A DNA stretch of 61,236 nt from an uncultured Erysipelotrichaceae bacterium. GTDB lineage: Bacteria > Bacillota_I > Bacilli_A > RF39 > UBA660. Made by a program: the position numbers and the translations under genes. The notes under the pieces are model-generated. The model was not told where the DNA came from. It searched no databases and saw only the letters and a program-made list of their open reading frames with translations. Shown here one piece after another: positions 1 through 61,236 of the stretch (its first letter is position 1; the number at the start of each line of letters is the position of its first letter). Location: the NCBI GenBank assembly GCA_902801795.1, contig CADCJQ010000004.1, forward strand, positions 1 through 61,236, in the 5' to 3' direction.

Positions 1-608
1 CATTCAGTAGTTGTTAATACGGTTCTTCCATCAACCCAATCACTTGTTGTACCCATATTATCTGATTCTGTTCCATCGTAAGTATCGCTTATAGCTACTA
101 AATCACCATCAATATAAACTCTTAAAGTAATTGTTCCATTGACGTTAGTGTTTGGTGGAATATGACCTACAGCAAATTCACTGTCATTTTGAAGGATTGT
201 TCCATCTTCATATGAATATAATGTAACTGAATTTGCTGGTAAATCACTACTTGTTACATTAACACTTAATGGAATAGATTTTCCATTAGTAGTTATTCTG
301 ACATTACTAGCAGTTACTTTAAAATCAATTCCTCCAGGATAACTTGTGTTTCCTTGAATAGATACATTAACTGTCATAACATTATTAGTATCAGTTAAAA
401 TATCTCCTTTATCAATTGGAAAGACATTTTCTAATGTTACTGCTGTATAATTACTATTAAAATAGATATTCCCTACCGCAATACTATTAGGACTTCCTGT
501 TCTTGTATAGTTGAAGAATGCGATTGATACTCCTACTAAGGTACTAACCAACATAAATATCCCTAATACTATAATTAATATTTTTTTCTTTTTATTACTT
601 TGTTCCAT
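1..608 (-). CDS. Surface protein, TasA/camelysin-like N-terminus (partial, cut by window start)
   Basis: The first 202 codons of a gene that runs off the left edge. The ATG at 608 follows an AAAGAGGT ribosome site. The product starts MEQSNKKKK, then has a hydrophobic segment and the AFFNYTRTG motif shared by all four surface proteins in this window, followed by a beta-rich TasA/camelysin-like region (SipW-type export, inferred from family). At DNA level 1-640 matches 2799-3438 with only scattered differences, so this is a tandem duplicate of the next gene. It probably also ends in a variable lectin-like domain, but that part is not in the window. Confidence 0.85.
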   Translation of the reverse strand, partial: MEQSNKKKKILIIVLGIFMLVSTLVGVSIAFFNYTRTGSPNSIAVGNIYFNSNYTAVTLENVFPIDKGDILTDTNNVMTVNVSIQGNTSYPGGIDFKVTASNVRITTNGKSIPLSVNVTSSDLPANSVTLYSYEDGTILQNDSEFAVGHIPPNTNVNGTITLRVYIDGDLVAISDTYDGTESDNMGTTSDWVDGRTVLTTTE

Positions 609-666
609 AATATACCTCTTTCATCATTTGAACAAATTACTATTCTATCTTTTACTTTATAACTAA

Positions 667-696
667 ATTATAAATGTTTTATATATAATAAGTCAA
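667..696 (-). promoter_or_regulatory. Sigma-A promoter of the partial surface-protein gene
   Basis: On the minus strand TTGACT (691-696) and TATAAT (667-672) are 18 bases apart, about 60 bases upstream of the ATG at 608. The paralogue at 3406 has the same arrangement (3466-3495). Confidence 0.75.
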
Positions 697-704
697 TATT
701 TTTT

Positions 705-735
705 CTAAAAAAACTGCATACCATTTGCAGTTTTT
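705..735 (-). terminator. Terminator closing the template-repeat transcript
   Basis: A 10-bp stem (709-718 with 726-735, 7-nt loop) is followed on the minus strand by a T run. It lies between the putative template repeat and the promoter of the next gene, so the template repeat would be in its own short transcript. Confidence 0.7.
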
Positions 736-887
736 CACATAAATTAATGCGAGTATCTAGTTACTTTCAGAATATCCAATTGTAACATCTCCATTTATTG
801 TTTTAGTACTATGTACAAGGAATATAGTTTGTTTATAATCTTTTATAGTTAACTAACAATACCTAACTAATTAGTTTTTATAAGCTC

Positions 888-960
888 TAGGGCGATCACC
901 GTTCGCGTTAGTCGGATTGTTGCCGTTGCCATTGTTGTTCACGTTCCAGACGTTCGAGGT
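888..960 (-). repeat. Putative DGR template repeat (TR)
   Basis: This 73-nt GC-rich stretch lies outside any gene. Read on the minus strand in the frame of the neighbouring protein it is dominated by AAC/AAT codons (TSNVWNVNNNGNGNNPTN...), the hallmark of a DGR template. It aligns end to end with 1186-1264 and 1876-1954. Counting by eye, 22 of 24 substitutions in the two copies fall on adenines of this copy. It is two codons (6 nt) shorter than both variable copies at one place. Homology starts at ACCTCG and stops at CGCCCTA in all three. Between 608 and 1109 there is otherwise only the promoter, the terminator and a short non-initiating ORF tail near 772-867. No reverse transcriptase is in the window. 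Confidence 0.85.
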
Positions 961-966
961 TCCTTC

Positions 967-1007
967 ATTATACACCTATCAATCACTTGACATTATTTAT
1001 TATATCA
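967..1007 (-). promoter_or_regulatory. Possible promoter of the template-repeat RNA
   Basis: Two TATAAT boxes are present on the minus strand, at 967-972 and 999-1004. The second is an extended -10 (TGATATAAT). No convincing -35 box is seen. A start here and the stop at 705-735 would give an RNA of roughly 270-290 nt containing the template. Confidence 0.4.
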
Positions 1008-1057
1008 TATAATTCGGGACGCATTCCATATTTGACACTTATTTACATTATTGAAAT

Positions 1058-1086
1058 CCCCATAGGGTTTAGAAAACCCTATGGGG
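1058..1086 (-). promoter_or_regulatory. 13-bp perfect hairpin 3' of the variable gene
   Basis: A perfect inverted repeat, 13-bp stem with a 3-nt loop, lies 23 bases past the stop of the variable-protein gene and about 100 bases past the second variable repeat. No T run follows on the minus strand, so it is a weak terminator. DGRs such as BPP-1 use a hairpin/cruciform just 3' of the variable repeat for homing (family knowledge). That role here is inference. Confidence 0.55.
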
Positions 1087-1108
1087 AATAATGGTATATC
1101 CTGTTGTT

Positions 1109-3406
1109 TTATAATCCCACTACATACGGATCACTTTCTGTTCCAGATCCAGAAAGTATTTTAACCATAGATTTTAGATGAAGTGTAGGGCGACCACCGC
1201 TCGCGTTAGTCGGACTGCCGATGTCGCCGTAGCCACGGATGTGCACGAGCAAGACGTTCGAGGTTGAATATCTATTCATTAACCACATACTAATTGAATT
1301 AGAACTACCTCCTGCCTGTTGTGTTGCAAACATCTCGCCATACCTTGGCAACCCTATATTAAATGTACCAGTCTGACTTGTTTCATCACATACTTTTGTA
1401 TTCCCACTAGTTGTATTTGCACATACTGATAATTTATAATTATTATAACCACTTGTTCCTAGATAGTATGTGCCACTTGTAAATAATTCACCATACGTTT
1501 TTACTAACTTATCATAATAACCAGTATTACTAATATCACTATTATCTACTCTATTTAAATATTCATACCATGTATCTGTACCTATTGTTGTACCACTTCC
1601 CCATAATGTACTAGCAGTACCTGTACTTGTTGCGAATTTTCGTGTTCCTTTATTATCTGCATAATCCATTGCAATTATTTTGGTTTTATTATCTTCTACT
1701 CCAATTATTCTAAATACTTGTTCATTTTCATCATTTACAAGTTTTACATATTCGCCACTTAATCTTGTATTTATTAAGTCGTTAGTTTTTCCTATATCTT
1801 TATCCCCTACTATTTTATATGGGTTATCACGTGTTCCGACTCCGGTGAATTCCAATCCAGATTTTAGATAAATAGTAGGGCGAACACCGAACGCGCTAGC
1901 CGGATTGTCGTAGTCGCCGTTGCCACCGTAGTACACGCTCCAGACTTTCGAGGTATTATATGGATTTAATAGCCACCAAAAATATCCTATATTAAGATAT
2001 CCTGTACCACGAGTTGAGCCTGTACAAGCAGTACTTCCTATACAACGATAACTATTATAATATTCATAACTATTAAGTAATCCTACATTAGCAGTTACCA
2101 TATTATTTTCTAATGGTTTCGTGCTTATTGTGGTATTTGCTGGCATTGTAGCATTCCACCTCTTCGTTGTATCAATAAAATTGCTTGGTTGATATAAAGT
2201 ATCATAAAAATCTTCATTTAACCATTGATACATATATGATGTGGTATTTTCATCAGTATAGAAATTAACTTGTCCTGATTCATTAAATGCAATTAATGTG
2301 ATATTATTTTCAGTAATTAACTTCATTGTTCCATCAGGATATATAGCTGTTATTCGCCATAGTTTACCTGAATACCATACATAGTTAAAGTTGATACAAT
2401 CCTTGGTTCCTGAGAAATAAGTTATTTCATCTTCAACATATTTAATGTTTTGACATGTACCTGTTGCATGCTCATTGATAGCTTCTAATACTTTTTCTGA
2501 GCCTGATTGTTTTTTTATTACAGCATACAAAGTTGTATCACTATTAAAGTTAATGGTATCTCCTAATTTATATTCAACTTCCCCATCTGGTGTAGTACTC
2601 CATCCTCTAAAGTTAGGAACATCAAGAGATGCGGTTATGGTATCAGTTCCATCTCCTTTTAATGCTTGTCGTAATGGTGTACTTCCTAATAACTGATTTT
2701 TATTATAAGTTAGATAGCCGACAGCATTTGAATCATATACTCCTTCATCAGCAGATACTTTAACACTAAAACCAATTCCAGATGTTTGTAAAGCATTCCA
2801 TTCAGTAGTTGTTAATACTGTTCTTCCTCTTACCCAATCACTTGTTGTACCCATATTATCTGATTCTGTTCCATCATAGGTATCACTTACGGCTACTTGA
2901 TTACCATCAATATAAACTCTTAAAGTAATTGTTCCATTAACATTCGTATTTGGTGGAATATGACCTACAGCAAATTCTGAATCATTTTGAAGGATTGTAC
3001 CATCTTCATATGAATATAATGTAACTGAATTATTAGGTAAATCACTACTTGTTACATTAACACTTAAGGGAATATTTTTTCCATTAGTCGTTATTCTAAC
3101 ATTACTTGCCGTTACTTTATAATCAATTCCTCCAGGATAACTTGTGTTTCCTTGAATAGAAACATTAATTGTCATAACATTATCTGTATCAGTTAAAACA
3201 TTTGCTTTATCAATTGGAAAGACATTTTCTAATGTTACTGCCGTATAATTACTATTAAAATAGATATTCCCTACCGCAATACTATTAGGACTACCGGTTC
3301 TTGTATAGTTGAAGAAGGCTATTGATACTCCTACTAAAGTACTAACCAACATAAGTAGTCCTAATACCATAAATAAAGTTTTTTTCTTTTTATTACTTTG
3401 TTCCAT
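1109..3406 (-). CDS. DGR target surface protein with two tandem variable lectin-like domains
   Basis: 765 residues. Order: hydrophobic SipW/TasA-type N-terminus (about 10-35) with AFFNYTRTG; beta-rich camelysin-like region (to about 235); an InlB-type Listeria-Bacteroides repeat (about 245-298, motif GWSTTPDG); then two C-type-lectin/DUF6273-like domains (about 315-535 and 545-765). Each lectin-like domain ends in a variable repeat (residues 485-511 and 715-741) just before a G-x-RPT motif (GVRPTIYLKS, GGRPTLHLKS). Variable codons end in C or G, unlike the AT-rich body of the gene. Probably secreted and surface-displayed; ligand unknown. The start ATG has an AAAGAGGT site, with a TTGACT/TATAAT promoter at 3466-3495. 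Confidence 0.85.
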   Translation of the reverse strand: MEQSNKKKKTLFMVLGLLMLVSTLVGVSIAFFNYTRTGSPNSIAVGNIYFNSNYTAVTLENVFPIDKANVLTDTDNVMTINVSIQGNTSYPGGIDYKVTASNVRITTNGKNIPLSVNVTSSDLPNNSVTLYSYEDGTILQNDSEFAVGHIPPNTNVNGTITLRVYIDGNQVAVSDTYDGTESDNMGTTSDWVRGRTVLTTTEWNALQTSGIGFSVKVSADEGVYDSNAVGYLTYNKNQLLGSTPLRQALKGDGTDTITASLDVPNFRGWSTTPDGEVEYKLGDTINFNSDTTLYAVIKKQSGSEKVLEAINEHATGTCQNIKYVEDEITYFSGTKDCINFNYVWYSGKLWRITAIYPDGTMKLITENNITLIAFNESGQVNFYTDENTTSYMYQWLNEDFYDTLYQPSNFIDTTKRWNATMPANTTISTKPLENNMVTANVGLLNSYEYYNSYRCIGSTACTGSTRGTGYLNIGYFWWLLNPYNTSKVWSVYYGGNGDYDNPASAFGVRPTIYLKSGLEFTGVGTRDNPYKIVGDKDIGKTNDLINTRLSGEYVKLVNDENEQVFRIIGVEDNKTKIIAMDYADNKGTRKFATSTGTASTLWGSGTTIGTDTWYEYLNRVDNSDISNTGYYDKLVKTYGELFTSGTYYLGTSGYNNYKLSVCANTTSGNTKVCDETSQTGTFNIGLPRYGEMFATQQAGGSSNSISMWLMNRYSTSNVLLVHIRGYGDIGSPTNASGGRPTLHLKSMVKILSGSGTESDPYVVGL
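1186..1264 (-). repeat. Variable repeat of the C-terminal domain (VR2)
   Basis: 79 nt encoding residues 715-741. Against the template at 888-960 it differs at 11 template adenines and one other base (TGG to TTG), plus a 6-nt insertion. Adenine-specific change is what a mutagenic DGR reverse transcriptase produces. Confidence 0.85.
1876..1954 (-). repeat. Variable repeat of the internal domain (VR1)
   Basis: 79 nt encoding residues 485-511. It differs from the template at 11 adenines and one other base (AAC to AAA), with a 6-nt insertion at the same place as VR2. VR1 and VR2 differ from each other mainly at those adenine sites. Confidence 0.85.
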
Positions 3407-3465
3407 AATATACCTCTTTCATCTTCAAAACAAAACATTCAAACCTATTTCCCTCTACACTAAAA

Positions 3466-3495
3466 ATTATATACGCTTTTCTTATATTAAGTCAA
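3466..3495 (-). promoter_or_regulatory. Promoter of the variable surface-protein gene
   Basis: Minus strand TTGACT (3490-3495), an 18-base spacer and TATAAT (3466-3471), about 60 bases before the ATG at 3406. Identical in design to the promoter of the left-hand duplicate. Confidence 0.75.
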
Positions 3496-3540
3496 TAAAT
3501 AATTTCATTTTTATACAATGAATTTACATGAGGTGTAAAG

Positions 3541-3603
3541 TTGATTAATAAAATTAAAGAATTAAGAAAAGATTATGATTTAAAACAAGTCCAAAATACA
3601 TAA
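3541..3603 (+). pseudogene. Fragment of an XRE-family regulator gene
   Basis: After an aggtg ribosome site, a TTG-initiated 20-codon frame reads INKIKELRKDYDLKQ and then goes off and stops at 3601. It matches the first helix of the intact regulator that follows (LKRLKDLREDHDLKQ). It looks like the 5' stub of a duplicated regulator that lost the rest. Confidence 0.6.
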
Positions 3604-3703
3604 ATACCTCATATCTTTTATAAATATATTATACACGATATTTATTGTATGTTAAAATATTTTATATTATTTCTGATAAATTTTTATTAGTGAGGTAATT
3701 AAT

Positions 3704-3919
3704 ATGTATTTAAAAAGATTAAAAGATTTACGAGAAGATCATGATTTAAAACAAAAGGATATTGCAGAACTTCTTAATATATCCCAACAATATTATAGTG
3801 AGTATGAATTAGGTAAAAGAAGTATTCCTATTGAAATACTAATAACTTTATCAAAATATTATAAAGTATCAGCTGATTATATATTAGAACTTTCTGATAT
3901 TAAGAAAAGAAGACAGTAA
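3704..3919 (+). CDS. Small XRE-family HTH transcriptional regulator
   Basis: 71 residues, essentially one Cro/C1-type helix-turn-helix domain (LKDLREDHDLKQKDIAELL then QQYYSEYELGKRSIP). It follows a gtgaggt ribosome site. It has no C-terminal sensor domain. It is one of the very few plus-strand genes here, convergent with trmK and close to the DGR target promoter. Its target is not visible in the sequence. Confidence 0.9.
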   Translation: MYLKRLKDLREDHDLKQKDIAELLNISQQYYSEYELGKRSIPIEILITLSKYYKVSADYILELSDIKKRRQ

Positions 3920-3927
3920 TTAACAGC

Positions 3928-4578
3928 CTATCTTCTTTTTCTTATTTTAATATTCTCTATCATTAAATTAACTCTTTTTAGTTTATTCTTTAATGATAAA
4001 TTCGATAATATCTTTTTATTGGTATTATAGATTTCTTGATAATAATTTTTTACGATTTCATCTTGGAAATTAAGTTTACCAAAATAATAATTAATGTTAT
4101 CTTTTCCTTTAAGATAACAACTTACTAAATAATATTTTTCTTTTTCATAAACCATTACTTCATTATCTAATTTAAAACCATGTTTTGCTATTTCTTTTCG
4201 TGTTAAAGGAAAGTCATTATTTGGTGAAATAATTATCTTTTTGATATGAGGATATTTTTTGATATCTTTTAAAATATTAGTAATTGTTATTCCTCCCATA
4301 CCAGATATTACTATCGTATCTATTTCATCATCAATTGTTTCTAGTCCGTTACCTTGTTTTAAAAGAATTTTATCTTCTACATGATATTTTTTATTATTTT
4401 CCAAGGCTTTTTGAAGAGGTCCACTATTAATATCACTACTAATCATTTTTAAAACATTTTTATGAAGTACTAGGTCAATTCCTAATAATCCATGATCACA
4501 ACCAATATCAATTACTTTGTCATTTGAATTTATAAAAGCGCTTATTGTACTTAAGCGCTTATTTAATATTGTTTTCAT
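3928..4578 (-). CDS. trmK: tRNA (adenine-N1)-methyltransferase TrmK
   Basis: 216 residues of the TrmK/YqfN family, which methylates N1 of adenine 22 in tRNA using S-adenosylmethionine. The SAM-binding motif VIDIGCDHGLLGIDL is at about 22-36, and the VISGMGG motif at about 90-97 is typical. The start codon overlaps the rpoD stop (TAATG), so it is translationally coupled as last gene of the dnaG-rpoD-trmK operon, the usual order in Firmicutes. Confidence 0.92.
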   Translation of the reverse strand: MKTILNKRLSTISAFINSNDKVIDIGCDHGLLGIDLVLHKNVLKMISSDINSGPLQKALENNKKYHVEDKILLKQGNGLETIDDEIDTIVISGMGGITITNILKDIKKYPHIKKIIISPNNDFPLTRKEIAKHGFKLDNEVMVYEKEKYYLVSCYLKGKDNINYYFGKLNFQDEIVKNYYQEIYNTNKKILSNLSLKNKLKRVNLMIENIKIRKRR

Positions 4579-5672
4579 TAATCAGTTAAAAAATCCTTTA
4601 ATTTACGACTACGACTTGGATGTCTTAATTTACGTAAGGCTTTCGCTTCAATTTGTCTTATACGTTCTCTTGTAACATTAAAGACTTGTCCAACTTCCTC
4701 TAGTGTTCTACATTGTCCATCATCAAGTCCAAAACGAAGACGAAGTACTTTCTCTTCTCTTTCGGTTAAAGTTAATAAAACACCGGATAATTCTTCTTTT
4801 AACATTTCAATCGTTGTATATTCTTCAGGAGACATACTTCTCTCATCTCTTATGAAATCTCCTAAATGGGTATCATCTTCTTCACCAATAGGTGTTTCAA
4901 GACTTACTGGGTCTTGACTTATTTTATATACTTCACGAACCTTCTCTACTGATAAACCTATTTTCTTAGCAAGTTCTTCTTCGGTTGGTTCACGATTTAA
5001 TTCTTGTGTTAATTGTCTTTGAATACGAGCAAGTTTATTAATTGTTTCAACCATATGAACTGGTATTCTTATTGTTCTTGCTTGATCCGCAATCGCACGA
5101 GTTATCGCTTGTCTTATCCACCAAGTAGCATAAGTTGAGAATTTGTATCCTTTAGCAGGATCAAATTTTTCTACTGCTTTCATTAAACCAATATTACCTT
5201 CTTGAATTAAATCAAGAAATAACATTCCACGTCCTACATAACGTTTTGCAATACTTACAACAAGACGCAAATTACTTTCTGCAAGCATTCTTTTAGCGTA
5301 TTCATCACCTTGTTCTGCTTGTAGGGCATATTCATATTCATCATCACTTGATAAAAGATTAATACGTCCAATTTCCTTTAGATACATTCTAACAGGATCA
5401 GTTATTTTAATATCATCAGAATTCGTTAAATCTTCTAAGATTTTTTCTGGTGATTCATCACCTTCATCATCACCATCATTTAATCCTTCTTCTGAAACAA
5501 TTTGAATATGGTTATTTAAAAATGTATTGTATAAATCATCTAATGTATCAGAATCTAGTTCAAGTCCTTTTAACTCATCAGCAATTTGTTCATAAGTTAC
5601 ATAACCTTTTTGCTTTCCAAGTTCTATTAATGACTCTTTTCTTTCTTCAATAGTTCTAACTTCATTTACCAT
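4578..5672 (-). CDS. rpoD: Housekeeping RNA polymerase sigma factor (SigA/RpoD)
   Basis: 364 residues, normal for Firmicutes SigA. Region 1.1 is at 1-75. Region 2 at about 130-200 contains [18 protein letters not shown] and the -10 binding helix ([14 protein letters not shown]). Region 3 spans about 206-280. Region 4 at about 300-355 ends in [20 protein letters not shown], which reads the -35 box. The gene overlaps the dnaG 3' end by 7 bases and trmK by 1. Confidence 0.97.
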
Positions 5673-7402
5673 GATTTTCCCTCTTTCATTTTCAGTACTC
5701 TTACTTCTTCCATTAATTTCATTTGACGCTCAAGACTACTTTCTTCCTTTATTTCTTTCTCTAATTTTCTAATTTCAAGAGCTATATTATAATTCTTTAT
5801 TGCAATCAAACATTCATTAACTTGATTATCATCAATTATTTCTGGATAATCATTCGAAAGTATTTTTTTAAGTACTTCCATTAGACTTTTTTCTTCTTTT
5901 TGATTTAATAATGTATAAAAACTAGCTTCACTAATTTCACCATATTGATTATAATAAGAAACAATTTCATTAAAAAGTATTCTTATTTCTTTATTTGGTA
6001 TATATACATTACTATTATCAATTAAAGTAATTGCTCGAGTATAATTAAGCGAATAATAAATAAGTGATTCCATCGCCTTATTAAAACCATCTTTTTTGTC
6101 TTTTTTAACGACTAAATCTTCCTTTTTCACTACCATTTTATCGCTTGCTCGTAGTTCAATTAACTTTTTTTCCAAGGTATTATACCATACATTAGTATCA
6201 TTTGCAAGATTTTTTAACATTATTTCGCATTTAATTTCATCTTTTTCTTTAACAATTTCATCTAAAACTTTATTAACGTAATTGGTTTTATCATCAACAT
6301 CATTTAAATTATAATTTTTCTTTAAAGCCTTTATTTTATATTCGTTATAAGGAATCGCATTATCAATTAATTCTTTAAAACTATTTTCCCCATATTTTAA
6401 AATATAATCATCCGGATCTAATCCATCATTTAGGGAAACAACATATACTTTTGCCCCCATTGATGTAAAAACATCCCCTGACTTTAATGTTGCTTTCTTC
6501 CCTGCTTCATCACCATCATAACATAAATAAATAGCATTACTTAATTTTTTAATAAAGGATGCTTGTTCATTAGATAAAGCAGTTCCCATGGTGGCAATAC
6601 AATTAGTTACCCCAATCGTGAAAGATCTTATAACAGCCATAAAACCTTCCATAACAATAACGTATTTCTTTTTTCTAATTTCTTCTTTTGCACGATGGTA
6701 ATTATATAAATTCTCTCTTTTCTTAAAAATAGGTGTTTCTTTGGTATTTTGATATTTATTTAAATCACTATTATCATAAATTCTTCCGGAAAAGCCGATT
6801 ACCTTACCATCTTTATTATGCAAAGGAAACATAATTCGATTAATATAACTATCATGATTCGTACTTGATAAATCAATTAAATTAAGTTCTTCCAAAGAAT
6901 GCCCTTTATTAACTAAAAGATTGGTTAACATATCTGGTTTACTAAGTGATAAACCAATACCAAATTCATTAATAATCTCTTTGGTTAAATGTCTTTTTTC
7001 TAAATATTCTCTGGCTTTCACACCTTCCGTACTTACTAAATTATTTTGATAAAACTTATTAGCAATATCCATAATCTCATAATATTTTTGATATTTATCA
7101 TCTTCTTGTTTTGAAGTTATTCCCATATCCATACCAACAGATTTAGCAAGAATATTAACAGCTTCTATAAAACTAACATGTTCATAATTTTTAACAAAAT
7201 CAAAGGAATTACCACCTTCACCACAAACAAAACATTTATATATTTGTTTATCTGGTGATACAGAAAGACTTGGTTTATGATCATCATGAAAAGGACAAAC
7301 ACCAAAGTAATTACGTCCTTTTTTGGTAAGAGGAATATAATTAGAAATAACCGTTACAATATCTAATTTATTTTGTAATTCATTTAGTTTATCTTGATTC
7401 AT
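5666..7402 (-). CDS. dnaG: DNA primase DnaG
   Basis: 578 residues from the ATG at 7402, chosen because an AAGGTG ribosome site lies 6 bases before it (a GTG three codons earlier is possible). The N-terminal CHC2 zinc finger has [10 protein letters not shown] and CFVCGEGG. The TOPRIM core shows CYDGDEAG and DPDDYI. The first TOPRIM motif reads EGFMAV where the family has EG(Y/F)xDV, so a conserved aspartate is alanine here. The C-terminal helicase-binding region is present. First gene of the dnaG-rpoD-trmK operon. Confidence 0.95.
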
Positions 7403-7456
7403 AATAATCACCTTCTTTTTTTATATCTTCCCTATAATAATATCATAAATTTTAAA

Positions 7457-7487
7457 AAGAAAAAAGAACATTGACATTATCAATGCT
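7457..7487 (-). terminator. Rho-independent terminator after the RNase J gene
   Basis: A 7-bp stem (7468-7474 with 7480-7486) is followed on the minus strand by six Ts, directly after the RNase J stop codon. Confidence 0.8.
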
Positions 7488-7488
7488 T

Positions 7489-9144
7489 TTATACTTCTTG
7501 AATAACGGTAATGATAATTGGTTTACTATCTGTTTCTTGATAAAAGTATTTTCCTAATTTTTCCCGTATTTCTTGTTTAATTAAATTATAGTCTACTTTA
7601 TCACCTTTGGTAATACTATTTTTAATTACTTGTAAAGATACAACTTCACTTTCTTTAACAATATCCATATTATCTCTTACAAAGATAAATCCTCTTGTTA
7701 ATACTTGTGGACCAGAGATTATCTCTTTCGTTTCTTTATTTAAAGTAGCACAAACAATAACAATACCATTTTCGGCAAGCATTTCACGGTCTTTTAGAAC
7801 AAGTTCTCCAATATCATCAGAACTTTTACCATCAATTAATATCTCATCTACATCAACATGTTCACCATTATTAATTAATTCTCCATTAACAAAAGTTACA
7901 ACATCACCATTTTGTTTTAAAATAATATTCTCCTTTTTAAGACCACATTTCCCTGCAATTTCGGCATTACGATATTGTTCCTTGTATTCTCCTTTAATAG
8001 GAAAATAATACTTTGGACTCATTAAATTAATCATTAACATCAAATCTTCTCTTGATGGATGTTCTAATAAATGTTTTTTATTTGATAAACTAATAACATT
8101 AAGATTCATTTTGGCAATTTCATCCATAATCGTTACCATTCTTTTTTCAATACCTAAATACATAGGTTCCGTAATAAAGATAGTATCTGATTCATTAACT
8201 TTAATATATTTATCATTACCTTTAATAATTCGTTCAATATTAGCATATGGTTTTTCTTTACCATCACTAATTAAGATAACGACACCTTTATCATTAATGT
8301 TACTAAGATCTCCTATTTTAGCAGGATTAATACTTAAATAATGACTACTTAAACACATGTTAATTAAGTCTTGCAAAGGTTTTCCCATAACCACAATCTT
8401 ACGATTAGTACTAGATACTTCATCAAAGATTTCTTGAAGACGAAAGATATGTGCAGGTAAAACACTCATAATAAATCTTCCTGGATATAAATTAAATTGT
8501 TCACGAATAAAATGATTAACACGATGATTAGGACTCGTATATCCCTTATGATTTGCATATAAACTTTCATTTAATAAGCATAATACTCCTTGTTTTCCCA
8601 CATAAGCAAGTTTTCCAATATCCATACTATAATGTCCTTGCATACCAGGATCAAAGATAAAATCTCCAGTATAAACAATCGCCCCATCTTTGGTATTTAA
8701 AACATAACATAAACTATCGGGAATAGAATGACTTACACTAATAGGATAAATACTAATATCCCCAAATTCTAATTTATAATAAGCTTTAATTTCATGTAAA
8801 TTTGCTTTCTCAATTTTGTCAGCTTTGAACTGCATACGAATTATTTCCATTGTAAAATGAGATGCATAAATCGCTACATTAGGCATATCCGATAAAATAT
8901 CTGATAAAGCTCCCATATTACTTTCATGTCCATGTGTTATAAAAATTCCCTTAATATTCTTATAATTCTTTTTTAAATAATCATAATTAGGTATGATATA
9001 ATCAATCCCTAACATCCTATCTCTTGGATACTTTAAACCTGCATCAAAAACAAAGATATCATTATCAACACTAACAACATACATGTTTTTACCGTCTTCA
9101 TTTAAACCACCAAGAGCAAAAATTTTAATTTTACTCAAATTCAT
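7489..9144 (-). CDS. RNase J family protein with degenerate active site (J2-like)
   Basis: 551 residues with the metallo-beta-lactamase/beta-CASP fold and C-terminal domain of RNase J, the 5'-3' exo/endoribonuclease of Firmicutes mRNA decay. The N-terminus KIKIFALGGLNEDGKNMY and the TGDF motif are typical. The zinc-binding motif reads HGHESNMG rather than HGHEDHxGG, and the late PVHGEY motif reads PIKGEY, so three metal ligands are lost. That pattern is expected of a non-catalytic J2-type partner; an active J1 would be encoded elsewhere (inference). Promoter at 9272-9300. Confidence 0.9.
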   Translation of the reverse strand: MNLSKIKIFALGGLNEDGKNMYVVSVDNDIFVFDAGLKYPRDRMLGIDYIIPNYDYLKKNYKNIKGIFITHGHESNMGALSDILSDMPNVAIYASHFTMEIIRMQFKADKIEKANLHEIKAYYKLEFGDISIYPISVSHSIPDSLCYVLNTKDGAIVYTGDFIFDPGMQGHYSMDIGKLAYVGKQGVLCLLNESLYANHKGYTSPNHRVNHFIREQFNLYPGRFIMSVLPAHIFRLQEIFDEVSSTNRKIVVMGKPLQDLINMCLSSHYLSINPAKIGDLSNINDKGVVILISDGKEKPYANIERIIKGNDKYIKVNESDTIFITEPMYLGIEKRMVTIMDEIAKMNLNVISLSNKKHLLEHPSREDLMLMINLMSPKYYFPIKGEYKEQYRNAEIAGKCGLKKENIILKQNGDVVTFVNGELINNGEHVDVDEILIDGKSSDDIGELVLKDREMLAENGIVIVCATLNKETKEIISGPQVLTRGFIFVRDNMDIVKESEVVSLQVIKNSITKGDKVDYNLIKQEIREKLGKYFYQETDSKPIIITVIQEV

Positions 9145-9271
9145 TCCTTCTTTCTACATATTAAAAAATCTATAATTTACAATAAATTACTTTGATAAAC
9201 ACTCTTTAATTTTAATAAATGACTACAAAAAATATTTACAAATGTCTTCAAAAAGATTTTTAACAGTATTA

Positions 9272-9300
9272 ATAATAGCACATAAAATGATTAATATCAA
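9272..9300 (-). promoter_or_regulatory. Promoter of the RNase J gene
   Basis: Minus strand TTGATA (9295-9300), 17-base spacer, TATTAT (9272-9277), about 130 bases upstream of the start codon. Confidence 0.5.
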
Positions 9301-9328
9301 GTACTTTTATCAATTGAACTTATTTATC

Positions 9329-10168
9329 CTATTTGATTATATTTTTATTAGTTAATTTCTTTTTACTTTCTTTTTCTAATACTTTTAGACTCTTTTCCGG
9401 GGTTGGTAATTCTTCTGGCATAGTTCCGCCAATATCTGCAATAGCACGTCTTACTTTTTTACCAACCTCATAATGTGTTTGATTTGCATTATTTTCCCCT
9501 TGGATATTATTTTTCTTTAATTTTTGTTCTGTTTGTGAAATTCTAAAAAGATTTACAATTAATTCATCACTCCCCATATTATCAAGAATATCTTCACGAT
9601 ATCTTAATCCTTTTCTTTTAGCAATATCATCCGCCGTTTCACCATTATATAGTCCTTTATATCCATAATTATGAAACTGATCAAAATTTTTAACACCAAC
9701 TTTACGAGCAGTTTGATTTAGCGAGTAATTACCTTTTCTAGTTAATTCTCTTTGATAAAATCTTTTTTCATCTTCTGTTAATAGCATATATTCTTTTTCA
9801 CTTAATTCTTGTTTTCGTGTCTGAACTGCAAAATATGTTTGCGCCTCAGCAATAACTTTTTTCCTACTATCACCATTTTGTGCAATTAAATAACAAGCAT
9901 AGCGAGTCAACTTATAATCAATTGAAGTTTGAATATTGCCATTACCTCCTTTTATCGGTTTACTGACATCAGTAAACTGTTCTAATATGCTATTATTACT
10001 TTGTTCACAAGCAATCTTAGCTTTATCAATTACTTTACTAAAATTTTGCCATTTGGTATATTCTAATAATGGCATTAATTCTCTAGCATACCAATACTCT
10101 CTCCCCTCTTCATCAATATGTTTAATACTTTCAAAAGTAGTATTATTACTTATTTCTAAATCATTCAT
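9329..10168 (-). CDS. dinD: DNA damage-inducible protein D (DinD) family
   Basis: 279 residues. The N-terminal BRO-N-like domain has EYWYARELMPLLEYTKWQNF. The DinD core follows (KLTRYACYLIAQNGD, AQTYFAVQTRKQE), then a helical C-terminus. E. coli DinD is SOS-induced and inhibits RecA filament function (family knowledge). The same family is common in gut Firmicutes and phages. It follows a ggaggt ribosome site and is preceded by an unusual structured leader (10197-10369). No LexA box was recognised by eye. Confidence 0.88.
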   Translation of the reverse strand: MNDLEISNNTTFESIKHIDEEGREYWYARELMPLLEYTKWQNFSKVIDKAKIACEQSNNSILEQFTDVSKPIKGGNGNIQTSIDYKLTRYACYLIAQNGDSRKKVIAEAQTYFAVQTRKQELSEKEYMLLTEDEKRFYQRELTRKGNYSLNQTARKVGVKNFDQFHNYGYKGLYNGETADDIAKRKGLRYREDILDNMGSDELIVNLFRISQTEQKLKKNNIQGENNANQTHYEVGKKVRRAIADIGGTMPEELPTPEKSLKVLEKESKKKLTNKNIIK

Positions 10169-10196
10169 TTATATTACCTCCCTTTGAATAGAATAG

Positions 10197-10252
10197 AAAA
10201 AGGGCATCCCACTTTGCTTAAGTAATAAATAATATTACCAAGTGGCATGCCC
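10197..10252 (-). terminator. Terminator hairpin inside the dinD leader (attenuator or small-RNA end)
   Basis: A long stem (10202-10214 with 10240-10252, one G-G mismatch, 25-nt loop) ends in TTTTT on the minus strand, only about 30 bases before the dinD start codon and just upstream of its ribosome site. A second hairpin (TATATCTT with AAGATATA, about 10260-10283) lies before it. A terminator in this position suggests premature termination control or a small RNA with dinD as read-through. Confidence 0.65.
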
Positions 10253-10339
10253 GAATAGATATATCTTTCTTGCCTAAGATATAAATTATCGACCTAAATT
10301 TAATTAGCGAGCAATTAGCAAGTAACTCTAACTAAAAAA

Positions 10340-10369
10340 ATGATACCATAATATGCTAAGAGAAGTCAA
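10340..10369 (-). promoter_or_regulatory. Promoter of the dinD leader
   Basis: Minus strand TTGACT (10364-10369), 18-base spacer, TATCAT (10340-10345). Transcription from here would make a leader of about 165 nt before dinD, crossing the terminator at 10197-10252. Confidence 0.6.
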
Positions 10370-10438
10370 TAACAAATATTTATTTTTCTTCTTTGTTACT
10401 CCTATCAAATATAAATTATGGCATAGAAAAAGAGCTTT

Positions 10439-10855
10439 CTAGCTCCTTACTTCTTTAATTATCTTTTCCATTATGTTATTCGCTTCTATAATATCTTTTA
10501 AATCATGACTTTTAATCAATTCATTTGCTTTATTAATTTTACTATTTAAATTATCAAGAAAAGATTGTTCTACATTCACAAACTTTATTTTCTCCCATGT
10601 TCTTGCTAATTTATCGAATTTATCATATTCTTTATCAATTTCCTTACTAGTCTTCTTAACATAATCAATAATGTCTTTTAATTTACTAATTGCTTTCTTT
10701 AAATAAAATTCATCATTTTTATCTAATAATTCATTTATTTCTTTAATATCTTTATCAAAGATTTTATCAATCATTTCTTGAAATAAAGGATAATCATGCA
10801 TTACTTCATGAAATTCATCCTGTAATTTATCAATTTCGTTATAATAATAATCCAT
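10439..10855 (-). CDS. Hypothetical helical protein
   Basis: 138 residues, very rich in Lys, Glu, Asp and Ile, predicted to be almost all helix or coiled coil, with no signal peptide or membrane segment. Its start overlaps the stop of the FAD oxidoreductase gene by one base, so the two are co-translated. No family recognised. Its size and helicity recall a DGR Avd protein, but it is not near the template and lacks recognisable Avd features. Confidence 0.75.
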   Translation of the reverse strand: MDYYYNEIDKLQDEFHEVMHDYPLFQEMIDKIFDKDIKEINELLDKNDEFYLKKAISKLKDIIDYVKKTSKEIDKEYDKFDKLARTWEKIKFVNVEQSFLDNLNSKINKANELIKSHDLKDIIEANNIMEKIIKEVRS

Positions 10856-12246
10856 TATTTACTTCTTTCTAAGATATCTCTTGCTGATATAAGACCAGTT
10901 GCAGCGGCAATAACAATATTACCAGCTTTACCAGCACCATCTCCAATAAAATAGATATTATGTTCTTTTGCCTTAAATTTATTATCTGTTTCAATTTCAT
11001 TAGAAAAGAATTTAATCTCTGGTCCATAAAGAAGTGTTTCATCATTATTAACCCCGGGGATAATTCGATCAAGGGCTTCTAAACCATCTAAGATATTGGT
11101 AATAATACGATGAGGCATAACAAGGGCTAAATCCCCAGGAACTACATCTTTAAGAGTTGGGGTAATAAATAATTTACTAAGACGACTATCTCTTGTTCTT
11201 CGAAATTTCTTCAAGTCCCCTAATGTTTGTAAAATAGGCTTTGAATCTCCTAAACAATTAGCAATTTTCGCAATACATTCCCCATATTCACGAGTATTCG
11301 TAACTGGTTCTGTTAAATTAATTTTTGATATAAATGCAAAATTACTATTATTTGATTTAACATTTTTTAGAGCATGGCCATTAACACAAATATAACCATA
11401 ATAATTTTCTTTCGTAACATATCCTCCAGGATTAGTACAAAATGTCCTTATTTCATCACCATATGTTTTTGTTTTAATAAAAATTGATGGATCATAAATA
11501 ACACTACATAAATCTTCTAATAATTCACGTCTTACTTCTACACGAACACCTATTTCAATACTTTGTGATAAATAAGGTATTTGATATTTATCTGCTAAAG
11601 CTTGAATCCATTTCGCTCCTGTACGACCAGGGGCTACAATAACATTTTTACCTTGATATTCTATTTCTTCTCTTCCTTTTTTACATAAACAGGTAATCTT
11701 TTTCTTTTCATCAACGATATCACGAACAGTAATACTTTCAACTAATTCAACACCTTTTTCTTTTAAGAAATTAGTAATACCTGTAATATAACCTGGTAAA
11801 TTATCACTACCTAAATGTTTTTGTTTAATTAAAAGAAGTTTTGCGCCTGTTAGAGCCACTTGTTTTTCAATTCTTTTCGCTTCTTCCATATTAGTTGGAT
11901 AAACATCACTATCCATCCCAAAGAAATTAAAGATTTCTTCCGTATCATTCAATAGTTTTTCGGCATCATCACTTGACATATATTTATACAAATCACTTTT
12001 TCCTAATTTAGCAACATAATTAAGTTTACCATCAGAAAATGTTCCAGCTCCTCCAAATCCCGATAAAATACCACATGGATTACAGTTTTTACAATTTGTT
12101 CCAAATTTATTCATCGGACAAACACGATTTTCGGCAAACTTACCTTGATCAAGCAATAATACCTTTAATTTATCATTTTTTGTAATTAACTCATATGCTG
12201 CAAACAACCCTGCTGGACCAGCGCCAACAATTATAACATCATACAT
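10855..12246 (-). CDS. FAD-dependent oxidoreductase (COG2509-like)
   Basis: 463 residues. The N-terminal dinucleotide-binding motif DVIIVGAGPAGLFAAYEL is at 3-20. A cysteine-rich stretch follows (CPMNKFGTNCKNCNPC, about 43-58), then GFGGAGTFSDGKLNY. The C-terminal FAD motif YFIGDGAGKAGNIVIAAATG is at about 430-449. This matches the uncharacterised FAD-dependent dehydrogenase family common in Firmicutes; the substrate is unknown. The four spaced cysteines may bind a metal or an Fe-S cluster (inference). Confidence 0.88.
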   Translation of the reverse strand: MYDVIIVGAGPAGLFAAYELITKNDKLKVLLLDQGKFAENRVCPMNKFGTNCKNCNPCGILSGFGGAGTFSDGKLNYVAKLGKSDLYKYMSSDDAEKLLNDTEEIFNFFGMDSDVYPTNMEEAKRIEKQVALTGAKLLLIKQKHLGSDNLPGYITGITNFLKEKGVELVESITVRDIVDEKKKITCLCKKGREEIEYQGKNVIVAPGRTGAKWIQALADKYQIPYLSQSIEIGVRVEVRRELLEDLCSVIYDPSIFIKTKTYGDEIRTFCTNPGGYVTKENYYGYICVNGHALKNVKSNNSNFAFISKINLTEPVTNTREYGECIAKIANCLGDSKPILQTLGDLKKFRRTRDSRLSKLFITPTLKDVVPGDLALVMPHRIITNILDGLEALDRIIPGVNNDETLLYGPEIKFFSNEIETDNKFKAKEHNIYFIGDGAGKAGNIVIAAATGLISARDILERSK

Positions 12247-12324
12247 CTCTACTACCTCACTAAATCATTTTATCATTTATCATTTTCTTATACAATTAAC
12301 TTTACTATAAAAGACATTTTAACA

Positions 12325-12356
12325 TTAAGAAAATTCTAAAAATTAATTTAGAATTT
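12325..12356 (-). terminator. Terminator after the cadherin-like repeat protein
   Basis: 10-bp stem (AAATTCTAAA at 12331-12340 with its complement at 12347-12356) just past the stop codon; only a short T-rich tail on the minus strand. Confidence 0.55.
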
Positions 12357-12360
12357 TCAA

Positions 12361-14337
12361 TTATTCATTATTATCCAATACTTTCTTTTCTTCATCAACA
12401 TCATCAATGACATCAATATTATCTACTTCATTTTTAGTATCAACGGTTACTTCTTTATTTTCACTATTTATTTCATTACCATTTTCTTCTTTTACTTCAA
12501 GATTATCTTTAATAATGTTTTTTTCAATACTTGTTAAATTATTATTAACCATTGTTTCACTATCATTAATAATATTGTTATTCTCTTCTTTTTCTTTTTT
12601 TAATTCATCATTATCTTCAAAAACATCTTTTTTCTTTTTATCATTTTTCTTCATAACTAATAAAGTTATTATAGAAATCATTACAATAGCTAGAATTAAA
12701 ATAACTATCCAGAAAAGAATATTTCCTTTACCTTTTTTCTCAATATTAATAAAATATCTAGTTATTGTTCCATCTTCGGCTTTGACATTTACCTTAATAA
12801 CCGAACCATTTATTAAATTCTTATTACCTTCTATGGTTACTTCACTTTTTTCATCTTCCAAAGTTGTTTTAATGTCTAACTTATCTTCATCCTTTATTTG
12901 TAAAGTATAATATTTTGTCTCACTATTAAAATTAAGTTTATATCCTGTTACTTGTAAATCTTTTAAATTAGCATTATTTGATAAAGATTTCTTTCTTATT
13001 ATTGTTAAATTATATGATACCGCATTACCATTAGGAGCCGTTACTACAATACCAATTTCATTTTCTCCTTCTTCTAAAGTATCTAATTTATCAACATCAA
13101 CTTGAGCTTTTTCATTAGTTGCTTTAACACTTACATCAACTTTGGTTATATCATTTTCTACTTCATAAGAATAATAAAATTCATTTTCTTTAATATCTAA
13201 TTTAGTTCCATTAACGGTAATTTCTTTTAAGGTATTATTGCTACTTAATTCTCTTGTAATATTTAAAGTATAAATATTTTCATCACCATTTTCCGCAATT
13301 ACTTTTATTTGTACTTTATTAATTCCTTCAACAAGATTAATATCTTTTTTTGTATAATCAACTTCATACTTAGCTTTTTCATCTTTTAGAGATGACGTTA
13401 TGGTTACTTTTTCAATATCATTAGTTAAAGTTACATTATATTCATTAACTTCTGGTTTAAAATTAATTATTCCTGTTGATAATTTTAATGAACTTAAAGT
13501 ATTTTCTGAACTACGATTATCAGGTCTTTTAATATTTAAAATATAAGTATTATCGTTTCCTGATTCACTTGTTACTTGTATTTTAAAAGTATTAGTTCCA
13601 TATGCTAATTCTTTAGTACCAAGATCTCCTCCAAGTGATGAACGTTCATCTTTCTTTACCGCTTCAATAGTTATCTTATCTTGTTTTCCTTCAACATTAA
13701 CATCATAAGTTTTAATATCTTCTTTAAAATTATTTAATGCATGACCATCTAACTTAATAGCAGATAATGTATTAGTATCAGAGCTTTCTATGAAATATTT
13801 TAATTCCGTATATAAACTATTAGCACAATTACTAGTTTCTTCACCATTTTGACATGTAATAGCATCTTCGCCATCCATTTCATATATTTTAGTATTACCT
13901 ACATTAGCACTATCAAGAACTTGAAACTTAAAGGCAATAAGACGATTACTACCACTTTTAATCACATCATTACATGTATAATTAAGAGTTATTTTATTAG
14001 TACTTTGCACTACATCGCTAACTGTAATTTGATAATCACTATTACTTAAACTATATGGTTTATCACTATCATAATTAACTAATTTTAAGAAATCATTTTC
14101 CCATCGTATAGTTAATTTACCATTTTTAATTTGAAGATTTTGTTCATCCTTACTATTAATAACAGATGTTACATAAATATAATCTCCTCTTTTAACATTC
14201 GTAACTTTTTGACTTGCACTATTTAAATAGTTATAATTTAAATCTTTCGTACTTAAATAATAATCAACTTTTTCAGCTTTAACATCGATAATAACAATCG
14301 ATAATAACATTAATAAAAAATATTTAATTTTTCTCAT
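12361..14337 (-). CDS. Surface protein with cohesin-like and cadherin-like beta-sandwich repeats
   Basis: 658 residues. Signal peptide at 1-21 (ending DVKA). A cohesin-like region spans about 22-190. Four cadherin-like beta-sandwich repeats (PF12733 type) follow at about 195-545, each opening with an LxxLxV-type motif (for example NTLSAIKLDG, NANLKDLQVTGYKLNF) and closing YxLNIxR. A transmembrane helix lies near 548-570, then an acidic Asn/Glu-rich cytoplasmic tail of about 85 residues. It would be anchored by the helix, with repeats outside. It is followed in the same direction, and 10 bases apart, by the SH3-type protein gene, suggesting one operon. Confidence 0.85.
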   Translation of the reverse strand: MRKIKYFLLMLLSIVIIDVKAEKVDYYLSTKDLNYNYLNSASQKVTNVKRGDYIYVTSVINSKDEQNLQIKNGKLTIRWENDFLKLVNYDSDKPYSLSNSDYQITVSDVVQSTNKITLNYTCNDVIKSGSNRLIAFKFQVLDSANVGNTKIYEMDGEDAITCQNGEETSNCANSLYTELKYFIESSDTNTLSAIKLDGHALNNFKEDIKTYDVNVEGKQDKITIEAVKKDERSSLGGDLGTKELAYGTNTFKIQVTSESGNDNTYILNIKRPDNRSSENTLSSLKLSTGIINFKPEVNEYNVTLTNDIEKVTITSSLKDEKAKYEVDYTKKDINLVEGINKVQIKVIAENGDENIYTLNITRELSSNNTLKEITVNGTKLDIKENEFYYSYEVENDITKVDVSVKATNEKAQVDVDKLDTLEEGENEIGIVVTAPNGNAVSYNLTIIRKKSLSNNANLKDLQVTGYKLNFNSETKYYTLQIKDEDKLDIKTTLEDEKSEVTIEGNKNLINGSVIKVNVKAEDGTITRYFINIEKKGKGNILFWIVILILAIVMISIITLLVMKKNDKKKKDVFEDNDELKKEKEENNNIINDSETMVNNNLTSIEKNIIKDNLEVKEENGNEINSENKEVTVDTKNEVDNIDVIDDVDEEKKVLDNNE

Positions 14338-14347
14338 TGATACACCT

Positions 14348-15493
14348 CTATTTATTCTTTTTCTTATTAACTAACTTAATAACAATAATAATAGTTACTG
14401 ATAAAATAATCGCTCCAATAACACAAATTAATACTAAATCATTATTGTTAACATTCTCTATTTTTCTTGGATTATCCTTATCTTTACTAGGAATACTTTC
14501 ACCAAATAATCCCTCACCAAGATAACCTTTTTCTTTTTGTAAAGTTTTGGTTTCACCAATTACTTCATAAACATCATTATTATAATTTTCTTGATATACT
14601 AGCCATCCCTTTAAACTTGGTACATAAATTGATGTATTTTCTTCAGGAAAATCAGCAATTTTAATAATACTATAATCACATTCTGTTCCTTTTTTTATGG
14701 TATTAATTAACTTTTTACCATCTACATCTTCATATAATTTAATATCTTTTTTTAATTTAAGTTTACCATCTAATTTAGGATAGGCGGTATAAATAGAACC
14801 TATAGTACCCTTATAATTAACATAATAATTATTGGTACCATGACTAACGAGTCTTAAATAATCAGTTATTTCTTCATAAGCTGGTATTTTACCTATTACT
14901 TTTTTATTACTATCATAAATATCATTATCATATGGATAAATTAAAATAGCACTATCATCATAAGCAAAAGCCTCATCTTGCCCATTAACCCATCCACCAA
15001 GTCCATTATATTCTGCATAAAACCAATATGTTCCCGCTTGATATGATATATTAATAATACTTCCTTTAGGAATAGTGGTGATCGTTGAAAAAGCAATACC
15101 TGGACCTTTTTTTAATAAGACACCATCTTTTTTCAAAATAATTGCTTCTTTAGTATCAATTTTTTGAACTTCATTACTTGACGTTATATCAAATTCATCA
15201 TTTTTACTAATAACATCATTAGCACTTACATAACAATCATAATATCCTTCCGATGATACACCAACATATTCAACACCAACATCTTCCCAGATTTTAAAGG
15301 TTTTGCCATATGGTACTTTTTTATCTGTTTTTGAAAACGTTCGACCATTACTATCATACTTAATATTATAACAGTAAGCTCCTTCTTTATTAGCAATCAT
15401 TACTTCTTGTGTTACAACACTAGGAGCCCCCATATCCGCTTTAACAACAATTCCCCATAATAATAATCCTAAAAAAATTATTTTTTTCTTCAT
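14348..15493 (-). CDS. Membrane-anchored SH3-domain surface protein
   Basis: 381 residues. Signal peptide at 1-19 (MKKKIIFLGLLLWGIVVKA). A bacterial SH3-like domain lies near 120-170 (VLLKKGPGIAFSTITTIPKG then GLGGWVNGQDEAF). A second similar stretch is at about 235-300, with one transmembrane helix near 348-372 and a KKKNK tail. SH3-type domains often bind cell-wall peptides (family knowledge). It lies 10 bases upstream of the cadherin-like repeat gene. Confidence 0.8.
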   Translation of the reverse strand: MKKKIIFLGLLLWGIVVKADMGAPSVVTQEVMIANKEGAYCYNIKYDSNGRTFSKTDKKVPYGKTFKIWEDVGVEYVGVSSEGYYDCYVSANDVISKNDEFDITSSNEVQKIDTKEAIILKKDGVLLKKGPGIAFSTITTIPKGSIINISYQAGTYWFYAEYNGLGGWVNGQDEAFAYDDSAILIYPYDNDIYDSNKKVIGKIPAYEEITDYLRLVSHGTNNYYVNYKGTIGSIYTAYPKLDGKLKLKKDIKLYEDVDGKKLINTIKKGTECDYSIIKIADFPEENTSIYVPSLKGWLVYQENYNNDVYEVIGETKTLQKEKGYLGEGLFGESIPSKDKDNPRKIENVNNNDLVLICVIGAIILSVTIIIVIKLVNKKKNK

Positions 15494-15505
15494 ATAAACC
15501 TTCTT

Positions 15506-15862
15506 TCAATATATTATTTTATTAATAACTTCTCCAAGTAAAAAAGAACCTAAATTTAGAATTAATGATAAAAGATATCCATTTATTTTACGTCTTTCTA
15601 AATATTTATTATAAATCATTCCTTCTACAATAACAACAATCACCTCTAAAATACCTAAGGCAATATTGCGATAATATAAACCATAATAGAAATTAATCGC
15701 TACAATGATACTATTTAATAATGGATTTGTTAAGATATTTACTAATAAAACATTAATTAAATCCTTTTTACGATATTTTAAGATAAACGCTATTATTTCT
15801 TCAATGACAATAGTTATTAATAAGCTTTTTAACATTACTATTGGTAAATCTCTAATTAACAT
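15506..15862 (-). CDS. Small polytopic membrane protein
   Basis: 118 residues with about four hydrophobic segments. No family recognised. Its start overlaps the end of a frameshifted small membrane-protein gene, and it lies 13 bases before the SH3 protein gene, so it is part of the MFS-to-repeat-protein gene string. Confidence 0.75.
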   Translation of the reverse strand: MLIRDLPIVMLKSLLITIVIEEIIAFILKYRKKDLINVLLVNILTNPLLNSIIVAINFYYGLYYRNIALGILEVIVVIVEGMIYNKYLERRKINGYLLSLILNLGSFLLGEVINKIIY

Positions 15863-15996
15863 TTTTATTCTTCCTTAATTCATAATTAACTAAAAAGATA
15901 GTTGTTAAAATAATCATTATAATAATTACCATAGATATAATAAATAACCCTTCTTGATGTTCTAAAAATATTTTATCATATATCCATTTAATCATA
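15852..15996 (-). pseudogene. Small membrane protein gene with a one-base frameshift
   Basis: ATG at 15996 sits inside the transporter stop (ATGATTAA overlap) and starts MIKWIYDKIFLE. One extra base near 15960-15962 (AAA run on the minus strand) breaks the frame. The next frame continues HQEGLFIISMVIIIMIIL and ends NKNVN with its stop inside the start of the next gene. Without the extra base it is a 47-residue one-helix membrane protein coupled at both ends. It could be real decay or a sequence error. Confidence 0.6.
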
Positions 15997-17052
15997 TGCA
16001 TCACCATTTCCTTTTAAAAGATAATTTAAGATAAATGTACAAAGAATTGATAAGGCAACAATCATAATACAATTAACAAGAGTACTAGTAATTTTAATAA
16101 AGAAGATTGGCGCCGTTCCAAGAAATAAACCAATTGTTGTAAGTCCAAAAGCAAGTCCTGGAGTTTTCTTTAGACATGAAATTAAAATACCTAAGGTAAT
16201 CGACATCGTCATTGAAAAGAACATTACACCAATAAGGGATACAATCATCATATTATCACCAATAATCAAAAATGGTATGGCAAGTATGGTACTTAAGATA
16301 GCTACTTTCTTAATACCAAAAGCATCGGATAAAATTCCACCTAAAGCTTTCCCTATTCCCATAATACAAAATAAATAAACATTTTGTAAAATAGTTTTGT
16401 TCCATGATGTGGGAATACCATATCCCATATAACCACGTACTATTACGACAAAAACGGCTAATGCAATGACAATACCAGGCTTGATACCTTTTTTAACATA
16501 ATTAAATTTTTGAAGGCTATCACTATCTTTTCCGTTAAAAGTATCAGCATATAAAATAAATGGTATCATCGTAAGAATAAATGGTAATAAAAGCCAAGGT
16601 GCTAACGATGTTTTAGCAAGAAGCCTTCCTGAGATAACACCAAAACTACCACCTGATACAAACAAAGCACTATGTGATAATTTTCCTTTACTATTTCTTA
16701 ATGTATTCTCTGCTCCTCCTACATGAACAAAAGCATTACCAAAACAAATAATAAATAAAGGAATAAACTTTGATACATGAAAAAAACTAAATATCAACAT
16801 GCCAATAAATAATAGAATAGTTCCAATTAAACTTACTTTAAATTTAGGATATTTATCATTTATATAACCAATTAAACTTTGTGGTACAAAAGCAAAAGCA
16901 TCATATAAAAAAGGCACTAACCAAACTAACATACTATTAGATACTTTTGATAAGAAATAAAAACATACTACTTCCACAACAAAATGTATATAAAAATATA
17001 AATAACCACAAGCAATATTTTCTTCTTTTAAAGTTTCCTTTATCTTCCTCAT
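15988..17052 (-). CDS. Major facilitator-like transporter
   Basis: 354 residues with about 10-11 hydrophobic helices. The stretch GYGIPTSWNKTILQN and the loop GIGKALGGILSDAFGIKK (family motif GxxxDxxGRR-like) point to the MFS superfamily. Shorter than the usual 400 residues. Substrate unknown. It heads the run of membrane and surface genes down to 12361. Confidence 0.75.
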   Translation of the reverse strand: MRKIKETLKEENIACGYLYFYIHFVVEVVCFYFLSKVSNSMLVWLVPFLYDAFAFVPQSLIGYINDKYPKFKVSLIGTILLFIGMLIFSFFHVSKFIPLFIICFGNAFVHVGGAENTLRNSKGKLSHSALFVSGGSFGVISGRLLAKTSLAPWLLLPFILTMIPFILYADTFNGKDSDSLQKFNYVKKGIKPGIVIALAVFVVIVRGYMGYGIPTSWNKTILQNVYLFCIMGIGKALGGILSDAFGIKKVAILSTILAIPFLIIGDNMMIVSLIGVMFFSMTMSITLGILISCLKKTPGLAFGLTTIGLFLGTAPIFFIKITSTLVNCIMIVALSILCTFILNYLLKGNGDAYD

Positions 17053-17083
17053 ATCTACCTCTACAATGAAGATTATATCATAT

Positions 17084-17119
17084 AAAAAAAGAAAACTCTA
17101 TATTTTTAATAAGTTTTCT
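17084..17119 (-). terminator. Terminator after the 274-residue hypothetical gene
   Basis: 7-bp stem GAAAACT/AGTTTTC (17091-17097, 17112-17118) followed by seven Ts on the minus strand; it overlaps the gene's 3' flank at 17126. Confidence 0.7.
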
Positions 17120-17125
17120 TATATT

Positions 17126-17950
17126 TTATTTTCGAATAGCATAACTTTCTAAAGATTTATTCATCTTTTTAGCATTATGATTAGCTTCTGATAATTTCCA
17201 AATATCATAATTTATTCTTTTATATTCCAATCTATTTTTTCCAACGATCATCTCAAACAAAGCATATTCATCAGCATTATTTTCTATAAATACTTCAACT
17301 TCAAATTCTCCCGTACCATAATAAATATTATATATTTGCGATAAGTTACTACTTACATATATATGAAAATTATCATTAGAATAATATATTTTATTATCCT
17401 TTATAAATATCTTTAGTTCTTCCTCATGATTCACTTTAATTTCATCTAATATTTGATTTAAAACAACAATTATTTTATTTAATAAATCTATATATTTTTC
17501 ATCCACATATTTTATATCATTTTTCTCGCTAAATGGTAATCCTGTTATATCTTGTAAATATTCATCATAAATAATAGCCTTCTTTTTATCATTTTTTCCA
17601 ATAACTAAAGCATGATTATTGATAGTAACTAAGTCAGAAATATCTATTTGATTATCATCTAAAATATTTTCAAGTCTTCTTATCGCTCCATTACTTGCTT
17701 CTTGGTTATAATCTCTTATTAAATAGAAAAAAGTATAACGTATTTGATTCATTAAAAACTCATAACCATTTCTTTTAGCAATAATATCACTACTTACTTT
17801 TTTTATATCATCTATTGCATAACTATCTCTTTTAATACGAAATTCGTGATATAAATTTTGAAGTTCATTAATTACATCTAAAGAAATATCTAATCTTCTT
17901 AATTCATTAATTCTTAATATCCCTTTAGTATAAATATCATTTTCAGCCAT
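17126..17950 (-). CDS. Hypothetical soluble protein
   Basis: 274 residues starting at an ATG with a ggaggg ribosome site. The N-terminal half is helical (INELRRLDISLDVINELQNL); the C-terminal half is predicted alpha/beta. No signal peptide, membrane helix or known motif. Not recognised. Transcribed alone, with a terminator at 17084-17119. Confidence 0.8.
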   Translation of the reverse strand: MAENDIYTKGILRINELRRLDISLDVINELQNLYHEFRIKRDSYAIDDIKKVSSDIIAKRNGYEFLMNQIRYTFFYLIRDYNQEASNGAIRRLENILDDNQIDISDLVTINNHALVIGKNDKKKAIIYDEYLQDITGLPFSEKNDIKYVDEKYIDLLNKIIVVLNQILDEIKVNHEEELKIFIKDNKIYYSNDNFHIYVSSNLSQIYNIYYGTGEFEVEVFIENNADEYALFEMIVGKNRLEYKRINYDIWKLSEANHNAKKMNKSLESYAIRK

Positions 17951-18044
17951 TATTCCCTCCGATAGCTTTATTCTATCATAAAACTAATAAATTAACAATT
18001 ACCTTTTTAGATTATTAGACTTCAAAAAATAACTGAAAGTTCTA

Positions 18045-18073
18045 TTGATATTAATAACATTTTGTGGTATCAT
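18045..18073 (+). promoter_or_regulatory. Promoter of the antitoxin RNA
   Basis: Plus strand TTGATA (18045-18050), 17-base spacer, TATCAT (18068-18073). No plus-strand gene follows; only the structured RNA at about 18080-18196. Confidence 0.7.
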
Positions 18074-18079
18074 TAGTAT

Positions 18080-18196
18080 GTAAGCAAGTTATCTTGCATA
18101 TATTAAAAAGGAACACTTAATTCGCGATGTTGAGTGTTGCCAATATATTTTGCAAATCACCTAACAAGATGCTTTTTGTTAGGTGATTCTTTTTTC
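18080..18196 (+). ncRNA. Candidate antisense RNA antitoxin (par/RNAII-like)
   Basis: About 115 nt between a good plus-strand promoter and a strong terminator. It forms a small hairpin (GCAAG..CTTGC), a 9-bp hairpin (AACACTTAA..TTGAGTGTT) and a 13-bp terminator stem (18155-18167 with 18176-18188) followed by T6. The stem arm AATCACCTAACAA is repeated with one change at 18311-18323, within the 5' leader of the convergent toxin mRNA, so the two RNAs can pair there and at their shared terminator. This is the geometry of the Fst/pAD1 par and related type I systems. Confidence 0.6.
18155..18195. terminator. Shared convergent terminator of toxin mRNA and antisense RNA
   Basis: Perfect 13-bp stem with an 8-nt loop and six Ts on the plus strand. 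It lies just past the toxin stop codon (18204) on the other strand, so it can end both RNAs. Confidence 0.75.
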
Positions 18197-18203
18197 TATA
18201 AAA

Positions 18204-18278
18204 TTATTTATAAAGTAATCCTATAAGTAAAAGGATAATTATAATCAAAAAGAAAATTAATAAATCTCTTTTAGACAT
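18204..18278 (-). CDS. Candidate type I toxin: 24-residue membrane peptide
   Basis: Too short for usual gene calling. The ATG at 18278 has a strong GGGAGGAG ribosome site. The peptide starts MSKRDLLIFFL, continues as an unbroken Ile/Leu helix and ends GLLYK. A charged N-terminus, one membrane helix and a lysine end are typical of Fst/TxpA/BsrG-class toxins (family knowledge). The mRNA leader carries the 18311-18323 repeat complementary to the convergent RNA. A weak minus promoter (TTGCCA 18366-18371, TAGTAT 18343-18348, spacer 17) lies upstream. Confidence 0.6.
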   Translation of the reverse strand: MSKRDLLIFFLIIIILLLIGLLYK

Positions 18279-18412
18279 ATTACCACTCCTCCCTTCGTTA
18301 GAAAAGAGGCAATCACCCAACAAATTAAATGATCCTATAAACATACTATCATATAAATGTACTATTGGCAACATTTACTAATAAAAATTTATAGTGCCTT
18401 TAATTAAACTTA

Positions 18413-19309
18413 TTACTTTATTTCAAACATTAATTTAATAGCGTCTTTATATAAATTATATGCCATTTGATAACCTTTATCTTTATTAAAACGAATAAAG
18501 TTATCCATCATTACTCCACTATTCGCTTCCATCACTAACAATTTATTATCTTTTGTATAAATAATATCAACAGATGCAAAAGTAATATCTAATTCATTTG
18601 TTACTTTTAAAGCAAGTTCACTTAATTTCTTTTTCAAATCATCATCAATTTCTAAAAACATTTTCGCACCTTTAGATAAATTAAATTGATAATTAAGAAG
18701 AATTTCTTCACCATCTTCTGGTACGTATTCTAAATTAGAAAAAGTATAAGATTGATAATAGTCATTAAATTTAATTGCCAGTTCTTTTATAGTACTCTTG
18801 CCATCACCAATAATCAATGGCCTTATTTTACCATAAATAATTCTTACTTCATTATTTAAGATAATAACACGATATTCATTTCTAATATCATAATAAGGAC
18901 AAAGTGATATCGAAAACTCTTTTAAAAATAATTCATCTATTACTTTAAATAAATCTTTTTCATTATCTACTTTAAATACTTCATTACCACATGTTCCAAT
19001 ATTACCTTTAACAATTATTTCTTTATGATGATTATTAAAATAATTTAATACTTCTTCCCTATTATATTCTTTAAAAATAACATTATGTTCAATAGTTGGA
19101 ATATTTTTATATCTTAATAAATCAAAGAATAGGCCTTTATCATCCATGATATTACCTATTCCATGATTATTAAGATCAAATTTATATCCTTGAATATAAT
19201 GAATTTTATCATCTTTTTCTAAAATAGTTAACCAGTTATCAGAAAGAAGAGTTACCTTAATTCCTAATTCTTCCCCTATTTTTTTAATTAATTCATTAAA
19301 TCCATTCAT
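18413..19309 (-). CDS. ATP-grasp ligase (RimK/cyanophycin-synthetase-like)
   Basis: 298 residues. The ATP-grasp fold is seen in KEIIVKGNIGTCGNEVFKV (lysine and glycine loop, about 97-115), the nucleotide and metal segment IRNEYRVIILNNEVRIIYGK (about 146-165) and the terminal LLVMEANSGVMMDNF (about 261-275), where a Glu-x-Asn pair binds magnesium. Such enzymes join a carboxylate to an amine through an acyl phosphate. It is 3 bases downstream of a transglutaminase-like protein gene. Substrate unknown. Confidence 0.85.
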   Translation of the reverse strand: MNGFNELIKKIGEELGIKVTLLSDNWLTILEKDDKIHYIQGYKFDLNNHGIGNIMDDKGLFFDLLRYKNIPTIEHNVIFKEYNREEVLNYFNNHHKEIIVKGNIGTCGNEVFKVDNEKDLFKVIDELFLKEFSISLCPYYDIRNEYRVIILNNEVRIIYGKIRPLIIGDGKSTIKELAIKFNDYYQSYTFSNLEYVPEDGEEILLNYQFNLSKGAKMFLEIDDDLKKKLSELALKVTNELDITFASVDIIYTKDNKLLVMEANSGVMMDNFIRFNKDKGYQMAYNLYKDAIKLMFEIK

Positions 19310-19311
19310 AA

Positions 19312-20079
19312 TTATTTAACTGCTTGCCTTTCTACTTCATAAATATCTTTTCTTTTAGAATCATATGTAATATCGTATTCTTTATCCTTTAAGGGATTAT
19401 AATGTACTACATGAATACTTGCCCCAATATCTCTTGATGGACTCTTTATTTTTTCATAAATATCTTTAGGAATTTCACAGATAATTGGGCTTATTTTATC
19501 ATCTCTTATAGTTGGAATAGTGGCATCAAAAAGATAATATTTATCGTTATAAGATAGAAGATTATAAGCATGGGCATCAGTTTTACCATTAACCATAACA
19601 CCAGATACTTTAAAGGTAACATCAAAACCTAAATCTTTTAACAAATTTTGTGATGTCATTGCTCTTTCTATACACATAGCAGCATTCTTATGCGCAAGAT
19701 CTGATACTTTTCCCATTGATGCACCATCTACTACCGTTTCTTCATCTGGAAAAAAAGATAATCTTTCATCGGTATTTGAATAATCACCAAAATAATCAAG
19801 AATCGTTTTTTGAACACATTCTGAATATTCATAAATATTACTTGGTTTTTCTTTTTCTAAGTATTTTTTTAATATTTCATAGGCTTCTTTAATATTACCA
19901 ATTATCCCATAACGCATATCGCCAATACCGGTTTCAATACTTACTTCATCTTCATTATCAAATTTTTCACTATATGATGAGGCATTTCCGCCATAACTTG
20001 CTCCATTAGCATAATTAACACCAATATAACGCATATAATACTCTTTACCGAATTTATCTACAGTAAGATATTTCCTCAT
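19312..20079 (-). CDS. Transglutaminase-fold protein
   Basis: 255 residues. The C-terminal half has the transglutaminase/papain-like triad order: Cys in AAMCIERAMTSQNLLKDLGF (about 133-152), His in DAHAYNLLSYNDKYY (about 168-182) and Asp in LFDATIP. The N-terminal 110 residues (including RYIGVNYANGASYGG) are unlike any family I recognise. No signal peptide, so probably cytoplasmic. It lies 8 bases past enolase and 3 before the ATP-grasp gene, so all three are probably co-transcribed. Confidence 0.75.
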   Translation of the reverse strand: MRKYLTVDKFGKEYYMRYIGVNYANGASYGGNASSYSEKFDNEDEVSIETGIGDMRYGIIGNIKEAYEILKKYLEKEKPSNIYEYSECVQKTILDYFGDYSNTDERLSFFPDEETVVDGASMGKVSDLAHKNAAMCIERAMTSQNLLKDLGFDVTFKVSGVMVNGKTDAHAYNLLSYNDKYYLFDATIPTIRDDKISPIICEIPKDIYEKIKSPSRDIGASIHVVHYNPLKDKEYDITYDSKRKDIYEVERQAVK

Positions 20080-20086
20080 TCAACAC

Positions 20087-21316
20087 CTATTTATTTTCTA
20101 ATTCTTCTTCAATACGAATTAATTCATTATATTTACAAATACGATCAGTACGAGAAATAGAACCTGTTTTAATTTGTCCAAGATTAAGTCCTACTGCAAG
20201 ATGAGCAATAGTAGTATCCTCAGTTTCTCCTGAACGATGAGAAATAATTGTTTTATAGTTATATGCACGAGCAAGTTCAATTGTTTCTAATGTTTCGGTA
20301 ATTGTTCCAATTTGATTTACTTTAAGTAATATAGCATTTCCAGCATGTAATTCAATACCTTTTTGTAAATATTCTTTATTAGTTACAAATAAGTCATCAC
20401 CAACTAATTGAATTTTATCTCCTAGAACACTAGTAATTTTGGTAAATCCTTCCCAATCATTTTCATCAACAGGATCTTCAATGGATATTATTGGATACTT
20501 CGTTGTTAATTCTTTATAATATTCAATTAATTCATCAGTTGTTAAACTACGATTTTCCCCAACAAGATTATATTTACCATCCTTAAAGAATTCTGATGCT
20601 GCTACATCAATTGCCATACATACATCAACTCCTGGAGTATATCCCGCTTTGGTAATAGCCTCCATAATTAATTTAAATCCTTCTTCATTAGAAGATAAGT
20701 TAGGGGCAAAACCACCTTCATCACCAACACTTGTAGCAAGTCCACGTTCCTTTAAAATATTTTTTAAAGTATGGAATACTTCACTTGCAACTCTCATAAT
20801 TTCTTTAAATGATTTTTGCATTGGAATAATCATATATTCTTGAAAATCTAATGAATTATCTGCATGAGCACCACCATTAATAATATTCATCATTGGACGA
20901 GGTAATGTATTTCCTTCACCAATATAACGATAAAGTGGCTTATGAGCATTCAAAGCTGCTGCTTTAAGAGATGCCATACTAACACCTAATATTGCATTAG
21001 CTCCAAGTTTACTTTTATTTTTAGTACCATCTAATTCAATCATTTTATAATCAATAGCTTTTTGATCTTCTACATCCATTCCAACTATAGCATCACGAAG
21101 AACAGTATTTACATTATTTACGGCATTTAAAACACCTTTTCCTAAATAACGAGATCCTCCATCACGCATTTCCAAAGCTTCTCTTGAGCCTGTTGAGGCA
21201 CCACTTGGTACTTCAGCACGTCCCATAATACCATTTTCCAAAATAACATCTACTTCAACTGTTGGATTTCCTCTTGAATCTAAAATTTCTCTTCCTTTAA
21301 TATTTACTATTTTCAT
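20087..21316 (-). CDS. eno: Enolase
   Basis: 409 residues from the ATG at 21316, which has an aaaggagag ribosome site and gives the conserved [20 protein letters not shown] start. A longer frame from 21355 exists but is not needed. It converts 2-phosphoglycerate to phosphoenolpyruvate in glycolysis. Signature [19 protein letters not shown] is near the C-terminus; magnesium ligands sit in [20 protein letters not shown] and [10 protein letters not shown]. Slightly shorter at the C-terminus than the usual 430. Confidence 0.97.
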
Positions 21317-21338
21317 TTTTTTCTCTCCTTTTCTTATT

Positions 21339-21587
21339 TTATTTTTCTTCTTCAAAACGATATTTTTGTTTTACCTCAGGATATTTTTCATGATCTACTT
21401 CTGATAAAAACATCTTAAGTGGTCTTACATAAATACCATCTTTATGATTTGCATTACTGCCATTTCCAAGACAAGCATAAACAACCATATCTTCCATGGT
21501 TTCACTATGTTTGCAAAGAGTTATTATAACCGCCCTACCACCTTTAAAATGACGATAAATCGTATTAGGCTTAACTATTCTTTCCAT
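21339..21587 (-). CDS. DUF1653 family protein
   Basis: 82 residues. The core [20 protein letters not shown], then VVYACL and the acidic [14 protein letters not shown] tail match the DUF1653 family of small cytoplasmic proteins of unknown function. It overlaps the end of murD by 17 bases and precedes enolase. Confidence 0.85.
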
Positions 21588-22929
21588 TTTTTAATTCTCC
21601 TACTAAACTTTTAAATTCCGCTCCGCGAACTTCACATTCTTTGTATTGATCCCAAGAAGCAGACGCTGGACTTAATAACACAACATCACCTTTTTTCATT
21701 ATCTCTTTTATTTTAGAAAAACTATCTTTTAAATGTTCATAAATAAAAGTATTAATCTTTAATTTATCACCAAACGTTCTTACTCTTTCACGACATTCAC
21801 CAATACCGATTATGGCTTTAACATTTTTCATGTATTCACCCAAATCATCAAAGTTTTGTCCACGTTCAAGTCCTCCTAAAATAATAATTGTTGGCTTATC
21901 AAAAGACGATAAAGCAATTTGAGTACATTTAATATTTGTTGCTTCCGTATCGTTATAAAATCTTACGCCACTTATTTCATCAACAAATTCAAGACGATGT
22001 TCTACACCATAGAAATTACTAATTACTTTAGCAATAACATCATTTGTAACATTAAATTCTTTACAAATAGTAATAGCTCCTAAAATATTCTCAATATTAT
22101 GAATACCTGGTATTTTAATAATACTTGTATCAATAACTTTTTCATCATGGTAATAAATTGCATTATCTTTTAAATAACAATCCGTTTTTTCTTTACTTGA
22201 AAAATATTTCTTTTGACTTTTAATATTTTTCATTTCTTCTAAAACATCACTATTATTTAAATTAAGAATCGCAATATCATCACTACTTTGATTGTAAAAC
22301 ATTCTTGCCTTAACTTTTTTATAATTATCATAACTACCTAAAAAGTCGATATGTGCTGGACTATAATTAGTAATTAATCCTACATGTGGATGAAATTCTT
22401 GAATATTTAAACTCTGTTGAACAGATACTTCCATAACAATAATATCATCTTTTTTTAAAGTGGTTAGAATGCTACACAAAGGATAACCGATATTACCTGC
22501 TAAATGTACGCGTTCTTTAAAAGCTTCATGCATTATTTGATATGTAAGTGTTGTTGTAGTTGTTTTACCATTAGTTCCAGTTATTCCAATTAACGTTACA
22601 TCCTTTGGTAATAATTGATAAGCAAGTTCAACTTCATTAATTACCGGAATCCCTAATTCTTTAGCTTTTAATACATATTGATGATCATTACGAATACCAG
22701 GGTTTTTAATTAAATAATCAAAAGTCTTATCTAAAAGATCTTCTGGATGACTTCCTAAAATTATTTGACAACCTTTTTTCTTTAAATCATCTAATATCTT
22801 TTTATCATGTTTAGTTTCATCATTTAGGTCATTGATAACTACTTTATTATTTCTTTCTAATAAAGTATAAGAAGCCGCTACCCCACTTCTTGCTAGTCCT
22901 AGAATTAAAATCTTTTTATTTTCAAACAT
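21571..22929 (-). CDS. murD: UDP-N-acetylmuramoylalanine--D-glutamate ligase MurD
   Basis: 452 residues, full length. It adds D-glutamate to UDP-MurNAc-L-Ala in peptidoglycan synthesis. The N-terminal Rossmann-like domain has ILGLARSGVAAS; the P-loop GITGTNGKTTTT is at about 115-126; HNIENILGA and the C-terminal domain with LLSPASASWDQY (about 420-431) follow. Start after a ggaggga ribosome site. Confirms a peptidoglycan wall. Confidence 0.96.
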   Translation of the reverse strand: MFENKKILILGLARSGVAASYTLLERNNKVVINDLNDETKHDKKILDDLKKKGCQIILGSHPEDLLDKTFDYLIKNPGIRNDHQYVLKAKELGIPVINEVELAYQLLPKDVTLIGITGTNGKTTTTTLTYQIMHEAFKERVHLAGNIGYPLCSILTTLKKDDIIVMEVSVQQSLNIQEFHPHVGLITNYSPAHIDFLGSYDNYKKVKARMFYNQSSDDIAILNLNNSDVLEEMKNIKSQKKYFSSKEKTDCYLKDNAIYYHDEKVIDTSIIKIPGIHNIENILGAITICKEFNVTNDVIAKVISNFYGVEHRLEFVDEISGVRFYNDTEATNIKCTQIALSSFDKPTIIILGGLERGQNFDDLGEYMKNVKAIIGIGECRERVRTFGDKLKINTFIYEHLKDSFSKIKEIMKKGDVVLLSPASASWDQYKECEVRGAEFKSLVGELKNGKNS

Positions 22930-23081
22930 TCTCCCTCCTACATAAATTATACTTTTTATCTTTTAAAAAGTAAACCTTTAAATGTAAAGAAATATTTTTT
23001 CGTTAAGACTCTAAATCATATTATTAAATAATAAGATTCTGTAACATTATGTTATATAATATTCTAATAATAATATAGTTT

Positions 23082-23112
23082 AAAAAAAATAAGATTAGCA
23101 TCTACTAACCTT
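23082..23112 (-). terminator. Terminator after the L,D-transpeptidase gene
   Basis: 8-bp stem (23091-23098 with 23104-23111, one G-U pair) followed by eight Ts on the minus strand. Confidence 0.8.
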
Positions 23113-23132
23113 ATATATCATCAAATATTAAT

Positions 23133-24554
23133 TTATTTCTTCCAAGGATTATTACTATCTGGATCTGTTGGATCCCATCCTTTATTTGGACTATCACCAC
23201 TTATTTTAGGAGCACTTGGTTTACTAACTCCACTTGGAAGATTTCCATCATATATTTTAACAGTAGTTCCTTTAGGACAATTATTATATATCCATTTAAC
23301 ATCACGTACTGTCATTCGAACACATCCTTTGGATGCAGGAGTACCTAATTTATTATATTCATCCCATTCTAACGAATCTTTTGACTTCTTAGTATAAGGA
23401 ACAGAATGAAATAAGATATCACCAACTATTCTTGTATAGTATTGTCCATAAAGATTACCAACCAACCATCCCCATGATGCTTTATCTTGGGTTTTATAAG
23501 TTCCTGTTGGTGTTTTATTATTCATTCCTACAGAACAAACAAAGACTTTAACAACTTTTGTATACTGATTATTACTATCAAGTCCATAAACAATAACTAC
23601 ATTTTGATTTCTTATTACTTCAATATAATATGGTTTATTAACTACTTTTTCTTTAACCGTCAACTTAATCGTTTTACTAGATGAATTCTTACTTAAATCA
23701 CTTGATGATATTTTAATACTATAATCCCCTACTTTATTAATGTCATAAGAGCCACTTATTTTACACTCTGTTTTTCCATCAACAGCATCTTCACATTTAA
23801 TTTTATCTTTAATATTGATTTTCGTTCCTTTAGTAATTGATAAATTACTTGCAGTAATCACAGGACCAGTTCTATCTTTTATAAGTTCATAATTATCATC
23901 ATTACTTATTTTTTGATATTCATTAAAACTATTTCTTTTATTAAAAACTATTGTTCCTTTTTCAATATTCCATGTTTTATTATTCTTTTTTAAATATTCT
24001 AATTTAATACTATTATTATCAATACTTTCCTTAAATTCATCTATTTTATCACTATAGTTAATTAATTGAAAATTCTCAAATAAATTATTAAATAATTTTT
24101 TATTATCTTCATCTTTAATATTACTATCATCTACTTTTTCTAAAGAAAGTAACTTTTCTTTTAATTCATTAAGCTTTTCTTTAGATTCATTTAAATACTT
24201 AATATTATTGTCAAGATCATTTTTAAGATTATCATCAAATATATTAATTATTTTTTTATCCGTAATTACTTCCTTTAAATTACTTACATTTTCTAAAACA
24301 TTATTTAAATAATTATTTACTTCTTTTTCAACTTCTTTTCTTTTATCTGATACATTTTCTTTTTTTAATTCTTCTTTAATATTTTTAATATCATCATTAT
24401 CATTTAATAAATAATTATTGACCATTGTAATCTTATTCGTTAATTTATTAACATCATTTTGATAAACTATCTTTGGATTAATAATAAAGATAAATACTAA
24501 AATTAATATAATTAGTACTAAACTTGGTATAATAAACCATAACTTCTTTTTCAT
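23133..24554 (-). CDS. Membrane-anchored L,D-transpeptidase (YkuD)
   Basis: 473 residues. An N-terminal membrane anchor (about 5-27) is followed by a long Lys/Asn/Asp-rich coiled region (about 30-200), an Ig-like DUF5011-type domain (about 228-300, with TKGTKINIKDKIKCEDAVDG) and the YkuD catalytic domain (about 305-440). The catalytic motif is HSVPY...SKGCVRMTVRDVKW with the Cys nucleophile and His. It makes 3-3 peptidoglycan cross-links or attaches proteins (family knowledge). Pro/Ser-rich C-terminal tail. Confidence 0.92.
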   Translation of the reverse strand: MKKKLWFIIPSLVLIILILVFIFIINPKIVYQNDVNKLTNKITMVNNYLLNDNDDIKNIKEELKKENVSDKRKEVEKEVNNYLNNVLENVSNLKEVITDKKIINIFDDNLKNDLDNNIKYLNESKEKLNELKEKLLSLEKVDDSNIKDEDNKKLFNNLFENFQLINYSDKIDEFKESIDNNSIKLEYLKKNNKTWNIEKGTIVFNKRNSFNEYQKISNDDNYELIKDRTGPVITASNLSITKGTKINIKDKIKCEDAVDGKTECKISGSYDINKVGDYSIKISSSDLSKNSSSKTIKLTVKEKVVNKPYYIEVIRNQNVVIVYGLDSNNQYTKVVKVFVCSVGMNNKTPTGTYKTQDKASWGWLVGNLYGQYYTRIVGDILFHSVPYTKKSKDSLEWDEYNKLGTPASKGCVRMTVRDVKWIYNNCPKGTTVKIYDGNLPSGVSKPSAPKISGDSPNKGWDPTDPDSNNPWKK

Positions 24555-24640
24555 AAATAAACTCCCACCACCAATATATCGATGTTATTATACCATTTAT
24601 TAATAGTTATTACTACTATTATATAATACTTAATTACATA

Positions 24641-24676
24641 AAAAGCATTATTTAATATATCCAAAATAATGCTTTT
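24641..24676. terminator. Bidirectional terminator-like hairpin
   Basis: 12-bp perfect stem AAAAGCATTATT (24641-24652) with its complement at 24665-24676. The A/T ends give a T run on either strand. It closes the variable-protein transcription unit on the minus strand. Confidence 0.75.
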
Positions 24677-24706
24677 ATTATAGTTTAATGCTTATTTTTT
24701 TATTGC

Positions 24707-24736
24707 CTCACAACTTGCTTAATCGCAAGTTGTGAG
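24707..24736 (-). promoter_or_regulatory. 12-bp perfect hairpin 3' of a variable surface-protein gene
   Basis: CTCACAACTTGC (24707-24718) pairs perfectly with 24725-24736 around a 6-nt loop. It lies 128 bases past the stop of the 651-residue surface protein, with no T run on the minus strand. A second hairpin (24778-24803, GCCTxCC/GGxAGGC) sits between it and the gene. The 309-base gap 24555-24863 holds only these structures and the terminator at 24641-24676. Confidence 0.55.
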
Positions 24737-24863
24737 TTTCTTTTATTCTATATTTACCTTTTCGTATTATATACTCCGCCTTCCAAAAGGGTTTTCGGTA
24801 GGCTCATCATTCTATCTTTTCTCTAGCCCACTTGAATGTGGTGTGTGGAACTTAATTTTGACA

Positions 24864-26819
24864 TTAACTCACCTTCAAAATGTACGGAGAGGTATATGAC
24901 CCATCTCCCCCATTTAACAATATAGTGGATTCTAGATTAAGGACTGGGCGAACGGCGTCACCGTAATCACCATGACTGAAGTATCCAACGTAACCGGCAC
25001 CGTTCCAATAAGCCACAATCTGCGGAAAGTTAGAAGACGGAGACAAAAACCAATTATAATAAGCATCGTTATTTAAAAACCAGTTATCTCCTTGGATTGC
25101 TGGATTACTTGCATTCCAGTAATTATTTAACGTACTTATCCAATAACTACTACTTGCAGCGTATCCAAAATCACTTGGATATGGTAAGGCAATTTTTCCT
25201 TCCCATTCACTACTATTGCCATTCCATACATTACAACTATTATTTTGTGAATTACTAGTTATACTTGCAGCACATTCTTGAACAATTGCTCTTTCCAAAT
25301 CATAAGTTTGACTTGCTGTTCCATAACTAGATATATTTACATTTCTTAAATAATATGTATCATCAACAATTAAATTCTTATATGTAGAATTTATTGTATT
25401 ATAATAACTTCCCGTATTGTTTTCATTTAACCAATATTGAAGTCCTGCTTTTGCCCAATTATTTTTGGTATTAGATGAATCACTATTCCATGTAATTGGA
25501 GCATATTTTGCATTAGCCATAGGACTACTTCCAAAATTTTGCTTTATCATATAAGTTGTATTATTTAATGCTGTATATTGAACACCTGTTCCAGAATCTG
25601 TCATAAAACTATCTGATGTTTTTATTGGTACATCTTTCATTATTTTTACTTTATCACCAAATACTCCAATTATTCTCCATAATTCATTATTAAATGAAAT
25701 ATAGTTTTTTACTGTTCCATCTTGTACTCCTGTTCCAGAAACTAATGTATATGTTGTCCCTGTTGGAGCATTACCACCTTGATATGCTGCAATATCAGCT
25801 GTTGGTGTATATAGTCCTGGAGGACCACCACCAAATACTACGGTTTCTGGACACTCATTTCCTTCAATTTGAAGATTATATGTTGTTCCACCATTTTCAT
25901 AAGAACAATATCTTCCTCCACCAGAGTAACGATATTCTCTTATTGTATCAGATCCACTTGCTAAAGCACCACTTGTGTTAATTGCTACAACACCATCGTT
26001 TCCAAGTCTTGAAATAACTTTATCACCTAGTGACATTGGTGGTTCATCAACCCATATTCCTTCTTGGGCTTCTACTTTAACTTGAAATGATACTCCATTA
26101 GTTCTTAAACTATTCCATTCACTTGTTGTTAATACAGTTCTTCCTTGTATCCAACCTTCATTTTCATCACTTGTATCAGTAATAGCAACTAAAGAATTAT
26201 CAAAATAAGCTTTAATAGTTATTTTTCCATTAATAGAGTTATCAGTATTTGTTGCATCAGGTGCAATAAAACCTACTAAAATATACTCATCTCCTGTTAT
26301 TGTATTACCAATTATTTTTTTATAGTGAGATGTTGTATAAGTATCTCTATTTGCAAAATAATCATTATCACTTGTTCCTAAAGTATTATTAGTACCACTT
26401 CCATTAGTTCCAACTTGTACATCTAAACTAATTGGTACTATTTTAGTAGTATTACCTGATGTAATTGAAGCAGTTGTATTAGCACTTGATACTAAATATT
26501 CAACCCCATCACTATAAGTCGTATGACCATTAATTAATATTTCCACAGTATCAATATTATCATCATCAACATTTGTTATTAAACCATTATTATCTTTTGT
26601 TATTGATATTGGAAATGCATTAGTAAGGTTAATATTACCATTTTGAGTTGTTTCAAAAGTAATATTACCTAATTTAAGAGTATTACTTTCACCTGTTCTT
26701 GTATAGTTGAAGAACGCATAGGTAAAACCTCCTAACATTGCTATTAAAATAAATAAACCTAAATATATTTGTAAATTAAGTTTTCTATTTTGTTTTCTTT
26801 CTTCATTTAATTCATTCAT
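24864..26819 (-). CDS. DGR-target-type surface protein, one lectin-like domain
   Basis: 651 residues. A hydrophobic SipW/TasA-type N-terminus with AFFNYTRTGESN (about 31-42) and a camelysin-like region to about 260 are followed by a C-type-lectin/DUF6273-like C-terminus. That domain has YISFNNELWRIIGVFGDKV, GLQYWLNEN, WFLSPSSNFPQ and the closing AVRPVLNLES. The last part before AVRP is encoded by a GC-rich island of unlike codon use (24950-25045), the position of a variable repeat. Start after an aggagg site. Probably secreted; ligand unknown. Confidence 0.8.
   Translation of the reverse strand: MNELNEERKQNRKLNLQIYLGLFILIAMLGGFTYAFFNYTRTGESNTLKLGNITFETTQNGNINLTNAFPISITKDNNGLITNVDDDNIDTVEILINGHTTYSDGVEYLVSSANTTASITSGNTTKIVPISLDVQVGTNGSGTNNTLGTSDNDYFANRDTYTTSHYKKIIGNTITGDEYILVGFIAPDATNTDNSINGKITIKAYFDNSLVAITDTSDENEGWIQGRTVLTTSEWNSLRTNGVSFQVKVEAQEGIWVDEPPMSLGDKVISRLGNDGVVAINTSGALASGSDTIREYRYSGGGRYCSYENGGTTYNLQIEGNECPETVVFGGGPPGLYTPTADIAAYQGGNAPTGTTYTLVSGTGVQDGTVKNYISFNNELWRIIGVFGDKVKIMKDVPIKTSDSFMTDSGTGVQYTALNNTTYMIKQNFGSSPMANAKYAPITWNSDSSNTKNNWAKAGLQYWLNENNTGSYYNTINSTYKNLIVDDTYYLRNVNISSYGTASQTYDLERAIVQECAASITSNSQNNSCNVWNGNSSEWEGKIALPYPSDFGYAASSSYWISTLNNYWNASNPAIQGDNWFLNNDAYYNWFLSPSSNFPQIVAYWNGAGYVGYFSHGDYGDAVRPVLNLESTILLNGGDGSYTSPYILKVS
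24950..25045 (-). repeat. Putative variable repeat without a template in the window
   Basis: Codes residues about 592-624 (PQIVAYWNGAGYVGYFSHGD and on to AVRP). Bases such as GCC, GTC, TAC, TTC, GGC replace the A/T-ending codons used elsewhere in the gene. It matches the position of VR1/VR2 relative to G-x-RP, but not the template at 888-960, so its template would be elsewhere. Borders are approximate. Confidence 0.5.
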
Positions 26820-27173
26820 TATTATTTCCTCCTACTATATTTATTAATTAATTAAATTATCCTATGATGTATCAAAATAATAGTCATATTCTTTAATACA
26901 TGCAGTAATATTACATTTATAAGTGGTTAAAACCTTATGTGCCCCCCCATTCGACACTTATTTGACATATTATTATCACCTCTATTTTGAAAATTTTCAT
27001 ATTCAAAATTCCTTTCAATTTTACATGATAATCATACCAAATTATAAAATTAATTACAATATTTTTCAATAATTATTTTACAATTTAAGAAAACCTAAAA
27101 CAAAAGAGAACTAAATTAGTTCTCTTCATGAATTATTTAAATACTTTAAATAATTAACATATTATTTATTAAA
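26820..27173. other. Intergenic region between a variable surface gene and the ABC exporter
   Basis: 354 bases, very AT-rich. It holds the exporter terminator (27096-27126), a run of seven Cs at 26942-26948, and GACACTTATTT near 26953, a motif also present near 1034 beside the first variable gene. No gene or clear promoter seen. Confidence 0.5.
27096..27126 (-). terminator. Terminator of the GntR-ABC operon
   Basis: 10-bp stem AAGAGAACTA (27104-27113) with 27117-27126 and a 3-nt loop, followed by TTTTGTTTTA on the minus strand. Confidence 0.8.
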
Positions 27174-27968
27174 CTATTCAATATTAACACCTTTATTAAA
27201 TGACTTTTTACATAATAGACTCATAACATATATTATTACTAAATATAGTAGTGATGCAATGATCAATAATATTTTAAAAGAATTAACATCAATACTTACT
27301 GCTGCTGTTTTAAATAATTCCATTATTGATGAATCAAATAAACCATAAATAAAAATTAAGAATAAAACAAGAAATTGAGCAACTAAATATGAAATAAATC
27401 CAAATAATACAGAATATCCTAATTTACCATTATTCTTTTGATATCCTAAAATAATACCATAAAAGCCACATTGAATAGCATTAAAGATTTCTAAAAAGAC
27501 AACAATAATAAACATTGTAACCAAAAATGCTGTACTCATATTTAATCCTATCGTAATATTTTTTATAAAATTAGTAATCGCTAACCAATTATCTTTAGAA
27601 TAATATGCAATAAATAAACTTAATATAATCACAAAAAATCCAATAAAGAAAAAGATTAATGTTAAGAAAAATTTTGAATTATATAATTCATTTTTTGTAA
27701 CTGGTAAAGTATGTGTTAAATATGCTTCATCTTTATATAAAGAATCTCTAAATCTAATCCAACTTCTCATCATAGTATTTATCAAAATACTTGCAAGCAT
27801 GGAAATCATACAACCCATACTTATATGACTAATAATATTAATAATTACAGACTGCTCTAAACTAAATAATATTCTTGTTGTTATGGCAAAAAATATTGAT
27901 AATATATAAAAGATACTCATATTTCTTATCATATATTTTAAATCATATTTTAATAATTTCACTAACAT
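27174..27968 (-). CDS. ABC transporter membrane subunit (ABC-2 type)
   Basis: 264 residues with six hydrophobic helices and the usual ABC-2 export layout (MLVKLLKYDLKYMIRNM at the start; DEAYLTHTLPVTKNELYNSK loop). It pairs with the ATPase encoded just upstream (7-base overlap). Substrate unknown; GntR-regulated cassettes of this kind often export peptides or antibiotics. Confidence 0.85.
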   Translation of the reverse strand: MLVKLLKYDLKYMIRNMSIFYILSIFFAITTRILFSLEQSVIINIISHISMGCMISMLASILINTMMRSWIRFRDSLYKDEAYLTHTLPVTKNELYNSKFFLTLIFFFIGFFVIILSLFIAYYSKDNWLAITNFIKNITIGLNMSTAFLVTMFIIVVFLEIFNAIQCGFYGIILGYQKNNGKLGYSVLFGFISYLVAQFLVLFLIFIYGLFDSSIMELFKTAAVSIDVNSFKILLIIASLLYLVIIYVMSLLCKKSFNKGVNIE

Positions 27969-28657
27969 TTGAACATCCTCCTAAAGATTTCATCAATAGA
28001 TGCTTTTTCTTTATTTCGAAGTTTATCAGCATCGCCTTGTAATACTATTTCTCCTTTATCAATAAAAATAACTTCATCTAAAATTCTTTCAATATCTGCG
28101 ATTAAATGTGTTGAAATAATAACACTAGCCTTTTCATTAAAATTAGATAGAATAGTATCTAATATATAATCACGAGTAGCAGGATCTACTCCACCTAATG
28201 GTTCATCTAAAATATATAAATCAGCATTACGTGACATAACAAGTACTAAACTTACTTTTTCTTGCATACCTTTACTCATTTTAGATAAATGTTCATTTAC
28301 ATCTAAATCTAAATCCTTTAATAATTTTTTAGCTTTATTTTCATCAAAATTATCATAAAAATCTTTAAAATAATCAATTACTTCCGATACTTTCATATTT
28401 TTATTTAAATATGTTCGCTCTGGTAAATAAGAGATAACTTTTTTAGTTTCAACACCAACCTTTTTACCATTTACTAATATTTCACCACTTGTCGGAGTTA
28501 ATAAATCATTTATAAGTTTTATTAAAGTCGTTTTTCCAACGCCATTTTTCCCAAGTAAACCAATTATTTTACCACCTGAAACATTAATATTAATATTTTT
28601 TAATATTTCTTTATTATCAAATGATTTATTTAAATTTTTTATTTCTAATAGTTCCAT
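27962..28657 (-). CDS. ABC transporter ATP-binding subunit
   Basis: 231 residues from the ATG at 28657 (MELLEIKNLNKSF); a TTG four codons earlier is too close to the ribosome site. Walker A GLLGKNGVGKTT (about 34-45), signature LSKMSKGMQEKVS, Walker B LYILDEPLGGVDP and the switch His in STHLI are all present. Middle gene of regulator-ATPase-permease. Confidence 0.93.
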   Translation of the reverse strand: MELLEIKNLNKSFDNKEILKNININVSGGKIIGLLGKNGVGKTTLIKLINDLLTPTSGEILVNGKKVGVETKKVISYLPERTYLNKNMKVSEVIDYFKDFYDNFDENKAKKLLKDLDLDVNEHLSKMSKGMQEKVSLVLVMSRNADLYILDEPLGGVDPATRDYILDTILSNFNEKASVIISTHLIADIERILDEVIFIDKGEIVLQGDADKLRNKEKASIDEIFRRMFKC

Positions 28658-28658
28658 C

Positions 28659-29018
28659 TTAATTATCAATCCTTTCTAAATATTTAATTGAATCAGCTTT
28701 GCCTAAGCCAATTTTTCTCATCCCTTCAAAATAACTTTTCGCTAGTGTAAGTGCATATTCATCTTTTAATTTTGCAATTAAATTTTCGTCTTTAGTAACA
28801 TACTTTCCATTAGTTCTTTCGGTATATATTAAATCCATACTTTCAAGTTCTGCTAATGCCTTTTGCATCGTATTAGGATTAACTTTAAATGTCGTTGCAA
28901 AATCTCTAACTGACGGAAGTTTTTCTCCACATTTAAAAACACCAGAAATAAGGTATATTTTCATATATTCTAATAATTGAATATATATGGGAATATTATT
29001 ATCAAATGATAATTCCAT
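28659..29018 (-). CDS. GntR-family regulator, YtrA type
   Basis: 119 residues. The winged helix (IYIQLLEYMKIYLISGVF, SVRDFATTFKVNPNTMQKAL) is followed only by a short helical tail, as in YtrA-type regulators. It probably represses its own operon with the ABC exporter; the AT-rich inverted sequence before its start (29040-29070) is a possible operator, not verified. Confidence 0.9.
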   Translation of the reverse strand: MELSFDNNIPIYIQLLEYMKIYLISGVFKCGEKLPSVRDFATTFKVNPNTMQKALAELESMDLIYTERTNGKYVTKDENLIAKLKDEYALTLAKSYFEGMRKIGLGKADSIKYLERIDN

Positions 29019-29084
29019 TTTTCCTCCTTGTATTACTTGATTAATACAATAATATTGTATATTATATTTTATGTTATGTCAATA

Positions 29085-29112
29085 GAAAAAAGAAACTAAT
29101 TGCTTAGTTTCC
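29085..29112 (-). terminator. Terminator after the 305-residue hypothetical gene
   Basis: 8-bp stem GAAACTAA (29092-29099) with 29104-29111, then six or seven Ts on the minus strand. Confidence 0.8.
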
Positions 29113-29119
29113 ATAAATT

Positions 29120-30037
29120 CTAATCTGTAGCCGATGCTCCAATAACAACAAAACGTTTCATATTTTTATCATATATACTAATACATCTTGCTCCCCACCA
29201 CTCTAGTCCATCATTAAAGTAATTAGACCAATTGGTAGACCATTCAAAAATTTCTAAATTATCAAATCCTTTTGGAAAAAGAAGCTTATTTATGTATTCA
29301 AAATCTTTAATATTATAACTACATCCATGTGGTGGATTCAAAAACAAATACCAATATGGTTTACTTTCTTCTTTATTTTCATTTGCTATTTCAAAAAAAC
29401 ACTTTGCTTTTAATCTACTTGCTTTCATCTTTTTGATATTAAAGGTAATATCAATATTACACTTCTTTTTTATAACTTTAGACCATTTTGACATTGCAAA
29501 TAGAACAACCTTTTTATGTGATTCTTCATCATTATAATCTAAATCACTCTTTATAATGCAATAATCTAAAACACATTCATCATATTTTTCATATTCTTTA
29601 TAAAAGATATCATCGGATAGTTCTCTAATATTATGAAAATCATTGAATATAAATTTTCTTTCATCATCATCAATAGTATTATTTTTATCATTTAATGATA
29701 TATCATCATTTAATTTTTTTTCTAAATAACTTATATCTGTATCAAATACTTGATAATTTATTGCACAAAGTAATAAATCACATATTCCTTTTATATCATA
29801 TTCTTTCCCAGTAATTGCTTTTATTTTTTTATTATTTTTAGCAACATCAACTATTTCAAAAACATTAAACGAATTATGAATAATAATGACTATTTTACTA
29901 TCTAATTTCATATATAAACAAGGTTCATATGGATAACTTTCCAAATAATACTTATTATGTTTATTATTAAAAAGCAAATCATGATTATTACTTATTAAAG
30001 AACATTTATCTGATTGATATAATATTTCATTATTCAT
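29120..30037 (-). CDS. Hypothetical protein
   Basis: 305 residues, acidic and soluble, with no signal peptide. The C-terminal third has aromatic-rich stretches (KPYWYLFLNPPHGCSY, FEWSTNWSNYF, WWGARCISIYD). Not recognised. Start after a gaggtg site; its own terminator suggests a single-gene unit. Confidence 0.75.
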   Translation of the reverse strand: MNNEILYQSDKCSLISNNHDLLFNNKHNKYYLESYPYEPCLYMKLDSKIVIIIHNSFNVFEIVDVAKNNKKIKAITGKEYDIKGICDLLLCAINYQVFDTDISYLEKKLNDDISLNDKNNTIDDDERKFIFNDFHNIRELSDDIFYKEYEKYDECVLDYCIIKSDLDYNDEESHKKVVLFAMSKWSKVIKKKCNIDITFNIKKMKASRLKAKCFFEIANENKEESKPYWYLFLNPPHGCSYNIKDFEYINKLLFPKGFDNLEIFEWSTNWSNYFNDGLEWWGARCISIYDKNMKRFVVIGASATD

Positions 30038-30091
30038 CTTTATAACACCTCATATAATTTATTATACTACATAATAATTAACTTTAATAAT

Positions 30092-30117
30092 CAAAAAGGA
30101 ACTAATAATTTAGTTCC
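30092..30117 (-). terminator. Terminator after the broken pilin-like gene
   Basis: 7-bp stem GGAACTA (30098-30104) with 30111-30117, followed by TTTTTGA on the minus strand. Confidence 0.75.
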
Positions 30118-30131
30118 AAATATCTTAAATA

Positions 30132-30543
30132 TTAATAACAATATATTTGTGCTTCATGATCAATAGTTTTTCCAAAAACATGACAATTATCATCATAATG
30201 AACACTTACATATCCATCAGTTCTTGTATCACCATTTGTTTCACCAATACATGTATAACGAGTATTATTAGAATTATAACTACATCCAGTACTGAATACT
30301 TGATTTAAAATACCAATATTATATTGGAAAGAACTACCATTTTCCGTTCCTTCAAGACAATATGCTTTTCCTTTTTCAATACCACAGGCATAGGCCTCTT
30401 CTATATTATTATTTCCAGCAAGTATTAATCCTAAAAACCTTCTTCTTTGATATCCTCTTTCATCTTTTAAAGAAGCGTAATCTTTAGTATAATCTGTAAC
30501 TTTATCATTAAATGTTTTTTTTCTTTATCATCTTCATCAAATC
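30132..30543 (-). pseudogene. Degraded prepilin-like protein gene (C-terminal part)
   Basis: An open frame of about 130 codons with no start ends at TAA 30132-30134. It reads KVTDYTKDYASLKDE, then ACGIEKGKAYCLEGTENG and a Cys-rich end (CSYNSN, YTCIGET, DNCHVFG, YCY). This resembles the C-terminal part of type II secretion/prepilin-like proteins of related bacteria (recognition by pattern only). An eight-A run at 30515-30522 breaks the frame from a short upstream piece (DGFDEDDKEKK) that follows the lipoprotein stop codon in frame. The N-terminal prepilin helix is absent. Confidence 0.55.
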
Positions 30544-30547
30544 CATC

Positions 30548-31069
30548 TTATGTAAAGGAAACATTATTCATGAATACATCTTCGATATTTCCATAATTTT
30601 CTCCTAAGAAGAATCCTATGGTATATACTTTTCCATCATAAACATACATATAATGATGAACTGTTGAATCATCTTTTGTTTGATATTCATAATATACATA
30701 TTTAATTCCATTTATTTCTTTACTTTGTTCTTTAGCACCATATTGTGTTTCAACAATCGCTTTCAATTCCGAAAGTGATCTACTTTCATCATACATCATA
30801 CGAACTTCAAAAATAAGTTTTTCTTGTTTAAGATAACTCATTGTTCGCATATTACCAATAGCATCCGAATGAAAATCAATATAATTTTCTTTATAATGTA
30901 GTTTTTGTAAAGATTGTTCGCTTTTTAATTTATATTGTTGTCCTTGAATTGTTACTACATCTTTATTATCATTCGTATTTTGATTATTACTATCATTAGA
31001 CTTACCACATCCCGTTATAGCAAAAAAAGTAACTACAACTAATAAACTTAATAAAATTTTTTTCTTCAT
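30548..31069 (-). CDS. Lipoprotein of unknown function
   Basis: 173 residues. Signal peptide with lipobox ITGC (Cys about 21), Asn-rich linker, then an alpha/beta domain (about 45-173) with YYEYQTKDDSTVHHYMYVYDG. Not assigned to a family. Lipid-anchored on the outer face of the membrane. Start after an aaagagga site. Confidence 0.85.
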   Translation of the reverse strand: MKKKILLSLLVVVTFFAITGCGKSNDSNNQNTNDNKDVVTIQGQQYKLKSEQSLQKLHYKENYIDFHSDAIGNMRTMSYLKQEKLIFEVRMMYDESRSLSELKAIVETQYGAKEQSKEINGIKYVYYEYQTKDDSTVHHYMYVYDGKVYTIGFFLGENYGNIEDVFMNNVSFT

Positions 31070-31149
31070 TTAATCTCCTCTTTTATTTACAAATAATAAT
31101 TAACTTGTTATAAACATTATACCACACTATTTTTTATTTTTATATAAAA

Positions 31150-31368
31150 TTATTCAAAATCAAATATAATTCCTACAATAGCCAATATAAAAGGAATAAT
31201 ACTAACAATCATTGTCCATTTACCAATATTCTTCCATCCACTTTTATTTAATCCTTTAAAAGCTGCTTTCCATGATATTATTTTTAATTCATTTCCCCTA
31301 AACATAAATAAACCAACCAAAAGAATACATATCCCAAAGATAATCATTAATATACTAAATCCATTCAT
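31150..31368 (-). CDS. Small two-helix membrane protein
   Basis: 72 residues with hydrophobic helices at about 4-25 and 52-70, separated by a basic loop (AAFKGLNKSGWKNIGKW). Aggagg ribosome site. Function not recognised; it lies between two lipoprotein genes. Confidence 0.75.
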   Translation of the reverse strand: MNGFSILMIIFGICILLVGLFMFRGNELKIISWKAAFKGLNKSGWKNIGKWTMIVSIIPFILAIVGIIFDFE

Positions 31369-31427
31369 AACTTATTCCTCCTTTCTTTCTATTAATTTAC
31401 AATATAACATATATTTTTATTATATAT

Positions 31428-31456
31428 CAAAAAACAGGATTTGGGTATCCTGTTTT
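31428..31456 (-). terminator. Terminator after the 348-residue lipoprotein
   Basis: 10-bp stem AAAACAGGAT (31431-31440) with 31447-31456; T6 on the minus strand. Confidence 0.85.
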
Positions 31457-31464
31457 ATATATTT

Positions 31465-32511
31465 CTATTTTTCTATGTAACCGCTTACTCCTAGGGTATA
31501 CATATCATCAGTTACTTTTTGATATCTATTACCAGAATACTCATCAGTAAATCCATTATAAGCTTTATAAACATCGCCAGTTTCAGTATCATAGACTCTC
31601 TCATATCCTAAAGTAGCATCACTTCTTTTTCCACTTATAATATCATATGATTTACTTCGTTTGTTCCAAGAATCCATTATCATATCTGATATTTCATCAT
31701 ATATTTTAGCATTTGCTTGAACTGTTGAAACTTGAGAAGATTGTTCTCTATTAAAGCCTCTCATAAAATCTTCTGTAAATTCTATAGTAGATACAGAATA
31801 ATCAAATATTGATTGCCAATTATTAAATTCCGAATCTGGTGTATACATAATAATATTATGGTAAGAGTTTAGTGGTGATAAATCTACACCATACATATAA
31901 TAAGTACCACTTTCAAATATCGAAGCGGTAAATAATCCTTGCATTATTTCCCCTTTATCATTTGTAAATTTCCCTCTAATTACATCGCCACCAAGATTAG
32001 TTTTACCTAAATTTTCAATCATTTCAAAGTCATTTAAATATACAAAAAATTCTTGATTAATCTCTTTATTAACTACTTTAGCATTAGTATTCCATACTTT
32101 ATAAAATTGTTCTGTTGTTCGTGGATCAATCGCTGCTAATTTTCCAAATACGGCTGATGGATATAAACTAGCATATTTTTTCCTTGCAGCTTCACTTTTT
32201 AAGAAACCAGATAATCCAAGGGAAAATTCAAGCATATAATTTATATCTTTGGGATTATACATTTTAAACGTATATCCTGAAAATGTTACTTTATTTGGAA
32301 CAGCAACTTTCCATCCTTTTGGTATTTTCATTTTTAAATACCCATTATCAAAATCTTCATACTCTATTTGACTAGTTTCTGCTTTAGTAATTTTTAATTT
32401 TTCACCACTTTTGGTTTTTAAAGAATCATTAGTACCACATCCTGTCATTCCTAATACCATCATAAATACCAAAAAAACTGATAATATTATTTTAACTTTT
32501 TTATTCATCAT
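31465..32511 (-). CDS. Lipoprotein of unknown function
   Basis: 348 residues from the ATG at 32511 (MMNKKVKIIL), which has an agaggt site; an upstream frame to 32553 is not supported. Lipobox MTGC is at about 25-28. The body is alpha/beta, beginning MKIPKGWKVAVPNKVTFSGY, which resembles secreted domains of unknown function. No catalytic motif recognised. Own terminator at 31428-31456. Confidence 0.82.
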   Translation of the reverse strand: MMNKKVKIILSVFLVFMMVLGMTGCGTNDSLKTKSGEKLKITKAETSQIEYEDFDNGYLKMKIPKGWKVAVPNKVTFSGYTFKMYNPKDINYMLEFSLGLSGFLKSEAARKKYASLYPSAVFGKLAAIDPRTTEQFYKVWNTNAKVVNKEINQEFFVYLNDFEMIENLGKTNLGGDVIRGKFTNDKGEIMQGLFTASIFESGTYYMYGVDLSPLNSYHNIIMYTPDSEFNNWQSIFDYSVSTIEFTEDFMRGFNREQSSQVSTVQANAKIYDEISDMIMDSWNKRSKSYDIISGKRSDATLGYERVYDTETGDVYKAYNGFTDEYSGNRYQKVTDDMYTLGVSGYIEK

Positions 32512-32567
32512 AAAATACCTCTCTTTCATAATCATTTTACATAGAAATATCAAAATTAGGGAGTACT

Positions 32568-32589
32568 AAAAAAGGGCTATTCTCCCCTT
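32568..32589 (-). terminator. Short terminator at the end of the LuxR-type gene
   Basis: 5-bp AAGGG/CCCTT stem followed by T6 on the minus strand, overlapping the stop at 32577. Confidence 0.5.
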
Positions 32590-33899
32590 AAGATACATTT
32601 TTCTTTAAGTTCTGTTCTTGTCATACCTGTTTTTTTATAAATATTTGTAACATGAATTTTAATTGTATTAACCGATAAAAACAATTTATCCGCAATTTCT
32701 TTTTTAGTTAAATCTTGAATTAATAAATTTAATACTTTTTCTTCTTGATTACTTAATTTATATTTTAAGACCATTTCTTTTAATCTATCATTTGAAGTTA
32801 AACGATTATTTTTTAAATAATATAGAAAATAAACCCATAAGACAATACATAACATTAATGTTTCAATAACTATTAATAAAGTAGAATTTCTAATTAAATC
32901 TTTTTGAATAACAACTAAAATTCCTTCCATTATTCTTGAATACATAAGTCCTATTCCACACAAATAAAAACTTCCTTTTTTTCGATCATATAAATTAACA
33001 AAAGTTAATGTTCTAAATACAACAAAAAAACCTACAAACAAATATGACAAATTAATAACTATATTAACGGAAATATCTTGATTTAATAAAACAATAGTTA
33101 ATAAAGAAAAGACAAAACTGATTAATGTCGCAATATCAAACATTTCTTTATTTTTATCTATCAAAAATCCCGCAATTAATAAGCCAATACAATATACGAT
33201 TCTTGTATTTGCAAATAATCCTTCAATATTAAATATATGTGTTGATACTACATCTGTTGATATACCTGATAATAGTGACATTAACAAAACTATTATTGAT
33301 AAACTAATGAAATATTTTTTATAACTTAAAGTATATTTTTCATTTTTTATTATTTCTAAATCTCTATTTCGATATACAAGTAAAATATTTAAAATAACTA
33401 TGGGAACATAGATAATTAATGATGATATTGAACCATATAATTTATTAGGAAGTAAAGTTATTAAATAAGTAAGAATGGAACCTAATCCATAACCAATCGT
33501 AAAAACTCTACCACGATATTCTTTATCAATATTTAAAGCTAATAATGAAAAATGATAACCAACACCAAATCCTGCTGTTCCAAATAAACAAGTTGCACAT
33601 AAACAAATACTCATTAATATTTTATTTTCTGTTCCAAAAAACACAAAAGATGAAATAATAGCAAATAATGAAAATAAAACATAATATAATTTAATATTTT
33701 TACTTTTTTTACAAATAAACATATAAAGTAAAATTCCTAATGCCATTGATAAACTACCATAAAGTATAGCAATCATATTAACAAATTCTTTATCACAAAA
33801 ATTTAATAAATATGTTTGTTGTGTTAAATATATAGCACTACACCAAAAAAAGCCTAACGCTAATATTAAAATATGTTTGATATTTATTTTTTTAAACAT
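32577..33899 (-). CDS. Twelve-helix membrane protein with C-terminal LuxR HTH domain
   Basis: 440 residues. About twelve hydrophobic helices (1-365) in an MFS-like layout are followed by a LuxR/GerE helix-turn-helix domain (about 376-438: LSNQEEKVLNLLIQDLTKKEIADKLFLSVN in two parts, then TIKIHVTNIYKKTG). A membrane-tethered transcription factor that may sense a small molecule through the transporter-like part (inference). Stands alone between lipoprotein genes and dacA. Confidence 0.85.
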   Translation of the reverse strand: MFKKINIKHILILALGFFWCSAIYLTQQTYLLNFCDKEFVNMIAILYGSLSMALGILLYMFICKKSKNIKLYYVLFSLFAIISSFVFFGTENKILMSICLCATCLFGTAGFGVGYHFSLLALNIDKEYRGRVFTIGYGLGSILTYLITLLPNKLYGSISSLIIYVPIVILNILLVYRNRDLEIIKNEKYTLSYKKYFISLSIIVLLMSLLSGISTDVVSTHIFNIEGLFANTRIVYCIGLLIAGFLIDKNKEMFDIATLISFVFSLLTIVLLNQDISVNIVINLSYLFVGFFVVFRTLTFVNLYDRKKGSFYLCGIGLMYSRIMEGILVVIQKDLIRNSTLLIVIETLMLCIVLWVYFLYYLKNNRLTSNDRLKEMVLKYKLSNQEEKVLNLLIQDLTKKEIADKLFLSVNTIKIHVTNIYKKTGMTRTELKEKCILRGE

Positions 33900-33971
33900 A
33901 TAGAACCACCTAAATTATATTATATCACTTTCATATAAGAAAATATTACTAAATAACTATATAGTCCTTTT

Positions 33972-34000
33972 AAAGTTAAAAGATAGTATTTCTACTATCC
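33972..34000 (-). terminator. Terminator of the D,D-carboxypeptidase gene
   Basis: 7-bp stem GATAGTA (33982-33988) with 33993-33999, followed by TTTTAACTTT on the minus strand, overlapping the stop. Confidence 0.6.
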
Positions 34001-35140
34001 AATTAAATCACCTGTTAATACTGACTTTAAAAGATTAAACCATGTATCAAAAAAACTTCTTTTATCCATATTACTGCTACTTATTAAATTGACTTCTTTA
34101 ACTAAATTATTATCGTCTTTAATTAATAATTTACCAATTACTTCTCCTTTAGATAATGGTAATTTTAAATCATTAAGTTTTACTTCACAACGATATTCCT
34201 TTTTATCTTCACCTTTCTTTTGTAAAATAGTAACATCGTTTTCAACCATAACATCTATTTTTTCAGGAATTGCTTTATCTAAAGTAACATCTCCAACAAT
34301 ATCACCTTTATTTTTTATTTTAGTAATTTCATAAGTATTAAAACCATAATCTAAAAGACTTGCCGTTTCTTTATTTCTTACTTTCCCTTCTTTTTCCCCT
34401 AAAACAACTGCCAGTAATCGCATATCATCTCTTTTAGCCGTAACAGCCATCGAATATCCTGCATTATCGGTCATTCCGGTTTTAAGTCCATCAGCACCTT
34501 TATATGATTTGATAAGTTTATTAGTGTTAACAAGCCAAAATTTATTATCAGAATTCTTTCTTAAGTAATCTTCATAAATAGTAGTAAACTTAAAAACATC
34601 CTCATGTTTCATTAATTCTATTGCAATCATTGAAACATCATATGCTGAAGAATAATGTCCTTCTTCATCAAGTCCTGTTGGATTAACAAAATGGGTATTT
34701 TTTAAACCTAATTCATTTGCTTTATCATTCATCATTTGAACAAATTTTTCTTCACTTCCGCCAACATATTCCGCCATTGCAACAATTCCATCATTAGCCG
34801 AAGCCATAATTATTCCTTTAAGAAGCTCTTCAACACTCATTTCTTCCCCTTCTGATAACCATATTTGACTACCACCCATTCCGGCAGCATTAGCACTTAC
34901 TGTTACCATATCTGTATATTTAATCTTCCCACTATCAATTTGTTCAAAAATTAAAATCAATCCCATCATTTTAGTAAGGGATGCAATACTAACTTCTTCA
35001 TTCATATTTTTATTATATATAATTGTTTTAGTAGTCGGTTCAATTAAAATACCACTTCTAGCATTAGGTAATAAATCATTATCTGCCTTTACTTGAATAA
35101 TAAATATAAAAATAAGTAAAATAACTATTATTTTTTTCAC
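33995..35140 (-). CDS. dacA: D-alanyl-D-alanine carboxypeptidase (PBP5/DacA type)
   Basis: 381 residues starting at a GTG (35140) behind an aggagga site. Signal peptide at about 1-19. Peptidase S11 motifs: SLTK (active Ser and Lys, about 53-56), SAN (about 113-115), KTG (about 219-221). The PBP5 C-terminal beta domain follows, then an amphipathic end. It trims the terminal D-Ala of peptidoglycan stem peptides at the cell surface. Confidence 0.93.
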   Translation of the reverse strand: MKKIIVILLIFIFIIQVKADNDLLPNARSGILIEPTTKTIIYNKNMNEEVSIASLTKMMGLILIFEQIDSGKIKYTDMVTVSANAAGMGGSQIWLSEGEEMSVEELLKGIIMASANDGIVAMAEYVGGSEEKFVQMMNDKANELGLKNTHFVNPTGLDEEGHYSSAYDVSMIAIELMKHEDVFKFTTIYEDYLRKNSDNKFWLVNTNKLIKSYKGADGLKTGMTDNAGYSMAVTAKRDDMRLLAVVLGEKEGKVRNKETASLLDYGFNTYEITKIKNKGDIVGDVTLDKAIPEKIDVMVENDVTILQKKGEDKKEYRCEVKLNDLKLPLSKGEVIGKLLIKDDNNLVKEVNLISSSNMDKRSFFDTWFNLLKSVLTGDLIG

Positions 35141-35192
35141 TTTATCCTCCTAATAAAAATATGAAATAAATATCATTAATATTACAAAATAA

Positions 35193-35222
35193 CAAAAAAA
35201 AGAGCATCAAGATTTGACACTC
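35193..35222 (-). terminator. Terminator hairpin upstream of dacA
   Basis: 9-bp stem (35202-35210 with 35214-35222, two G-U pairs, 3-nt loop) followed by eight Ts on the minus strand. Confidence 0.75.
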
Positions 35223-35345
35223 AAATTTATTTTTAACTATTATTAATTAGCAAAATACCTAAGCATTTCCCTAATATTGTATGAATAATTTTTGCGTAAT
35301 GTTGCCACTAGTATTTACTTTTCCGTTACTTGATAATATTGGTCG

Positions 35346-35634
35346 AGTTAATTGAACGAGACCAAAAAAAAGAAAGCTTTTCAACAAACTTTGGCTTCCT
35401 TTTCGGTTTAATCATTATTTAGTGCTCTGGTTGCTCCTCAGCATTGCCATATCCCCTAAACAACGTATATTATTATACACATTTTTTATATTTTTGCAAT
35501 ACCATTACATTGTATACATTTTCTATTGACAAACTATTAATTATATATATAATGGTATGCATACATTTAATTAGATGTTCTTATCTAATTATAATAGTCT
35601 TTCATATCCTAGACACAGTTAATTGAACGAGACC
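35346..35634. repeat. Pair of 18-bp direct repeats
   Basis: AGTTAATTGAACGAGACC occurs at 35346-35363 and again at 35617-35634. The pair frames a 250-base stretch with the candidate small RNA and its promoter, downstream of the 794-residue surface protein. The first copy, with ggtc before it, can fold on itself. Meaning unknown. Confidence 0.6.
35364..35465 (-). ncRNA. Candidate small RNA with own promoter and terminator
   Basis: About 100 nt. Minus promoter TTGCAA (35494-35499), 16-base spacer, TATAAT (35472-35477). It ends in a GGAAGC/GCTTTC stem (35372-35399) and eight Ts. The 5' half is more GC-rich than its surroundings and can form GTTG..CAAC pairing. Not recognised as SRP RNA, 6S or a known riboswitch. 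It also holds an 11-codon ATG frame without a good ribosome site. The rest of the gap 35141-35677 holds the repeats and terminators listed. Confidence 0.5.
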
Positions 35635-35677
35635 TAAACTCTTATTTTTCAAACCTTTTCAAAAAAGTGTCATTCAA

Positions 35678-38062
35678 TCAGCCTATTCTATATGGAGATG
35701 TCGCTGTTCCATCACCATTCACTACAGGCGTTCCAGGTTTAAGTGAAACGGCAGGACGAAGACCGAGGGAATTGTACATGTAGTAGTGGTCGATGAAGCC
35801 ATTGACCACGCTGAACTCGACGGCGCCGTAGTCGTTGAAATAAGGGGGCGACAAAGACCAATAATAATTTGATCCACTATTTAAATAGAATGTTCCTGTA
35901 CTACCTGATCCTCCTGCTAATACCATTTCATCTATTGTTAGCATTGCTACTGGATAATTCAACTTTTGATTTCCATTTGCATTTTGCCATGTAAATGAAT
36001 CGTTCTTATTTGTACATGCTAGGCTTGGAGAATGATTTGTGAAATATCTATCATATCCTGCATAATGTAATGCCCCATACGCTACATTCCCTGTTGGATC
36101 CCATCCTGCTTTAGTTGATATTGTTCTATCATTACACCATATTGTATCTTCTAATTGATTTGTATAACTTGTCATATTTGATGCATACCAACTTTCTATT
36201 TGTGTTTTAGCATTTGATGGGTTTGTATTCATTTGCATTTTCTCTATTGCTTTTTCTACACTATCTCCTCCAGTTAATGTTATGTAATAATTATTACTTG
36301 TTCCACTTACAGAATAGTAATACCTTATGCTACTACATGTTCCTTCTGCAGTTGTTAAATTACATGTATAATGGTGTGTTCCATCATATCCTACTTGGGC
36401 ACTCGTTAATGTATAATTTGTTCCATCCCATGTAAATCCTGTTCCATAATATGCTCCTGATGTTGTTGCTTCATTTGTCCATTCATATACTTCTCCCCAC
36501 ATGTATCCATTATATGCTAATGATTTATACAAATTTGTTCCTGAAAAGGCAAATGTATTTGTTCCATTTAACGTTATTTGTGTATCTGTTCCAGTATTAT
36601 CACAACCATTCGATGTTAATAATTCACCAGGACCAATCATTTTAATTTTAAATGTTATAGAGCATGTATCACTTGAACTTCCTGTGTAATCCATTTTTAT
36701 TTTATCAATACTAGACAACGTCCCAAAATCATTAGCTAAATCCATGGCAGAACCCCCACCACCTCCATAACTTTTTACACTTGTTCCATTCTTATAAAAT
36801 GCATATGACCCACCACAACTTGAACCACTAGTACCTGTCATTATCATAGTATAATTATCTCCTGCTGGCACAGTGAACTCTAAAGCTGGGTGTGAACCAT
36901 CATTTATTTCTATATTCCATGTATTATCAGTTGAGTCAAAATTCCATCTTGCATCACTATTTGTTGCATCCTTCACATAACTTGTTTCAGGTAATGAAAT
37001 ACTTTCATAAACAGGTCCTGCTTCACCATTATAAATTAATTTAACTCCACCTGTATCAGTAGTTCTTACTGCTTTCCAACATTTATTAGCAAACAAAACA
37101 TTATTATTTTCTACTGCTCCTCGATAATACAATATTGGATTTGCATCATTTTCCGTACCTGCTCTCATATAGACACCTTTTCCATTTGTACTACTTGAAG
37201 TCGTTGAGAAATCTACACCTGTTGAAGCACTTACAAATTCACTTGCAACATTATCCATTATTGGTTGATTGGTTGTTGGATTTAAATTTTCAGTTTTCAT
37301 CATTTCTTCAAGTGATCCTTTTACCCAAATTCCTTCATTGGCTTCTACCTTCACTTGAAATGATATACCTGTACTTGAAAATGCATTCCATTCTGTTGTT
37401 GTTAATACAGTTTTACTTTGTGCCATAGAGTTTGTTGTTCCCATATTATCTGATTCAGTACCATCATAAGTATCAGAAATAAGTATTTTATTTTTGTCTA
37501 AATATGCTTTAATTGTTAATTTTCCATTTGATATTCCTTCAGCAGTTCCGCTAGTTGTATTAGGCTTAATATAACCTACTAAAAGCATTTGATTTCCAAC
37601 TAGAGTATCCCCTACTAATTTTTTATACATAGTAGTATCTTTGCTTTCTCTTGCTGTAAAATAGTTATTACTAGATGTTCCTAAATTAGTTACTGTTACA
37701 TCTAAACTAATTGGAACTACTTTTCCTGTTGATGTATAAATATTTGTATTTTCACTAGAAACTAAATATTCTACACCTTGGGCATAATCGGTATCACCTT
37801 CAATTTCAATTTCTAATGTACCAACTTTTGTAGCGTCAGACATTTCTTCACTATTTGTTGGATCTATTGGAAATAAATTTGTTAAACTAATTGTTTTAGT
37901 TTGTCGTGTTACAAAACTTATTCTTCCTACACTAACAGTATTTGCCACACCTGTACGTGTGTAATTAAAAAATGAATATGTTACTCCAACCACACCTATT
38001 AACAAGATTGCTATCCCAACAATTGAAAAAATTATTTTTTTGTCTTTGATTTCTTTCATCAT
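35678..38062 (-). CDS. DGR-target-type surface protein, large
   Basis: 794 residues from the ATG at 38062 (MMKEIKDKK, agaaaggt site; a frame to 38083 is unsupported). Hydrophobic N-terminus with SFFNYTRTGVAN, then a camelysin-like region to about 255. The middle has glycine-rich and Cys-containing stretches (YGGGGGSAMDL). The C-terminal lectin-like domain has YALHYAGYDRYFTNH, PVAMLTIDEMVLAGG, YYWSLSPPYF and closes GLRPAVSLKPG. Just before GLRP lies a GC-rich variable-repeat-like island (35750-35862). Probably surface-displayed. Confidence 0.8.
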   Translation of the reverse strand: MMKEIKDKKIIFSIVGIAILLIGVVGVTYSFFNYTRTGVANTVSVGRISFVTRQTKTISLTNLFPIDPTNSEEMSDATKVGTLEIEIEGDTDYAQGVEYLVSSENTNIYTSTGKVVPISLDVTVTNLGTSSNNYFTARESKDTTMYKKLVGDTLVGNQMLLVGYIKPNTTSGTAEGISNGKLTIKAYLDKNKILISDTYDGTESDNMGTTNSMAQSKTVLTTTEWNAFSSTGISFQVKVEANEGIWVKGSLEEMMKTENLNPTTNQPIMDNVASEFVSASTGVDFSTTSSSTNGKGVYMRAGTENDANPILYYRGAVENNNVLFANKCWKAVRTTDTGGVKLIYNGEAGPVYESISLPETSYVKDATNSDARWNFDSTDNTWNIEINDGSHPALEFTVPAGDNYTMIMTGTSGSSCGGSYAFYKNGTSVKSYGGGGGSAMDLANDFGTLSSIDKIKMDYTGSSSDTCSITFKIKMIGPGELLTSNGCDNTGTDTQITLNGTNTFAFSGTNLYKSLAYNGYMWGEVYEWTNEATTSGAYYGTGFTWDGTNYTLTSAQVGYDGTHHYTCNLTTAEGTCSSIRYYYSVSGTSNNYYITLTGGDSVEKAIEKMQMNTNPSNAKTQIESWYASNMTSYTNQLEDTIWCNDRTISTKAGWDPTGNVAYGALHYAGYDRYFTNHSPSLACTNKNDSFTWQNANGNQKLNYPVAMLTIDEMVLAGGSGSTGTFYLNSGSNYYWSLSPPYFNDYGAVEFSVVNGFIDHYYMYNSLGLRPAVSLKPGTPVVNGDGTATSPYRIG
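35750..35862 (-). repeat. Putative variable repeat without a template in the window
   Basis: Codes residues about 734-771 (from WSLSPPYFNDYG to LGLRPA). Almost all codons end in C or G (TAC, GGC, GCC, GTC, TTC, ATC), against the AT-rich body of the gene, as when an AAC-rich template has been randomised at adenines. Sequence differs from the template at 888-960. Borders approximate. Confidence 0.5.
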
Positions 38063-38175
38063 TTTAATACCTTTCTTTAACATAACATAATTTTATCATT
38101 GATGCTATTTTTTGACAATAATATCAACAAACATTTATTAAATCATTTTGCTATACGTGTATTTTTTCTGTTCTT

Positions 38176-38901
38176 TTAAATATTTTTTATCTTTGATAAG
38201 AAAGTCTTTAATCGTTCATCTTTAGGATGATTAAATATCTCTTTACTAGAACCATCTTCAATTATTTTACCATCATCCATAAATAAAACTCTTGTACAAA
38301 AATTTTTAATAAAATGCATCTCATGTGACACAATTATCATTGTCATTTTTGTTTTAGCGATTTCTCTCATTAAATTAGTTACTTCACCAATCATCTCTGG
38401 ATCAAGTGCGGATGTTGGTTCATCAAATAAAATAATCTCGGGTTCCATTAATAATGTTCTAATTATTGCAACACGTTGTTTTTGACCACCAGATAATTCA
38501 TTAGGATAAAATTTTTCTTTATCCAATAAATTAATTTTCTTTAACATTTCTCTGGCTTTTTTAATAGCAGATTCTTTACTCATAATATTTAAAGTTACTG
38601 GGGCAAATATAATATTATCTAAAACATTCATATTGGAGAATAAATTAAATTGTTGAAAAACCATTCCTATTCTTCTTCGCATTAATCGTAATTTATCATT
38701 ATCTCTTATTTCAATACCATCTAATAGAATATGTCCAAATGATGGTTTCTCTAAATAATTAATTGAACGAAGAAATGTTGATTTACCACATCCGGATGGA
38801 CCAATAATACCAACAAGTTCTCCCTTTTCAATAGTTAAATTTATTCCTTTTAAAACTTTCTTTTTACCAAAGTTTTTCTTTAAATTTTTAATTTCTAACA
38901 T
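38176..38901 (-). CDS. Polar amino-acid ABC transporter ATPase (GlnQ type)
   Basis: 241 residues. Walker A GIIGPSGCGKST (about 32-43), Q-loop VFQQFNLF, signature LSGGQKQRVAI, Walker B ILFDEPTSALDPEM and switch SHEMHF are all as in GlnQ/ArtP. Overlaps the permease gene by 14 bases. Confidence 0.94.
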   Translation of the reverse strand: MLEIKNLKKNFGKKKVLKGINLTIEKGELVGIIGPSGCGKSTFLRSINYLEKPSFGHILLDGIEIRDNDKLRLMRRRIGMVFQQFNLFSNMNVLDNIIFAPVTLNIMSKESAIKKAREMLKKINLLDKEKFYPNELSGGQKQRVAIIRTLLMEPEIILFDEPTSALDPEMIGEVTNLMREIAKTKMTMIIVSHEMHFIKNFCTRVLFMDDGKIIEDGSSKEIFNHPKDERLKTFLSKIKNI

Positions 38902-40309
38902 GATTTAACCTCTTTTCTATTTTAGCAAATATTTTTGTCAAAACAAGAGTTATACATAGATATATTAAAGCAATAATCATTAATGGGAAAAAATAATCAT
39001 AAGTACGTGAAGCAATAATATCTGATGCTTTAGTAAGTTCAACGATTCCAATATAAGCTCCTACTGATGTTTCTTTAACAAGAGTAATAAATTCATTACC
39101 AAGCGCTGGTAAAATATTACGAAGGGCATTAGGTATGACAATATGTTTCATAACTTGTAAATAACTTAATCCTAAAGCAAAACCTGCTTCTTTTTGTCCT
39201 TCAGAAACAGAATTAATACCACCTCGAACTATTTCCGCTACATAAGCTCCACTATTAATTCCAAAAGATAAGATACCTACTAGAATAATACTAACATTAC
39301 TAGTCTTAAAAATAACATAATATATTATCATTAACTGTAATATTGAAGGAGTCCCACGAATAACAGTTATATATGTTCTAGCAAGATAATTTAAAATTTT
39401 AAATTTACCTTTGGTATCATGAACATTTCGAATAATAGCCATTGTTGTACCAATAATTACTCCTAATATAACCGCCCCAATTGCTATAATTAAGGTATTT
39501 CGAAGACCTTCTAAAATAAATATATATCTTGAATCATAAATAATGCTATCATAAAATTTATCATAAAGACTTTTATTATCTTTTTTTGTAGTTATTCCCA
39601 TATGACTAAGAAGCATTTCATCTATTTTACCTTCTTCCTTAAGTCTTGTAATAACCTTATTACATACATCTAATAATTCTTGATTATTTTTACTAATAAC
39701 CATGCCATAATGATCAACTACTAATGGTTCATCTAAAATCATTAAGTTATCATTTAATAATTCTTTAGCTGGTATTTCATCCATTAAAACACCATCAACT
39801 TTATAATCAATCAAATCTTCAATTGCTGCTAAAAACTTTTTTTCTCTTATTATTTCAATATTAGGATAATTACTTGTTAAATAATCATCGGCAACAGTTC
39901 CCAATTGTACAGCAATTTTTTTCTTAAATAAATCATCTATTTTTTTAATATTACTATTTTTTCTTATAACTAAAACTTGTTTAGCATCCATATAATTAAT
40001 AGTGAAATTAACTTCTCTGCTTCGTTCTTCTGTATAACTTATTCCCGCAGCTCCAATATCACTTTTACCAGTTTTAACTTCATTAATAATTGAATCAAAA
40101 TAAACATCTTTTATTTCAAGTTCCATTCCTAACTCTTTAGCAATTTCTCTTGCAATATCAATATCAACTCCAACAATATTATTTTCTTGATAATATTCAA
40201 AAGGTGCAAAAGAAGCCTCTGTTGCTAACACTAATTTTTCTTTTTCTTCATTGCATCCTGTAATTAAAAAACATAATAAACTAATTAATAAAATAATTCT
40301 TTTTTTCAC
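38888..40309 (-). CDS. Amino-acid ABC transporter, fused binding protein and permease
   Basis: 473 residues from a GTG (40309). The N-terminus is a lipoprotein signal (ITGC, Cys about 19) and a family-3 solute-binding domain (about 25-245; EASFAPFEYYQENNIVGVDI). A GlnP-type permease domain (about 260-465) has five helices and the ATPase-contact loop EAGFALGLSYLQVMKHIVIP. The one-chain fusion is known in Firmicutes GlnP-like proteins. The substrate may be arginine or another polar amino acid, given the arc operon next door (inference). Confidence 0.92.
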   Translation of the reverse strand: MKKRIILLISLLCFLITGCNEEKEKLVLATEASFAPFEYYQENNIVGVDIDIAREIAKELGMELEIKDVYFDSIINEVKTGKSDIGAAGISYTEERSREVNFTINYMDAKQVLVIRKNSNIKKIDDLFKKKIAVQLGTVADDYLTSNYPNIEIIREKKFLAAIEDLIDYKVDGVLMDEIPAKELLNDNLMILDEPLVVDHYGMVISKNNQELLDVCNKVITRLKEEGKIDEMLLSHMGITTKKDNKSLYDKFYDSIIYDSRYIFILEGLRNTLIIAIGAVILGVIIGTTMAIIRNVHDTKGKFKILNYLARTYITVIRGTPSILQLMIIYYVIFKTSNVSIILVGILSFGINSGAYVAEIVRGGINSVSEGQKEAGFALGLSYLQVMKHIVIPNALRNILPALGNEFITLVKETSVGAYIGIVELTKASDIIASRTYDYFFPLMIIALIYLCITLVLTKIFAKIEKRLNHVRN

Positions 40310-40365
40310 ACTTACCTACCTATTATAATAATAATACATTTTTAGAAAAAAGAAAATATTTTTTT

Positions 40366-40397
40366 CAAAAAAAAGAATAGATATTTCTATCTATTCT
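40366..40397 (-). terminator. Terminator of the arginine deiminase operon
   Basis: 10-bp perfect stem AGAATAGATA (40374-40383) with 40388-40397 and a 4-nt loop, then eight or nine Ts on the minus strand, at the end of the antiporter gene. Confidence 0.9.
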
Positions 40398-41892
40398 AAA
40401 GAATCATCATCGCAATTGTAAGTACTACAATATTAGCAATAAAAATTGTTACAAGTATTTTAGCAACCCATTTTAACCAAGTTGTATATTGAACTTTAGC
40501 AAGAGCAAGTCCTCCCATAATCGCTCCACAAGTTGGTGTAAATAAGTTTACAAAACCATTTGCAGCTACCATTTCCATAAGAGTTACTTCAACATTAAAT
40601 CCTGATTGATAAGCAAGAGGTGCCATAATAGGCGCTGATAATGTTGCAAGACCACTTGATGATGGAACTAAAATTGATAATCCAACATGTAAAATGTAGT
40701 TAAGTGGTGCAAATACTACTTTTGGTACATTTTGTAAAACATTAGATGCATTGTAGATAATATAGTTATCTAAATGTGTTTGTTGCATTAAAATAGATGC
40801 TCCACGAGCAATTGCAATAACTAAAATTACACCAACCATATCATCAGCACCATCAATAAAGATATCAACGATTTCTGATTCACGATAACCATTAACAATT
40901 CCAATTACAATTGTCATAATCAAGAACCATAGTGATGCTTCATTGAAATACCACCATCCAAGAGGAGCTCCTGTAATATTTCCTGTTGTCTTTTCAAAGA
41001 AAGCAAAGACACCTGGAGCAAGATCTTCCCAAGGAATAAAGCCAATAATCATAATTACGAAAGTAAACGCAAATAAAATTAAAGTAACTTTTTGTTTTCC
41101 AGTCAATTTAACATTTTTAACTTTTTCTTCTTTATCAGCATAAGTTTCAATCATATCTTTTTTCTCTTGTAATGAAAGGAATGTTGAACCTTTCTTTTTA
41201 ATTACTCTTTTAGCATATGCCATTACGAAAATAATGGAAATTGTTAAAGTGCTTAGCCAAAGAATAACACCTAAAGGAATAATAATACCTTGATTAACAC
41301 TATATCCTTCTGGTAATACTTTACTTGCTGCATCAACAGCAGCACCTACTGCAAATGGGTTAACTGTTGAACCTAAAACTCCACTTCCTGCTCCTAGTAA
41401 AACAACTGCTGATGATACGATAGTATCCATACCAGCTGCTACCATTGCTACTGCTAAAAGAGCATAAAAGCCAACGGTTTCCTCTAGCATACCATATGTT
41501 GTTCCCCCGATAGAGAATAAAATCATTAAAATAGGAATTAAGACTAATTCTCTACCATGTAATTTTTTGATTAATACTTTAATGCCATCTTCAATAGCAT
41601 TAGTCGAATTAACCATTTTTAGGAATGCTCCTAATATTAGTACAAAGAAACAGATTTGAATTGCTCCTTCAATACCATCGGCTCCAACAAAGCCGTAAAC
41701 TGGTGCCATAAGTGTTTGCCATAATGTTGCTCCTACTACTCCACTACCATCAACTATTTCTTCACCAACAAATTGCGCTGTTGGTAATAAGTGTGAAACA
41801 ATTGCTAGTAAGTAAATTAAGAACAAAATAATTGTGAATGCCGACAAAGCAATATTTCTTTTTTTCTTTGCCGTATTCTTAGTACCTTCCAT
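40396..41892 (-). CDS. YfcC-family antiporter, probably arginine/ornithine
   Basis: 498 residues, about 12-13 helices, of the YfcC/DcuC-like family. Typical stretches are GGTTYGMLEETVGFYALL (about 128-145), AGSGVLGSTVNPFAVG and VPSSSGLATLSAPIMAPLA. As last gene of arcA-arcB-arcC it most likely exchanges arginine for ornithine in the deiminase pathway, the role of arcD; that assignment comes from context. Overlaps arcC by 14 bases. Confidence 0.85.
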   Translation of the reverse strand: MEGTKNTAKKKRNIALSAFTIILFLIYLLAIVSHLLPTAQFVGEEIVDGSGVVGATLWQTLMAPVYGFVGADGIEGAIQICFFVLILGAFLKMVNSTNAIEDGIKVLIKKLHGRELVLIPILMILFSIGGTTYGMLEETVGFYALLAVAMVAAGMDTIVSSAVVLLGAGSGVLGSTVNPFAVGAAVDAASKVLPEGYSVNQGIIIPLGVILWLSTLTISIIFVMAYAKRVIKKKGSTFLSLQEKKDMIETYADKEEKVKNVKLTGKQKVTLILFAFTFVIMIIGFIPWEDLAPGVFAFFEKTTGNITGAPLGWWYFNEASLWFLIMTIVIGIVNGYRESEIVDIFIDGADDMVGVILVIAIARGASILMQQTHLDNYIIYNASNVLQNVPKVVFAPLNYILHVGLSILVPSSSGLATLSAPIMAPLAYQSGFNVEVTLMEMVAANGFVNLFTPTCGAIMGGLALAKVQYTTWLKWVAKILVTIFIANIVVLTIAMMIL

Positions 41893-42832
41893 TTTCCTCT
41901 CCTCCTTTTATAATGGTTGTACCACATCTACCATTAATTGCTTCTTTGGCCTTATCTAAAGAAGTAATAATAGCCCTTGTCTTATCAGAATGAAGAAGAA
42001 AATAAATACATGCTTCTATTTTAGGTAACATTGACCCTTTGGCAAATTCACCTGCTTCTAAATATTGTTTTGCTTCCATGGTTGTTATCTTCTTCAATCC
42101 TTTTTCATTTTCTTTATTAAAATTAATTTTTACTTCATCAACCGCTGTTAAGATAAGTAACACATCAGCATTTATTTTACTTGCTAATAATGCACTGGTT
42201 CTATCTTTATCAATAACAGCATCAACACCAAGATATCCTTTTTCGGTATAGATAACTGGTATTCCTCCACCACCACAAGTTATAACAACATTATGTTCTT
42301 CAATTAACTTTTTAATAGTCGTTAATTCACATATTTTTCGAGGAATTGGTGATGCTATAACCCGACGCCATCCACGTCCAGCATCTTCTTTATATATTGT
42401 CCCACTTTCTCTTGCTAATTTTTTAGCAACAGTCTCTGAATAAAATGGTCCAATCGGCTTTGTTGGATCTTTAAAAGCCGGATCAACTTTATCAACTTCA
42501 ACTTGTGAAACAACGGTAACTACACGCCTACGCATATTTCGTTCTTGAAATTCTGCCTGCATTGCTTGTTGTAAATGATATCCAATATATCCTTGACTCA
42601 TTGCCCCACATTCAGCAAAAGGCATATCATCTAAAGAAGTTGTTGGATCAACATTGGCCATAGCATTAAAAATCATACCTACTTGTGGCCCATTACCATG
42701 GGTAATAATAAGTTCATGTCCCATTTCTACTAAATCAACTAAATTTTTTACTGTCTTCCTAACTATTTCTAATTGTTCTTTGGGATTACTTCCCAATGCA
42801 TTTCCACCTAATGCAACTACAATTCTACTCAT
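41879..42832 (-). CDS. arcC: Carbamate kinase
   Basis: 317 residues, full length. It makes ATP and carbamate from carbamoyl phosphate and ADP, the energy step of the arginine deiminase pathway. Motifs: [10 protein letters not shown] (about 4-13), [10 protein letters not shown] (about 44-53), [11 protein letters not shown] and [16 protein letters not shown] lies inside the end of arcB (GATGAGTAG). Confidence 0.96.
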
Positions 42833-43819
42833 CTCTTAATGTCTCATACATTACAGCTTTAATCGTATGAAGTCTATTTTCCGCTTCTTCAAAAACACGA
42901 GAATGATTAGATTCAAAGACTTCATCTGTAACTTCCATTTCTTTTAATCCATATTTTTCATATATTTGTTTACCGATTGTTGTACCAATATTATGAAAAG
43001 ATGGAAGACAATGTAAGAAAATAGCATTAGGTTTAGCATTATGCATTACTTGCATAGTAACTTGATATGGTCGAAGTAATTTTATTCTTTCAAGCCAGAC
43101 TTCATCAGGTTCTCCCATTGATACCCAAACATCAGTATAAATAGCATCAGCATCTTTAGTACCAGCCATAATATCTTCAGTTAATGTAATCGAACCACCA
43201 GTCATATCACAAATACTACTACACTTTTCTACAAGATTTTCTTTAGGAAATAAACTTTTAGGGGCACAACAAGTAAAATGCATACCAAGTTTGGCACAAA
43301 CAACCATTAAAGAATTACCAACATTATTTCGAGCATCACCACAAAAGACCAATTTTCGTCCTTTTAAGTCACCAAATTCTTCTTTAATCGTCATTACATC
43401 CGCTAACATTTGTGTTGGATGAAATTCATTAGTTAATCCGTTCCAAACAGGAACATTAGCATAATCAGCAATCTCATTAACAATGTTTTGTTCAAATCCT
43501 CGATATTCAATACCATCATACATTCTTGCTAATACACGAGCAGTATCCGCAATAGTTTCTTTCTTACCCATTTGTGAGCCTGTTGGACCAAGATATGTCG
43601 CATGCATTCCTAAATCTTTAGCAGCAACTTCAAAAGCACATCTCGTCCTTGTAGAGTCCTTCTCAAAAAGTAAAGCTACTTGTTTTCCTTTTAAATATGT
43701 ATGCGGAACTCCATTTCTTTTCATTTCTTTAAAACGAGAAGCAGATCTAGTAAATATTCTATTTCTTCTGGAGTATAGTCAAGAAGTTTTAAAAAATCTC
43801 TCTTTCGCAAATCTACCAT
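42825..43819 (-). pseudogene. arcB: Ornithine carbamoyltransferase gene with N-terminal frameshift
   Basis: From the ATG at 43819 (overlapping the arcA stop) the frame reads [20 protein letters not shown], as in ornithine carbamoyltransferases, and stops after about 32 codons. A missing base near 43742-43750 shifts [14 protein letters not shown] out of frame. The remaining 299 codons from the internal ATG at 43724 keep the carbamoyl-phosphate site FEKDSTRTR, the HPTQ motif and HCLP. The downstream ATG has no good ribosome site. It may be a sequence error, since the rest of the pathway is intact. Confidence 0.85.
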
Positions 43820-45060
43820 TTAACATCCTCCCTTATTAAAGGCATACTCATACATCTTGGACCACCACGTCCACGTGATAATTCAGCACCATGAATTTCA
43901 ATAACTTTAATACCTTCTTTTCTTAATGTTTCATTAGTAACATTATTACGATCATAAACAACAACTACTCCTGGCTCAATACATAAAGTATTAGATCCAT
44001 CATTCCATTGTTCACGCTCTGCTGCTACTTTATCTCCTCCTGCACAAGGAATTAATTTAACAGGATGTTGTAGGTATCTTTCTAATATTTTCCCTAATGG
44101 AGCATTTATTTCCTTAACAACTAAATCTTCAAAGGTTGTTGGATCAAATCCTTCTGTTATTTCAAATACTTGAAGAGTTCCCATAATACCAGGATGATAA
44201 GTAAAAGTATATTTATCAATTTGTGTAAAAACAGTATCTAGATGCATAAAAGCTCTTGAATTTGGAATATTGAAAGCTAATATTGTATCAATATTACAAT
44301 CTAAATTACGAAAATAGTTTTTCGCTAATTGATCAATTGCTTCTGGTTGCGTTCTTTGAGAAATACCAATTGCTACCACATGGTCATTAATATTTAATAA
44401 ATCTCCACCTTCCGTATGCCAAGCATAACTACGATCATAATATTTATTTACATTTTTATATTGTGGATGATATTTAAAGATATACTCAGCATATATTGTT
44501 TCACGATTTCTCGTATTAGAATACATACGATGTAGATCAATACCATCTCCTACACTTGCAAAATTATCTCTTGTAAAATATAAGTTAGGCATTGGTTCAG
44601 CCAAAAATTTATCAGGAGTTTGAATAAGATCAACTAAAGTCTTTTCAAAATCTTTCTTTTCATCATAAATTTCTCCTACTTGAATACCTTCCATTGTTTT
44701 TAAAACTAATTCCTTAGGATCTTTAATATTATTTAAATACTTTCCTACTAATTGTTTGTATTTTACAGTATGGATTCCAGCTTCATCCATAAATTGTTTA
44801 ATAAATTTTGCTCTTATACTATCACTAGATGCAATAACTTCTGACATTAAGTCTTCTAAATAAACAACTTCAACACCATTTTCTCTTAAAGCATTAGCAA
44901 AAGCATCATGTTCCTTTTGAGCATCTGGTAAAAAAGGAATATCATCAAAAAGCAAATTACTTAGTGTATCTGGGGTTAAATTCAATAATTCCTTTCCAGG
45001 TCGATGTAATAAAACTTTCTTTAATTTTCCAATTTCACTTGTTACATGAATATTTTTCAT
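43813..45060 (-). CDS. arcA: Arginine deiminase
   Basis: 415 residues, full length. It hydrolyses arginine to citrulline and ammonia. The N-terminal [18 protein letters not shown], the [12 protein letters not shown] motif (about 165-176), the HTEGGD motif (about 216-221) and the catalytic Cys in [10 protein letters not shown] near the C-terminus are all present. First gene of the operon, with a promoter at 45110-45137. Confidence 0.96.
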
Positions 45061-45086
45061 TTTTCCTCCCTATTCTTTTATATAAC

Positions 45087-45137
45087 ATACTATCACTTAG
45101 TATAATTTAATTATAGCAGAAAATAGAAAAAAGTAAA
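45087..45137 (-). promoter_or_regulatory. Promoter of the arc operon with a nearby inverted repeat
   Basis: Minus strand TTTACT (45132-45137), 16-base spacer, TATAAT (45110-45115). Just downstream ATACT-N7-AGTAT (45087-45103) is a small inverted repeat placed like an operator. The regulator (ArgR or other) is not known. Confidence 0.55.
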
Positions 45138-45146
45138 CGATATATG

Positions 45147-45176
45147 CAAAAAAAATAGTTTCTTTCAACTATTTTT
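45147..45176 (-). terminator. Terminator of the capsule-kinase/sortase operon
   Basis: 10-bp stem AAAAATAGTT (45151-45160) with 45167-45176, then a T run on the minus strand. It overlaps the last codons of the phosphatase gene. Confidence 0.75.
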
Positions 45177-45875
45177 TTTCAATATAACTATTGCATTATT
45201 TAATAATGCTTCATATTCTTCATTACCTAAATATTTTTTTATCTTTATAGTTGCTTTATTCCAAATATCATATTTTTTACGATGATGAATATCGCTTGCA
45301 AGAAATGTTACTTTCTTTTCTTTAAAAAGTCTTTTAACCAATTTTCGGGTACTTTTACCATACCCATTAACAATACTTTCAATATTACATTGAAAAAGAA
45401 CTCCCATTTTTTCTAATTCATTAATTTTATGAAAATCTTTTTGAAAAGCAAAATATCGTTCAGGATGTGCTAAAATAACTTTTTTTCCTTTACTTATTAA
45501 ATCAAACAAAATATCTTCATAACCAGGAAATTCCCCACTCATAGGTAACTCAATTAAAAGATAATCACTATCATTTAAAGAAGTTACTTGTTTATTTTTT
45601 AATAAATAATCTATTTTTTCATCGATATATATTTCATTTCCTAAATATAAATTAATATGTATTTGTTGTTTCTGCAATTCTTTTTTTAAAGCATTTATTT
45701 TATTTCTGTTATCTTTCTTACTACTAGTATATTTACTATTTACGATATAATGTGGCGTTAATACAATATCTGTATATCCCAAACTTTCTAAATCTCTTAA
45801 TATTTCAATGCTTTCTTCTATTGTTTTACAACCATCATCAACACCATATAAAAGATGCGAATGAATATCAATCAC
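45165..45875 (-). CDS. PHP-type tyrosine-protein phosphatase (CpsB/YwqE)
   Basis: 236 residues starting at GTG (45875), overlapping the kinase stop. Metal-binding motifs IDIHSHLLYGVDDG (2-15), TPHY, AHPERY and SDIHHRKKY match the manganese-dependent CpsB family that removes phosphate from the CpsD tyrosine tail. It works with the kinase encoded immediately upstream to control polysaccharide chain export. Confidence 0.93.
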   Translation of the reverse strand: MIDIHSHLLYGVDDGCKTIEESIEILRDLESLGYTDIVLTPHYIVNSKYTSSKKDNRNKINALKKELQKQQIHINLYLGNEIYIDEKIDYLLKNKQVTSLNDSDYLLIELPMSGEFPGYEDILFDLISKGKKVILAHPERYFAFQKDFHKINELEKMGVLFQCNIESIVNGYGKSTRKLVKRLFKEKKVTFLASDIHHRKKYDIWNKATIKIKKYLGNEEYEALLNNAIVILKKNS

Positions 45876-47221
45876 TATTCTTTTTCTCCATAGTAGTAAT
45901 AACTACCATAATGTCCTTTTGTAGGAACAATATTATTAACTACACATCCAGCAATTTGAGCATTAACATTTTCAAGAGCTTTAATAGTATTTTTAAGTTC
46001 TGTTTTTACAGAATAATTTACTGCTGTAACTAATAATACCTTATCAACATAAGTTGATAAAATAAGTGAATCAGCAAGTCCAGATATTGGAGCTCCGTCA
46101 AGAATAATAATATCATAATATTTTTTTAATGTATTAATTATTGATGCATTTTTCTTAGAATTTAGTAATTCACTAGGATTTGGTGGGAAAACACCTCTTG
46201 GAATAATTGATAAATTCTCAATACTGGTTTTAATAATAAAATCTCTTGATTTGCTAATATCACCAATTAACAAATTAGAAAGTCCAACTTTACCAGAAAC
46301 ATTAAAAATCTTATGTTGTCTTCCTTTACGTAAATCACAATCAATTATTAATACCTTTTTCCCTGTTTGAGCAAAAGAAATCGCTAAATTAGCACTAATA
46401 AAACTTTTTCCTTCTGCTGGTAGCGAACTCGTTACTAAAATTGTTTTTAATTCATCATCTACTGCGGCAAATTGTAAATTAGTTCTAAGAGTTCTAATAC
46501 TTTCACTTGTTAATGCATTAGGTTTTTTATCAACTATTAAATCAATTTTATTAGTATCCTTATATATTTTGGCAATAACTGGTGTTCCAACTTCTCCTTC
46601 AACTTCATCAACACTTCGTATAGTATCATCAAAATAAAAGATAATAAAGATAATAGCACTGGAACCCGTAAAACCAATTAAGGCCGCTAATATAATATCT
46701 CTTACAAAATGATTATTTGATGGATTTTCAGGAACTTCTGCTCTATCAATAATACTAACATTATTTAATTTATATATTTTTGTTATTTCATGATCAAATA
46801 CTTCTGCCAAATTATTAGCAATCTTACTTGCCATTTGAGGTTCACTATCAGTTACTGTTATTTTTAATATTTCTGTATCCTCTTTAGATTGAACATCAAT
46901 CATTTTTTGCATTTGTTCTAATGTATAAGATAAATTAAGATTATGAATAACTTGCTCAAGAACTAGTCGACTCTTAATTATCTCACGATATGTTGATACT
47001 AATTTTTGATTTAAAATAATATCACTTTGACTTATTGTGTCAACACTATCTGTCGTTTCATCTTTTACCAAAACAAGTGTCGTGTAAGTTGAATACAATG
47101 GTGTTTTAAAAACTTTATCATATAAACCAATTCCTAAGATAAATAACAATACTACCATTACAACTAGTACAATAAATTTTTTATAATAATCTAAAAAATC
47201 TTTAATATTTATTTCTTCCAT
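45875..47221 (-). CDS. Fused polysaccharide co-polymerase and BY-kinase (CpsC-CpsD)
   Basis: 448 residues. The Wzz/CpsC part (1-195) has two membrane helices (about 17-38 and 175-195) around an outer domain. The kinase part (about 235-448) has Walker A SSLPAEGKSF, Walker A' VLIIDCDLRKGRQHK, Walker B IIILDGAP and a C-terminal tyrosine cluster (GHYGSYYYYGEKE) that is autophosphorylated. No glycosyltransferase genes adjoin it here, unusual for a capsule locus. Confidence 0.93.
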   Translation of the reverse strand: MEEINIKDFLDYYKKFIVLVVMVVLLFILGIGLYDKVFKTPLYSTYTTLVLVKDETTDSVDTISQSDIILNQKLVSTYREIIKSRLVLEQVIHNLNLSYTLEQMQKMIDVQSKEDTEILKITVTDSEPQMASKIANNLAEVFDHEITKIYKLNNVSIIDRAEVPENPSNNHFVRDIILAALIGFTGSSAIIFIIFYFDDTIRSVDEVEGEVGTPVIAKIYKDTNKIDLIVDKKPNALTSESIRTLRTNLQFAAVDDELKTILVTSSLPAEGKSFISANLAISFAQTGKKVLIIDCDLRKGRQHKIFNVSGKVGLSNLLIGDISKSRDFIIKTSIENLSIIPRGVFPPNPSELLNSKKNASIINTLKKYYDIIILDGAPISGLADSLILSTYVDKVLLVTAVNYSVKTELKNTIKALENVNAQIAGCVVNNIVPTKGHYGSYYYYGEKE

Positions 47222-47262
47222 GAATACAACTCCTCTTTTTCTTCTTTATTATACATTGTTAA

Positions 47263-48093
47263 TCAACGAATTTCAATACTTTTGTGATATTTTCTACGTA
47301 TAGAGAATGTAAAAATACTATATATTCCGAATATACATAATATAATACCCTCTCCTAATAGAAGTCTACTGATATAATGCAAAACAATTCTTAATAACTG
47401 AGAAAAATTTTCAGTAATAACTAAAACATTGTCCACATCAATTCTATCATAAACTGCCATACGAATAAACAAGATTATCATTCCTATTCCTAAGATAATA
47501 ACGCCCCATGAATAAATTTTTATTTTTCTTAAAAAAATATATAACATAATCAAACCAATAATAGAAACTACTAATGAAATATTAATATATTTATTTAATT
47601 TATAATATTTTGGAATAAAAGTATTAGCCATCTTATATAAGGTTATTTCATTTTTATAAATATTGACCATTTCATCTTCAAATAATAATAAATCATTTTG
47701 ATTCAAAACACCTAAATTACTTTTTTGAAGAAATGACTTAATATTACTATCTAATTTTTCTTTAATATTATCTTTTACTAATTTAGTTTCTTTTCCTAAA
47801 TATGTATTTTCAATAAATATGTTTATATCATCAATAACTTCATCTTTTGTATAAAGATTATTTAATATCTCATTGGTAAATCCCGTTGACATAAGATAGC
47901 TTTGCATCTCATCATTTATTTCATCATAAATAGTTTGATAGTAATTATTATCTTTTACTAAATGATAAAGATAATGTTTATTACCAATAGAAAACTTCAT
48001 AATTAATGCTAAAGCAAATATAACTCCTAAAAACAAGGTAACAAAACCTAAAATGTAACTTAAAACAATATTATTCTTTTTCAATTTCATCAC
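47263..48093 (-). CDS. Membrane protein of unknown function
   Basis: 276 residues with a hydrophobic helix at about 10-32, a long outer domain (about 35-165) and three C-terminal helices (about 173-265). The start (GTG 48093 or ATG 48090) lies inside the sortase gene, so it is coupled to it. Not recognised; the context suggests a role in surface assembly. Confidence 0.8.
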   Translation of the reverse strand: MMKLKKNNIVLSYILGFVTLFLGVIFALALIMKFSIGNKHYLYHLVKDNNYYQTIYDEINDEMQSYLMSTGFTNEILNNLYTKDEVIDDINIFIENTYLGKETKLVKDNIKEKLDSNIKSFLQKSNLGVLNQNDLLLFEDEMVNIYKNEITLYKMANTFIPKYYKLNKYINISLVVSIIGLIMLYIFLRKIKIYSWGVIILGIGMIILFIRMAVYDRIDVDNVLVITENFSQLLRIVLHYISRLLLGEGIILCIFGIYSIFTFSIRRKYHKSIEIR

Positions 48094-48706
48094 CTATTTT
48101 CTCAGCATAAACAACATATCTCTCTTTTTTATGTCCTGCAATACCTTTATCAATTGGCCAACATGTATACATCATTAATAATTCTTTATCATGTTGAATA
48201 GGAAAAGCTGAAAGATCGGTTTCTTTTACTATTTTATATTCCTTCATTTGATATTTAAAAGTTCCATATGTTGCTTTTATTGTAATAATATCTCCTACTT
48301 TTATTTTATCTAAATCATGAAATAAACCCGCATTATTATGAGCAGCATATAAAATACTGCCATTTTCTCCGGGAAAATATGATCCTGTATAATGACCCAC
48401 TCCTAACCTTAATATTTTCTTGTTATCACCATGATATACTGGTAAAGTAAGATTAATTGAAGGTATTTCAAGAGTCGCATATTTACTTCCATAACTTGGA
48501 TAATCAATTAATCTCTTTGCTTCAATATTATATTTAGCAATTATTTCTATGTCTTCTCCCCTTACGGCAGTGGTATTTATTAATGAAACGTAAGGCATTA
48601 TTTTATCTTCCAAAAGGAAGTAATAACATAAAACAAAAATTGCTGCAAAGAAAAAAGAAATCGCTAAATTACTAGCAAATTTCTTTTTATTTACATTCTT
48701 AATCAT
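48071..48706 (-). CDS. Sortase, class D-like
   Basis: 211 residues. N-terminal membrane helix (about 12-31). Sortase core with LEIPSINLTLPVYHG (about 80-94), catalytic His in LYAAHNN (about 119-125), catalytic Cys in LMMYTCWP (about 176-183) and Arg in KKERYVVYA. It cleaves sorting signals and attaches proteins to the wall. The gene just upstream encodes a protein with a sorting-like C-terminus. Confidence 0.9.
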   Translation of the reverse strand: MIKNVNKKKFASNLAISFFFAAIFVLCYYFLLEDKIMPYVSLINTTAVRGEDIEIIAKYNIEAKRLIDYPSYGSKYATLEIPSINLTLPVYHGDNKKILRLGVGHYTGSYFPGENGSILYAAHNNAGLFHDLDKIKVGDIITIKATYGTFKYQMKEYKIVKETDLSAFPIQHDKELLMMYTCWPIDKGIAGHKKERYVVYAEKIGDEIEKE

Positions 48707-49230
48707 TATTCACTAGTCTTAACTTGTTTAATTACTAAACATGTACCAACTGCTACGATTAAGATTGAAAGACCAGCAATAATTGCAGTTTTACTTGTTT
48801 CATATCCAGTTCTTTTTACAGGAGTATCGATTATTACTTTTGTTCCGTCAGAATTCTTAACTTCAAGTCCTTCTTTTGTTAAAGTTGCTTTAACTTTTGT
48901 TTCAGAAGATATTTCTTCAACAATAGCCTTTAATTCATTTTTAACACTTTGAGGATATTTAGTAAAATTAGTATTTCCTTGACCTTTGATAACATTCAAA
49001 GCCTTTTGAACCTTTGCCCAAATTGTATCAGCATCAGCTTCACTTATCTCATTTTTTTCAAGATATCTTTCTACAATTACCTTTTGATCATCAGATAAAG
49101 TATAATCCTTTCCTCCAATTTCAAAAGTTTGGAATAACTTTCCCTTTAATTCGGCTTCTGTCATTGCTTTTACATTTGTTCCTAAAACAAGTAAACCAAC
49201 AAATAATGCGATTAAACTCAATTTTTTCAT
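48706..49230 (-). CDS. Secreted surface protein, probable sortase substrate
   Basis: 174 residues from the ATG at 49230 (MKKLSLIALF, ggagggaa site); the frame extended to 49290 is unsupported. Signal peptide to about 22 (NVKA). A helical region follows, then a beta-like KVKATLTKEGLEVKNSDG. The C-terminus PVKRTGYETS plus a hydrophobic helix and KQVKTSE tail resembles a sorting signal with RTG in place of LPxTG. First gene of the sortase operon. Confidence 0.75.
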   Translation of the reverse strand: MKKLSLIALFVGLLVLGTNVKAMTEAELKGKLFQTFEIGGKDYTLSDDQKVIVERYLEKNEISEADADTIWAKVQKALNVIKGQGNTNFTKYPQSVKNELKAIVEEISSETKVKATLTKEGLEVKNSDGTKVIIDTPVKRTGYETSKTAIIAGLSILIVAVGTCLVIKQVKTSE

Positions 49231-49299
49231 TTTTCCCTCCATAAGATACATTATATAACGAAAAAAAAAGAAGCACAAGCAAAAAAACATAATTTTCCA

Positions 49300-49806
49300 T
49301 TATTTGACACTTTTTTTCTTTTTTCTTCTTTTCATTATTAATTTATACCCAAAAGTAGACATTATACATCCTAATAAAGCACCTATACTATCAATTAAAA
49401 CATCACTAAATTGTCCCGTTCGTCCATTAATAAATGTTTGATGGTATTCATCTGTACAAGCATATAAAAAACAAACACCAATACTAATTAAATAATATTG
49501 ATAAAAAGGCATCTTCTTTAATACAATCAAAAAATTCATTAACAATATCGCCAAAACTAAATAGACAAAAGCATGAGATAACTTTCGAAAATAATAATTT
49601 GTATCCTCAATAAATTCTTTAGTTTTATGTTTTAATAAGGCTTCCGGACTTGCCCCCGTTATTTTATCATATTTATCAACAATACTAATAGCAATGGTTT
49701 TACTTTGATCATCAGAGGTATTAGCATCCATTTCTGACATTACAAAGATAAATATCATCCAAATAACAACAAGTAAGCCCCAAATAACTATTTTTTTATT
49801 AATCAT
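49300..49806 (-). CDS. VanZ-like family membrane protein
   Basis: 168 residues with four helices and the VanZ-like motif YACTDEYHQTFINGRTGQFSD in the last third (helix RKLSHAFVYLVLA before it). VanZ confers low-level teicoplanin resistance in enterococci, but most homologues are of unknown function. ATG overlaps the scpB stop. Confidence 0.88.
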   Translation of the reverse strand: MINKKIVIWGLLVVIWMIFIFVMSEMDANTSDDQSKTIAISIVDKYDKITGASPEALLKHKTKEFIEDTNYYFRKLSHAFVYLVLAILLMNFLIVLKKMPFYQYYLISIGVCFLYACTDEYHQTFINGRTGQFSDVLIDSIGALLGCIMSTFGYKLIMKRRKKKKSVK

Positions 49807-50381
49807 TCAATAACCTCTTCTTGATATTTGGACTTATATAAATCAACTTCATTATCATTTTCAGTAACAACCTTCTCAATTTTGGGTAAATCATCAATTG
49901 TACTTAATCCAAAATAATCCAAGAACTCACTTGTTGTTTTGTAAAGAATCGGATGCCCAGCCATCTCACTTCTTCCACATTCCTTTAATAACCCTTTAGC
50001 CACTAATTTTCTTATCATTTGTCCTGTATTAACCCCACGTATTTCATCAACCTCTATTCTAGTAATAGGTTCATTATAGGCAATAATCGCAAGTGTTTCT
50101 AAAGCACTATTTGATAATGTATTACTTTCTTCATTAATTAATAATTTCTGATAGTAAGCATGATGTTCCTCTTTGGTTGTTAATTTAAAAGTATTTCCTA
50201 AAAAATGTATTCTAATACCGCGGTCACGACTTTCATAATCTCTTTTTAATTCATTAATCAATTCTAATGCTTCATCATGTTCAATCTCTAAAATTTCCAT
50301 AATGCCACTAATTGTTAAACCATCATCACCAACAACAAATAATAATCCTTCTAAAGCGGCTTTCTTTTCTACATCAATCAT
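49803..50381 (-). CDS. scpB: Segregation and condensation protein B
   Basis: 192 residues. Two winged-helix domains typical of ScpB: KKAALEGLLFVVGDDGLT at the start and LETLAIIAYNEPITRIEVDE (about 94-113) with LLKECGRSEMAGHPILYKTT. Part of the SMC-ScpA-ScpB condensin. scpA is not adjacent here; in Firmicutes it normally lies just upstream. Confidence 0.93.
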   Translation of the reverse strand: MIDVEKKAALEGLLFVVGDDGLTISGIMEILEIEHDEALELINELKRDYESRDRGIRIHFLGNTFKLTTKEEHHAYYQKLLINEESNTLSNSALETLAIIAYNEPITRIEVDEIRGVNTGQMIRKLVAKGLLKECGRSEMAGHPILYKTTSEFLDYFGLSTIDDLPKIEKVVTENDNEVDLYKSKYQEEVIE

Positions 50382-50445
50382 TTCTCACCTAACCTCTTAA
50401 TTATAAACGAAAAGAAGAACTTTTTCTAGTCTTCTTTTCTTTTTT

Positions 50446-50721
50446 TTATAAATTAATATTATTAATACCATTTTTTAATGAATATGTATAATATCCTAAT
50501 CTATTTAATATTTCACTTGTTTTCTTGCTTTTAATACCATATTCACATACTAATAAATATTTTTTATTCTTTAATAAATATCTTTCAGGATATACAATCA
50601 ATAATTCAAATGGTACATTAATAGCATCAATAAAATGTTTTACAAGATAATCTTGTTGACTTCGTAAATCAATTATATTAACATCTTTCATTTTAATATA
50701 AGTGTCATAATCAATTTCCAT
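50446..50721 (-). CDS. Small rhodanese-domain protein
   Basis: 91 residues, a single rhodanese-like domain: VNIIDLRSQQDYLVKHFIDA, then the active loop VCEYGIKSKK with the catalytic Cys (about 64), then LNRLGYYTYSLKNGI. Likely sulfur transfer or redox role; partner unknown. Confidence 0.85.
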   Translation of the reverse strand: MEIDYDTYIKMKDVNIIDLRSQQDYLVKHFIDAINVPFELLIVYPERYLLKNKKYLLVCEYGIKSKKTSEILNRLGYYTYSLKNGINNINL

Positions 50722-50766
50722 ACCTCACCATTACATTTTATTATATAACCGCTATTAATATGAATT

Positions 50767-52537
50767 TTAATACTTTTCAATAATTCTTTCTAGTTCACTA
50801 TCAATGTTTTCTAATAGTAAATAATCACTAAAGCCATCTTCTAAAAAATGTTCTTTAATATGTTCTTTATCTTCTTTTAACATGATGATTACTGGTGTAT
50901 CAAAACCTTTAATTTCTTTCATTCCTTTAAAAGTCATAAATCCCGACATTTCTTTCATTTCATCTTCCATCAAGATAAAATCATATTTTTTACCTTCTTT
51001 TATTTTATCAATGGCATCCATTCCATAATATAAATTAGAATAGGTTATTTTATTATCATTTAATTTTTTCTTAATAATATTATTTATTTCTTTATTTTGT
51101 GAAACTAATAAAACTTTACGATAACTTGTAATATCATTTTCATACTGCGCTAAAATACTTTTATCTTTTTCATGATAAACTCGTTGATCAATTGTTAAAA
51201 TAACATCCGTTCCTTTGCCAAGAGTAGATTTAATCATTAAATTTCCACCCATTATTTTAATAACTTTTTGACAAACTTTAATATTATATTCTTTCGCTTC
51301 AAGATTATCTAATTCATCTTTATCAAGTTCTCCTGTTGCACTTATTATTTCATTAATCTTATCAATAGGCATTCCACTACCAGTATCGGATACATTGAAA
51401 ATAACACGACAAACATCATATTTTTCTATTAAATTAACTTTCAAATTAATATTGCCACTTGTAGTATTTTTACATGAATTTACTAAAAGTGAATACAAAA
51501 TCTGACGTATTTTCATATAATCTCCAAAAAGAATAGGAACTTGTTTTGGAAGAAACATTTGGTTGTTTTTCATTTTTAACACGTACAAGTAAATCATTAC
51601 ATATTTTAACTAAATCATATTTACTATTTACAACCTTAATTTTTTGAACATCAAGTGATGAAATATTTAAAATATTATTAATGGAGAAATCTAATTGTTT
51701 AACTAAATTATTAAGTGCTACAACACCCTCTTTAATCTTTTTAGGATTATCTTCATTTTTTATTTCATTACACAAAGTATTAATATTTATTAAAGGATTT
51801 CTTGCTTCACCTGTCATTTCAAATAAAAAATTATATTTATCCTCATAATTTTGTTCCATTAATTCTTTATTCTTATATAATTCATTAAGCATATTAACAT
51901 CAGGGTTTTCAATAGTGAAATACATCAAAAATGTTATAAATGTTTCAGTATATGTTAAAAGTAGAAGTCCAGGATTTAGTTTTTGAATAATCATCACTGT
52001 TCCTCCAAAAAGCATAAACAAAATAAGCGGGTAAAACTTTTTTTGAAATATTTGTTTTCTATTCTTTAACATACAATAAATAAGAATTATGATTAACAAA
52101 CCAGAAAGTAAATATATAAAATTTGCTGCCGGACCTTTTGAGTACACAACATTACCTTCACTAATACATTCAAGTGGTAACAAAAATACCGTCGTAACCA
52201 AGAAAAAATAACCAACAAAAAAAATATTTTGAAATTTACGAAAATTAGTTTTTGGAAATGTTATTACAATTGTATACAAACAAAAAATAAAAAGCCAGGT
52301 AATTAAATATACTAAATATAATCTTGAAAAAATTATATTTAGTAATGAAAAAATATGCATATTTTTCATAAAATACCAAGTTCCCAATCCAATAACAACT
52401 CCACACATACTTGTTATAATCAAATATGAATATATTTTATTTTCAAGACGTTTAATTCTTACCTTCGAGAAAAAAACAATTAATAATAAAATTATATAAA
52501 ATAAACTTGCCAACGTAAAAGTGATTCCAGCATTCAT
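50767..52537 (-). pseudogene. Membrane hybrid histidine-kinase-like gene split by a frameshift
   Basis: Two overlapping frames (52537-51470 and 51597-50767) make one protein. Order: seven hydrophobic helices (1-215), a coiled dimerisation region (FLFEMTGEARNPLININTL), the ATPase core (N-box VNSCKNTT, G1 DTGSGMP, G2 GGNLMIKSTLGKG) and a receiver-like end. An extra A in a four-A run at 51544-51547 breaks it. The H-box lacks its histidine (TGEARNPL for SHExRTPL), and the receiver has Glu at the usual phospho-Asp position (FILMEDEM), so phosphotransfer seems lost even if repaired. Confidence 0.75.
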
Positions 52538-52566
52538 AACATCACCAACCTTTAACTATAGTATAC

Positions 52567-52597
52567 CAAAAAAAATAGTATTAGACCATACTATTTT
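52567..52597 (-). terminator. Terminator of the acyl-CoA synthetase gene
   Basis: 9-bp stem AAATAGTAT (52573-52581) with 52588-52596, followed by T8 on the minus strand, immediately past the stop. Confidence 0.85.
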
Positions 52598-54487
52598 TTA
52601 TTTTTTTAATTTTTTTACTTTTTCTTTTTCACGATAATCAATTATACCTTCATTTAAATTACCAATCTTGTCAGCAATTTTATTTAATTCTAAGTAATCA
52701 ATTTTTTCCATTAGTGTATATGGTATATCAGAAACAATTCTTATCCAATTTGGTCTCTCTCTAGGAGGAATATTATCATTTATTATTTTTTTAATATCAC
52801 GAAGTGCATCAGTAAAATTAACATTTTCTTTTAGTTGAACAAACAACATTGGCAATTCTCCAGCAGAATCTCGATATGGCTTCACGCCTATTGCTCCACA
52901 TTGAAGCACAAATTCACTACTTGCTACCGCGTTTTCAATTGGTAAAAGTGGTGTTGTATGTCCATCAGGGCGCATAATCGCATGACTTCTCCTTGACACA
53001 AAAAATGTTACTCCATCACTATCCATATATCCCATATCCGCAGTTCTAAACCATATTTTTCCATTTCTTTGATAAAATGCTTTCTCCGTCTGTTCTGAAT
53101 TATTTAGATAACCATTAGCATGCGTAATTGATGCTACTTCTATTTCACCTATCGACATTTTTCCATAAGGAATTTCTTCTCTAGTTTCTGGATTAACTAT
53201 TCTAACAATATTTTGAGCAAGTGGAATACCTACACTACCAATTTTATTATCAGCATTTGATGACGTAGTTGTAAAACCACCACCATTCTCAGTTGAACCA
53301 AGTCCTTTTTTTACTTTTGGACCGCCAGCATCGACAAATGTTTCATTCATGTGTATTTCATGAGGTTCTAATATTTTATCACCACCAGATACTAAACATT
53401 TTACATAGTTAAGTTTTTCATTCGGATGTTTTTTTAAATACTTATCCAGTTCTTCAAAATGCTTTGGTGACCCCATAACAAAAGTACATTTAGATGCACG
53501 AATATACTTCGCAAATTTTTCAATTTTAGGACTAGGTATTAAATATATCATAACACCATAGCAAAGTGCATTATGCATACCGCTGCTTGAACCATAAGCA
53601 GAAAAAAACGGAACATTTCCCAAAAAAATTTCACCAGGTTTTGGAGAAAAACCAGAATATTTAATTTGTAAATTTTGACCATTATATGTTTCATTTCGAA
53701 GTTCTACTCCTTTTGGAACTCCGCTCGTTCCACTAGTATATACAACAACAGCTGTTCTATCTTTAATATAGGGAAATTCTTTAACTTCAAAATTATTTTT
53801 TCCTATTTTTTCAAAATCATAATAATCAAGATATTTTCCATGTGTTTTGACTTTTTTGTGAAATAAATCATAAATAACTTTTTTGTTTTTTGGAAGGGAA
53901 ACACTTGGCGATACAGAAATAACTCTTTCTAAAGTGCTGTCATCAATCATTTTTTCAATATTTTCATAGCATTTATCAATCATAATCATATATTTAGCAC
54001 TTGATGTATTTACATAACTTAAAATACGTCTAGCATTTGTACGTGGCTCAATTAAGTTAGGTATTGCCCCTATTTTTATTAGACCATAAAATGCATAAAT
54101 AAATTCTGGTGTATTTGCCATACAAATTACAACATGTTCACCAGGCTTTATTCCTAGACCCACAAAACATTTCGCAAAATACTCACATTTTTTTATTAAT
54201 TCATCATAAGTAATATATGTACCCTTATAAAACAAAGCATTATTTTCTTTAAATTTCATAGAATTATCTCTCAAGACTTGCCACATTGTCTTAGATACAA
54301 TCTTATCACTATCAGCTTTTTCATCTGTTAATTTTAACCATGGTTCATCAATAGAAGAATAACCGGTCATTGGACCAAATAGTTTTCCTTCTTGCAAATC
54401 TCTTAAATATCTTTTGTGTTCAATTTTTTGCTCATAACTTAAATTGTCAATATTATTCAAATAATTATCAATATCTTCTTTTGTCAT
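52598..54487 (-). CDS. AMP-forming acyl-CoA synthetase / AMP-binding enzyme
   Basis: 629 residues of the ANL adenylating superfamily. The phosphate loop VVYTSGTSGVPKGVEL is at about 248-263, GSTENGGG near 405, and the hinge/core motif FRTADMGYMDSDGVTF at about 478-493. A conserved lysine near the C-terminus lies in TLMEKIDYLEL. It activates a carboxylic acid as its adenylate, probably a fatty acid or similar; substrate unknown. Single-gene unit with promoter at 54514-54542. Confidence 0.9.
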   Translation of the reverse strand: MTKEDIDNYLNNIDNLSYEQKIEHKRYLRDLQEGKLFGPMTGYSSIDEPWLKLTDEKADSDKIVSKTMWQVLRDNSMKFKENNALFYKGTYITYDELIKKCEYFAKCFVGLGIKPGEHVVICMANTPEFIYAFYGLIKIGAIPNLIEPRTNARRILSYVNTSSAKYMIMIDKCYENIEKMIDDSTLERVISVSPSVSLPKNKKVIYDLFHKKVKTHGKYLDYYDFEKIGKNNFEVKEFPYIKDRTAVVVYTSGTSGVPKGVELRNETYNGQNLQIKYSGFSPKPGEIFLGNVPFFSAYGSSSGMHNALCYGVMIYLIPSPKIEKFAKYIRASKCTFVMGSPKHFEELDKYLKKHPNEKLNYVKCLVSGGDKILEPHEIHMNETFVDAGGPKVKKGLGSTENGGGFTTTSSNADNKIGSVGIPLAQNIVRIVNPETREEIPYGKMSIGEIEVASITHANGYLNNSEQTEKAFYQRNGKIWFRTADMGYMDSDGVTFFVSRRSHAIMRPDGHTTPLLPIENAVASSEFVLQCGAIGVKPYRDSAGELPMLFVQLKENVNFTDALRDIKKIINDNIPPRERPNWIRIVSDIPYTLMEKIDYLELNKIADKIGNLNEGIIDYREKEKVKKLKK

Positions 54488-54513
54488 AAATCCTCCTTTT
54501 AATGTCTAACTTT

Positions 54514-54542
54514 ATTATAAAGTAAATAAGTAACTTATGCAA
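54514..54542 (-). promoter_or_regulatory. Promoter of the acyl-CoA synthetase gene
   Basis: Minus strand TTGCAT (54537-54542), 17-base spacer, TATAAT (54514-54519), about 30 bases before the ATG. Confidence 0.75.
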
Positions 54543-54599
54543 TTGGTTTGACAATAACTTAGACACATTTACTTATAATAGCAGTTTTTTATAATTAAA

Positions 54600-54676
54600 T
54601 AAATCCCTATACAAGAACTTATATAGGGAACAATAATTTATAATAAAAAAAGCAAAGAATCTTTCATCTTTACTTT
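54600..54676 (-). terminator. Two hairpins ending the rimP-rbfA operon
   Basis: The first (54649-54658 with 54667-54676, one G-U pair) is followed by seven Ts and overlaps the rbfA stop. A second, weaker CCCTATA/TATAGGG stem (54605-54611, 54622-54628) follows. Confidence 0.75.
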
Positions 54677-55017
54677 TTATCTTGTTCATGAATTTTTTCA
54701 ATAATTTTTTCAATATTCATTCCATAATCAATAGAATTATCATAATTAAAGATTAATTCGGGAGTATGTCTTATATTAATATTTTCTGCAAGTTTACTTC
54801 TTAAAAATCCTTTTGCTTCATCTAATTCATTTAATACTTTATCTTTATCTTCATCCATACATGTAAAGTATACTTTAGCGAATGATAAATCATTAGTAAT
54901 TTCTACAGCAGTTAAATTAACATTTTTAATAATTGGATTTTTTATTTCTTTAAAAATAATTTTAGATAGTTCCGCAAGAAATTGATTATTAAGACGATCT
55001 AATTTGACACTATTCAT
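54670..55017 (-). CDS. rbfA: Ribosome-binding factor A
   Basis: 115 residues, usual length, KH-like fold: start RLNNQFLAELSKIIFKEIK, core LTAVEITNDLSFAKVYFTC, end RHTPELIFNYDNSIDYG. Matures 16S rRNA of the 30S subunit. Start overlaps the infB stop by one base, last of the operon. Confidence 0.95.
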   Translation of the reverse strand: MNSVKLDRLNNQFLAELSKIIFKEIKNPIIKNVNLTAVEITNDLSFAKVYFTCMDEDKDKVLNELDEAKGFLRSKLAENINIRHTPELIFNYDNSIDYGMNIEKIIEKIHEQDKK

Positions 55018-57176
55018 TATTTAACCTCAACATTCATGAAAACTTCAATAATATCGCCTTCTCTTATATCTTGATAATCAAGAATAGTAAGACCACAATC
55101 ATAACCTGAATTAACTTCTTTAACTTGGTCTTTTTCTCTTTGAAGAGAAGCAATTTTACTTGTATAGATAACAATACCATCACGAATAATTCTGGCATCA
55201 CTGCCATTTTTAATAACACCACTAGTTACATGACATCCCGCAATATTACCAATTTTAGAGAATTTAAAGATTTGTCTAACTTCTGCTTCTCCAAGGATTT
55301 TTTCTTCATAAACAGGATCTAACATTCCTTTAATGGCTGCTTCCATATCTTCGACAACTTTATAAATAATATTATATAACCTTATTTCTACATTTGCTTC
55401 TTTAGCAAGTTCAGTTGTTTTACCATTAGGTCTTACATTAAATCCAATAATAATAGCATTAGATGCTGAACCTAATTTAACATCACTTTCTGTAATAGTT
55501 CCTACACCACTTCTTATTACATTAACCCTTACTCCGTCAAGATTAATTTTTTCAAGAGATTTTCTTACGGCTTCTTCGCTACCTTTAACATCGGTTTTTA
55601 AAATAACATTAATTTCTTTAGCCCCATCTTTAACTAAAGAATATAAATCATCTAAACTCATACCACTACGGTTTGTATCTTTATTATGTGATTTTAGTTT
55701 TCTTTGTTCTGAAACATTTCTTGCTTCTTTTTCCGTTTCAAAAGCCATAAATTTATCACCAGCCGTTGGTAATTCATTAATACCTGTTATTTCAACTGGA
55801 GTAGATGGTCCAGCCATTGTAATATTATTTCCTTTATCATCTTTTAAACTTCTTATTTTACCATAACTTGTACCAATAACAACTGGATCACCAATTCTTA
55901 AAGTACCACTTTGAACAAGAAGACTTACTACACTTCCTACTTTATTATCACTACGAGCTTCTAAAACAGTACCAGTGGCATAACGATTAGGATTAGCCTT
56001 TAATTCTCTCATTTCACTAATTAAAGTAAGTGTTTCTAATAATTCATTAACGCCAATTCCTTTTTTAGCAGAAATATTACATACAACAACATCTCCACCA
56101 TATGCTTCTGGAATTAAACCATTTTCCGTAAGTTCCGTTAATACACGTTCTGGATTAGCTTCTGGTAAATCAATTTTATTAATCGCTACAACAATTGGTA
56201 CACCAGCCGCTTTGGCATGATCAATAGCTTCCTTTGTTTGTGGCATAATACCATCATTAGCTGCAACAATTAAGACAACGATATCGGTTACACTTGCACC
56301 ACGACTACGCATTTCTGTAAATGCTTCATGTCCTGGAGTATCAATAAAAGTTATTTTCTTTCCGTTAACTTCTACCTGATAAGCTCCAATTGCTTGCGTA
56401 ATACCTCCTGCTTCACCACTAGCAACATTAGTTTTTCTAATCGTATCAAGAAGGGTTGTTTTACCATGATCAACATGTCCCATAATGGTAATAACTGGTG
56501 GACGATACTCTAAATCTTCTTCTCTATCAACAATTTCATATTCTTCAAAATTCGCTTTATTGGTTTGTTCTTCTTTTTTTAATTTTTTATCATAATCAAT
56601 AACAATCATTTCACAAGTATCATAATTAATCTCTTGATTAATGGTTGCCATAATTCCTAAATTAAAGAGTTTTTTAATAATTTCTGATGGTGTTACCGAT
56701 AACTTATCTGCAAGATGTCCTACTGTCATATTATCATCATAAACAATAACATCATCTTCCTCTTGATTAGTCATTAATTTGTCACGGTGTTTGTAAATTT
56801 CTTTTTTACCTTTTAAGAATTTTGCTTTTGATGAATTATTATTATTTTTATTAAACTTATTATTTCCTTTATTAATTTTTACATTAGTTTGTTTCTGACT
56901 TTCTTGTTTACCAATTTTCTCGAATTTAGTATCTTCATCTAAATCAATATCAATACTACTAACTAAATTCGATACTTTTTCTTCTAATTCTTCATCAAGT
57001 TCATAATCAGGATTTAAATTTTCTTTTAAAGAATCAATTTCATTATCTAATATTGTTATTTCTTCATCAGTTAAAAAATCTTCTTCTTTATTTTTATTAA
57101 TTCCTAATTCTTTACATAAATTAATTATTTCAGAAACATCTTTATCTACATCCATAGCATATTCTAAAATATTCAT
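55017..57176 (-). CDS. infB: Translation initiation factor IF-2
   Basis: 719 residues, a short IF-2. N-terminal acidic/Lys-rich region (1-135), IF2_N domain (about 148-200), then the GTPase domain with GHVDHGKTT (about 235), DTPGHEAF (about 281) and NKIDLPEA (about 335), and the later beta-barrel and IF2-C domains. It brings initiator tRNA to the 30S subunit. Confidence 0.96.
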
Positions 57177-57194
57177 TTATTCCACCTACCTTTT

Positions 57195-57458
57195 TTAATT
57201 ATTTATTATATTTTTGATTTCCTCATAAACATCATTTGATATCTCTATTTCAAGGTGTCGTTCTAAAACTTTGGTTTTTATGGCCTTTTCTAGTGTATCC
57301 AAATCTTTCTTAATATATGCACCACGACCATTTAATTTACCAGTTATATCAGCTTTTACTTCTCCTTCTGGTGTTTTAACAATTCGAAGAAGTTCTTTTT
57401 TAGGAAGACATTCTTTAGTTACAACACAAGTTCTCATAGGTATTTTCTTTATTTTCAT
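57195..57458 (-). CDS. ylxR: YlxR/RnpM family RNA-binding protein
   Basis: 87 residues. RTCVVTKECLPKKELLRIV and GRGAYIKKD are the YlxR signatures; the GRGAY(V/I) loop is the RNA-binding site. In B. subtilis this protein (RnpM) binds and modulates RNase P (family knowledge). Lies in the usual place between nusA and infB, overlapping the nusA stop (TAATG). Confidence 0.92.
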   Translation of the reverse strand: MKIKKIPMRTCVVTKECLPKKELLRIVKTPEGEVKADITGKLNGRGAYIKKDLDTLEKAIKTKVLERHLEIEISNDVYEEIKNIINN

Positions 57459-58552
57459 TATTCACCTTTAATATTAATACCAAGTTCACTTGCATCTTTC
57501 ATACTTTTAATATCAAGTTTATAGCGTGTTAACTTAGAAGCAAGTCTGGCATTTAATCCTTTTTTACCTATTGCTAAAGAGAAATTATCATCATCCGCTA
57601 CTACAATTGCTTCTTTTTTCTTTTCATCTGTAATTAAAACCGTAAGATTCTTGGCAGGCGCTAAGGCATTTTCAATAAATACTTTAGGATCATTATCATA
57701 TTTAATAACATCAATCTTCTCTCCATGTAATTCTTTTATGATATTAGCAATACGACTTCCTTTTTCTCCAATACATGCACCAATAGGTTCAAAATTTGGT
57801 TTCTCAGTATATACTGCTACTTTGCTTCTGACACCAGGTTCTCTTGCAACACCATACATAAGTAAGGTTCCATCACTAAATTCTGGTATTTCAAGTTCAA
57901 ATAATCTCTTAACAAAACCATAATGACACCTTGATAATTTAATAACTAAATTACGTCCAGAGTTATCAACTTTGGTAACATAAACTTTAATAGTACTTCC
58001 CATTTCAATTTTTTCACCAGGAATAATATCCCTTTTAGGAAGAATTCCATTACTACGTCCTAAATCAATAAAATAATTATCGGTATCTTCTAGGGCAACT
58101 GTTCCAACAAGAAGTTCATCTTGTTTATCTTGAAAAGCATCTAAAGTTACTTGACGTTCTGCTTCTCTTACTTTTTGAACAACAACTTGTTTTGCTGTTG
58201 AAGCTGCTACACGTCCAAAATCTTCTGTTGTAACTTCTGTATCAATCGTATCACCAATTTCTAAATTAGGATTAATTTTCTTAGCGTCTTCTAAACTAAT
58301 TTCAATCTCAGGATTAGTTACTTCTTCAACAACGGTTATATAAGAATAAACTTTAATTTCTCCTGTTACGGGATTTACCGTTGCTTTACCATTAGCCTTA
58401 CCTGTATGTTTTTTATAAGCAGAGGCAAGTGCAAGTTCCATTGCTTCTAGTACTTGTCCTTTATCAATACCTTTTTCTTTAACAATGGCATCAAGGGCTG
58501 TTAAAAATTCTTTTGTAGGATCTACATATTCTACTTTCTTTTTTGCTTTCAT
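57458..58552 (-). CDS. nusA: Transcription termination/antitermination factor NusA
   Basis: 364 residues from the ATG at 58552, which follows aaaggag by the right distance and the rimP stop by one base. Domains: N-terminal RNA-polymerase-binding region (1-125), S1 (about 130-195), KH1 and KH2 (about 200-345; GACIGEKGSRI and LAIGKKGLNARLA). It ends after KH2, as in most Firmicutes. Confidence 0.95.
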   Translation of the reverse strand: MKAKKKVEYVDPTKEFLTALDAIVKEKGIDKGQVLEAMELALASAYKKHTGKANGKATVNPVTGEIKVYSYITVVEEVTNPEIEISLEDAKKINPNLEIGDTIDTEVTTEDFGRVAASTAKQVVVQKVREAERQVTLDAFQDKQDELLVGTVALEDTDNYFIDLGRSNGILPKRDIIPGEKIEMGSTIKVYVTKVDNSGRNLVIKLSRCHYGFVKRLFELEIPEFSDGTLLMYGVAREPGVRSKVAVYTEKPNFEPIGACIGEKGSRIANIIKELHGEKIDVIKYDNDPKVFIENALAPAKNLTVLITDEKKKEAIVVADDDNFSLAIGKKGLNARLASKLTRYKLDIKSMKDASELGINIKGE

Positions 58553-58553
58553 C

Positions 58554-58799
58554 CTATTCTCCTTTACTCTTTCCATAAATATCTAAATGATATTCTTCAT
58601 CAATAATATTAGCCTCATCAATCAAGGGATTAATAATATTAGTAGCCTCAACAATTAAATTTAAATCAATTATCTCAGGACTATCTAAACATATCCTTAA
58701 AAAATTATGATTATTTTCCTTTTCATAGACCACATTATCAACTGTTAAATGTAATTTTTCTAAACTATCACCAATTATTCTTTTTACCTTCTCTTCCAT
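58554..58799 (-). CDS. rimP: Short ribosome maturation factor RimP
   Basis: 81 residues, about half the usual 150. Only the N-terminal alpha/beta domain is recognisable (LEKLHLTVDNVVYEKENNHN, then NPLIDEANIIDEEYHLDI); the C-terminal SH3-like domain that usually follows is missing. The frame has a normal ggaggt site and is intact, and nusA starts right after the stop, so the shortening looks stable. Identity leans partly on its place before nusA. Confidence 0.75.
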   Translation of the reverse strand: MEEKVKRIIGDSLEKLHLTVDNVVYEKENNHNFLRICLDSPEIIDLNLIVEATNIINPLIDEANIIDEEYHLDIYGKSKGE

Positions 58800-58823
58800 A
58801 CAACCTCCAAGAATAAATTTAAA

Positions 58824-58879
58824 GAGTGGGTTTCACCCACTCAACACACTTATTATACCATATATTTTACTTATTTCAA
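58824..58879 (-). promoter_or_regulatory. rimP-nusA operon promoter with a hairpin at the mRNA 5' end
   Basis: Minus strand TTGAAA (58874-58879), 16-base spacer, TATAAT (58852-58857). About ten bases downstream lies an 8-bp GAGTGGGT/ACCCACTC stem (58824-58831, 58835-58842) with a 3-nt loop, then TTTAAATTT. The hairpin is inside the leader, before rimP, so it may attenuate the operon or shield the 5' end. It might also end the lipoprotein transcript. Confidence 0.65.
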
Positions 58880-58889
58880 GTCTTTTTCG

Positions 58890-59195
58890 TTATTTTCTAT
58901 CGTATACAGTATCTTCACCAAAAGAATCTTTAATTGTTAATTTGTTATCGGAAATAGTATACGTCGTTTCAAATGCCGCCGTATTACCTTCATAAAGAAT
59001 AGATAATTTGTTATCTTCTACTTTATAAGTACATTTCATAAGAGTCCCAAGAGCATCATAACTACATGTATTATCTTCATTAAAGGTATAAACAAAAGAA
59101 CCATGACCCCATTTACCTATAATAGTATTTCCTTTCCCACATCCAAGAACACTAAAGCAACAAACTAAAGCAACTAATAATAACATCTTCTTCAT
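58890..59195 (-). CDS. Small lipoprotein with lipocalin-like fold
   Basis: 101 residues. Signal peptide with lipobox VLGC (Cys about 19), then a beta domain starting IIGKWGHGSFVYTFNEDNTC with the usual G-x-W of DUF5640/lipocalin-like lipoproteins. Aggagg site. Function unknown. Confidence 0.85.
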   Translation of the reverse strand: MKKMLLLVALVCCFSVLGCGKGNTIIGKWGHGSFVYTFNEDNTCSYDALGTLMKCTYKVEDNKLSILYEGNTAAFETTYTISDNKLTIKDSFGEDTVYDRK

Positions 59196-59269
59196 AAATC
59201 CTCCTACATTAATTATATCAAATAAATATCAAAAAAGTAATTAATATTATAGAATTTTCATACAAATCT

Positions 59270-60224
59270 TTAATTATCATTGTAATAATTAGGATTATTA
59301 ATAATATCTAGTACTTCTTCTAAAGATAAATTAGCACACTTAGCAATAGTATTAATATTAATTTTTTCATTATGCATATTAAGTATCATTTCTCTTTTAT
59401 TTTTTAAAATACCTTCTTTAATGCCTTCTTTAATGCCATCATTTTTTACTTCAGATATTATGGAATCATTAATTCTTCTTTGCTCATCTAAAAAATCATA
59501 ATAACGTAATTTAATATCATCTTTTTCGTTCATAGCCTTAGACACCTCTTCTATTATTTCCTTTATACTATGCTTTGTATCCTTCGAATTCATCAACACT
59601 CTTTGTTACCATCGCTGCACATAAATAAAACAAATCTTTCTCATATGGACTTTTTAATTCAATTTCATTTTTACTATACCATAGCTGGTAACATTTTTCA
59701 ATATTTATGTTTAAGATTTTTTGCTTTTTGGTTAGAATATATCCCTCTTCATTTCGAAAATAATAAGTATCAAAAATTTTCTTATGTTCTTTATCGGTAT
59801 AAAAGGTATTTAAGTTAATCAAAAAAGTTGTCCATATTTTATCATAGGTTTCAGATTCCTCTAATCCACTTGTAAATACTTCATTCATATAGAATATATT
59901 ACGATTTAAAATAGTTTCATACCATTTTTTTGATAAATTAACTTCAATCATAATCTTTTGTTTTTCTACGCTTTCTAATCTTACAACAATATCACGTTCT
60001 GTCTTTTTCTTTCCAAGTTCTTTATTTGGAAGAGTGTTAGGTACCACTTCAATATGACCAACTAGATTTTCATAACGTACTTCTAAAACACATGACAAAA
60101 GTAAAGTTAAGGGCTCTAATCTATCATTATTACCAAACATAATTTTCATACATTCATCATACATTAAAGGTACCTTCTCGCCTTCTTTTAATTCATTATA
60201 GTTTTTTGTAGTATTTGTTGTCAT
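59270..60224 (-). pseudogene. Rpn-family PD-(D/E)XK nuclease/transposase-like gene, frameshifted
   Basis: From the ATG at 60224 (ggaggtgag site) the first frame (to 59568) has the Rpn N-terminal DECMKIMFGNNDRLEPLTLL and nuclease core ERDIVVRLESVEKQKIMIEV, and stops after MVTKSVDEFEGYKA. The second frame (from about 59599 to 59270) continues with the typical helical end EVKNDGIKEGIKEGI. A one-base shift near 59570-59595 separates them. Rpn proteins are recombination-promoting nucleases that spread by recombination. Confidence 0.75.
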
Positions 60225-60456
60225 TCTCACCTCCTAAAAAAATTTTTATAACTAGTTACAAGATGAGCATAACAGCAAATTATTATTTTAGTCAAATATG
60301 TAATCTCGGTGAAATACACCTTTGAAATTACCATTTTTGTATAGAATAAAATGACGATTTCAAATATTTTTTTATAAAAAATGTCAAATTGAAGCCTTTT
60401 TAGCAAAACTTTCATTTGACACTTTTTTACACTCTTTATTATTTTTTTTTAATTCA
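60225..60456. other. Spacer with no supported gene
   Basis: A 62-codon open frame on the minus strand (60415-60227) lacks a ribosome site and has unlike codon use, so it is not called. AAGTGTCAAATG near 60414-60422 recurs near other gene ends. No clear terminator or promoter was seen. Confidence 0.5.
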
Positions 60457-60942
60457 TTAATTAATATTTTTCTTTTTACAATATTCTTTACTAATTTTAT
60501 CTAAAGTATTAGATGCCTCTAAATCAGTATAAGAACTATTAAACCCCGTTATTCTAACAAAATCTTCAATTTCCTTATCATCAACCTTATTCTTTAATTT
60601 ATTACTAAATAAAGTAATATTATTATGACAACTTCTTTCATCATTTTTAAACAATATTTTTATTAAACAAAGACAAGCATCATAAACACTATTAAAAGAA
60701 TCATCAAAATATCCTTCATTACTTTCTATAACACACCATTTATTATTTGGATTTTTAAAAAGACAAGTAGCCTCTACCATTGGTAAAAAAATTAACAGAA
60801 AATTAGGAAATTTCTCTTCTCTTGCTAATTCACATAAATGATATAAAACAATTGTTTCTTCTTTCGTTAAAGTTATTTTATTAGTTATGCCATATTTATC
60901 TAACAATTCATAATAATATTCATAAATATCTATTTCTTCCAT
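60457..60942 (-). CDS. Hypothetical protein
   Basis: 161 residues from the ATG at 60942 (MEEIDIYEYYYELLDKYG); an open frame reaches 61008 but its extension is a hydrophobic stretch without a ribosome site. Soluble, mostly helical, with several Cys (VYDACLCLIK). Not recognised. Confidence 0.7.
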   Translation of the reverse strand: MEEIDIYEYYYELLDKYGITNKITLTKEETIVLYHLCELAREEKFPNFLLIFLPMVEATCLFKNPNNKWCVIESNEGYFDDSFNSVYDACLCLIKILFKNDERSCHNNITLFSNKLKNKVDDKEIEDFVRITGFNSSYTDLEASNTLDKISKEYCKKKNIN

Positions 60943-60979
60943 ATGTCCCCCAAAAAACATTATAAAACAAAGTAAATAA

Positions 60980-61236
60980 TTATGCAAAAAGGAAGAAAAT
61001 AATAACAATTATTAATAAGAATATTCCTAATCCTAGAGCAATCCCTCGATTATTATTTTCCAAAATAATAGCATCATAAGGATTCTTACTATTATATTTA
61101 ATTACAACATCAGAACCAACTTCCACATATTTTTTATATTCATCTACTAAACGATATTTTTTAGAATTAACTTCATACTCAACAATTATATGATCTTTTC
61201 GACGTCTTAAATTATATTCAATAACTTTTCCATTAG
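60980..61236 (-). CDS. Membrane protein, DUF3592-like (partial, cut by window end)
   Basis: 85 codons of an open frame entering from the right edge and stopping at 60980-60982. It reads VIEYNLRRRKDHIIVEYEV, then KYVEVGSDVVIKYNSKNPYD and a C-terminal helix GLGIFLLIIVIIFFLFA. The beta-strand pattern followed by NPYD and a final helix resembles DUF3592 membrane proteins. The start is outside the window. Confidence 0.75.
   Translation of the reverse strand, partial: NGKVIEYNLRRRKDHIIVEYEVNSKKYRLVDEYKKYVEVGSDVVIKYNSKNPYDAIILENNNRGIALGLGIFLLIIVIIFFLFA

What the first reader, a model, noticed from the sequence alone, without database searches (positions are those of the whole stretch)
888..1954. 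DGR template repeat beside a gene with two matching variable repeats
The 73-nt non-coding sequence at 888-960 (minus) is AAC/AAT-rich and aligns end to end with 1186-1264 and 1876-1954 inside the surface-protein gene. Counted by hand, each copy differs at 11 template adenines and one other base, so 22 of 24 changes are at A. At several codons both copies changed the same A to different bases (AAC to CAC and TAC; AAT to CGT and GGT; GAT to GGT and GTT). That is the signature of adenine-directed DGR mutagenesis. No reverse transcriptase or Avd gene is in the window, so the RT must lie outside it or act in trans.
Basis: partly seen in the sequence, partly recalled or inferred. Interest (0 to 1): 0.95.

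Follow-up and report, generated by a model that had tools for sequence, protein, structure and literature searches.

The report
Mutagenic template module without its enzyme
In a bacterium that is likely an uncultured gut dweller, a short non-coding DNA template matches two stretches of a neighbouring, predicted surface-protein gene almost everywhere except at its adenines, likely the work of a mutation-making reverse transcriptase that is not encoded on this piece of DNA; some relatives carry four to seven such templates, so one enzyme would probably serve several of them.

Summary
TR 888-960 (minus) differs from VR 1186-1264 and VR 1876-1954 at 11 of 24 adenines each, but at 1 of 49 other bases each. 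Across 52 aligned homologues, variation in both VRs sits at the adenine-bearing codons. The TR is followed by a ~150-nt conserved RNA tail (739-891) with covarying helices and no Rfam family.

The window is a whole contig without an RT. The only RT found in this 71%-complete genome, on contig C3, has its own TR and VR (23 of 39 A, 0 of 69 other), a different tail, and lies outside the RT clades found beside this tail. So the enzyme of this locus is unassembled or acts in trans; which one is open.

The larger result comes from the tail. Of 386 family genomes, 8 hold 25 copies, 18 of them with no RT in the stretch fetched. One 94%-complete relative has six modules and a single RT. Two of five VRs tested in such relatives fit mosaics of templates better than any one template. 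This is a DGR in a dispersed, multi-template form.

The parts
888..960 (-). Template repeat (TR), 73 nt, non-coding
   Evidence: Alignment to both VRs with 22 of 24 mismatches at TR adenines
739..891 (-). Conserved structured RNA tail of the TR (predicted RT-Avd recruiting part)
   Evidence: 93% identical over 156 nt on contig C9; models R1 and R2; 15 of 27 predicted pairs with changes on both sides in 7 sequences; no Rfam family
1186..1264 (-). Variable repeat at the 3' end of the target gene
   Evidence: 11 of 24 A and 1 of 49 other TR bases changed; entropy test
1876..1954 (-). Variable repeat in the middle of the target gene
   Evidence: 11 of 24 A and 1 of 49 other TR bases changed; entropy test
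1109..3406 (-). Target gene, 765 aa (P0001): N-terminal helix, beta domain, B-repeat-like domain, DUF6273 with VR, second VR domain
   Evidence: surface display inferred
3..608 (-). Second target-family gene, cut by the contig end; N-terminal part 92% identical to the first

Best explanation
The locus is the template-and-target half of a diversity-generating retroelement: a 73-nt TR followed by a ~150-nt conserved RNA tail, which is predicted to recruit a reverse transcriptase-Avd complex encoded off this contig, and whose adenine-mutated cDNA likely overwrote the two VRs of the neighbouring predicted surface-protein gene. Shown: the TR/VR pattern, the conserved covarying tail, the absence of an RT on the contig, an RT-Avd cassette on another contig, and the same TR-tail module in other genomes both beside an RT and without one in the stretch fetched. 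Inferred: that the tail recruits RT-Avd (by analogy with the Bordetella phage spacer), that the enzyme acts in trans or lies just beyond the contig end, and that the protein is displayed on the surface. My split for the enzyme: an RT of the tail's own clade missing from this 71%-complete assembly, possibly just past the cut paralogue at 3-608, about 55%; the C3 RT in trans, about 25%; RT lost and the locus frozen, about 20%.
For: 22 of 24 TR/VR mismatches at adenines, pooled P 6.9e-11. Variation among 52 homologues at adenine-bearing codons; residues that NNY codons cannot make are 48 of 1225 at AAC/AAT-derived columns against 3028 of 18833 outside the VRs. Tail with covarying helices, followed in L039 and G306:C19 by msl-like, Avd-like and RT genes. 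One RT with Avd-like gene, TR and VR on C3. Six tail modules and one RT in G366, 94% complete. Spacer role in BPP-1: PMC12875486 (passages).
Against: The present TR is 6 nt shorter than both VRs, so neither VR was written from it as it stands. The C3 RT is in a different clade and its own tail does not fit the model (2.4 bits over the full length). On C9 of the same genome the TR fits its own VRs poorly (9 of 53 and 11 of 52 non-A changes), and in G223 the RT-less TR found no VR, which looks like decay. No expression or read data.
Confidence: 0.8

Rival explanations
1. An ordinary cis DGR cassette broken by assembly: the enzyme genes lie just beyond contig base 1, after the cut paralogue, and nothing acts in trans at this locus.
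For: Contig C4 starts inside the second target-family gene, only 738 nt past the tail; genome 71% complete; in L039 and G306:C19 the enzyme genes follow the tail directly.
Against: The gene next to the tail here is a second target-family gene, 130 nt on, not msl/Avd/RT; the C9 module of the same genome has no RT gene in about 6 kb on either side and is followed by a W/Y tRNA synthetase.
Confidence: 0.4
2. A relic: the cognate RT was lost, and TR and VRs now drift.
For: 6-nt difference between the TR and both VRs; C9 TR and VRs already diverged; RTs beside this tail carry a stop in L039 and a split frame in G306:C19.
Against: Only 2 of 98 non-adenine TR/VR positions differ at C4 and the tail is conserved.
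Confidence: 0.2
3. Gene conversion or recombination among paralogues, without reverse transcription.
For: The gene belongs to a large paralogous family (74 matching stretches in the genome).
Against: Mismatches are confined to adenines of one strand of a non-coding copy (pooled P 6.9e-11); that copy is tied to a structured RNA tail that stands beside RT genes in relatives.
Confidence: 0.02

Closest known systems
Bordetella phage BPP-1 DGR (bRT, Avd, TR, VR, spacer)
   Same: Adenine-directed TR-to-VR change; a structured RNA 3' of the TR (PMC12875486, passages)
   Different: There all parts lie in one cassette; here TR, tail and target stand on a contig without RT or Avd, and the TR lies 3' of a target gene with two VRs
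Thiohalocapsa PB-PSB1 DGR loci with proposed trans action (PMC10907252, passages)
   Same: Nine DGR loci, some without RT or TR; two targets match the TR of another locus at all non-adenine sites
   Different: The passages seen speak of remote targets and broken loci, not of multiplied TR modules with a common RNA tail
Remote targets of cyanobacterial and Treponema denticola DGRs (PMC7517822 and PMC4891356, passages)
   Same: VRs far from the RT in the same genome
   Different: There targets are remote from a TR-RT core; here the TR itself is remote from the RT
Multi-TR DGRs listed by MetaCSST (PMC6642488, passages)
   Same: More than one TR per DGR (two TRs with six VRs; an atypical case with six TRs)
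   Different: The passages seen describe no conserved tail, no RT-less template modules and no mosaic VRs

Membership tests
Diversity-generating retroelement | TR/VR differences concentrated at TR adenines | tested here: met
   22 of 48 A against 2 of 98 other, P 6.9e-11
Diversity-generating retroelement | Non-coding TR, VRs inside an open reading frame | tested here: met
Diversity-generating retroelement | A DGR-type RT in the genome | tested here: met
   C3 RT: RVT_1, own TR and VR with 23 of 39 A and 0 of 69 other changes; best PDB match 8ub7, E 2.9e-22 (that this is the BPP-1 enzyme is recalled)
Diversity-generating retroelement | That RT acts on this TR | tested here: inconclusive
   Different RT clade and different tail speak against; no other RT found in the 71%-complete assembly
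Diversity-generating retroelement | Structured RNA 3' of the TR | tested here: met
   its role is inferred
Diversity-generating retroelement | Mutagenic retrohoming in cells | not testable with these tools
   needs reads or an experiment
Canonical cis DGR cassette (BPP-1 layout) | RT and Avd beside the TR | tested here: inconclusive
   No RVT_1 match on the contig, but the contig ends 738 nt past the tail
DGR target with C-type lectin fold | VR carried on a C-type lectin fold | tested here: inconclusive

The most novel reading that the evidence does not exclude
In this bacterial family the DGR template is a self-contained RNA gene (TR plus a ~150-nt structured tail) that multiplies and spreads through the chromosome apart from the enzyme. 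One RT draws on a library of up to six or seven different templates, and target genes become mosaics of templates on top of adenine mutation: combinatorial diversity made by a bacterial retroelement, with the window's module as one RT-less member.
Probability: 0.5. Interest if true: 0.85.

Novelty: new variant of a known kind. Interest (0 to 1): 0.72.

Why it matters
A large DGR survey says that its method would not detect targets remote from the RT (PMC8144416, passage). The RNA tail gives a handle that finds templates with no RT nearby, and it makes two questions testable: how an RT chooses its templates, and whether several templates can combine in one target. The host genome carries many paralogous predicted surface proteins (74 matching stretches), so the reach of one enzyme could be large.

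Tried and rejected
C3 RT as the proven partner: not accepted. Matches L027-L030 from the plain DNA search: four short matches among ordinary genes, taken as chance; none of the four genomes with an R1 match is one of these. A generic self-BLAST scan for A-biased repeats gave many AT-rich chance pairs and was used only as a lead for C3. The first alignment of VRs to TRs had wrong end-gap settings and was replaced. IMG/VR was scanned once with a tail pattern: 0 matches. G223's RT-less TR found no VR in its genome; this is weak, because the same kind of search recovered only one of the two VRs at C4. Of 22 VR-like gene ends in this genome, 19 have no clean template among the three TRs known; further TRs were not sought genome-wide for them. 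TR-to-TR differences in relatives are not A-biased. No strain variant of P0001 was among the 120 hits listed; P0011 there carries the same two VR ends as the C12 gene of this genome, so it gives no variation. No C-type lectin structure is named as such in the rows shown; this excludes nothing. The statement that RT-less dispersed TR modules with a common tail and mosaic VRs were not found in print rests on searches of an open-access library and on passages of eight papers; subscription papers and preprint servers were not searched.

Full report
1. Observation. The window is contig C4, entire, of an 81-contig, 1.51-Mb, 71%-complete genome. TR 888-960 (minus) and VRs 1186-1264 and 1876-1954 align end to end once a 6-nt gap is allowed: 11 of 24 TR adenines and 1 of 49 other bases differ in each VR. 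Pooled Fisher P is 6.9e-11.

2. The 6-nt gap. Both VRs are 79 nt, the TR 73. If the TR once had two more AAC codons, the gap bases follow by A changes only (14 of 28 and 13 of 28 A; 1 of 51 other in each). The TR of L036 is also longer at this place. So neither VR was written from the TR as it stands: either the TR shortened afterwards, or a longer sister TR, for instance behind the cut paralogue at 3-608, was the template (inference).

3. Variation in nature. No strain variant of the gene turned up (best hit other than itself 60% identical). Mean column entropy in the VRs is 2.98 at 15 A-bearing codons against 1.10 at 11 others (P 1.6e-5), and 2.95 against 1.36 (P 2.6e-5) (the two modelled AAC codons count as A-bearing). 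Residues that NNY codons cannot make (K, E, Q, M, W) are 48 of 1225 at 24 AAC/AAT-derived columns and 3028 of 18833 outside the VRs. This is the pattern expected of adenine mutagenesis, kept over homologues.

4. The RNA tail. A ~150-nt stretch follows the TR (739-891). It is 93% identical over 156 nt in a second TR-VR locus on contig C9, and 78% (148 nt) and 76% (170 nt) identical in L036 and L039. On seven sequences, 93.0% of cells pair (82.0% in shuffles, 34-44% when the partner is slid), 15 of 27 pairs show changes on both sides (6.3 in shuffles), covariation is 0.409 (0.187 +/- 0.028 in shuffles), with 0 of 500 shuffles reaching any of these; for further pair types 8 of 500 did. One of four helices hardly varies and says nothing. 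The structure came from the same alignment, which favours it. No Rfam family reached its gathering score; two chance-level microRNA matches lie elsewhere, at 1046-1099. In BPP-1 the spacer 3' of the TR folds, recruits bRT-Avd and primes cDNA synthesis (PMC12875486, passages); I infer the same role here.

5. The enzyme. One RVT_1 match exists in the genome, at C3:80023-80679. It sits in a full cassette of target gene, VR, TR, Avd-like gene and RT, with 23 of 39 A and 0 of 69 other bases changed between TR and VR. The Avd-like gene scores below the curated cut-offs (20.7 of 40 bits in Pfam, 22.6 of 80 in NCBIfam). The RT carries a C-terminal MutS domain I. A search with the RT piece of L039 again found only C3. 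In a tree of 17 RT rows, L039 and G306:C19, which stand beside the closest tails, form one clade with G392_C19 and G393_C5 (100/100), and own C3 with G002_C29 form another (99/99). The tail is not exclusive to the first clade: weaker matches stand beside RTs of a third clade (G366, 103 and 81 bits; G386:C22, 32 bits; G387:C15, 30 bits), and G392_C19 has one cut by the end of its stretch (72 bits), while none was found in the short stretch held for G393_C5. The C3 tail scores 2.4 bits over the full length. So C3 is a second DGR, not the evident partner of C4.

6. Like loci elsewhere. L039 and G306:C19 have target, TR, tail, msl-like ORF, Avd-like gene and RT in a row, but these RTs carry a stop and a split frame. 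G386, the genome of L039, has three other RT matches without a stop, on C32, C11 and C22. L036 ends at its contig edge inside the msl-like ORF. In G223 TR and tail stand without RT, and the RT cassette on C1 shows no TR between target and msl-like ORF. On C9 of this genome the module lies between a target gene and a W/Y tRNA synthetase gene; its TR fits its own VRs poorly (9 of 53 and 11 of 52 non-A changes) and a VR at the start of contig C13 better (11 of 21 A, 7 of 55 other).

7. Many templates. Model R2 over 386 genomes of the family gives 25 matches in 8 genomes at E <= 0.001: G215 7, G366 6, G300 4, G112 3, own 2, and G306, G223 and G272 1 each. Five of the 25 were in the model (own two, G306, G223, one of G366) and match by construction; 20 are new. 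G272 is doubtful: its match lies at a contig end and I saw no TR. RT, Avd or msl-like genes were found by tblastn in the stretch fetched for 7 of 25 (G306:C19 1, G366:C26 2, G300:C21 4) and not for 18 of 25. In the three RT-bearing loci the nearest RT starts about 0.7-0.9 kb after the tail; at least 5 kb downstream is held for 16 of the 18, not for own C4 and G272. G366 has six modules on four contigs and one RVT_1 match in a 94%-complete genome. RT numbers of G215, G300 and G112 were not searched.

8. Which templates write. Among fetched stretches only, VR G366:C26:14452 fits TR C26:15818 beside the RT (17 of 33 A, 1 of 78 other), and VR G215:C17:24509 fits TR C4:39711 on another contig (19 of 40 A, 4 of 76 other). 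Against the bold reading: the four RT-less modules of G366 match VRs with 6 to 11 non-A differences, and the three modules of G112 gave no A-biased match at P < 1e-3, so most RT-less modules are not shown to write. With all TRs of a genome as donors, two of five VRs are better explained as mosaics: G300 (two donors, 0 non-A mismatches against 2; gain 5.6, 0 of 300 simulations) and G366:C1 (four segments from three donors, 5 against 10; gain 19.1, simulated maximum 4.3). Two are not (G366:C26, G215:C17), and G215:C4 is unclear with many gaps (7 of 300). The simulation spreads substitutions independently, so clustered drift could mimic part of the gain.

10. Prior work. Trans action and RT-less DGR loci are proposed for Thiohalocapsa (PMC10907252, passages); remote targets are described for cyanobacteria (PMC7517822, passages) and Treponema denticola (PMC4891356, passages); several VRs per DGR by DiGReF (PMC3521204, passages); more than one TR by MetaCSST (PMC6642488, passages). 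I found no account of dispersed RT-less template modules with a common tail, or of mosaic VRs, in the searches named under Tried and rejected.

11. Verdict. The finding is real and correctly read as adenine-directed DGR mutagenesis. What is new is the module: TR plus structured tail, present without its enzyme here and multiplied in relatives. It is a new variant of a known kind; the enzyme of this locus remains unidentified.

Noticed in passing
window 35678-38083 and 24864-26819 (-): Two more target-family genes with GC-rich VR-like 3' ends (35691-35866 and 24924-25029), without a clean template among the three TRs known.
   Followed up: partly
L008:6790-8265 (C3): The C3 DGR RT carries a C-terminal MutS domain I; in L039, G306 and G366 an msl-like ORF lies separately upstream of Avd.
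   Followed up: no
L008:1310-3190 (C3): A large serine recombinase (Resolvase/Recombinase domains) lies upstream of the C3 DGR cassette, a possible vehicle.
   Followed up: no
L073 (G223:C1) 3188-6883: An msl-Avd-RT cassette with a target gene but no TR seen between target and msl-like ORF, while the TR-tail module of this genome stands on C20.
   Followed up: partly
L188 (G215:C37): Two tail modules 636 nt apart beside a 255-aa ORF that looks like a transposase (recalled likeness, not tested).
   Followed up: no
window 1-300 and 2799-3098: A 300-nt direct repeat, 90% identical, between the two target-family genes; a likely reason for the contig break.
   Followed up: no
L065 (G366:C26) 4740-6000: Two different TR-tail modules flank a 178-aa ORF upstream of one RT.
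   Followed up: yes
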